Source: Phycisphaerae bacterium (lineage in GTDB: Bacteria; Planctomycetota; Phycisphaerae; Phycisphaerales; UBA1924). From it: 35,349 bases of DNA. The stretch lies in contig JAEUIV010000116.1 of assembly GCA_016795005.1 (NCBI GenBank), positions 1 to 35,349 of the forward strand, given 5' to 3'. Of the stretch, positions 1-35,349 are shown in pieces. The first letter of the stretch is position 1. Each line of letters begins with the position of its first letter. The notes under the pieces are model-generated. The model searched no databases. It was given only the letters and a program-made list of their open reading frames with translations, and was not told the origin of the DNA. The position numbers and the translations under genes were made by a program.

Positions 1-1436
1 GTGCTTCCGGGCGGGATCGGCGGATCGCCAGTGACCGTGCCGAGCACAACGTCCACCCCAAGTGATCGCATCTGTCCAAGAGATGCGAGCAGCGACTGGA
101 ACGTTGGAGCGTCTGCCCGATCAGAGCAGTTGTCGAGGCGGCTGTCGTCGTCGAGGATCCAGGCCATTGCGCCCGGGCGCTGCGAGGCCACACGAGTGAC
201 GTAGCTTTGGAGCATTGTCCTTGCTGGGCCAATGGGAGCGCGGCCTGGTGGCCGCACGAAGCCGGGGCCGAATACGCCCGCAGCAGCGTCATCTACCTGT
301 TGTGGCTCGGTCGCGAGAAACAGTGACAGGCCGCGTGTGCGATACTGCTGCGTCAATCGCTCGATGCCGCGGCTTCCGCCATTGTGAAGCACCACCACGT
401 CGAGGCAGCAGATCTGGTCGAACGATTGTAGCGACAGCAGGTCATCGAACAGGCGAGCGCACTGGTCGGCATGATCGTCATCCGCAATCACGCCCACGAT
501 CAGGACGAGGTCGTCGGCGTGTACTCGCTCGCTCTCGCTTGGTTCCTTCGATGGCACCAGTGGACCGAGCGGTATCGACACTGGCTCGGGGTCTGGACTG
601 GGCTCCCAATTGAACAATGCCTTGGCTCGGTCCAGGCAAGCTTGGCGCTGTTCAGATGACATTCGCCCGTGCCACTTCGACCAGAAGCGATCAAGACCTC
701 GTTTCTTCGGATCATCCTTCGGGGATGACAGGCGTGGGCGTGCCGCGTCGGCAAAGTGCTTCACTGAGAGATTGGGCAGACCGCTGTATCGCACCCACCC
801 CAAGTCTGCCAGACGTATGCACAAGTCGCGATCCGTACAGCTTCTGAGGGACTCGTCAAACGTGCCGGCCTCGAGCAGAGCGGAGAGTCGAACAAAGAGG
901 TTGGACCCTTGAATATGTGGGTTGCCGACGAGGAAGAGGCCGGCTTCGAGATCGTCCGGCGGGGCCTGGGGTCGCGGCGGGGTTGTGCCGGTGATTCGAA
1001 CGATGCTCGCCGCAACCATGTCGCACGGCCCCGAGATAGCCGCCGCCGTACAAACCGCAAGGTGCTCCGGTTCCCACTCGTCGTCGTCATCCAGCATGGC
1101 GACGAGCACGTCCCTCGGATCGCCAGCGTGCCGACGGAGCCAATCCAGCCCCGTATTCCACGCACCTGAAGCTCCCTGTGTGCGCGAGTTCGTGAGATAG
1201 ACGATCCGGCACCCGTGGAGACGCAGATCGTTCACGATGTTGCGGTTGTCGGGTCGCAGCGGCGCGTCCGAGTCATCGACAACGACCAGGTAGTCGGGCC
1301 GTCGGGTCTGCCGCTGGATGGCCGTCAACGACCGTTGGGCCAGCAACCCCGGGCGGTTGCAGGTGGCCACCAGCACCGTCAGCGTGGGCGTTTCAATGGT
1401 CGGCAAGGGAGCTGGGATGGCAGCCATAGGAGACAT
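1..1436 (-). CDS. Family 2 glycosyltransferase, C-terminus cut by window edge
   Basis: Reading the minus strand from ATG 1436 (a second in-frame ATG lies at 1427), the frame stays open for 478 codons to the left edge, so the C-terminus is missing. The N-terminal half has the GT2/GT-A pattern: LTVLVATCNRPGLLAQRSL, then a VVVDDSD strand end, a GASGAWNTGLDWLR segment, and MLDDDDEW as the metal/nucleotide-binding DXD-type motif. Such enzymes move a sugar from a nucleotide sugar to an acceptor. The substrate cannot be read here. A second half, after a linker around residue 260, contains LIVGVIADDDHAD and AWILDDDSRL, which looks like another GT-A-like nucleotide-sugar fold. No clear ribosome binding site precedes either ATG. 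Family assignment of the first half is firm; a tandem two-domain enzyme is inference. Confidence 0.8.
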   Translation of the reverse strand, partial: MSPMAAIPAPLPTIETPTLTVLVATCNRPGLLAQRSLTAIQRQTRRPDYLVVVDDSDAPLRPDNRNIVNDLRLHGCRIVYLTNSRTQGASGAWNTGLDWLRRHAGDPRDVLVAMLDDDDEWEPEHLAVCTAAAISGPCDMVAASIVRITGTTPPRPQAPPDDLEAGLFLVGNPHIQGSNLFVRLSALLEAGTFDESLRSCTDRDLCIRLADLGWVRYSGLPNLSVKHFADAARPRLSSPKDDPKKRGLDRFWSKWHGRMSSEQRQACLDRAKALFNWEPSPDPEPVSIPLGPLVPSKEPSESERVHADDLVLIVGVIADDDHADQCARLFDDLLSLQSFDQICCLDVVVLHNGGSRGIERLTQQYRTRGLSLFLATEPQQVDDAAAGVFGPGFVRPPGRAPIGPARTMLQSYVTRVASQRPGAMAWILDDDSRLDNCSDRADAPTFQSLLASLGQMRSLGVDVVLGTVTGDPPIPPGS

Positions 1437-1574
1437 CTTGTAGAGATGACTGTAACGGTGGTTCGAACGCTGGATCGAAACTGCGTTCTGATCTCCCCCT
1501 CCTCTCCGAACGCCCTGTTCACTGAGAGAGCGAGAGCGCGAGAGTTTGGGCGGATCGGGTGCCGGAGAGGGGGC

Positions 1575-1623
1575 GTTCGGCGCTGGGCGGATGGCTCTCG
1601 GATCGAAACCGAGAGCGCCGAAC
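1575..1623. other. Nested inverted repeat (two-tier hairpin)
   Basis: Outer arms GTTCGGC (1575-1581) and GCCGAAC (1617-1623) enclose a perfect inner hairpin, GCTCTCGG (1594-1601), a 7-nt loop, and CCGAGAGC (1609-1616). It lies between the tRNA-Asn terminator and the glycosyltransferase start. It could be structure in the glycosyltransferase leader or a protein-binding site. There is no T-tract, so it is not a plain terminator. Confidence 0.4.
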
Positions 1624-1677
1624 CCCGGCCGTGGCGTGGCGACGGGGCCAAAACGCTGGGCTCGGGCCGTAAACGAC

Positions 1678-1707
1678 AAGGCCCCCGTCACCTTTGACGA
1701 GGGCCTT
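1678..1707 (-). terminator. Terminator-like hairpin behind tRNA-Asn
   Basis: A 13-position stem (AAGGCCC side 1678-1690, TGACG side 1695-1707) with one C-A mismatch and a 4-nt loop starts 3 nt after the tRNA 3' end on the minus strand. Only a weak run of T follows, so termination may be partly factor-dependent. Position makes tRNA-Asn the likely client. Confidence 0.65.
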
Positions 1708-1710
1708 GAA

Positions 1711-1782
1711 CTCCCCGACTAGGACTCGAACCTAGAACCTAGCGGTTAACAGCCGCTCGCTCTACCATTGAGCTATCGGGGA
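1711..1782 (-). tRNA. tRNA-Asn (GTT anticodon)
   Basis: The minus strand folds as a full cloverleaf. The acceptor stem is TCCCCGA/TCGGGGA with discriminator G, the D-arm is GCTC/GAGC, the anticodon stem is AGCGG/CCGCT with loop CTGTTAA (anticodon GTT), and the T-arm is CTAGG-TTCGAGT-CCTAG. It decodes AAC/AAU. CCA is not encoded. It stands alone, with a hairpin directly downstream. Confidence 0.96.
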
Positions 1783-1894
1783 CCGGGATGTCTTCCCGCC
1801 GGAGCGGGGAGGGAAAAGATAGCCGGGATCGGGCGGAGGGCAAGTCGGCCGGACTGACGGAGGCCGAACGGAACGGTCAACCCCGCGAAAATCC

Positions 1895-2140
1895 TTACTT
1901 CTTCGGCTTTTTTCGTGCGAATCTGAGGCAGGTCCGGGTTTCATCGATCGCGCAAATCCTCCAATCCACCCAGCAAGCCTTGGTCGCCGCGTCACGGAGA
2001 AACAGCTGCGTCAGGTCGGTCTTCTCCCTCGAAGCCCGCTTCGGACAGGCGATCCACTGACCCGCCGCGCCGGCACGAGCGGCCTGAGCCGCGAGGCGCG
2101 CCTCGACCTCGTTTCGAAACTCGGAAGACCACACCACCAT
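1895..2140 (-). CDS. Small protein with degenerate C-terminal domain; probably a frameshifted remnant
   Basis: The frame beginning at ATG 2140 gives 81 residues. A TTG at 2176 would give 93. The C-terminal part (QWIACPKR, TDLTQLFLRDAA, VDWRICAIDETRTCLRF, RKKPKK) resembles a small uncharacterised domain I know with the pattern WPKK...TDLT...KVCAIDATWSGLRF. Here the usual TWSGL is TRTCL. The adjacent frame from ATG 2219 starts MAALHLVHWSEAEGLDR, which resembles the N-terminus of longer members of the same family. The two pieces would join if one base were removed near 2144, in the GC-rich GGCGGAC stretch. Longer family members also carry a receiver-like middle part that is absent here. It lies downstream of lysS on the same strand. 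Family identification is from memory; function unknown. Confidence 0.5.
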   Translation of the reverse strand: MVVWSSEFRNEVEARLAAQAARAGAAGQWIACPKRASREKTDLTQLFLRDAATKACWVDWRICAIDETRTCLRFARKKPKK

Positions 2141-2225
2141 GTCCGCCGCGCGCGCGGAGCCGGTCGGCCCGGTCAAGTCCCTCGGCTTCGCTCCAGTGAA
2201 CCAGGTGGAGCGCGGCCATCGGACC

Positions 2226-3878
2226 TCACACCGGGCGCATCATCGGGAAGAGGATCACGTCGCGGATCGTCCGCTGGTTGAGCAGGACCATCATCATCCG
2301 ATCGATGCCGATGCCCAGTCCGCCCGCGGGGGGCATGCCCACCTTCAGCGCATAGACGAAGTCCTCGTCAAAGTTCCGGAAGGTGGACTCGTCCTCGCCG
2401 ATGCCCGCCAGTTGCTCGCGGAACTTCGCTTCCTGGATGTCCGGGTCGTTGAGTTCGGTGTAGGCATTGGCCATCTCCATCCCGCCGACGAACAACTCGA
2501 AGCGTTCGGCGACCGAGGGGTTGGACTTCTTCGGCCGGGTCAGCGGGCACAGCGGCGCCGGATAATCGAGCACAAACGTGGGCCGCGACGGGTCGATCGA
2601 CTCCTCCGCAACATCGAAGAGTTCATTCACAATTAGGATGGGATCGAGCGGCGTACCTGTCTTCGAAACAACGGGCAACCCGCGGCGCTTCGCCTCCTGC
2701 ACCACCCGCGCCGCGTCGGTCATCGGGAACCCCAGCGCCCGCTCAAAGAGCTCGCCATACGTCACTCGGACAAAGGTCGAACCGAAATCGATCATCCATT
2801 CGCCGAAAGGCAGCCGCAGATCGTCCGCCCCGCCGGCGACCTCCTTCGCGCATTCGCGGAACAGCGATTCGGTCAACTCCATCATCGTGTTGTAGTCGCC
2901 GAACGCCTCGTACAACTCGATCATCGAGAACTCGGGGTTGTGGCTCTTGTCCATCCCCTCGTTCCGGAAGTTCCGGGACCACTCGAACACGCGCGGCATG
3001 CCGCCGACCAGCAGCCGCTTCAGGTACAACTCCGGCGCGATCCGCATGAACAGATCGATCCCGAGCGCGTTCAGGTGCGTTTGAAATGGCTTCGCCGCGG
3101 CCCCGCCCGCCTGCACCTGGAGCGTCGGCGTCTCCACCTCGACAAACTCACGCGCCTCCAGGAATCGGCGGATCAGCGACGCGAGCCGCGAACGCAGCAT
3201 GAACGCCCGCATGGTCTCGGGATTCGCGTACAGGTCGATGTACCGCCGGCGGTAACGGATCTCGACGTCGTGAAGACCCTTCCACTTCTCCGGCGGCGGC
3301 GCCAGGCTCTTGCACGCCATCTCGACGCGCGACGCCCAGATCGTCACCTCGCCCGCCTTGGTCTTCATGATCGGCCCGGTCACAATGATGACATCGCCCA
3401 GGTCGAGCGACTTGGAAAGATCAAACCCCGGAGCCGCGACATCCGCCAGGCTGACCGCGACCTGGAGATCGTGGGCCGGCGGTTCGAGCGGCCGCGTCGC
3501 CGAACCATCCGACGCCGGCGCGAGGCCCTCGGGAGCCTCCTTCGGCCCGCTCGTCCAGTCACGGATCTGCATCCACATCAACTTCCCGCCGTCGCGCTTC
3601 AGGACGATCCGCCCCGCCACCTTCACGACCGGGCGCCGATCGACATAACCCGGCGGCGGCGCCTTGCCCGCCGCCTGGTGGGCCGCGTTTGCTTCCTCAT
3701 CAAACTTCGACCGCGCCTCGACGATCGTCATGAGATCAACCGTCCGTCCGCCGTACGGATCAATCCCGAGCGCCGCGATCGCGTCGCGATTCGCACGGCG
3801 CTGGGCCTCAAGACGGTGGACCGACTGCTCGGAGGATTCTTCGGGAGCGGGCGGAGTGTTGGCTGGAATGTGCGTCAT
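2226..3878 (-). CDS. lysS: Lysine--tRNA ligase, class II
   Basis: Charges tRNA-Lys with lysine using ATP, in the cytoplasm. The 550-residue product has an N-terminal OB-fold anticodon-binding domain (about residues 80-190) and a class II catalytic core. Motif 2 is FRNEG at about 304-308, followed by HNPEFSMIELYEA. Motif 3 is GLGIGIDRMMMVLL near 522. The family is usually about 500 residues. The excess is an N-terminal extension plus a roughly 25-residue insertion in the OB-fold after MQIRDW, rich in Pro, Ala and Gly. ATG 3878 is chosen; an in-frame GTG at 3896 is possible and neither has a strong ribosome binding site. It follows the M32 carboxypeptidase by 44 nt on the same strand and may share its transcript. 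Confidence 0.96.
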   Translation of the reverse strand: MTHIPANTPPAPEESSEQSVHRLEAQRRANRDAIAALGIDPYGGRTVDLMTIVEARSKFDEEANAAHQAAGKAPPPGYVDRRPVVKVAGRIVLKRDGGKLMWMQIRDWTSGPKEAPEGLAPASDGSATRPLEPPAHDLQVAVSLADVAAPGFDLSKSLDLGDVIIVTGPIMKTKAGEVTIWASRVEMACKSLAPPPEKWKGLHDVEIRYRRRYIDLYANPETMRAFMLRSRLASLIRRFLEAREFVEVETPTLQVQAGGAAAKPFQTHLNALGIDLFMRIAPELYLKRLLVGGMPRVFEWSRNFRNEGMDKSHNPEFSMIELYEAFGDYNTMMELTESLFRECAKEVAGGADDLRLPFGEWMIDFGSTFVRVTYGELFERALGFPMTDAARVVQEAKRRGLPVVSKTGTPLDPILIVNELFDVAEESIDPSRPTFVLDYPAPLCPLTRPKKSNPSVAERFELFVGGMEMANAYTELNDPDIQEAKFREQLAGIGEDESTFRNFDEDFVYALKVGMPPAGGLGIGIDRMMMVLLNQRTIRDVILFPMMRPV

Positions 3879-3922
3879 CGGAGAAGTTTCTACCACGCTG
3901 CCCCGCTTGGGTCACGGCGCGA

Positions 3923-5485
<1,563 letters not shown>

Positions 5486-5527
5486 GGTCAAACTCCGGGT
5501 GTTCCGCGGAGTCTACCGCCACGCTGA

Positions 5528-6940
5528 TCACGGGCACTGCGCGCCGAAGTTCGTCAGCACCGCCGTGATATCGGAGAAGTTCACCACCCCGTTGTGGTTC
5601 GCGTCCCCCGGCCCGGTCGTCCCGGCGGGGCCGGGGTAGGTCGCCCCCCAGTGGGTCAGCACCGCCGTGATATCGGCGAAGGTCACCGAGTTATCGTTGG
5701 TTGCATCGCCCGTGGCGGGCGCATGGAAGTTGTAGAAGTAGGCCGACCCCGCGAAGAGCCCCGCGCTCCCGCCGCTCAAGGAGCCGACGAGCGCCCACTC
5801 ACCGCGGACGACCAGTGAGATGGCGTACGAATCGAACGCCGCGGCGTTGCCCGCCGACACCACCGAGTTCGTCTGCTGCCATTCGCCGGCCGGCTTGATG
5901 AACGTGTACGCGGCCCCGGAGTCCGGGCCGGCCAGCCCATCGTTCGAGTACCCGCCCACGAAGACCTTTCGTCCGTCGGTCCCCACCGCATTGCCGAAAT
6001 AATCACCCGTGCCCGTGTTGGAGCCGACCGTCTTGAACGATTCGCTCCAATCCACGCCGTTCCATTCGAAGAAATACGCCGCTCCCGCGTCGATCCCCGC
6101 GGAATCATCCCGCGGCGCGCCGACCACTGCGATGTCCCCGACGATGTGGACCGCGAAGCCAAACCACTTCTCCTGCTCGGGGTCGCTGGGGGCGATCTTC
6201 GCCTGCTTGAACCAGAAGGAGCCGTTCCAGATGTAGATGTACGCCGCCCCGCTCTCGATCTGGCTCTGGTCGTTGAACAGGGAGCCGATGATCGCGCGCT
6301 GGCCGTCGAGATACACCGCGCTGCCGAAGTAGTCCGCTTCCGTCGCGTCGGTGGCGATGATCTTCTCTTCAAGAGTCCACGTGTCGCCCGCAAGCCTGAA
6401 CACATAGACCGCTCCGGCATCGGGGCCGGCCTCGAAGTCCGCCGGGTCGCCGATCATGGCGCGCCCCTGCGAGATCGAGACCGACGAGCCGAACTCGGTC
6501 CCCGGGAACACGGTCAGTTTCTGCTTCTGCACCCACGTGCCGTTCACCCGCTGATAGATGTACGCCGCGCCCGGCAGGTCGTTGCCCTCGCCGTCGTCCG
6601 TCCCCGGCGCGCCGACAATCGCGTAATCGCCGAAGACCCCGACGGACGTGCCGAAGTACGAGCCTTCCGCTCCATCCGAGGCCGTGAGCTTGCCGTCCGG
6701 GACCCACGTGCTCCCGACTCGCCGGTACACGTACGCCGCGCCGACTCCGTCCTGGAGAAACGCGCCGATGATCGCGCGGTCAGCCGGATCGCCCGACATC
6801 GCCACGGCCGCTCCGAACAGACTGAAGAACGAGGCATCGGCTGGCTGAACACGCTGAACTTCCATCGGCTCGCACTGCGCCGCCGCCTCGATCGAAACGC
6901 ACGCCGCCGCCAACAGACCGATCGCCTTCCAAATCTGCAT
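5528..6940 (-). CDS. Secreted FG-GAP beta-propeller protein with two dockerin-like repeats
   Basis: A 470-residue exported protein. MQIWKAIGLLAAACVSIEA is a signal peptide ending near an Ala-rich cleavage site. Seven repeats follow, each with an FG-x-x-V core and a GAAY(V/I)Y end (LFGAAVAM, YFGTSVGV, EFGSSVSI, YFGSAVYL, WFGFAVHI, YFGNAVGT, and a worn FDSYAISL). That number fits an integrin-alpha-like seven-bladed propeller. The C-terminus has two calcium-loop dockerin-like repeats, GDATNDNSVTFADITAVL and GDANHNGVVNFSDITAVL, and ends in Cys-Pro. The propeller probably binds a surface ligand and the dockerin part anchors the protein; both roles are inference. GGGAG about 8 nt upstream supports ATG 6940. 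The frame is open further upstream, but that part is antisense to the permease gene. Confidence 0.88.
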   Translation of the reverse strand: MQIWKAIGLLAAACVSIEAAAQCEPMEVQRVQPADASFFSLFGAAVAMSGDPADRAIIGAFLQDGVGAAYVYRRVGSTWVPDGKLTASDGAEGSYFGTSVGVFGDYAIVGAPGTDDGEGNDLPGAAYIYQRVNGTWVQKQKLTVFPGTEFGSSVSISQGRAMIGDPADFEAGPDAGAVYVFRLAGDTWTLEEKIIATDATEADYFGSAVYLDGQRAIIGSLFNDQSQIESGAAYIYIWNGSFWFKQAKIAPSDPEQEKWFGFAVHIVGDIAVVGAPRDDSAGIDAGAAYFFEWNGVDWSESFKTVGSNTGTGDYFGNAVGTDGRKVFVGGYSNDGLAGPDSGAAYTFIKPAGEWQQTNSVVSAGNAAAFDSYAISLVVRGEWALVGSLSGGSAGLFAGSAYFYNFHAPATGDATNDNSVTFADITAVLTHWGATYPGPAGTTGPGDANHNGVVNFSDITAVLTNFGAQCP

Positions 6941-7042
6941 CGTTCGTTCTCCCACCCCCGAAGAAGGATACGCATCGCCCGCGCTCGCGGCTCCGGGCCG
7001 CTCCGATCTTCCCGTGGTTAGTATTCGAGCCTCGCCCAACGC

Positions 7043-8548
7043 ATGTACCAGGCACTCCTCACACGCCGCTACCTCTTCAGCAAGATCATGCCGCTGCTCT
7101 CCGCCGCGGCGGTCATGCTCTGCACCGCGATGGTCCTCGTCGTCTGGTCCGTCATGGGCGGCTTCCTCACCATGCTGCTGGCGCAGGGCAAGAGCATGAT
7201 CGGCGATGTTTCGATCACCTGGCCCGTGCAGGGCATCCCGCGATACGAGCGCCTCATCGAGATGATCGAGGCCGATCCGCTCGCCGAGGCCGCGACTCCC
7301 ATGATCGAAACCCTCGGCCTGCTCGGCCTTCCCTCGACCGACACCAAGCCCGTCTCCGTGCTCGGCGTCGATCCCGCGGGGTACCACCACGTCACCGGCT
7401 ACTTTGACCGGCTCTGGTGGAGGCCGCTGGACGCGCCACTGCCGCGCGACGTGAACCGCCACGATCCGAGGCTCGACAATCCGCGCATGGCCGAGTGGCT
7501 CCTTCACGGTGAACGACTCGCCGAACCCGACCCCATCACCGGGATCGAACGCCCGGCCATCGTCCTGGGCATCCAGGTCACGGGCTACAACAATGTCCGC
7601 GAACGCGAGGGCTTCTACACCACCAATCACTACGACATGCCCACCCGGGACGTCACCCTCAGCGTCCTCCCGCTCTCGCAGCGAGGCGTGGCGATCGACA
7701 TGGCCGCCGCACGATTCCCCGTCGCCAACGAGTTCCGCACGGGCCTCTACCAGGCCGACGCCGAGTGGGTCATCCTCCCGCTGCCGGTCCTCCAGCGCAT
7801 GCTCCGCCTCGACCGCGCCGAGCGCGTCCGCCCCGGCCCGACGCGCGTCGTCCGCGACGAGGCGACCGGGGAAGAACGCTTCGAGGAGCCGACGATCGTC
7901 GAAGAACTGCCCGCGCGCGCCACCACCATCCTCATCAAGGCCGCCCCCGGCGTCTCCCCCGACGTGCTGCGCGAGCGCGCCGCCGAAATCTACGAGGCGT
8001 TCGCGAAGGAGATCGGCCCCGCCGCGCCCCCCGCGAGCCGCATCCCCATCTTCACCTGGGAGAACAAGCCGGGGCTGAAGATGTTCATCGGCGCCGTGAA
8101 GAAAGAGACATCCCTCGTCCTCGTCCTCTTCTCCTTCATCTCGCTCACCGCGGTCTTCCTGATTTTCTCGATCTTCTGGTCGATGATCAGCGAAAAGACC
8201 AAGGACATCGGCGTCCTGCGGGCGATCGGCGCCGGTCGGGCCGGGGTGGCGTGGCTCTTCGTCCGCTACGGCCTGGCGATCGGCATCACCGGCTCGCTTC
8301 TCGGGCTTGGGCTTGCGTACATCGTGGTGACGAACATCAATCCGATCCACGAGTGGCTGGGCACGGCGCTCGGCATCCAGGTATGGGACCCGGAGGTCTA
8401 TTACTTCGACACCATCCCGAACCACGTCGATCCGCTCCGCGCCGCGATCGTCGGCGGCTTCGGCGTGCTCTCCAGTGCGCTGGGCGCGCTCATTCCCGCG
8501 ATCCGGGCGGCGTTTATGGACCCGGTGCGGGCGCTGCGGTTTGAATGA
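7043..8548 (+). CDS. FtsX-like ABC transporter permease (LolC/E or MacB type)
   Basis: A 501-residue inner-membrane permease. One membrane helix lies near residues 16-40. A large periplasmic domain follows, and three helices lie near 356-380, 404-428 and 466-490, the FtsX/MacB topology. The conserved segment KTKDIGVLRAIGAGRAGVAWLF joins the helices, and the C-terminal DPVRALRFE matches the usual end of FtsX-domain permeases. Relatives work with a cytosolic ATPase to move lipoproteins or other envelope substrates. No ATPase gene is adjacent, so the partner must be encoded elsewhere. The start ATG lacks a clear Shine-Dalgarno sequence. It is divergent from the beta-propeller gene, with 102 nt between them. 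Confidence 0.9.
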   Translation: MYQALLTRRYLFSKIMPLLSAAAVMLCTAMVLVVWSVMGGFLTMLLAQGKSMIGDVSITWPVQGIPRYERLIEMIEADPLAEAATPMIETLGLLGLPSTDTKPVSVLGVDPAGYHHVTGYFDRLWWRPLDAPLPRDVNRHDPRLDNPRMAEWLLHGERLAEPDPITGIERPAIVLGIQVTGYNNVREREGFYTTNHYDMPTRDVTLSVLPLSQRGVAIDMAAARFPVANEFRTGLYQADAEWVILPLPVLQRMLRLDRAERVRPGPTRVVRDEATGEERFEEPTIVEELPARATTILIKAAPGVSPDVLRERAAEIYEAFAKEIGPAAPPASRIPIFTWENKPGLKMFIGAVKKETSLVLVLFSFISLTAVFLIFSIFWSMISEKTKDIGVLRAIGAGRAGVAWLFVRYGLAIGITGSLLGLGLAYIVVTNINPIHEWLGTALGIQVWDPEVYYFDTIPNHVDPLRAAIVGGFGVLSSALGALIPAIRAAFMDPVRALRFE

Positions 8549-8684
8549 GGGCCTGTGATTGGCAGCGGTCTCCCCGGACCGAGCGGCCGAAAACCTTTCA
8601 CCAGAAAGCAGCCAGAGAATAATTGACCGGTGGTGATTTCCGTGACACATTGGATGAGCCGCACCCACCGGAGGCTCGATTGTG

Positions 8685-9335
8685 ATGCACGAATGCCTGA
8701 ACGCCGCTGCGATCATCACTTTGGTCGGGGCGCACACTTCCATCGCCGTTGCCTCGTCGCCCGACCGCTTTCCGACGGTTCTCACTGAATCCGCTTCTGA
8801 TCGCGGAAGCGAGCCCGCGGGGTTCGGGCCGGACATCGCCACGGTGGATGTGACCGGCATCCCGAGCTGGGACGCCCTCGGCTCGCCGAACAACGTGGTG
8901 ATGTATCTGTGGGTCGGCCCTTTCAATCAAGTGATGGGCATCGGCTGGGATGTCGTCTTGCAGACGATCATCCCAACATCATGGCGGTCGGAGATCATTG
9001 TTCAGATCAGTGACAGCGCGGGGGGAAGTATTGGCGGTCTCAGTCCCGGACTTGACGGATCTCCCGGCGGCTCGACACGCTACACCAGCGCCGGTCAGAT
9101 AATTAATCTTGCGCAAAATGGGCATCCGAATATTGTCGCTTTAGGTGATGGACTCCTGCGACTCGAGTTCTTCGAATCGTACGACGATGTCGCCGGTCAG
9201 ATCGATGGATTGTGGGTGAGCGGCGCCCTGCAGTTGCAGACGATCCATCAAATCCCGCCGATCCCCGCGCCTGCGGCAGCAGGATTGCTGCTCGCTGCGG
9301 GTTTTAGCGGAATTCGTCGAAAACACAGACTGTGA
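8685..9335 (+). CDS. Secreted protein with PEP-CTERM-like sorting tail
   Basis: About 216 residues. The N-terminus (CLNAAAIITLVGAHTSIAVA) is a signal peptide. The central part has no motif I can name; it is rich in Gly, Ser and Asp with predicted beta character. The C-terminus reads IPAPAAAGLLLAAGFSGIRRK: a proline/alanine motif, a short hydrophobic segment and a basic tail. This is the three-part layout of exosortase (PEP-CTERM) substrates, which are cleaved and anchored at the surface. GGAGG at 8670-8674 lies 10 nt before ATG 8685 and 7 nt before GTG 8682, so either start is possible. It follows the permease by about 135 nt and is convergent with the trypsin-like gene. No exosortase gene is in view. 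Confidence 0.72.
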   Translation: MHECLNAAAIITLVGAHTSIAVASSPDRFPTVLTESASDRGSEPAGFGPDIATVDVTGIPSWDALGSPNNVVMYLWVGPFNQVMGIGWDVVLQTIIPTSWRSEIIVQISDSAGGSIGGLSPGLDGSPGGSTRYTSAGQIINLAQNGHPNIVALGDGLLRLEFFESYDDVAGQIDGLWVSGALQLQTIHQIPPIPAPAAAGLLLAAGFSGIRRKHRL

Positions 9336-9379
9336 CGTCATCAATTCCTTGGTCTTCTCTGCACGAATCAGGAATAAGT

Positions 9380-10723
9380 TCAGGGTGGGGTGCACCCAAT
9401 GCTTACATCGGCGCACGCCACGTCGCCGTCGAGTTCGAGCGAGCGCACGCTGGCAATGATGGACAAATCATCCTCGTCAATCGCCCCGTCGCAGTTCAAA
9501 TCCCCCTGGCACCAATGCAAGATGCCGGGGCAGGATGCGCAGAGGCAACTGGTATTCAACCTTTCCTCGACGAAGTCCTCATCATCCTGATTGACTCTTC
9601 CGTCGAGGTTCGCGTCGCCGTAGCACCACTGGAACCGGTCGCACATCCGAGATGGATAGAATGAACTATTTGCGGCCAACCAACTCAAGTCCGGCGCGTT
9701 GGCTGCGTAACCATCTTGGTTGATATCGAGCAGGCATCCACAGTTGACGGCGTACGGTGAGATCAACGCGTAGACTGTGTAGTCAGACGAGTTGACCTTT
9801 CCATCCGGGCCTGTATACGCCCCATGAGGAGTTTCAGGGTCGCCAGCCACGTCAACGCACGGCGCCGGCCTGCACGGCTGGCACAAATACTCCGTCCCGC
9901 TTGGATCGGAGAAGAACTGATGCCTTGCTGCAATGAACTCTCCTCCTAAGCCGATCAGCACCCCGACTAGCCGGAGCGACCCGTCCATCATCCCGACCGC
10001 AATGGCACCGCCGGAGTCATGGAAGTTGTAGTAGGGAAGACATGCACCGTTCTCGACGCAGGAACCCGCGTGAAGCGCGATCTGGCTGTTCCGACCGTTC
10101 ATCTCACAGTTGATGTAGTCGATCGTGTTTGAAGCAACGTGCAGGCTCCGCGCCTCGACCAGTTCACATTCCTCGTCGTACGTCCGGCCCCAGCCCGCGA
10201 TGTACACAGGCTGCTCCCGGCAGACCTCCAAGTCGTAGGGCGACGCAACGATCATCGGTGTCACTTGGTCCAGGCACTCGATGTCCTCCTCCTCGATCTC
10301 CCCCACCAACACGCAGTCGGTCCCGAAGAATGAGCCCGAGGCCATCGTGAAGCAGGTCACGCGAACCCGCACCACCCCATCAACCTCGCATCCGCCCGGA
10401 ATCGAGATGCACTCGAAGGCAGGCGGCGGCCACGGGGGCGGATCGGCGCACTTATAGAAATAGGCGTACCAGTTGTCGGTTTGCACGCAGTCGCCCGCGC
10501 TGCCGCCGGAAGAGATGAAGTGCCGCGCCCTGACGATGCCGAGGTGATCGACTTCTTCCCCATCCGTCCAGCGTACGAGGGTTCCGGAGCCGGTTGGATA
10601 CCACGCCCCGTCGTAGGTGCGGTCGCGCGGAGCAAGGCCGCACACTGCCCAGAACTTCTGCGGCGGCTCGTCAGTGCCGCAGGTGATGACGCGAGCCTCA
10701 AAGGCAGACGTCATGCCTGTCAC
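9380..10723 (-). CDS. Trypsin-like serine peptidase with EF-hand/dockerin-like repeats; signal peptide apparently interrupted
   Basis: Read from GTG 10723 the product is 447 residues. A chymotrypsin-type triad can be traced: His68 in VRARHFIS after GSGTLV, Asp147 in EEEDIECL, and Ser237 in NFHDSGGA, with VYIAGWGRT between. The usual TAAHC and GDSGG signatures are altered, so activity is uncertain. Many paired cysteines suggest an extracellular fold. The C-terminal 170 residues hold calcium-loop repeats: GPDGKVNSSDY, DINQDGYAANAPD, GDANLDGRVNQDD and GDLNCDGAIDEDD. A signal peptide would be expected but is missing from this start. In frame upstream lies ATG 10759, Lys, TAG (10751-10753), then FRRLPLCAAVTGMTSA, a good export signal. 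The gene is probably a recent nonsense allele or contains a base error. Confidence 0.75.
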   Translation of the reverse strand: MTGMTSAFEARVITCGTDEPPQKFWAVCGLAPRDRTYDGAWYPTGSGTLVRWTDGEEVDHLGIVRARHFISSGGSAGDCVQTDNWYAYFYKCADPPPWPPPAFECISIPGGCEVDGVVRVRVTCFTMASGSFFGTDCVLVGEIEEEDIECLDQVTPMIVASPYDLEVCREQPVYIAGWGRTYDEECELVEARSLHVASNTIDYINCEMNGRNSQIALHAGSCVENGACLPYYNFHDSGGAIAVGMMDGSLRLVGVLIGLGGEFIAARHQFFSDPSGTEYLCQPCRPAPCVDVAGDPETPHGAYTGPDGKVNSSDYTVYALISPYAVNCGCLLDINQDGYAANAPDLSWLAANSSFYPSRMCDRFQWCYGDANLDGRVNQDDEDFVEERLNTSCLCASCPGILHWCQGDLNCDGAIDEDDLSIIASVRSLELDGDVACADVSIGCTPP

Positions 10724-10750
10724 CGCCGCACATAACGGAAGTCGCCTGAA

Positions 10751-10753
10751 CTA
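10751..10753 (-). other. In-frame TAG at codon 3 of the presumed native start
   Basis: Minus-strand codons from 10759 read ATG-AAA-TAG-TTC-AGG-CGA and continue in the trypsin-like frame. Without the TAG the peptide would have a basic n-region, a hydrophobic core and an Ala-ending c-region. A GGGCGG stretch lies just upstream of the ATG as a weak ribosome binding site. Confidence 0.55.
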
Positions 10754-10832
10754 TTTCATGTTTCCGCCCTTGCAGGAGCCTTGAGGATAACCGCGTGACT
10801 GATGTTATCAACACCAGCATTTCTGGCTCGCT

Positions 10833-11378
10833 TCACCGCCGCTCCATCTGATTCTCCGTGAAACGCCTCACCGAGGCGCGCACCTCCGCCGTCGCCGCCT
10901 CGATCCCGGTCCAGCCGCCGGACTCGACCGTCACCCCTTCCAGCGTCTTGTACGTCGTGAAGAAGTGCTCGACCTCGCGGAGGAAGTGCTTGGGGACATC
11001 TTCGAGCGTGTGGTACTCGGCAAAGAGAGGGTCGGTGTTCGGCACCCCGAGCAACTTGAAGTCGTCCTTCCCCTTGTCCCGCATGTTGAACATGCCGATC
11101 ACACGCGCCTCGATCAGGCACCCGCTGAACGTCGGCTCGTTCACCATCACCAGGATGTCCAGGGGATCGCCGTCGTCCGCCAGCGTCTGCGGCACAAACC
11201 CGTAGTCGCCCGGATAGTGCGACGCCGAATACAGGTAGCGATCCAACTTGATCAGCCCCGTCTTCTTGTCCAGTTCAAACTTCGACCGACGACCCTTCGT
11301 GATCTCGATGATCGAGTTGACGGCGTAGGGAATGTTCTTGCCCGGCGAAACATGGGCCAGGTCACGGCGGTTGATCAT
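10833..11378 (-). CDS. ppa: Inorganic pyrophosphatase, family I
   Basis: Hydrolyses pyrophosphate to two phosphates in the cytoplasm, pulling biosynthetic reactions forward. At 181 residues it has the standard soluble family I length. Visible signatures are KFELDKKTGLIKLDRYL, HYPGDYGFVPQTLADDGDPLDILV (with the three metal-binding acidic residues of the DGDPLD motif), and KDDFKLLGVP. GGAGG about 8 nt before ATG 11378 fixes the start. It is divergent from the adenine methyltransferase (50 nt between the starts). The trypsin-like gene lies downstream on the same strand, and that gene's presumed native ATG at 10759 is about 73 nt beyond the ppa stop. Confidence 0.97.
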   Translation of the reverse strand: MINRRDLAHVSPGKNIPYAVNSIIEITKGRRSKFELDKKTGLIKLDRYLYSASHYPGDYGFVPQTLADDGDPLDILVMVNEPTFSGCLIEARVIGMFNMRDKGKDDFKLLGVPNTDPLFAEYHTLEDVPKHFLREVEHFFTTYKTLEGVTVESGGWTGIEAATAEVRASVRRFTENQMERR

Positions 11379-11428
11379 GGAGCACCTCCAGCACGAGGTA
11401 CAGTATCACGGACCCGTCGCACCTCCGC

Positions 11429-12541
11429 ATGATCAAGTACCTCGGCTCCAAGCGCACGCTCATCCCCTCCGTCCTCGGCGCCGTGCGTGTCGCCGCGCCG
11501 GACGCCCCCCGGTGCACCGTCCTCGACCTCTTCTCCGGCACCTCCCGCGTCGGCCACGCCCTCAAGCGCGCCGGCTGCCGCGTCCTCGCCAACGACATCA
11601 ACGCCTACGCCGCCACCCTCGCGCGCTGCTACGTCCAGGCCGACCTCGAGGACATCGAGCGCGATGCACGACGCCTCATCCGCGAACTGGGCGCGCTCCC
11701 CGGCGTCCCGGGGGGCGGCTACTTCACCGAGACCTTCTGCATCCGATCCCGCTTCTTCCACCCGAAAAACGGCGAGCGCATCGACGCCATCCGCGAAGCC
11801 GTCGCCCGCAAATCCCTCGAACCGGAACTCGAATCCGTCCTTCTCGTCTCGCTCATGGAGGCCGCCGACCGCGTGGACTCCACCACCGGCGTGCAGATGG
11901 CCTACCTCAAGCAGTGGGCCCCGCGCGCCCACAACGACCTCGAACTCCGCATGCCCGACGTGCTCCCCCGCGCCGCCTCGGGCAAGGGCCAGGCCCACCA
12001 ACTCGACGCCTTCGACGCCGCCGCGGCGCTCGAAGCCGACATCGCCTACATCGACCCGCCGTACAACCAGCACTCCTACCTCGGCAACTACCACGTCTGG
12101 GAATCGCTCATCCGCTGGGACAAGCCCGCCGTCTACGGCGTCGCCTGCAAGCGCATCGATTGCCGCGAACGCCAGAGCATCTTCAACTCGCGCCCGAGAT
12201 TCGACGACGCGATCTCGCGCCTCCTCCACGCCGTCCGCGCCCGCACGCTCATCGTGTCATTCAACAACGAGGGCTACCTCCCGCGCGAACGCATGGAATC
12301 AATCCTCTCTTCGTTGTGGGACGGCTCGGCCCGCGTCACCACCCTCGAGCACGACTTCAAGCGCTACGTCGGCGCCCAGATCGGCATCTACAACCCGCAA
12401 GGCGAAAAGGTCGGCAGGGTCAGCCACCTCCGCAACACGGAGTACCTCTACATCGCCTCGCGCCACGACCTGTCGGATCGCCTCGGCCCCATGAACAAAG
12501 GCCCCGCGGAGGAGGCGGGGCTGTTCGCTGAAGCGGGCTGA
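11429..12541 (+). CDS. D12-class DNA adenine-N6 methyltransferase, apparently orphan
   Basis: A 370-residue Dam-like enzyme that would transfer a methyl group from S-adenosylmethionine to adenine N6 in DNA. It opens with MIKYLGSKRTLIP, typical of the D12 class. The AdoMet-binding motif I is VLDLFSGTSRVG (residues 31-42) with the acidic NDIN loop after it. The catalytic motif IV is DPPYN at 209-213, followed by QHSYLGNYHVWESL. Late conserved parts are LIVSFNNEGYLPRE and GRVSHLRNTEYLYI. The target-recognition region between motifs I and IV cannot be decoded to a sequence. No restriction endonuclease gene lies nearby, so an epigenetic rather than defensive role is more likely (inference). The start has no clear Shine-Dalgarno sequence. 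Confidence 0.88.
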   Translation: MIKYLGSKRTLIPSVLGAVRVAAPDAPRCTVLDLFSGTSRVGHALKRAGCRVLANDINAYAATLARCYVQADLEDIERDARRLIRELGALPGVPGGGYFTETFCIRSRFFHPKNGERIDAIREAVARKSLEPELESVLLVSLMEAADRVDSTTGVQMAYLKQWAPRAHNDLELRMPDVLPRAASGKGQAHQLDAFDAAAALEADIAYIDPPYNQHSYLGNYHVWESLIRWDKPAVYGVACKRIDCRERQSIFNSRPRFDDAISRLLHAVRARTLIVSFNNEGYLPRERMESILSSLWDGSARVTTLEHDFKRYVGAQIGIYNPQGEKVGRVSHLRNTEYLYIASRHDLSDRLGPMNKGPAEEAGLFAEAG

Positions 12542-12550
12542 GATGACGGA

Positions 12551-13192
12551 TCACGGGCAGACGGTATTGAACGCCGCGAGCACGGCGCTGATGTCCGCGA
12601 AGTTCACGATGCCGTCGCCGTTGGCATCGCCGAAGCAGCGCGGGCGCGTGTCGCAGTAGAGCTCTTCGAGCGAGACGCCGTCGATGTACCCGCCGAGCGC
12701 GTCCGAGGGACCGGCCGCACGGAACTCCAGCGTGGAAGTCGCGCCGGTCGCGACCACGTTGAAGATGCCCACCTGCCACGCGGTATTGGTGTTGCCGACG
12801 CCGTTGGCGTTGATGCTGATGAGCAGTGTTCCGTTCCAGTAGACCTCGACGGCGTTGTTCACAATGCCGGGGCGCGCGGAGTGCGCGAACGTCAGTTGAT
12901 AGACCTTGTTGAACTGCGTCGCCACCGTCTGGGTGAGGCACGTGTTGTTCACGCCGTCGGATTCCCACCACTGGTTGCCGTCGAAGGCGTTCAGCCCCGT
13001 CCCGGCGAAACTCTGGATCTCGACGCTGGTGCCGCAGGTCCGGGTCCAACCGGGGATGCTGGAATACTGGTTCACGGTCGAGGGGGGCTGCTCAAAACTG
13101 CCGTTATTGAGCAGATTCACGGCCCGGGCTGTCTGGGGGGCCAGCGCCGAGACGGAAACAAGGGTCAGGACGGCAAGATTCACATTCTTCAT
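12551..13192 (-). CDS. Secreted DUF642/choice-of-anchor-like protein with C-terminal dockerin-like repeat
   Basis: A 213-residue exported protein. MKNVNLAVLTLVSVSALAP begins a signal peptide ending near ARA. The body reads NLLNNGSFEQP, IPGWT, VEIQS, FDGNQWWESDG, YQLTFAHSARPG, AVEVYWNGTLL, LEFRAAG and GGYIDGVSLEE. This is the pattern of the galactose-binding-like DUF642/choice-of-anchor C proteins, often carbohydrate-associated. A single dockerin-like repeat, GDANGDGIVNFADISAVL, closes the protein, which ends in Cys-Pro like the beta-propeller protein at 5528. AGGAG 9 nt upstream supports ATG 13192. It is convergent with the methyltransferase (9 nt between stops). Surface anchoring is inferred. 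Confidence 0.85.
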   Translation of the reverse strand: MKNVNLAVLTLVSVSALAPQTARAVNLLNNGSFEQPPSTVNQYSSIPGWTRTCGTSVEIQSFAGTGLNAFDGNQWWESDGVNNTCLTQTVATQFNKVYQLTFAHSARPGIVNNAVEVYWNGTLLISINANGVGNTNTAWQVGIFNVVATGATSTLEFRAAGPSDALGGYIDGVSLEELYCDTRPRCFGDANGDGIVNFADISAVLAAFNTVCP

Positions 13193-13309
13193 GGCAAGTC
13201 TCCTGGATATCGAGGCGGACAGCGTAGAACAACGCCTCACCGACTCTACAACGGGAAACGACGGACGGCCACGAAACCGGCGCGGAACATCAAAATAAAA
13301 ATATGCTTT

Positions 13310-13335
13310 ACGATCTAACCCATTAATTAGATCGT
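13310..13335 (-). terminator. Hairpin terminator after the lipoprotein gene
   Basis: Perfect 9-bp arms ACGATCTAA (13310-13318) and TTAGATCGT (13327-13335) with an 8-nt loop lie 20 nt past the lipoprotein stop. On the minus strand a T-rich run (ATATTTTTATTTTG) follows after a few bases. It separates the lipoprotein from the downstream dockerin gene, whose promoter may use this AT-rich patch. Confidence 0.65.
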
Positions 13336-13355
13336 GCGGGTGTCGCGCCCGCTCC

Positions 13356-14465
13356 CTACTTCCTCGGCGGCTCCGCGACAAACTCCATCGGGACCACCGC
13401 CTCCGCGACCGCCCCGGTCGCCCGATCGCTCATCGAGACCTTGAGCCGGTACGATCCCACCCCGAGATTCGCGGGAAGATCGATCACCTGCGTCGTGTAG
13501 AAATCCCGCCGACGCTTGCGCGAAAAATCGTTGATCTCCTGGAACGGACGCCGCCACACCACCGTGTCCGACTCGGCCGACGAGTGGAACAGCTCCAACT
13601 CCTGCGCCAGCCTGACCTCGAAGCCGTTCACGCCGCCCTGCGTCCGCGCCTCGTGAGTGAAGTTCGCCAGTTCCACGTACACGATCGCCCGCTGCCGCTT
13701 CCCCGCCACGAAGACGTACGGCCCGCCCCCGTCCCGACGCTTCAACTCGTCGAACATCCCGAACCCCTCGACACGGGTGCAGAGCCTCGACTCGAGCACC
13801 GACAAGGGCTGCGCCGCCTGAACCCGCTCCGCCAGCGACACCATCTGCGCCGCCAGCGGCGCCAGGTCGCCCGATGAACTCAGCCCGTCGCGCGCCGCCG
13901 CGAACATCTCGCGCCACGCCCGGAGAAACTCCGACTCCTGCGGCGTCAGCGCCGCCTCGGCCGCCGCGTCCGCCTCACCCGCCTTGGACTCGATCAACTC
14001 CAGCGCCGCCAGGCGAAGCAGCGACGCCGCCGGCGCCGAGGACGACCGCGACTGCTCGCGCAACTGCGCCGCCAGTTCCGCCACCAGCGCCTCCCGCGAC
14101 GCCGCAACCGGGCCCGGCCCCGCCGCCTCGGACGGTTCCGCCGTCGGCTCGGGGGTCACCTCCGCCGGAGACTCCTCGACCGCGGCGCCGGCCGATGATT
14201 CGGCGCGATTCGAACGTGTCCGTCCCGGCCGCGTCGGCGGCGAGTCCACCGAGATCTGGCTGTTCTGCTGCGCCTGCGCCATCAGGTCAAGTCGCGCCTG
14301 TGTCTCACGATCCACCGTCGCCGAGGTCGGCGGAACCTCCGATTCGAGCGACAGCAAACCGGTTGAGATCGGCTTCGTCTCCTCGCGCGCCGTCTCGGCG
14401 CACGACGCAACCGCCGTCACCACAAACGCCGCACCGAAACACAACTGAACCCGTCTCATCCTCAT
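13356..14465 (-). CDS. Putative lipoprotein of unknown function
   Basis: A 369-residue product. The N-terminus (MRMRRVQLCFGAAFVVTAVA, then SCAE) is a lipoprotein signal with Cys in a VASC lipobox. Residues of about 60-130 are low-complexity, rich in Ser, Pro, Glu and Ala, as in a surface linker. The C-terminal 140 residues look folded: YVFVAGKRQRAIVYVELANF, FEVRLAQELELF, RRDFYTTQVIDLP, and GSYRLKVSMSD, a beta-sandwich-like pattern. I do not recognise a family. GGGGAG upstream favours ATG 14465. It follows holA by 54 nt on the same strand and is probably co-transcribed. Envelope location is well supported; the role is unknown. Confidence 0.75.
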   Translation of the reverse strand: MRMRRVQLCFGAAFVVTAVASCAETAREETKPISTGLLSLESEVPPTSATVDRETQARLDLMAQAQQNSQISVDSPPTRPGRTRSNRAESSAGAAVEESPAEVTPEPTAEPSEAAGPGPVAASREALVAELAAQLREQSRSSSAPAASLLRLAALELIESKAGEADAAAEAALTPQESEFLRAWREMFAAARDGLSSSGDLAPLAAQMVSLAERVQAAQPLSVLESRLCTRVEGFGMFDELKRRDGGGPYVFVAGKRQRAIVYVELANFTHEARTQGGVNGFEVRLAQELELFHSSAESDTVVWRRPFQEINDFSRKRRRDFYTTQVIDLPANLGVGSYRLKVSMSDRATGAVAEAVVPMEFVAEPPRK

Positions 14466-14519
14466 GGGTGGTACTCCCCAGCCGCCGAGCACACATCGAA
14501 ATGGAACAGCCTCATCCGT

Positions 14520-15644
14520 TCATCGGCCACCGGGCCGGCCGGTGTTCAACGACGCCGTCCGCGCAAAGGAAAGGACCAGCCCCTCCAGGCCGTGCACCGC
14601 GTCGCCCTGGCCCGTCTTGCCGCGCCAGTCGGCCTCCACGCACTCGCGCAGCAGCGCCGCGCACGCGCCGGGGCCGGCATTCTTGCCCACGCGGCGGCAC
14701 CCGTCCGCCTTGGCGCCAAAGAAAAACTTGAATGACTTGCCCGCCGCCGCCGCCGGCACCCCCCGAGCGATCTCCTGCGACACCGCGTGCAGCTTCGTCG
14801 CCGTGTCGAGGCACGCCCAACGCAACGCCACCGGGTCGATCCCGCACCGATCGAGCAGTTCATGCAGCTTGTTCATCGCCGACGACGGGTCCGCGTTCAG
14901 CAGCACGTCGCTCAGTTCCCAGGGCTTGCGTTCCTGCGCCACCGGAGCGACCAGCCGCTCGACGAGCGCCGCGCTGATCGTCTCTCCCTCGCGCGTCGTC
15001 CCGGAAAGTTTCGCCAGTTCGCCGTCGATCCGCGCCAGGTCCCCGTTGAGCGAGGAAACCAGCAGTTCCACCGCCGACACCTCCATCGACCGGCCGTACG
15101 TCTGCCGGGCGCGAGTCGCGGCCCAGTTCGCCGCACGCTTCTTGTCCAGCGGCGCACACTCCTTGACCACACCGACCTTCAACGCAAGCTTGTCTAGTTT
15201 CCCCTTCCACCAATCCTCGGAGCGCAGCACCAGCGTCACCTGCTCGCTGGGCGACTGCACGTACCGCTCCAGCATCGCCCGGCGCTTGCCCGAGTCCTTC
15301 GACTCATCCTCCGATTCGTCGTCCTCCCCCTCACCCGACGTCTTCGGCGTGATGAACTGGTCCGCGTCATCCACGATCACCATCTTGTACGGCGCGAGCA
15401 GCGACAGGCTCCGGCATTCGTCCAGCACGTCGGCGGGCGCCGCCGTCACCCCGTCAAACCGAATCACCTGGACCTCGTGACCCGCCTTCTCGATCGCCGA
15501 CTTCAACTGCTCCGTGTACCCGCTCCGGAGGTACACCTCGGGCCCGTGGAAAATCGCCACGCGACACCCCGGCCCGAACACAACCTCGCCACCACCCGGC
15601 GACGGCGTCTCCTTCGACTCGCTCCTGAGCGGACGCTTGCCCAT
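14520..15644 (-). CDS. holA: DNA polymerase III subunit delta
   Basis: The delta subunit of the clamp loader opens the sliding clamp during replication. The 374-residue product has a degenerate AAA+ N-terminal domain: VAIFHGPEVYLRSGY in place of a true P-loop, YKMVIVDDADQF at the Walker B position, and VTLVLRSEDWWKGKLDKLALK. The middle holds the ARQTYGRSMEVSAVELLVSSLNGDLARIDGELAKLS helical region typical of HolA. The C-terminal collar domain includes the PWELSDVLLN segment. A strongly acidic Glu/Asp/Ser insertion lies at about residues 103-121. The lipoprotein gene follows. The assignment rests on overall pattern and conserved segments. Confidence 0.88.
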   Translation of the reverse strand: MGKRPLRSESKETPSPGGGEVVFGPGCRVAIFHGPEVYLRSGYTEQLKSAIEKAGHEVQVIRFDGVTAAPADVLDECRSLSLLAPYKMVIVDDADQFITPKTSGEGEDDESEDESKDSGKRRAMLERYVQSPSEQVTLVLRSEDWWKGKLDKLALKVGVVKECAPLDKKRAANWAATRARQTYGRSMEVSAVELLVSSLNGDLARIDGELAKLSGTTREGETISAALVERLVAPVAQERKPWELSDVLLNADPSSAMNKLHELLDRCGIDPVALRWACLDTATKLHAVSQEIARGVPAAAAGKSFKFFFGAKADGCRRVGKNAGPGACAALLRECVEADWRGKTGQGDAVHGLEGLVLSFARTASLNTGRPGGR

Positions 15645-15700
15645 GGGCTTGAAGATACCACCGACGCGCCGCCCCTCATCCGACCGTGAATAATGCCCGC

Positions 15701-16201
15701 ATGAAGAAGTTCCCCGGCTGCGACTTCGGACCGATGCAGCTGCGCGCCGCGCTCCGCGCCGGCAGGGAGCCGGGCGAGCGACTCATCGGCTGGGGCACGG
15801 GAAGACTCGCCCTCGAACGCTCCGCCGAACTCTTCCTCGCCGGGCTGATGCACGTCCCGGTCGTCGGAGTGCTCCTGGCCGCCGGCGTCGCCGCGAAGCA
15901 GGCACGCTTCTTCGTGCTGACCGATCGCCGGTTCCTCATCTTCCGCGTCGAACGCGCCGCCATCAGACGCGCCGACCGTGCCGTCGCCCTTTCGTTGGGC
16001 CACGTCTCGCTCGCGGGTGGACGCACTTCCATCCTGAATGGGAACACCCCCTTCCGCGCCGTCAGCGCGGGAAAGTCGTACCTCATTCACATCGCGCGAC
16101 GCAGAAAATCTCGTCCCGTGAGACGCCTCGTCGAGGGGCTGCGCGTCCTCGCCGACGACGACCAGCCGACGCCCGACGCCGACAACTCTTCCCTCGCCTG
16201 A
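15701..16201 (+). CDS. Small PH-like protein of unknown function
   Basis: A 166-residue product from ATG 15701; an in-frame GTG at 15686 would add five residues and neither has a ribosome binding site. The central hydrophobic stretch LFLAGLMHVPVVGVLLAAG is followed by FFVLTDRRFLIFRV. The latter matches the strand pair common in bacterial PH-like domains (LTDxRxLxF). A basic tail (HIARRRKSRPVRR) and an acidic last segment follow. It may be a peripheral membrane protein. It is divergent from holA by 56 nt and lies just upstream of the EF-G2 promoter. No specific function can be given. Confidence 0.65.
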   Translation: MKKFPGCDFGPMQLRAALRAGREPGERLIGWGTGRLALERSAELFLAGLMHVPVVGVLLAAGVAAKQARFFVLTDRRFLIFRVERAAIRRADRAVALSLGHVSLAGGRTSILNGNTPFRAVSAGKSYLIHIARRRKSRPVRRLVEGLRVLADDDQPTPDADNSSLA

Positions 16202-16208
16202 CAGGGTT

Positions 16209-16237
16209 TTCACCGGCTCCGCCCCGCCGTAGACTGT
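16209..16237 (+). promoter_or_regulatory. Sigma70-like promoter for the EF-G2 gene
   Basis: TTTTCA (16209-16214) and TAGACT (16232-16237) are separated by exactly 17 bp, each matching four of six consensus bases. The EF-G2 start is about 120 nt downstream. The same form, TTTNCA-N17-TANACT, occurs before rplU. Confidence 0.45.
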
Positions 16238-16356
16238 CGTCCTGGTGGGCTTGGCCGCGCCCGGGGCGGCCCGTGCGAATCGGCGCCGGCACTTCCCGGC
16301 GCACATGCGGTCGCACCCCTCGCTGCCGAGCATTCCACCAGCAGGAGCGACCCCCT

Positions 16357-18426
16357 ATGTCGGCATACACGACCGCGAACATCCGCAACGTCGCCCTCGT
16401 CGGCCACAACGGCTCGGGCAAGACCACACTCGTCGAAGCCATCCTCCACAAACTCAAACTCATCGGCCGGATGGGCGCCATCGAAGAAGGCTCCACCGTG
16501 TGCGATTACGAACCTGAGGAAAAGCACCACAAGCACAGCCTCAACGCCGCCTTCGTCAACTTCGACCACGAGGGAGCACACGTCAACCTCATCGACACGC
16601 CGGGCTACCCGGATTTCATCGGCCAGGCCATCTCCTCATTCCCCGCCGTCGAACTCGTCGCCGTCGTGGTCGGCGCCGACCGGGGACTCCAGACCATGTC
16701 CAGGCGACTCATGAAACTCGCGCAGGAACACGACATCCCGCGCATGATCATCATCAACAAGATCGACGACCACGTCTCCGAGTGCGAGGCCCTCCTCGCC
16801 AACATCCGCGAGGTCTTCGGGAATGAGTGCATCCCGATCAACCTCCCCACGAAGAAGGGAACCGACGTCATCGACCTCTGGGAGCACTCGGACGGCGCCA
16901 CGGACTTCGGCTCCGCCTCCGCCGGGCACAAGGCCATCATCGAGCAGGTCGTCGAAGTGGACGACGCGCTCATGAACACCTACCTCGAGCAGGGCGAAAA
17001 ACTCGAAGCCCATCAACTGCACGACGCCTTCGAAAAATCGCTCCGCCTCGGCCACCTGATCCCCGTTGTCTTCTGTTCCGCCAAGACCGGCGCCGGACTC
17101 GACGACCTGCTTCACATCATCGCCAAACTCGCCCCGAACCCCGCCGAGGGCAACCCGGCTCCGTTCCTCATCACCGAAAAAGACAGCGACTCCGAAAAGA
17201 TCTGGCACGCCCGCCCCGACCCGGCGCTCGAACCCGTCGCGCACGTCTTCAAGGTCACCACGGACCAGTTCGTCGGAAAACTCGCCATGATCCGCGTCCA
17301 CCAGGGGACCATCACGCCGCAATCAAGCCTCCTCCTCAACGACTCGAAAAAGCCCATCAAGGTCGGCCACATCTTCAAGGTCTTCGGAAAAGACACCAAG
17401 GAGGTCCAGCAGGCCATCCCGGGCGACATCATCGCCCTCGCCAAGATCGACGAACTCCACTTCAACGGCGTCCTCCACGCCTCGCACGAACTCGACAGCC
17501 TCCACGCCAAGCCGCTCGCCATGCCCAGGCCGATGTACGGCGTGGCGGTCGAGGCCAAGAGCCGGAACGACGAGACCAAGATCGGCGGAGCGCTCCAGAA
17601 ACTCATGGACGAGGACCCCACCTTCATCGCCGAGCGCGTCTACGCAACCCACGAGACCGTCGCCCGAGGAATGGGCGAACTCCACATCCGCATCCTCCTT
17701 GAAAAAATGCACAACCGCTTCCACGTGGAAGTCACCACCAAGACACCCAAGATCGCCTACAAGGAAACGATCACCACCAAGGCCGAAGGACACCACCGCC
17801 ACAAGAAGCAAACCGGCGGCGCCGGCCAGTTCGGAGAGGTCTACCTCCGCATCGAGCCGATGACCGAGCCGCACGCGGAAACCGGCGAGTACTTCGAGTT
17901 CATCGACGAGACCGTCGGCGGCTCGATCCCGCGACAGTACCTCCCCGCCGTCGAAAAAGGCGTCCGACAGGTGCTCGCGGAGGGAGCCATCGCCGGCTAC
18001 CCGCTCACCGGCGTCCGCGTCCGCGTCTACGACGGCAAGTATCACGCCGTGGACTCCAAGGAAATCGCCTTCGTCGCCGCGGGACGAAAAGCCTTCGTCG
18101 ATGCCGTCGCCAAGGCGCGCCCCGCGCTCATGGAGCCGTACGTCGATGTCGAGATCACCGCCCCCGCCCACAACATGGGAGACATCGCTTCCGACCTCAG
18201 CGGGAAGCGCGGCCAGGTCCTGAACACCGATTACCTCCCCGGTGACATGTGCATCATCTACGCCAAGGTGCCGCTCGCGGAGATGAACTCCTACTCCAAC
18301 CAACTCAAGAGCATGACCGCCGGGCAAGGCTCGTTCGTCATGAACTACAGCCACGACGAGCGGACACCCCCCAATGTCCAGGCCCAGGTCGTCGCCGAGT
18401 ACAAGCCCAAGGCGGACGAGGAGTGA
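16357..18426 (+). CDS. Elongation factor G-like GTPase, EF-G2 type
   Basis: A five-domain translational GTPase of 689 residues. The P-loop is GHNGSGKT (16-23) instead of the AHIDAGKT of canonical EF-G, switch II is DTPGYPDF (80-87), and the guanine motif is NKID (134-137) with SAK after it. GEL(H)IRI and KKQTGGAGQFGEVYLRIEP mark domains III-IV, and APAHNMGDIASDLSGKRGQV marks domain V. Position 84 is Tyr where canonical EF-G has the catalytic His of DTPGH. The GHxGSGKT and DxPGY forms are what I know from the EF-G2 paralogue group (Thermus EF-G-2 like), whose cellular role is unclear. AGGAG with a 9-nt spacer supports ATG 16357. A second, standard fusA is expected elsewhere in the genome. Confidence 0.9.
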   Translation: MSAYTTANIRNVALVGHNGSGKTTLVEAILHKLKLIGRMGAIEEGSTVCDYEPEEKHHKHSLNAAFVNFDHEGAHVNLIDTPGYPDFIGQAISSFPAVELVAVVVGADRGLQTMSRRLMKLAQEHDIPRMIIINKIDDHVSECEALLANIREVFGNECIPINLPTKKGTDVIDLWEHSDGATDFGSASAGHKAIIEQVVEVDDALMNTYLEQGEKLEAHQLHDAFEKSLRLGHLIPVVFCSAKTGAGLDDLLHIIAKLAPNPAEGNPAPFLITEKDSDSEKIWHARPDPALEPVAHVFKVTTDQFVGKLAMIRVHQGTITPQSSLLLNDSKKPIKVGHIFKVFGKDTKEVQQAIPGDIIALAKIDELHFNGVLHASHELDSLHAKPLAMPRPMYGVAVEAKSRNDETKIGGALQKLMDEDPTFIAERVYATHETVARGMGELHIRILLEKMHNRFHVEVTTKTPKIAYKETITTKAEGHHRHKKQTGGAGQFGEVYLRIEPMTEPHAETGEYFEFIDETVGGSIPRQYLPAVEKGVRQVLAEGAIAGYPLTGVRVRVYDGKYHAVDSKEIAFVAAGRKAFVDAVAKARPALMEPYVDVEITAPAHNMGDIASDLSGKRGQVLNTDYLPGDMCIIYAKVPLAEMNSYSNQLKSMTAGQGSFVMNYSHDERTPPNVQAQVVAEYKPKADEE

Positions 18427-18457
18427 TCCGCCCCCGTCCCTTCGCAAACCCCGGAAA

Positions 18458-18474
18458 CCCCGGGCCGGCCGGGG
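18458..18474. other. Short GC hairpin between the EF-G2 and beta-lactamase-like genes
   Basis: Arms CCCCGG and CCGGGG with a 5-nt loop lie in the 62-nt gap. No T-run follows, so it may slow transcription or protect an mRNA end, or mean nothing in so GC-rich a gap. Confidence 0.3.
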
Positions 18475-18488
18475 CGTATCACTCATCC

Positions 18489-19910
18489 ATGCTCGAACAC
18501 CTGCGTGCGTCCTTCATCGCCCTCGCCTTGCTCGTGCTCTCCGCCTCGCCCGCGACCTCTCTCGCGCAGGCGCCCGCCGATCACGACGCCAGCGGCCCGG
18601 TCACCCAGATCGAGTCCCATGCGAAAACACAGCGCGCCGCCGCCAAGGCCAGGCTCGACCTCATCATCGCCGTCCTCAACGGCGACCTCGACCGTCTCGA
18701 CGAGGTCCGTTTCACCGAGTCGTTCATCACCAAGACCCCGCGCGACCAGGCCATCGCCTCGATCCGCGAAGTGTCCATCCCCGGGCAAGGCTACGACGTC
18801 CTCCAGACCAGGCGCTTCGACGATCTGACCATCGGCGCGTGGATCAGGTCCAAGGCCAATCGGGACACCTACTTCACCATCCGTCTGGGAATCGAACCGA
18901 TCCAGCCTCACCGCATCGATCAACTTGAGATCAAGTCGGTGCCGCCGCCAGGCTCGGACCTCACCGCGCCCTGGCGGGAACTCGACGAGGCCATCGCGAA
19001 GAAATCGTTCCGAACGGGCCTCGCCGTCATGGAACTCCGCCCCGACGGCTCGCACGACATGATCCACATGCTCAACCCGGATGATCGCCGAGGCATCGGC
19101 ACCATGGGCGCCCTCTTCGTCCACCTGGCCCTCGCCGAACTCATCGATGAGGGGGGCGCCACCTGGGACAAGAAACTCGCCATCGACGAGACCCTCCGGA
19201 GCCTCCCGGACACGCGCACATCCAAACTCGCCGGCGGGGTCGAACTCTCGCTCTCGCAGTACGCCCGCCGGGCCATGGCTGAGGCGGACAACACCTGCGC
19301 GGACCACCTGCTCGCACACCTCGGCCGCGAGCGCGTCGAACTCGCGCGCGACCGCATACGCGCCGCCGCCGCGCGGGACGCCGACCTCGATCCCGCGACA
19401 CGCCCCGGCGGAGAACCGTTCCTTTCGATCATGGAGAACTACCGCCTGAAATGCGGCGTGACCACCCTCATCACCCGATACGCCGAAGCCACGAACGACG
19501 AGCGCCGCCTCCTCCTCGAAAACGAGGTGCCGAACGCCGAGATACACCTGACACTCCTCCAACTCTGGAAAAAACCGCAGGAACTCCTCCGCGTCGGCTG
19601 GACCGCCTCGCCACGGGAACTCTGCTTCGTCGGCGCGACGCTCATCCAACTCTCGAGCAAGCCCAACAGCGCATGGGCCATCGACGCCCTGCGCCCGCCT
19701 CAACAAGCGGCCGCGCAACTCGGCACGACCTTCGTCGCCAGCCGCGTCGGAGGCGAACCGGGCGCGGACGCCGGCCTCTGGATCGCCCCGCGTAACGACG
19801 GCCGCATGATCATCATGTCCCTCATTTTCAACGACGATGCCCCGCTGGTCGCCGATCAGACCAACGCCATCAAGGCCAAGGCGATCGAGATCCTCTCGAT
19901 CATCCCGTAG
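18489..19910 (+). CDS. Exported class A beta-lactamase-fold protein lacking catalytic residues
   Basis: A 473-residue product with signal peptide MLEHLRASFIALALLVLSAS ending near LAQA. Residues of about 50-150 form a small domain (LNGDLDRLDEVRFTESF, FTIRLGIEP) like that preceding the lactamase fold in Cpe/LpqF-type proteins. The rest aligns with class A serine beta-lactamases: IGTMGALFVHLALAELI at the SxxK helix, then MAEADNTCADHLLAHLGRE at the SDN loop, and VASRVGGEPGADAGLW at the KTG strand. At the active-site positions Ser is Thr205, Lys is Ala208, the SDN Ser is Ala266, and KTG is RVG. It should therefore not hydrolyse beta-lactams and may be a binding or structural protein. Its 3' end overlaps the convergent rsmE by 11 bp. 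Confidence 0.78.
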   Translation: MLEHLRASFIALALLVLSASPATSLAQAPADHDASGPVTQIESHAKTQRAAAKARLDLIIAVLNGDLDRLDEVRFTESFITKTPRDQAIASIREVSIPGQGYDVLQTRRFDDLTIGAWIRSKANRDTYFTIRLGIEPIQPHRIDQLEIKSVPPPGSDLTAPWRELDEAIAKKSFRTGLAVMELRPDGSHDMIHMLNPDDRRGIGTMGALFVHLALAELIDEGGATWDKKLAIDETLRSLPDTRTSKLAGGVELSLSQYARRAMAEADNTCADHLLAHLGRERVELARDRIRAAAARDADLDPATRPGGEPFLSIMENYRLKCGVTTLITRYAEATNDERRLLLENEVPNAEIHLTLLQLWKKPQELLRVGWTASPRELCFVGATLIQLSSKPNSAWAIDALRPPQQAAAQLGTTFVASRVGGEPGADAGLWIAPRNDGRMIIMSLIFNDDAPLVADQTNAIKAKAIEILSIIP

Positions 19911-20607
19911 CCCGACACTCCTCGTTCAGGATCATCGCCGCCGCCACCACCGACGCGGTCTCGATCCGCATGGCATGCGGCCCGAAACGGCAGACCAACG
20001 CCCCGCTCCGCCGTCCTTCAGCGACTTCCTCTTCCGTGAAACCACCCTCCGGCCCGACCAGCACAAAGATCGACTCCGCGCCGGTCGCTCGGTACCGCTC
20101 CCCCCCGGCGTCCGCGAGAACCACGCGCGCCCCGCACGCACGCGCAACTTCGAAGACAGCGCCGAACGCGCGCTTCTCACGAACCTCCATCAGCCACGCC
20201 CGACCCGACTGCTTCGACGCCTCGACCACCACCCGCTCCATGCGCTCCAGTTTCGATTCGCGCGGATCGACCACCCCCAGGCGAGTCTGCATCGGCGTCC
20301 ACGACGCCGCGCCAACCTGCACCAGCCCCTCAACCAGTTCCGCGATCCGAGGCCCCTTGGGGGTCGCGCTCAGCACATGCACCGCCGGAATGACCCGCGC
20401 CTCGTGCCTCCGCTCCACGACGCGCAGCCGAACCACGCGCCGAGCCTCCACCACTTCCGCCACCACCAGCGTCCCCCGCCCGTCCAGCCCGCGGACCATC
20501 TCACCCGCCCTCAACCGCTTCACGCGCGCGGCGTGAACCGCTTCGTCCCCGTCCACCACCACCTCGTCACACGTCGGCGATAGTTCGGGCAGGAAAAGCG
20601 TGTGCAA
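19900..20607 (-). CDS. rsmE: 16S rRNA (uracil-1498-N3) methyltransferase
   Basis: RsmE methylates N3 of U1498 in 16S rRNA with AdoMet. The 235-residue length is typical. The N-terminal PUA-like part carries EAVHAARVKRLRAGE. The SPOUT/trefoil-knot domain shows EASKQSGRAW, FVLVGPEGGFTEEEV and MRIETASVVAAAMI, the family's AdoMet-knot signatures. The start is TTG 20607, chosen because GGAG lies 7 nt upstream; the nearby ATG is out of frame. It is convergent with the beta-lactamase-like gene (11-bp overlap) and divergent from the gene at 20743, with an inverted repeat in the shared region. Confidence 0.93.
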   Translation of the reverse strand: MHTLFLPELSPTCDEVVVDGDEAVHAARVKRLRAGEMVRGLDGRGTLVVAEVVEARRVVRLRVVERRHEARVIPAVHVLSATPKGPRIAELVEGLVQVGAASWTPMQTRLGVVDPRESKLERMERVVVEASKQSGRAWLMEVREKRAFGAVFEVARACGARVVLADAGGERYRATGAESIFVLVGPEGGFTEEEVAEGRRSGALVCRFGPHAMRIETASVVAAAMILNEECRATG

Positions 20608-20642
20608 ACGACATCTCCAGGGGGGACCGAACCCCGATTATC

Positions 20643-20662
20643 GCTTATCACGCCCGATAAGC
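20643..20662. promoter_or_regulatory. Inverted repeat between divergent genes
   Basis: Perfect 7-bp arms GCTTATC (20643-20649) and GATAAGC (20656-20662) with a 6-nt centre lie 36 nt upstream of rsmE and 80 nt upstream of the opposite gene. The patch is AT-richer than its surroundings. It is a candidate operator for either gene. Confidence 0.4.
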
Positions 20663-20742
20663 CACACCGCGACCAACGCCGTTTGAGTTTGGAGCGCCCA
20701 GAGTCGATCATGCGGAGGTCGGTTCGCTCCCGATACCCTCCC

Positions 20743-21492
20743 ATGTCCCAGACCGCCGCTCGAACCCCGACCCCACTCCCCGCCGAACTCTCGGCCAAGG
20801 ATGCCGCGCCGCTGGAGAAGCGGATCGAGGAACTGCTGGGGGAGATCAATCAGGCGTCACGCAGCGTCGCCGAGATCCTGGGGGAAGAAGTCCATCAGAC
20901 GCAACGCGCCGAAAGCACGCCGGAGGATGCGGGCGACCCACCCCCCCCTCCGGCGCTCGCAGCCGACCCGGAACTCGAGTCCTCGATCGATCAGGTCATA
21001 CAAGACACCCGGCAGACGCTCGAAGAGCCGACCGAGATTTCCCCCCCGAGCGCCACCATCGCACAAATTGATGAGGCGCTCGAACAGCGCGCCGACGAGG
21101 TCATGGCGGAAGCGACCGCGACCGGGCCGGGACATCAGTCGCCGGAGGTTGAGACAGCGCCCCTCCCAGCAACCGGGGAGGATCAATCCACGGGCGATGA
21201 GTCAGAATCTATTCCCCAAGATGAGAAACTTAGTGTTAACCCTGTAGTCCCCGTGGTCATCTCGGCTCCGCCGGAACCGCTCGGCACACCGATCGAAGAC
21301 CAAATGGTGAACGGCCAGCCGGCTCACGCTCTGAGCGACGAGCGGAACCGCCAGCATCATCAATTCCGCCTGATTTCAGCGTTGGCGTGGCCCATGGCGA
21401 ATATCCCCGTGGGTCTCCGCGACCTCGTCGGCTGGTTCGCGCTGGTCACGATCTTCAACTCCGCGTGCATCTGGCTGTATCTACTGCTGTAA
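20743..21492 (+). CDS. Acidic, proline-rich protein with single C-terminal membrane helix
   Basis: A 249-residue product from ATG 20743. An in-frame ATG at 20710 is possible, with no strong ribosome binding site for either. An early helical stretch (EKRIEELLGEINQASRSVAE) may form a short coiled coil. A long low-complexity region rich in Glu, Pro, Ala and Gln covers about residues 50-200. The C-terminus has conserved-looking FRLISALAWPMANIPVGLRD followed by WFALVTIFNSACIWLYLLL, one membrane helix ending almost at the stop. This is the layout of a tail-anchored inner-membrane protein with a cytoplasmic disordered arm. I recognise no family; composition argues that it is a real gene. Confidence 0.7.
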   Translation: MSQTAARTPTPLPAELSAKDAAPLEKRIEELLGEINQASRSVAEILGEEVHQTQRAESTPEDAGDPPPPPALAADPELESSIDQVIQDTRQTLEEPTEISPPSATIAQIDEALEQRADEVMAEATATGPGHQSPEVETAPLPATGEDQSTGDESESIPQDEKLSVNPVVPVVISAPPEPLGTPIEDQMVNGQPAHALSDERNRQHHQFRLISALAWPMANIPVGLRDLVGWFALVTIFNSACIWLYLLL

Positions 21493-21600
21493 CTATATTC
21501 TTGCATCCTCCTCACGACCCCGGATGCGGGTCCAAGGCGCGAAAGCTATTCCATTAACTATGCGCAATCCCGATGCGCGATCACATAAAAAAGTGCCGAT

Positions 21601-21614
21601 TGTTTGCGCAAACA
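21601..21614. promoter_or_regulatory. 14-bp perfect palindrome, candidate operator
   Basis: TGTTTGCGCAAACA is fully self-complementary. It sits in the AT-richer 279-bp gap upstream of the HARE-HTH-like gene, 15 bp before a possible -35 element. A dimeric repressor or activator site is the simplest reading. Confidence 0.45.
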
Positions 21615-21628
21615 CGCACGATTGACGA

Positions 21629-21657
21629 TTGTCCTCTCGACATAGCCACATTATTGT
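21629..21657 (+). promoter_or_regulatory. Possible sigma70-like promoter for the coiled-coil/HARE-HTH gene
   Basis: TTGTCC (21629-21634) and TATTGT (21652-21657) are 17 bp apart, each with four of six consensus bases. The gene starts about 115 nt downstream. It would place the palindrome just upstream of the polymerase site. Confidence 0.35.
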
Positions 21658-21771
21658 GATGTCATGGAGACGGAGTCGCCGTCCGATTTCGGGGAGCACT
21701 TGGCGGGGTGACGACCCCATCCGCCGCGTTTGTCCAGAATCATTTTTTTCATCCTCGAAAGGTAAGGAACA

Positions 21772-22167
21772 ATGGCCGGCAGAAGTAAACTTGGAACGCT
21801 CACCATCGCTCAACTTCAGCGCGAGATCCGCCGACGCGAGCATGACGCCGGGCGAAAGGTTCAGTCGCTGCAGAAGCGCCGCGACAACCTGCTCGGAAAA
21901 ATCGCCGAACTGGAAAGCCAGATCGCCAAGCTCGGCGGGCGAAACCGCTCGGGCGTCCGCACCCGCCCCCAGAACGACGCAAACCTCGCCGACTCGCTCG
22001 CCGCCGTGCTCAAGAACACCATCATGAACGTCACCGGAGTCTCCTCCGCCGTTCAGAAGGCCGGCTACCGCACCACCAGCCCCAACTTCCGAACCATCGT
22101 CAACCAGACCCTCATCAAGGACCCGCGATTCAAGCGCGTCTCACGCGGCAAGTACACCGTGAAATAA
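21772..22167 (+). CDS. Coiled-coil protein with HARE-HTH-like winged helix
   Basis: A 131-residue basic protein. Residues of about 10-55 (LQREIRRREHDAGRKVQSLQ, LLGKIAELESQIAKLGG) form a coiled coil. A short Arg-rich linker follows. The C-terminal 65 residues (LADSLAAVLKNTIMNVTGVS, VQKAGYRTTSPNFRTIVNQT, FKRVSRGKYTVK) match the pattern of the HARE-HTH winged-helix domain, thought to link DNA or chromatin binding to other functions. A strong AAGGA before ATG 21772, a dedicated terminator and a palindrome upstream suggest a well-expressed stand-alone gene. It could be a small nucleoid protein or transcription regulator. The domain call is from pattern, and the role is inference. Confidence 0.8.
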   Translation: MAGRSKLGTLTIAQLQREIRRREHDAGRKVQSLQKRRDNLLGKIAELESQIAKLGGRNRSGVRTRPQNDANLADSLAAVLKNTIMNVTGVSSAVQKAGYRTTSPNFRTIVNQTLIKDPRFKRVSRGKYTVK

Positions 22168-22192
22168 CCCGGAATCCACGGCACCGATCGCG

Positions 22193-22221
22193 GGCGCGTC
22201 GAACGTCGACGCGCCTTTTTT
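22193..22221 (+). terminator. Intrinsic terminator of the HARE-HTH-like gene
   Basis: Perfect 10-bp arms GGCGCGTCGA (22193-22202) and TCGACGCGCC (22206-22215), a 3-nt loop and six T (22216-22221). It begins 25 nt after the stop codon. Confidence 0.92.
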
Positions 22222-22236
22222 GCGCGCCGTCCACGC

Positions 22237-23607
22237 TCAATCACGCCCCGGCCTCCCCCGCGTCCGATGCCTCGTATCGCGGTACAGCGTCACGAACATC
22301 ATCGCCCCCCACACGCTCAGGAGCGCGAGCACCAGGAATGTCCACGCTCCAAGCCCCTTGCCATCGGCCGCAAGGCCAAACCACCCCGGATCGAGACTCG
22401 CGTACAACCACGTCCCGAGAAACGGCGCAAACATCCCGCGAACCCCCGTCAGCGTGACATGGATCGCCATGTAACTCGCGGCCTCTTCACGCCGCGCAAA
22501 GTCATGGTGCCCCAGCTCCCACGCCAGCAATCCGCCCCCGAACGCCACCCCCAGCACCACGCGCGCCACGTACAGCAGCACGAGGTTCTCGCTCAGGAAC
22601 GCCGCCGCCATCAGCCCGTTCGCCACAACGAACACCCACGAGTGATAGGACCGGAAACGAACGATGTGCATCCGGTCCAGCAGGCGGCCCCACATCGGCA
22701 CCACCAGCACCGGGATCAGGATCGGGATCACCCGCGTCAGCAGCATCGACTGCGTCCATTGCAGCGAAAAGTGATCCTTCAGCGCGAGGATGAAGATCGG
22801 CACCGCCGCGAGATTCGGCCAGCCCAGCATGAACTGCGCCGCCATGAACCGCCGGTACTCGCGGTCGCGCTTGAGAATCTTCCACATCGCTCGCGGCGAG
22901 GCGCCGCCCGCGCCATCCGCCGCTCGCTCGCGCTCCGCCTTCATCTGCGCCGCGCGCCCGCGCCACCGCACGCGCGAAAACACCCGCGCGCCCATCAGCG
23001 CCACCATCGCCGCCAGGACGTAGATCACCCGGAACGCATGCCCATGCAGCCATCCAAGCCCCACCGCGTCGAGCGTCTCGGCCCGCACGTCCATCGACAG
23101 CGCCACCGAAAGCCCGGTCAACGCGATCACAAACGTCGCCGCCACCGTCAGCCGCCCCGTCGCCAGCCCGCGCGCATCCCGAGGGTAGTTCGCGCGCCAG
23201 ATATCCGTCCGCGCGTTCACGATCCCCGTGATGAACACCCGCCCGAGGATCGTCAGACCCACGAGCATCGCGATCCCCACGCCGCTCAGCGGCGCCGCCG
23301 CCACCGCCAGCACGCACGCGATTACGCAGAACTGGAGCGCGTTCGCCGACCGCACCCGGTCGCTCCCGTGCAGCCAGCGCGCCCAGAGAAAACTCGTCAC
23401 GTGCGCCACCGAGTCCGACGCCGCGATGATCGTGATGACCCAAGGCCCCGCGTGAAACGCCTTGTCCGCCAGCACCCCCAGCACGTTCACGTCGATGCAC
23501 GCCAGGCCCGCCGCCATCAGCGCCACGCTCACGATCTCGTGGCGAAAGTTCCGCTGCGACAGCGCGGGAAGCGCCGGACGAAATCGGTGTGTCAGCCGAT
23601 CAATCAT
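22237..23607 (-). CDS. Major facilitator superfamily transporter
   Basis: A 456-residue polytopic inner-membrane protein with about 10-12 hydrophobic segments in two halves, separated by a basic cytoplasmic loop (SRVRWRGRAAQMKAERERA) near residue 225. Segments such as PWVITIIAASDSVAHVTSFL, IPILIPVLVVPMWGRLLDRM (a motif-A-like loop with GRLLDR) and LYVARVVLGVAFGGGLLAWE fit MFS carriers. The substrate is not readable. ATG 23607 is preceded by AGGAAG and begins 7 nt after the SDR stop, so the two are co-translated or nearly so. The frame runs open further upstream inside the SDR gene, which is not part of this protein. A pterin or related substrate is suggested only by the neighbour. Confidence 0.85.
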   Translation of the reverse strand: MIDRLTHRFRPALPALSQRNFRHEIVSVALMAAGLACIDVNVLGVLADKAFHAGPWVITIIAASDSVAHVTSFLWARWLHGSDRVRSANALQFCVIACVLAVAAAPLSGVGIAMLVGLTILGRVFITGIVNARTDIWRANYPRDARGLATGRLTVAATFVIALTGLSVALSMDVRAETLDAVGLGWLHGHAFRVIYVLAAMVALMGARVFSRVRWRGRAAQMKAERERAADGAGGASPRAMWKILKRDREYRRFMAAQFMLGWPNLAAVPIFILALKDHFSLQWTQSMLLTRVIPILIPVLVVPMWGRLLDRMHIVRFRSYHSWVFVVANGLMAAAFLSENLVLLYVARVVLGVAFGGGLLAWELGHHDFARREEAASYMAIHVTLTGVRGMFAPFLGTWLYASLDPGWFGLAADGKGLGAWTFLVLALLSVWGAMMFVTLYRDTRHRTRGRPGRD

Positions 23608-23614
23608 GGGCTTC

Positions 23615-24370
23615 CTACGACAATCGGCGACCGCCGTCGACGCGAACCACCTCGCCGGTCGTGTACGTCGCGTCGAGCGCCAGCCACCGCACCGCTTCCG
23701 CCGCTTCCTCCACGGTGCCGCTCCGGCCGAGCGGGACACGCTGCACGTACCGCGCCTGCAACGCGGGATCACTCTCCGGCCCGGACGCGGGGAACGCCAC
23801 CACCCCGGGCGCCACACCGTTGACACGAACCCGCGGCGCCAACTCGACCGCCAGGACCCGGACCATCTGCTCCAGCGCCGCCTTGCTCATCGCGTACTCG
23901 ACAAAGCCCTTCCGCGGGCGGTCGCTCGCATGGATATCACACAAGCACACGATCGAACCCCCGCCCGGACGAACGCTCCTGGAAAGCATCGCCGACAACT
24001 CCCGCGTTAGCACCAGCGGCCCGATCGCGTTGATCCGCATCGCACGCAGCGCCCCCGCCGCGCACGCATCACCGCCCGCCGTCGGCTCGTAGATGGAAGC
24101 GTTGTGAACCAGAACGTCTAGCCCGCCCGACGACGCTGAGAACCAGCGCCCGAACGCCGCCACGGCGTCCAGGTCCTCCAGATCAAGCGCCGCGGACTCC
24201 GCCGATGCACCCAGCGACCGCAGCTCGTGAACCAGTGACTCCGCCTCGACCCCGCTCTTCCGATACGTCAGCGTCACGTCGCACCCCGCGCGCGCAAGCG
24301 CGAGACAGATCGCACGCCCGACGCGCAACGCTCCGCCCGTCACCAGCGCCATGGGACGACGCGCCGTCAT
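23615..24370 (-). CDS. Short-chain dehydrogenase/reductase, pteridine-reductase (FolM/PTR1)-like
   Basis: A 251-residue NADP(H)-type SDR. The cofactor motif TGGALRVGRAI has the TGxxxRxG form of pteridine reductases rather than TGxxxGxG, and TYRKSG follows strand 2. LDVLVHNASIYEP is the NNAS-equivalent. The active site has YAMSK, but the usual catalytic Ser region reads SIVCLCDIHASDRP, where FolM/PTR1 proteins have an Asp (CDxx). RVNGVAPGVV and TGEVVRVDGGRRLS close the fold. It probably reduces a dihydropterin-like compound (inference). ATG 24370 overlaps the stop of the upstream small membrane gene (ATGA), and the MFS gene follows by 7 nt. Confidence 0.86.
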   Translation of the reverse strand: MTARRPMALVTGGALRVGRAICLALARAGCDVTLTYRKSGVEAESLVHELRSLGASAESAALDLEDLDAVAAFGRWFSASSGGLDVLVHNASIYEPTAGGDACAAGALRAMRINAIGPLVLTRELSAMLSRSVRPGGGSIVCLCDIHASDRPRKGFVEYAMSKAALEQMVRVLAVELAPRVRVNGVAPGVVAFPASGPESDPALQARYVQRVPLGRSGTVEEAAEAVRWLALDATYTTGEVVRVDGGRRLS

Positions 24371-24636
24371 CCGCCCCCGCTCTCATCCGGCTCGCGTTCG
24401 ATCGGCTTCGCCCGCTTCCCCGCGACGCTCCACGCCGACTCGGGCACCGCGTTCCGCGACACCGGACGCTCCAGCCCGCCCGCCCGACGCAACGACCAGC
24501 GAATCAGCGTCCACACCGCCAGAAGCCCGAGCGTGCCCAGCAGCAGCCCGAAGAGCACAAGCGTCGGAGCCAGGCGAGGCGGCGGCTCGTGACGAACCGA
24601 TCCGAGCAACAGAATCAGGCCATGCGGAAGATTCAC
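24367..24636 (-). CDS. Small single-pass membrane protein
   Basis: About 89 residues from GTG 24636, with another in-frame GTG directly upstream at 24639; the start is uncertain. The protein has a hydrophobic helix (LAPTLVLFGLLLGTLGLLAV followed by WTLIRWSLRR) and a basic, soluble C-terminal tail. The frame stays open to 24750, but that stretch is Arg/Pro-rich and probably not coding. Its stop shares four bases with the SDR start, which argues for a true translated gene at the head of this three-gene unit. No family recognised. Confidence 0.55.
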   Translation of the reverse strand: MNLPHGLILLLGSVRHEPPPRLAPTLVLFGLLLGTLGLLAVWTLIRWSLRRAGGLERPVSRNAVPESAWSVAGKRAKPIEREPDESGGG

Positions 24637-24685
24637 CACCTCAGGATAAGGCCCCCGTCCGGGAAACGTCCGATTTGCCCCTTTC

Positions 24686-24716
24686 CGGGACGGGAGCGAA
24701 GCCCTGAACCGTCCCG
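24686..24716. promoter_or_regulatory. Inverted repeat upstream of the S41 protease
   Basis: Perfect 8-bp arms CGGGACGG (24686-24693) and CCGTCCCG (24709-24716) with a 15-nt centre lie in the divergent region between the small membrane gene and the protease, followed by TACAAA (24722-24727), a possible -10. It could be an operator or a leader hairpin. Confidence 0.35.
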
Positions 24717-24825
24717 CGGGGTACAAAGAGGGTGCCCCCAACCGGTTCACCCAAGCCGGGAAGGACCATCCGCCGATGTTCGAGAGCCGCCCGGCTCGTC
24801 CACCCCACTCTCAACCGACCGACCC

Positions 24826-27078
24826 ATGCCCATGGAGCAACCCTTGAACGACCCGCGGAATCTGATCCGATCCATCCGTTCCCTGGCCCCGGCCACGAGC
24901 GCACTCCTGATTTCACTGCTCGCCGCCGCCGCCCCGGCTCAGACCGGCACGGGCGCCGAGGCCGCCGCGCTCCGCGATTGGTCCCGGGAAGTCTGGACCG
25001 CCGCCCAGTCGGGCAAGTCCGCCCCGGCGATCGACCTGCTCGAACGCTTCCCCGCGACGTCCGACGCCGCCGGCGCGGCCGACCTGGCGATGGCCGTCGA
25101 ACGATACAAGGGAAACATCGCCAAGCGCGAAAGCGACCGCGTCCAGCGCATCGAGGAGGTCAAGGCCGACCTCGAAAAGCACTCGGAAGACAACGAACTG
25201 CTACGCGCCCTGAAGTCCGCCATCGAATGGCACACCCTCGCCACCGACAAGAATGAAGTGATTCATTCCGCCAAGGTCGGGCTGCTCGTCGATCAGGCCG
25301 TCCGCGACGCCGCGAAAGCGGAATCCGAAGGCCGCTGGCTCGACGCTCACGCCCTCTACAACCACCTGAACGTCCTCTTCGAGGAGCAGCGCACCTACGA
25401 GGCCGACCTCCGCCGACTGAGCCAGCGCCTCCTCATGCTCCGCCTCTACACTCCCGAGAGCCTCTACCAGATGCGCAACGCCCAGCGCGTCGCCGAAGGG
25501 GAGGAGCCGCTCCCCCCCTACAACAAGGTCGGAGAAGACTGGCACGAAAAGCTCGCCGGCATCGAGGAACCCATGCTCTTCCGATCCCTCGGCAGCGCCT
25601 CGGTCCAGCACGTTGACCGCGTCCCCATGTCGAAGATCCTCGTCGGCGCCTACCAGGCCGTCCGCACCATGGTCACCACCGACCACCTCTCCGAGGCGTT
25701 CCCCGCCATGGCCGACCCCAAGGCCCGCGAGACCTTTGTCCGTTTCCTCGACGAACGCATCGCCGCCGTGCAGGAAAAGCCAGAAGGTCTGGACTATCAG
25801 AACCTCCGCGAGGGGTACGCCGCCGTTCGAAACATGAACGCCTCGACGGTCAAGATCGCGCCCGAAGCGCTCATCCACGAGTTCACCAACGGCGGGTTCA
25901 GCCAACTCGACGACTTCTCCGCCGTCATCTGGCCCGATGAAATGGAGCAGTTCTCACGCACCACCGAGGGAACCTTCAAGGGTGTCGGCGTACAGATCAC
26001 CCTCAACGACGCCCTCGAACTCAAGGTCGTCACCCCCCTCGAAGGAACACCCGCCGCACGCGCCGGGATCCGGTCGGGAGACCTCATCCGCAAGGTCAAC
26101 GGCGACTCAACCCTCGGCATGTCGCTCAATCAGGCTGTTGAACGCATCACCGGCCCCGCCGGAACAACCGTCAACCTCACCATCGAACGCATGGGCGTCG
26201 ACGAACCCATCGAGTACACCCTCACCCGCGCCGAGATCCCGATCTATTCCGTCAAGGGATGGCGACGCGTCGGCGCCAAGGAAACCGATTGGGACTGGTT
26301 CGTCGATCGACCCAACCAGATCGGCTACACGCGCATCACCCAGTTCAACACCAACACCACCCAGGAGATGCGCGCCGCGCTTGCCGCGATGATGAACGCC
26401 GGCGGGCTGAAGGGACTCATCCTCGACCTCCGCGGAAACCCGGGCGGACTCCTCTCCGAAGCCGTCGGGGTCTCCAGCCTCTTCATCTCCTCGGGAACCA
26501 TCGTCACCCAGGAAGACAACAAGGGAACCGTCCGCGAGAAGCAGGAAGCCACCAAGGGACCGCGCATCCCGGAGATCCCCGTCGTCGTACTCATCAACGG
26601 TGGCTCCGCCTCCGCGAGCGAAATCGTCGCGGGCGCGCTTCAGGACTATCAAAAAGCAATCCTCGTCGGCGATCGCTCCTTCGGCAAGGGAAGCGTCCAG
26701 AATGTCTTTGTCCTCGGCCCCAAGGCCGCATTCAAACTCACCACCCAGTACTACCGCCTCCCAGGACGCGACGGAAACCCGGGGCGACTCATCCACAAGC
26801 GACCCGAGAGCACCCATTGGGGAATCGACCCCGACGTCGAAGTCGAAGTCCTGCCGAAACAGTTCGGCGAATCCTTCCAACTCCGACAGGATGCGGACAT
26901 CGTCTCCTTCGATGATCAGGGAAACCTGATCGAAGACCCGAAACGCCCCGATCCGTCGAGACTCATCACCGACGGCCTTGACCCGCAACTCGAAACCGGG
27001 CTCCTCCTCATCCAGAGCCAGGTCGTACCGGCGATCATCGGTGCTCGCGCCGAGGCCGAACGCCGAACGACTCCATGA
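24826..27078 (+). CDS. S41 family C-terminal processing protease with PDZ domain and long N-terminal region
   Basis: A 750-residue exported serine protease. Signal peptide: a basic start, then ATSALLISLLAAAAPAQ. Residues of about 40-375 are helical and not in standard CtpA proteins, with coiled-coil-like parts (RVQRIEEVKADLEKHSEDNE) and a tetratricopeptide-like look. A PDZ domain spans about 382-465 (GVGVQITLND, GTPAARAGIRSGDLIRKVNG). The S41 domain shows GLILDLRGNPGGLL, NGGSASASEIVAGALQDY with Ser596, and GDRSFGKGSVQ with Lys621, the Ser-Lys dyad. Such enzymes degrade or process periplasmic proteins. ATG 24826 is used (a second ATG lies two codons on); there is no clear ribosome binding site. 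Its stop overlaps the start of the next gene (ATGA). Confidence 0.9.
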   Translation: MPMEQPLNDPRNLIRSIRSLAPATSALLISLLAAAAPAQTGTGAEAAALRDWSREVWTAAQSGKSAPAIDLLERFPATSDAAGAADLAMAVERYKGNIAKRESDRVQRIEEVKADLEKHSEDNELLRALKSAIEWHTLATDKNEVIHSAKVGLLVDQAVRDAAKAESEGRWLDAHALYNHLNVLFEEQRTYEADLRRLSQRLLMLRLYTPESLYQMRNAQRVAEGEEPLPPYNKVGEDWHEKLAGIEEPMLFRSLGSASVQHVDRVPMSKILVGAYQAVRTMVTTDHLSEAFPAMADPKARETFVRFLDERIAAVQEKPEGLDYQNLREGYAAVRNMNASTVKIAPEALIHEFTNGGFSQLDDFSAVIWPDEMEQFSRTTEGTFKGVGVQITLNDALELKVVTPLEGTPAARAGIRSGDLIRKVNGDSTLGMSLNQAVERITGPAGTTVNLTIERMGVDEPIEYTLTRAEIPIYSVKGWRRVGAKETDWDWFVDRPNQIGYTRITQFNTNTTQEMRAALAAMMNAGGLKGLILDLRGNPGGLLSEAVGVSSLFISSGTIVTQEDNKGTVREKQEATKGPRIPEIPVVVLINGGSASASEIVAGALQDYQKAILVGDRSFGKGSVQNVFVLGPKAAFKLTTQYYRLPGRDGNPGRLIHKRPESTHWGIDPDVEVEVLPKQFGESFQLRQDADIVSFDDQGNLIEDPKRPDPSRLITDGLDPQLETGLLLIQSQVVPAIIGARAEAERRTTP

Positions 27079-27755
27079 TCCCCCATAACGGGGAGAAAAC
27101 TCGATATTCGGACCATTTGCGTGACAGCACGCCTCAGGCCGATCTTGTTTTCATGCGCGATGATGTACGTAACGCCACCATCGTCATGAGCGACGGCGGA
27201 CTGCCCGGCCTGGTCGCCAGCGCACTCGTCCCTGGCACACTTTGGCTCCTCCCAAGCACCGGAACACGACGCAGGGCGGCCGCACAGGCGCAGGCGGAGT
27301 CATTGGGAATCCCGATCATCGAGGCCACGCCACGGCATCAACCCGACGAGGATCGCGCTTCCTTCGCGGACAACCTCCGAGCAGCGGCTCGCGCGGCGCT
27401 TGAACGCGACACCCGCCGCGTCGTCCTCCCCAACCACGCGGGAGACGATGCAGACGCCATGTACGCCGTCGATTCGGCCGTCGCCGAGGTTCTGCAGGGG
27501 TTGATCGCCGAAGACGACCGTGCCGAAATCGAGTTCCTCACACCGCTCCTCGACCTGACCGTCCACCAGGTGGCCGAACTGGCGGCGGACCTGAACATCA
27601 CCCCGGAACTGTGCTGGTGGACCCCCCGATTCGAGAACCTGTGCGATCGAGCCGACCCCGACGAGGAACGCTGGCTCTGGGAAGGGGCGCTCGCGTCCGT
27701 TCAGAGAAGGAACGGCGTATCCCCGGCGGCCCTCCAGCCCCTGAAAGGCCCTTGA
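27075..27755 (+). CDS. Degenerate QueC/PP-loop-like protein
   Basis: A 226-residue protein starting at ATG 27075 inside the protease stop (ATGA overlap); ATG 27153 is an alternative. The fold pattern resembles the QueC/ExsB PP-loop ATPases that make preQ0. VMSDGGLPGLVAS (38-50) sits where SGGLDS binds pyrophosphate, AAAQAQAESLGIPIIEA follows, and EIEFLTPLLDLTVHQVAELA matches the IEFxTPLxxLxKxEIxxL region. But the PP-loop reads SDGGLPG, and the C-terminal zinc cysteines (CxxC form) are missing; only WWTPRFENLCDRAD remains. It is unlikely to be an active preQ0 synthase. Coupling to an envelope protease is unexplained. The QueC relationship is inferred from pattern alone. Confidence 0.6.
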   Translation: MIPHNGEKTRYSDHLRDSTPQADLVFMRDDVRNATIVMSDGGLPGLVASALVPGTLWLLPSTGTRRRAAAQAQAESLGIPIIEATPRHQPDEDRASFADNLRAAARAALERDTRRVVLPNHAGDDADAMYAVDSAVAEVLQGLIAEDDRAEIEFLTPLLDLTVHQVAELAADLNITPELCWWTPRFENLCDRADPDEERWLWEGALASVQRRNGVSPAALQPLKGP

Positions 27756-27772
27756 CGACCCCGCCGGAGGGG

Positions 27773-27801
27773 TTTGCATCCCCGCCCGTTCCTGCTACAC
27801 T
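27773..27801 (+). promoter_or_regulatory. Sigma70-like promoter of rplU
   Basis: TTTGCA (27773-27778) and TACACT (27796-27801) are 17 bp apart. About 57 nt of leader would precede the rplU start. The layout matches the candidate promoter of the EF-G2 gene. Confidence 0.55.
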
Positions 27802-27864
27802 TCTCGGCTCGATTGTTTCCGGGCACCGGGAAGATTCTCCCGCAAGACCGAAGGAGTTTGGGCG

Positions 27865-28182
27865 ATGTACGCCATCATCGAAGACAGCGGTTCGCAGATC
27901 AAGGCCTCCGTGGGCGCCGTCCTGACGGTCGACCTCCGCGATCTCCCGGAGAACGCCAAGTCCGTGACCTTTGACCACGTTCTCCTCATCTGCAAGGACA
28001 CCGCCGCCAAGGTCGGCACCCCCTACGTCGCCGGCGCCACCGTCGTCGCCGAGGTCATCGACCGCGAGTTCAAGGGCGAGAAGATCGACATCTTCAAGTA
28101 CAAGCGCCGCAAGGGCTACCACAAGAAGATCGGACACCGCCAGCGCTACATGCGCGTGAAGGTCAGCGCCATCAACGGATGA
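27865..28182 (+). CDS. rplU: 50S ribosomal protein L21
   Basis: A 105-residue protein of the large ribosomal subunit that binds 23S rRNA. The start MYAIIEDSGSQIKASVG and the sequence YKRRKGYHKKIGHRQRYMRV are L21 signatures, the latter being the basic rRNA-binding segment. AAGGAG about 9 nt before ATG 27865 is a strong ribosome binding site. It has its own promoter and terminator, so it is a single-gene unit. L27 (rpmA), its usual partner, does not follow. Confidence 0.97.
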   Translation: MYAIIEDSGSQIKASVGAVLTVDLRDLPENAKSVTFDHVLLICKDTAAKVGTPYVAGATVVAEVIDREFKGEKIDIFKYKRRKGYHKKIGHRQRYMRVKVSAING

Positions 28183-28228
28183 CGCCGAGAGTCTGAACAC
28201 CCGAAATCGGATACGTTTTCAAGCATCG

Positions 28229-28257
28229 CCCACGCGCCCGAGCGCGTGGGTTTTTTT
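28229..28257 (+). terminator. Intrinsic terminator of rplU
   Basis: Perfect 9-bp arms CCCACGCGC (28229-28237) and GCGCGTGGG (28242-28250), loop CCGA, then seven T (28251-28257). It ends two bases before the stop of the convergent LptD-like gene. Confidence 0.93.
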
Positions 28258-28259
28258 CT

Positions 28260-31200
28260 TCACCGTTCCTTGAACGGCCCCCAGTCCAGCCGCTGCCGAT
28301 CCGGCGCCAGCAGCGGCCGCTCGTCCGTGTTCGCGGGATTCCGAGTGAAAATATGCGTCCGGTCCTCGCCGCCGAACCCGACGGGGCGGAGCGCCACCCC
28401 CAGGCTCACATCGTTGGTGATGTTGTCAACGCTCACGCGGAAGTCCACCGTCCACTGCGGGAAGCGCCTCTCCAGCCGCGCCGAGATCTCCTGGAACTCG
28501 TTCCGATCCGCGTCGATCGTCCCCGCGAGGGTCGCCGCGTACTTCCGCGTGAACTCGTACCGCGCCCCCAGGTCCACCAGCGTCGCACGCGGCTGATCGA
28601 GGTACCGATACTCCGCCAGCGTGCTGAACCCGAAACCGTGGTCGATGATCGCCCCCGCCGTGATCCGCCCCAGGGACTGGTTCTCAAAGTCGTACACCAG
28701 GTCGTTTGTCAGCGAAACACTGTCGGTCAGGAGCAGCACCGCGTCGTTCGCGAGGAACTTCCCGAGGTTCGATTGCTCCGGCTGCGCCTCGATGAACCGC
28801 CCGTAGGGCGATTCGATATCCGCGTCCGCCGACGACCAGACATAGTTCGTGTTCACCACCAGCCAGTCCACGCTCCGCCATCGGTCGGCCCCGCCACGCT
28901 GCGTTTGCAGGGTATTCCGGACACCCGTCCGCACCGCCGTTCCCGTGCCGATCCCCTCGACGTCATCGTCATAGATCGGCAGGTCGTTCTGGCTCAGGTT
29001 CGCCCCGCCGCTCCACACCGTCATGCTCGGCTCAACGATGTGACGCATCCGGTGCAGGTCAAGAAACTCCGAGTCCACCGCGTCGTCCACCGCCACGATC
29101 GACGTGTTGAACCGCACGCCCCCCGCGTACCACAGCCGGTACGACTCGTTGCTCGCCTGCCCCGAAAACTCCTCGAAGTTGTCGTCCCACGCCGTGGCCC
29201 GACCGCTGACAAAGGGCACGATGTTCACCGCCCCCCAGCGCAGCGGCATCTCGACCTCGTGCCGCGTGTCCGCCCGGTACGTCTCGTCCTCGTGCAGACC
29301 CGCCGCACGCAATGAGTCGGCGATCGAATCGTTCGGATCAAGCCCGAACGCCGCCTGCGCCTTGGTCGGCGTGCGGAATCCCAGTTCGTCCACCGTCGGC
29401 TCGGTGAAGTTCAGCCGCATCGCCGACAGCGACGTATCGCTCGAATACGACAGCAACCCGTCAAAGAAATCCTCGCCCACGATCGAGTACGACGCCTCGG
29501 GAAACTTCTCCGTCGCGTACCCGAGGCTCTGCAGCAGGTACTGATTGGTCACAAAGTCGTTGAATGAGCCGCGCGCCTCGACCGAGAACAACGTCGATTC
29601 ATCCAGGTACCGCAGGTACGCCGAGTTCGTGTACTCGCGCCGCGTCTCCGCCTCCGAACGGAAGAACGCGGGGATGAACGTTTCATCCGAGATGTACGAC
29701 CCCTCAAGAAACAGCGTCCAGTTGCTCGAAAGGCTCCAGACCTGCTCCGCCTCGACCACGCCTCGGAACTCGTCCTCGTGATTGATCTCGCTCCCGCTCG
29801 GCAACTGGTCCGTCCCCGAGTCATAGATCCCGTACGCAAAGGCGTTGCCGCGAACCCCCGTCTCCGCCCATTCCAGGTCCACGCCCCCCGCGGGCCCGCG
29901 GTTGAAGTACCCGTCGAGCAGCAGCGTCGCCTGATTCCCCGCCGACGAATCCACGCCCGCGATCGCGTACAAGTCCCACGCCGTGCGCAGGATCGGATCG
30001 CCCTGCTCGCTGTCGAGCGACACACTCCGCAGAATCCCCGGCTTCGCCTCCCCTCGAAACCCCGGCAGATACATCACGGGCGTCTCCCCGAACCGCAGCG
30101 TCACCCCCTGCGCATCAACCATCGTCCGATCCCCGCGTCCGCCGCCCCCGCTTCCCCCGCCCGCCGACACCTCCGCCGCGCGCGGCGTGTTCGTGATCGT
30201 CACCTTCGTCGCGCCGATCGAAAAGTGCGGCTCGGCGAATCCGACGTTCGCCATCCGAACATGGTTCGCCGTCCACTGCTTCTGAGATTCCTGCCGGATC
30301 GCATCGGCACGAAGATAGAGCGGCATCCCGCGCGCCTCGTCATAGGTCCAGAACACCGCGTCGAGCACCACCGCGCGGTCCGTCCGCACGTCGTAGAAAA
30401 TCCGCGTTCCGCGGAGCGTGTACCGCCCCGTGGTCGCGACGACATCCCCCTCCAGGTACACCCCGCCGACATCGTTCACGCCAAAAGTCGAGCCATTCGC
30501 GTCCGCGCCGGGAGCAAGAAACACCACCGCGCGCTCAGCGCTCAACTGCACCGTCGCCCCGCTCTCCGCGGGCAGGTGCTGCACCGAAACGCCGCCGGTC
30601 AGCAGCACCGACCGCTCACCCCCCTCCCCGCCGCCCACCACTTCGACCGTGTCCGCGAAGAAGTTGACCACTCCTCCGCGCGCCTCGAGCACCGGCGAAC
30701 GCTCCGCCGGCGGCAACGCCCCACGATCATCCGCCGTCATCCACGCGGGCAGCGCCGACCCGCGCCCACCGCGACGACCCGAACCGCGTTCCACTCCATC
30801 CGCCTGCGGCGGATTCACCATCTCATCCAGAAAACGCGCAAGCCTCGCCTCCCCTTCCAACACAAACGTGTCGGAAGGACGCTCCGCCTTCATCACGTCC
30901 GCACGAAGCCCCGGCTCGACCCGGTAGATCACCGCCGTCACCAGGAGCCGATCCGCCTGCTGCGACAGCCCGACCGCCCCGCTCGGGTCCGACACGCGGT
31001 CGAAATACACCGCCACCTGCTCCGCGTCGCGCCCATCCAGCCGGATCGGTTCGAGCCACACCGTCGCCTTGCCCGCACGGAATGAATACGCCCCGATCGA
31101 CACCCGCACGTCGCGGTCCAGCAGGACCCGCTCGGTATTCCCCTCGCGCCACACCCACGCGCGCGCCCCGCTCATCGTGATCGCCGCGTCCTGGGCGGGC

Positions 31201-31343
31201 GCGGTCAGGTTCACCTGGGAAAACGTCTTTCCATCAAACCCAGACCCGGTCGGCCGACCCCACGCGGAACCCACAGCACCCAGCGCCGCCACCAGGGAGA
31301 TCGCCCCCGCACCGCATCCTGTGATGAATCGGCCTCGGCTCAC
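28260..31343 (-). CDS. LptD/OstA-like outer-membrane protein
   Basis: A 1027-residue exported protein. From GTG 31343 the start MSRGRFITGCGAGAISLVAA, ending near SAWG, is a signal peptide; there is no clear ribosome binding site. Residues of about 50-350 hold OstA/LptA-like beta-jellyroll stretches (LTGGVSVQHLPAESGATVQL, VYLEGDVVATTGRYTLRGTR, RADAIRQESQKQWTANHVRM). The C-terminal 550 residues have alternating beta-strand patterns with aromatic ends, as in a beta-barrel (YLPGFRGEAKPGILRS, WSLSSNWTLFLEGSYI, YRYLDQPRATLVDLGARYEF). LptD inserts lipopolysaccharide into the outer membrane, so this supports a diderm envelope. The family usually has about 780 residues, so this one is long. Specific LPS export is inferred. 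It is convergent with rplU. Confidence 0.8.
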   Translation of the reverse strand: MSRGRFITGCGAGAISLVAALGAVGSAWGRPTGSGFDGKTFSQVNLTAPAQDAAITMSGARAWVWREGNTERVLLDRDVRVSIGAYSFRAGKATVWLEPIRLDGRDAEQVAVYFDRVSDPSGAVGLSQQADRLLVTAVIYRVEPGLRADVMKAERPSDTFVLEGEARLARFLDEMVNPPQADGVERGSGRRGGRGSALPAWMTADDRGALPPAERSPVLEARGGVVNFFADTVEVVGGGEGGERSVLLTGGVSVQHLPAESGATVQLSAERAVVFLAPGADANGSTFGVNDVGGVYLEGDVVATTGRYTLRGTRIFYDVRTDRAVVLDAVFWTYDEARGMPLYLRADAIRQESQKQWTANHVRMANVGFAEPHFSIGATKVTITNTPRAAEVSAGGGSGGGGRGDRTMVDAQGVTLRFGETPVMYLPGFRGEAKPGILRSVSLDSEQGDPILRTAWDLYAIAGVDSSAGNQATLLLDGYFNRGPAGGVDLEWAETGVRGNAFAYGIYDSGTDQLPSGSEINHEDEFRGVVEAEQVWSLSSNWTLFLEGSYISDETFIPAFFRSEAETRREYTNSAYLRYLDESTLFSVEARGSFNDFVTNQYLLQSLGYATEKFPEASYSIVGEDFFDGLLSYSSDTSLSAMRLNFTEPTVDELGFRTPTKAQAAFGLDPNDSIADSLRAAGLHEDETYRADTRHEVEMPLRWGAVNIVPFVSGRATAWDDNFEEFSGQASNESYRLWYAGGVRFNTSIVAVDDAVDSEFLDLHRMRHIVEPSMTVWSGGANLSQNDLPIYDDDVEGIGTGTAVRTGVRNTLQTQRGGADRWRSVDWLVVNTNYVWSSADADIESPYGRFIEAQPEQSNLGKFLANDAVLLLTDSVSLTNDLVYDFENQSLGRITAGAIIDHGFGFSTLAEYRYLDQPRATLVDLGARYEFTRKYAATLAGTIDADRNEFQEISARLERRFPQWTVDFRVSVDNITNDVSLGVALRPVGFGGEDRTHIFTRNPANTDERPLLAPDRQRLDWGPFKER

Positions 31344-31435
31344 AGGGACGCGATGCTAAGCCCCTCCGCCGCGACCCACAAGCCCCGATGCACGCGACTT
31401 TCCGCCTCCCCTGTTTCGATCTACGCTCTCTCCCC

Positions 31436-32398
31436 ATGCCCCTCGTCTGCGTCAGTCGGACCCTGCCCACCCGCTTCGACTGCCCCGGCGCCGAGATCCG
31501 TTTCGGCCCGGACCACGGCGTGATGTCGGGCGACGAACTCCGCGCCTTCGTCAAGGGGGCGGACGCCATCGTCTCGTGGTTCTGCGACCGCGTCACGGAC
31601 GAGGTCATCGCTGCCGCCGGACCCCAACTCAAGATCATCGCGAACTACGCCGTCGGGTACGAGAACATCGACCTCGCCGCCGCCAGGCGCCGGGGCATCA
31701 TCGTCACGAACACCCCCGATGCCGTCACCGAGGGCACCGCCGACATGGCCTGGGCGCTCCTCCTCGCCGCAGCGCGACGACTCATCCACGCCGACCGTTT
31801 CGCCCGCTCGGGCGAATGGGCAACTCATGGCATCCTCGGCCCATCACAGATGATCGGCGCCTCCATCGCCGGACGCACCCTCTTCATCGTCGGCGCCGGA
31901 CGCATCGGCCGCGCCACCGCCCTCCGATCGCTCGGGTGGGGAATGAGGACTCTCTACTTCGCGCGCACCCCGAAACCCGAGTGGGAGTTCGCGCCGCTCA
32001 ACGCACGCCGCGTCGAACTCGACGAAGGACTCCGCGAGGCCGACTTCGTCAGCCTCCACACCCCGCTCAATGAGAGCACCCGCCACCTCATCGACGCCCG
32101 TCGGCTCGCTCTCATGAAACCCTCGGCCGTCCTCATCAACACCTCCCGCGGCCCCGTCATCGACGAATCCGCCCTCGCCGATGCCCTCAAGAAGAAAACC
32201 ATCGCCGCCGCCGGGCTCGATGTCTTTGAGAACGAGCCTCGACTCCACCCGGACCTCGCCGCACTCGACAACCTCGTCACCGCCCCGCACATCGGGAGCG
32301 CCACGGTCGACAGCCGACGCATGATGACCGACCTCTGCGCCGCGAACATCCGCGCCGTCCTCAACGGCAAGCCCCCGCTGACCCCCGTGCCCGTCTAG
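31436..32398 (+). CDS. D-2-hydroxyacid dehydrogenase (glyoxylate/hydroxypyruvate reductase-like)
   Basis: A 320-residue NAD(P)-dependent enzyme that interconverts 2-hydroxy and 2-keto acids. The nucleotide-binding glycines are in VGAGRIGRA (G153, G155, G158). The catalytic Arg238 is in NTSRGPVID, Glu267 in DVFENEP, and His285 in PHIGSAT. NYAVGYENIDLAAARRRGI and VTNTPDAVTEGTADMAWAL are family signatures. The residue after strand 2 is in YFART, without an Asp, which fits NADPH use and the glyoxylate/hydroxypyruvate reductase group (inference). ATG 31436 is chosen; an open in-frame extension to 31388 lacks conservation. It is divergent from the LptD-like gene. Confidence 0.92.
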   Translation: MPLVCVSRTLPTRFDCPGAEIRFGPDHGVMSGDELRAFVKGADAIVSWFCDRVTDEVIAAAGPQLKIIANYAVGYENIDLAAARRRGIIVTNTPDAVTEGTADMAWALLLAAARRLIHADRFARSGEWATHGILGPSQMIGASIAGRTLFIVGAGRIGRATALRSLGWGMRTLYFARTPKPEWEFAPLNARRVELDEGLREADFVSLHTPLNESTRHLIDARRLALMKPSAVLINTSRGPVIDESALADALKKKTIAAAGLDVFENEPRLHPDLAALDNLVTAPHIGSATVDSRRMMTDLCAANIRAVLNGKPPLTPVPV

Positions 32399-32500
32399 GC
32401 TCCGCCGCTCCGCGCCCCTCCAAAACCCCGCCCGGCCGCCTCCGAAGAACTCACCGGATCACAGGCGCCTTTCCACGCCGCGTAACATGAACCCGCCGCA

Positions 32501-33046
32501 ATGAACAACTCATCATCCACCCCGACCTTCGACCCGCGCGCCATCGAACGCCCGGCCCCGGTCCTCATGCAGTACTACGCGGTCGTCTCGCTCGCCACGA
32601 TCTTTGCCTTCCCCATCGTCCTGCTCGTCAACTGGTTCAAGTACGAAACACTTAAGTACAAGTTCGACGACGACGGAATCTCCATGTCGTGGGGGATCCT
32701 CTTCCGGCGCGAGGTCAACCTCACCTACCGGCGAATACAGGACATCCACGTCACACGCAACATCATCCAGCGATGGATGGGGCTGGCCACCGTCAGCATC
32801 CAGACCGCCAGCGGCAGCTCCTCCGCGGAGATGCAGATCGAAGGAATCACGGAGTACGAAGCCCTCCGCGACTTCCTCTATTCCAGGATGCGCGGCGCCA
32901 AGGGCATCGCCGACCTCGCAACGCCGCCCGGCCGCGAACCCGCCGCCGAGGACGAAGCCCTCGTCCTCCTCCGGCAGATCGCGAGCGACCTGGCCGCGCT
33001 CAAGGGCCGCATGCCCACCCCCAATCCACATCGGGGTGGATCATGA
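32501..33046 (+). CDS. Bacterial PH-domain (DUF304/bPH2) membrane protein, first of pair
   Basis: A 181-residue protein with one clear hydrophobic segment (YAVVSLATIFAFPIVLLVNW) and a bPH2 domain after it: YKFDDDGISMSWGILFRRE, NLTYRRIQDIHVTRNIIQRW, and GLATVSIQTASGSSSAEM. Proteins of this type (YdbS/YdbT-like) are small membrane proteins of poorly known role. The C-terminus carries DEALVLLRQIASDLAALKGR, which resembles the tail of the next protein. Its stop overlaps the next start by four bases (ATGA), so the two are translationally coupled. Confidence 0.86.
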   Translation: MNNSSSTPTFDPRAIERPAPVLMQYYAVVSLATIFAFPIVLLVNWFKYETLKYKFDDDGISMSWGILFRREVNLTYRRIQDIHVTRNIIQRWMGLATVSIQTASGSSSAEMQIEGITEYEALRDFLYSRMRGAKGIADLATPPGREPAAEDEALVLLRQIASDLAALKGRMPTPNPHRGGS

Positions 33047-33792
33047 CGATCCCGACCCCGCGCAGCGCCTCTCAATGGGTCTACCACGGTGTCTGGGCCG
33101 TCCTCACCGACCTCTTCCTCGTGCCCCGAGAGCCGCCCAACCTTCCCACGATCTCGGGCGAGTCCCCACGCGCCGTCCGACCGTGTGAAGGCTGGCTCAC
33201 CTATCGCAAGGTCGTCTTCTGGGTGCTGTGCCTCATCATCGATGTCGCGCTCTTTGTTCCATGGGCCGTGCTCTTTGCGGAAAAGCGAACCCTCGCGCTC
33301 TGGCTGGCCCTCCCGTGGCTGCTTGTCATGGTTGTGCCCGACATCCTGGCGTATGTCGCCGTCCACCTCCGCTACGACACCACCTGGTATGTCCTCTCCG
33401 ACCGGTCCATGAGGCTCCGACGAGGCGTGTGGTCCATCCACGAATCAACCATCACCTTCGACAACATCCAGAACGTCAAGATCACCCAGGGACCGATCCA
33501 GCGATGGCTCGGTTTCTCCGACCTCGAAGTCCAGACCGCCGGGGGCGGCAGCGGCGGCCCGCACGCGCACGGCTCCAGCTCCTCGCACCTCGGCATCCTC
33601 GAAGGAATCGAAGACCCGACGCAACTCCGCGAACTCATCATGGACAAGGTCCGTGCCTCGCGCTCCGCCGGACTGGGCGACGAACGCCACACGGACCACC
33701 ATCCCTCCGCGACCTCGGCCCGCTGGACCCCCGCCCACCTCGAGGCCCTCCGGCAGATCGCCGCCGCGACCGCCGCGCTCCGCGCCGGATGA
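33043..33792 (+). CDS. Bacterial PH-domain (DUF304/bPH2) membrane protein, second of pair
   Basis: A 249-residue protein with two hydrophobic helices (VVFWVLCLIIDVALFVPWAV and LALPWLLVMVVPDILAYVAV) and a PH domain: TTWYVLSDRSMRLRRGVWSI, ITFDNIQNVKITQGPIQRW, GFSDLEVQTAGGG. A His/Gly/Ser-rich loop (HAHGSSSSH) interrupts the region after the last strand. The C-terminus (LEALRQIAAATAALRAG) mirrors that of the first PH protein, pointing to duplication. GGTGGA before ATG 33043 supports the start inside the preceding stop. Together they probably form a membrane complex (inference). Confidence 0.86.
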   Translation: MTIPTPRSASQWVYHGVWAVLTDLFLVPREPPNLPTISGESPRAVRPCEGWLTYRKVVFWVLCLIIDVALFVPWAVLFAEKRTLALWLALPWLLVMVVPDILAYVAVHLRYDTTWYVLSDRSMRLRRGVWSIHESTITFDNIQNVKITQGPIQRWLGFSDLEVQTAGGGSGGPHAHGSSSSHLGILEGIEDPTQLRELIMDKVRASRSAGLGDERHTDHHPSATSARWTPAHLEALRQIAAATAALRAG

Positions 33793-33858
33793 GCACCCCG
33801 CCGCGCCAAACGCCTACAATCCACGGGTGCGACGCGGCCCACGCGGAGGACTTCGACC

Positions 33859-34086
33859 ATGTCGGACACCTACCACTGGCTCGACGTTGAACGAATCGCC
33901 GAGGAACTCGCGGACGCCCACCCCGACCTCGATCCATATTCCATCCGGTTCACCGAACTCCGCGAGATGGTCCGCGCGCTCCGGGGATTCAGCGAACTTC
34001 CCGGACACCCCGTCAACGAGAAAATCCTCGAAACCATCCAGTCCGCCTGGGCCGGCGAGCAGGCCGACGCACGAGAAGAAGACTGA
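33859..34086 (+). CDS. iscX: Fe-S cluster assembly accessory protein IscX
   Basis: A 75-residue acidic protein matching the IscX/YfhJ family in length and pattern: W at position 7, AEELADAHPDLDPYSIRFTE, then LRGFSELPGHPVNEKILETI and a final W before an acidic tail. In E. coli, IscX binds the IscS desulfurase and iron and modulates cluster assembly. Here no iscS, iscU or fdx gene is adjacent, so it stands apart from the usual operon. GGAGGA with a good spacer precedes ATG 33859. Confidence 0.92.
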   Translation: MSDTYHWLDVERIAEELADAHPDLDPYSIRFTELREMVRALRGFSELPGHPVNEKILETIQSAWAGEQADAREED

Positions 34087-34150
34087 CCCGCGTTCCAATG
34101 TAAGATCAGTGAAGCGTCACTCCGGCTGAGCACCCCGAGGAGAATGCGTG

Positions 34151-35349
34151 GTGGAATGGACGCCGATCATCGCCACCGCATTGCAACTGGTCGCCGCCGC
34201 CTGGGCGGCCTACCTGTTCGCCCGGATGCGCACCTGGCAGACCACGCTGCTCTTCTTCCTCTTCTCGCTCATGGCCCTCCGGCGAATCATCGGACTCGCG
34301 GTCGCCAACACGCCCGGTCGAACCCTCGGCCCCTTCCTCATGCACGACCTGATGGAGAGCATCGTCCTCATCATCAGCGTCTGCTCGGTCGCCGCCGTCG
34401 GCTTCCTCCACCACTACCTCCAGAGCCGCGCCAAGGGAGAACGCGAGGTCCGATTCCTCGCCTCCGCGCTCGCCGACTCCGCCACTCCCACGCTCATCAC
34501 CAACGCCAATCCCACTCCCCGCGGACTCGTCATCGAGTTCGCTAACGATGCCATGCTCGACCTCACGGGCTTCGAACGCCACGAGATGATCGGGCACACC
34601 ATGACCGAGGTCTTCGGCCTCGACGAGGAACGCGACACCCCCGCGCGCGTCACGTCCGCCGTCGCAAGGGGACTCCCCGTCGTCACCGAATGCACCACGC
34701 GACGAAAAGACGGCACGCACCGATGGGTCACCTGCTCCATGTCGCCCATCAAGGACCCCTCGGGACGCGCCTCCAGGCTCCTCTGGGTCAAGCACGACAT
34801 CACCGCCCGACGGCTCGTCGAGGAGCAACTCCGCACGGAGCAGCAGCGATACCAGCGCATCGTCGAGACCGCCAACGAGGGGGTCTGGCTCACCGACGCG
34901 AACTGGCGAACCACTTATGTCAACGCGCGAATGGCCGAGATGCTCGGCTGCACACCCCAGGAAATGATCGGAAAACACGCCTCGGATTTCGTCTTCGACT
35001 CCGATCGGCCGGCGCTCCTCGAAAACATGCGCAGGCGAGAACGGGGAGAGAAGGGACACCACGACGAGCGACTCCGATGCGCCGACGGCTCCGAACTCTG
35101 GACACTCATGAGCACCAACGCCTTCTTCGACGAGCACAACAACTTCGCCGGAGCGCTCGCCATGGTCACCGACATCGGGGACCGCCGCATCGCCGAAGCA
35201 CACCTCCGCGCCGCACTCCAGAAACTTTCCTTCCACTTCGACAACTCGCCGCTCGCCGTCATCGAGTGGGACCGGGACTTCCGCGTCGGCACCTGGTCGT
35301 CCGGCGCCGAGCGGATCTTCGGCTGGACCGCGACCGAGGTCGTCGGCAA
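34151..35349 (+). CDS. Membrane sensor protein with at least three PAS domains, C-terminus cut
   Basis: 399 codons are in view, open to the right edge. Two membrane helices begin the protein (IIATALQLVAAAWAAYLFAR and a second near residues 74-90, SIVLIISVCSVAAVGFLHHY). Then PAS domains appear: about residues 103-225 (PTLITNANPTPRGLVIEFAN, LTGFERHEMIGHTMTEVFG, ending VKHDITARR), about 235-355 (IVETANEGVWLTDANWRTTY, MLGCTPQEMIGKH, ending MVTDIGDRR), and a third starting near 360 (NSPLAVIEWDRDFRV, IFGWTATEVVG). PAS-PAC repeats of this type usually lead to a histidine kinase or a diguanylate cyclase, but the output domain is outside the window. GTG 34151 has GAGGAG 8 nt upstream; the adjacent GTG at 34148 is also possible. 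Confidence 0.88.
   Translation, partial: MEWTPIIATALQLVAAAWAAYLFARMRTWQTTLLFFLFSLMALRRIIGLAVANTPGRTLGPFLMHDLMESIVLIISVCSVAAVGFLHHYLQSRAKGEREVRFLASALADSATPTLITNANPTPRGLVIEFANDAMLDLTGFERHEMIGHTMTEVFGLDEERDTPARVTSAVARGLPVVTECTTRRKDGTHRWVTCSMSPIKDPSGRASRLLWVKHDITARRLVEEQLRTEQQRYQRIVETANEGVWLTDANWRTTYVNARMAEMLGCTPQEMIGKHASDFVFDSDRPALLENMRRRERGEKGHHDERLRCADGSELWTLMSTNAFFDEHNNFAGALAMVTDIGDRRIAEAHLRAALQKLSFHFDNSPLAVIEWDRDFRVGTWSSGAERIFGWTATEVVG

Follow-up and report, generated by a model that had tools for sequence, protein, structure and literature searches.

Three kinds of described systems come close to the locus considered here. In expanded gene families that undergo birth-and-death evolution, there are nonsense pseudogenes in which a single early stop interrupts a frame that otherwise looks intact, while sister copies are broken elsewhere and a complete gene is present in relatives. 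Members of Peptidase S1 have a trypsin fold with His, Asp and Ser motifs. PEP-CTERM/exosortase surface proteins have a signal peptide, a C-terminal PxP motif, a hydrophobic stretch and an RR-rich end. These features have their likes in two convergent genes of the window, by which we mean the whole stretch of 35,349 nucleotides that was analysed, and among the sister copies of one of them.

We put at about three chances in four the following reading of the sequence. The protease gene in the window would be a recently inactivated pseudogene, belonging to a family of secreted trypsin-like proteases that has multiple copies, carries dockerin-like C-termini, is restricted to one genus and usually lies tail to tail with a PEP-CTERM-like protein (below, the partner). 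The window genome is a metagenome-type assembly of 225 contigs, 87% complete. The genus has a single other genome, that of Phycisphaerales bacterium SW_45 (below, the congener). Counting partial ones, about a dozen copies of the protease gene were found in the window genome and four in the congener.

Features of the protease locus in the window, and lesions of the sister copies in the window genome
Feature	Positions	Strand	Basis
Partner: intact secreted protein with PEP-CTERM-like tail (IPPIPAPAAAGLLLAAGFSGIRRKHRL), convergent with the protease	8685..9335	+	
Ancestral start (ATG 10759-10757), codon 2 (AAA 10756-10754) and in-frame amber stop (TAG 10753-10751), then FRRLPLCAAVTGMTSAFEARVITCG	10751..10759	-	direct reading; alignment with sister-copy starts
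Open frame after the TAG, 456 codons: trypsin-like body and dockerin-like repeats, closed by TGA 9382-9380	9380..10750	-	
Shine-Dalgarno-like purine-rich stretch AAGGGCGG upstream of the ATG	10764..10771	-	direct reading; similar stretch and spacing in sister copies
Remnant signal peptide FRRLPLCAAVTGMTSAFEARV	10688..10750	-	aligned with the leaders of 13 other copies
Trypsin-fold domain, residues 27-279	9914..10672	-	AlphaFold model searched against PDB
Catalytic triad motifs: His77; Asp156; Ser246	10520-10522; 10283-10285; 10013-10015	-	alignment
Dockerin-like/EF-hand-like C-terminal repeats, about residues 320-456	9383..9793	-	Dockerin_1; PDB profile search
ppa (inorganic pyrophosphatase), upstream neighbour on the same strand	10833..11378	-	Pfam PF00719, E=1e-53
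C13b: TAG at about residue 188			
C13a: frameshift near the C-terminus, homology continuing in another frame			
C171: TGA at about residue 115; end disrupted near contig edge			
C163: ATA at start-codon spacing			
C175b: AGG at start-codon spacing			
C65: TGA within the leader			
C146: frameshift, near contig edge			
C114: protease core lost in frame			
C116, C125: fragments (C125 chimeric)			

An earlier note on this DNA had pointed to an in-frame ATG-AAA-TAG ahead of the trypsin-like frame, and direct reading of the minus strand bears this out. It had also held that GTG 10723 and ATG 10714 give no export signal, and we agree: both are in frame and downstream of the TAG, and neither yields a leader. 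Between the TAG and GTG 10723 there is no ATG, GTG or TTG. An alternative start that would restore the leader was considered and rejected, as the other two upstream frames contain no leader homologous to those of the family. The ATG lies 73 bases from ppa.

What makes this ATG more than a chance triplet is its position in the family alignment. An ATG stands one to four codons ahead of the base aligned with the post-TAG codon in ten sister copies, six from the same genome (C175a, C13a, C13b, C171, C16 and C65) and four from the congener (C106, C133, C185 and C367), and C145 has a GTG at the aligned start site. Nearly all of the aligned sister starts are followed by a signal peptide running into a conserved (V/I)x(C)G motif, and most are preceded by a Shine-Dalgarno-like stretch. 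Since sister copies in two genomes have a start and a leader at the homologous site, the TAG is a nonsense codon, the third codon of a genuine inherited leader. An in-frame stop where homologues have sense codons, here those of start and leader, is one of the marks of a nonsense pseudogene. The homologous leaders thus support the suggestion of a secreted protease silenced at codon 3, and homologous leader codons upstream are the opposite of what the earlier note had named as speaking against it. A search of the incomplete congener assembly for ppa, as a guide to an orthologue by synteny, gave no match, and so the comparisons are with sister copies only and not with a true orthologue.

If this is correct, ribosomes would initiate at the old ATG and terminate two codons further on, and no other start would regain the leader. 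Some reinitiation, weak at best, might occur at GTG 10723 or ATG 10714 and leave a leaderless, disulfide-rich protein in the cytoplasm. The lesion probably abolishes function.

The codons after the TAG had been described as exactly an export signal. That a homologous leader is present holds true, but the wording is too strong. Among the leaders of 14 family copies, that of the window copy has the weakest hydrophobic core (the best hydropathy averaged over 10 residues is 1.71, versus 1.94-3.56 in the others), and it is the only one in which the aligned -1 residue is neither Ala nor Gly. What remains is a poor leader. At the other end, the frame lacks the Cys-Pro that most complete copies retain. 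The weak leader and the missing Cys-Pro indicate decay beyond one base, which weakens, without disproving, the idea that the stop is a mere base error.

The damage is not limited to the window. Among copies of the window genome with both ends readable, C175a is the only one undamaged in both frame and start, and in the congener two copies are intact and two are broken by TGA or TAA. As each copy carries a different lesion, the lesions are independent, with the qualification that several of them are close to the edges of contigs, the less dependable parts of an assembly. Contigs C16, C65, C145, C212, C114 and C146 end inside or beside protease copies, and the real number of copies is probably above the assembled one, given how many contig ends are so placed. 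In C163, beside the lost start, a Tyr is aligned with the catalytic Asp. An isolated protease fragment on C116 (contig positions 18414-18584) shares 95.6% identity with the C146 copy across 90 bp and looks like a recent recombination scar.

Other families in the same genome were used for comparison. No in-frame stop was found there in 18 partner copies, 36 ABC transporter, 18 kinase and 59 FG-GAP/dockerin matches; TAG is thus not found inside many conserved genes, about 130 control matches being without a stop. In roughly 3,900 codons of the protease family there are 5 or more stops, compared with none in about 19,000 control codons (Fisher p about 1e-4, on codon totals approximated from match lengths). 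This comparison bears on the possibility, also raised in the earlier note, that the stop stems from an error in sequencing or consensus building, or is a minority metagenome allele, while the gene of the cell is intact. A single wrong base would suffice, and the assembly is of the metagenome type, with 225 contigs and 87% completeness. Against this stand the lack of stops in control codons of the same assembly, the several weak leader residues and the absent Cys-Pro, and the broken copies in the independent assembly of the congener. We consider a base error unlikely.

Another suggestion was that the stop is rescued by readthrough, with a UAG-decoding tRNA or leaky termination giving the full protein. 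The stop is indeed the sole block in an otherwise open frame. The search for a tRNA with a CUA anticodon yielded none among the 44 tRNAs of the window genome, all of which have ordinary anticodons; as this genome is 87% complete, the missing tRNA is not a proof of absence. TAG also serves as the normal terminator of two partner copies (L103 and L115) and of the protease copies C13b and, in the congener, C133. Moreover, the blocks in sister copies include all three stop codons (TAG, TGA and TAA) as well as frameshifts and missing starts, and a single suppressor would be no cure for all of these. Readthrough is, in our opinion, the least probable of the readings considered. With nearly all of about a dozen sister genes broken in different ways, the situation looks like ongoing gene loss rather than novel decoding of a stop codon. 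The whole protease family may be losing its selective value, or may be selected against, in this lineage.

What would be lost can be seen from the body of the protein. When searched against the PDB, the AlphaFold model matches chains with a trypsin fold; Z reaches 14.7, with 188 residues superposed at an rmsd of 3.5 Å, and many of the matches are tied when differences below 1 are treated as ties. Since the mean pLDDT of the model is 60, only the overall fold is used here. Against Pfam, the matches of the window protein to trypsin and dockerin are weak. Its score against PF00089 (Trypsin) is 15 bits (E=0.023), below the curated cut-off of 20.6, and for this reason we call the protein trypsin-like and not a member of PF00089. 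The residues His77, Asp156 and Ser246 are located, by alignment only, in motifs conserved across copies (RHF, DIECL and HDSGGA), and on this basis the catalytic triad is intact. Dockerin_1 was detected in 6 of 8 members of the protease family, and a family profile searched against PDB finds dockerin chains and, weakly, trypsin-like proteases.

A codon model of five copies gave a dN/dS of 0.11 on the window branch versus 0.14 elsewhere, and neutrality (dN/dS=1) is rejected for the window branch (2 delta lnL = 34.6). Because synonymous sites are saturated, these values show only that selection acted during most of the branch and that, measured against it, the loss came late. With the body having evolved under strong purifying selection, the earlier suggestion of a late loss is supported.

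The same conservation could come from selection that still acts on a product lacking the leader, made from GTG 10723 or ATG 10714 and working inside the cell. Both starts are in frame and the body is intact and conserved in sequence. However, selection on the body was measured on the whole branch, most of which preceded the lesion, the many conserved cysteines and the dockerin-like Ca-binding repeats fit an exported protein, and starts of this kind were not seen in use in any relative. An intracellular role of this kind seems to us quite improbable, more so than a base error.

A further speculation concerns where the lesions fall. Nonsense codons and lost starts are concentrated at the N-terminus (the window copy, C65, C125, C163 and C175b; binomial about 0.001 or less, post hoc). 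As the clustering was noticed post hoc, involves few events and includes one chimeric copy (C125), we do not use it as evidence for the main claim. It might be taken to mean that copies with a broken start or leader form a silent archive and act as recombination donors to an expressed copy, as in antigenic variation. There are many copies of which few are intact, and short near-identical patches are shared by some of them (C146 and C116). Nevertheless, protein-level similarity between the copies is only about 36-68%, the copies retain ribosome-binding-site-like stretches of their own, and around the window copy there are no shared recombination repeats, only chance-like pairs. We regard a silent archive as very improbable. 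In a more specific form of this idea, damage would prefer starts and signal peptides and spare the bodies because the copies would serve as a silent reserve from which a surface protease, itself paired with PEP-CTERM-like proteins, could be switched by recombination. Our confidence in that proposal is very low as well.

The partner has fared differently from the protease. Its relatives are convergent to most protease copies that retain a 3' end. About 18 copies are present in the window genome, and relatives occur in 59 of the 163 genomes of the GTDB family; no stop was found in those 18 copies or in about 130 matches across the 59 genomes. As no NCBIfam or Pfam model, PEP-CTERM models included, matches the partner, the name PEP-CTERM-like refers solely to how its tail is built. 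On C146 there is a tandem pair of partner genes (1251-1874 and 2136-2789), and on C173 a partner was found with no protease beside it in the stretch examined. On the other side of the partner in the window, an FG-GAP repeat protein (5528-8926, minus strand) ends in a GC-type dockerin-like domain common to several dozen genes of the genome; the start listed for it, a TTG, would make it overlap the partner gene, and the likely start is near 8640.

A search of 163 genomes from the GTDB family, together with a sample of 400 from the order, detected the protease family in the window genome and the congener alone; in a third genome the match is limited to the dockerin part. At six partner loci checked in other genera, no protease lies beside the partner. 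As far as sampled, the pair is a genus-level arrangement of which the protease half is being lost. Literature on Planctomycetes, PEP-CTERM, proteases and pseudogenes yielded nothing on this protease family.

Taken alone, the window gene is an ordinary nonsense pseudogene, with the practical warning that annotation would call a leaderless protease of 447 residues at this locus. It is less ordinary that, in two congeneric genomes, the copies of one secreted protease family have been broken one by one while the partner and the other tested families are free of stops. Whatever the cause, the case offers a natural experiment on the reasons for which a bacterium drops, or is selected to silence, an exported protease.

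The likeness to each of the known systems is partial. The partner differs from PEP-CTERM/exosortase proteins in having no NCBIfam or Pfam model and in its tail-to-tail pairing with a protease, a pairing seen in this genus only. The protease family differs from Peptidase S1 in its extra cysteines, its cysteine-rich insertion and its dockerin-like tail, and in being confined to one genus. Finally, unlike in typical birth-and-death pseudogenes, the damage falls mainly on one secreted family within a planctomycete genome, the other families tested there being clean.
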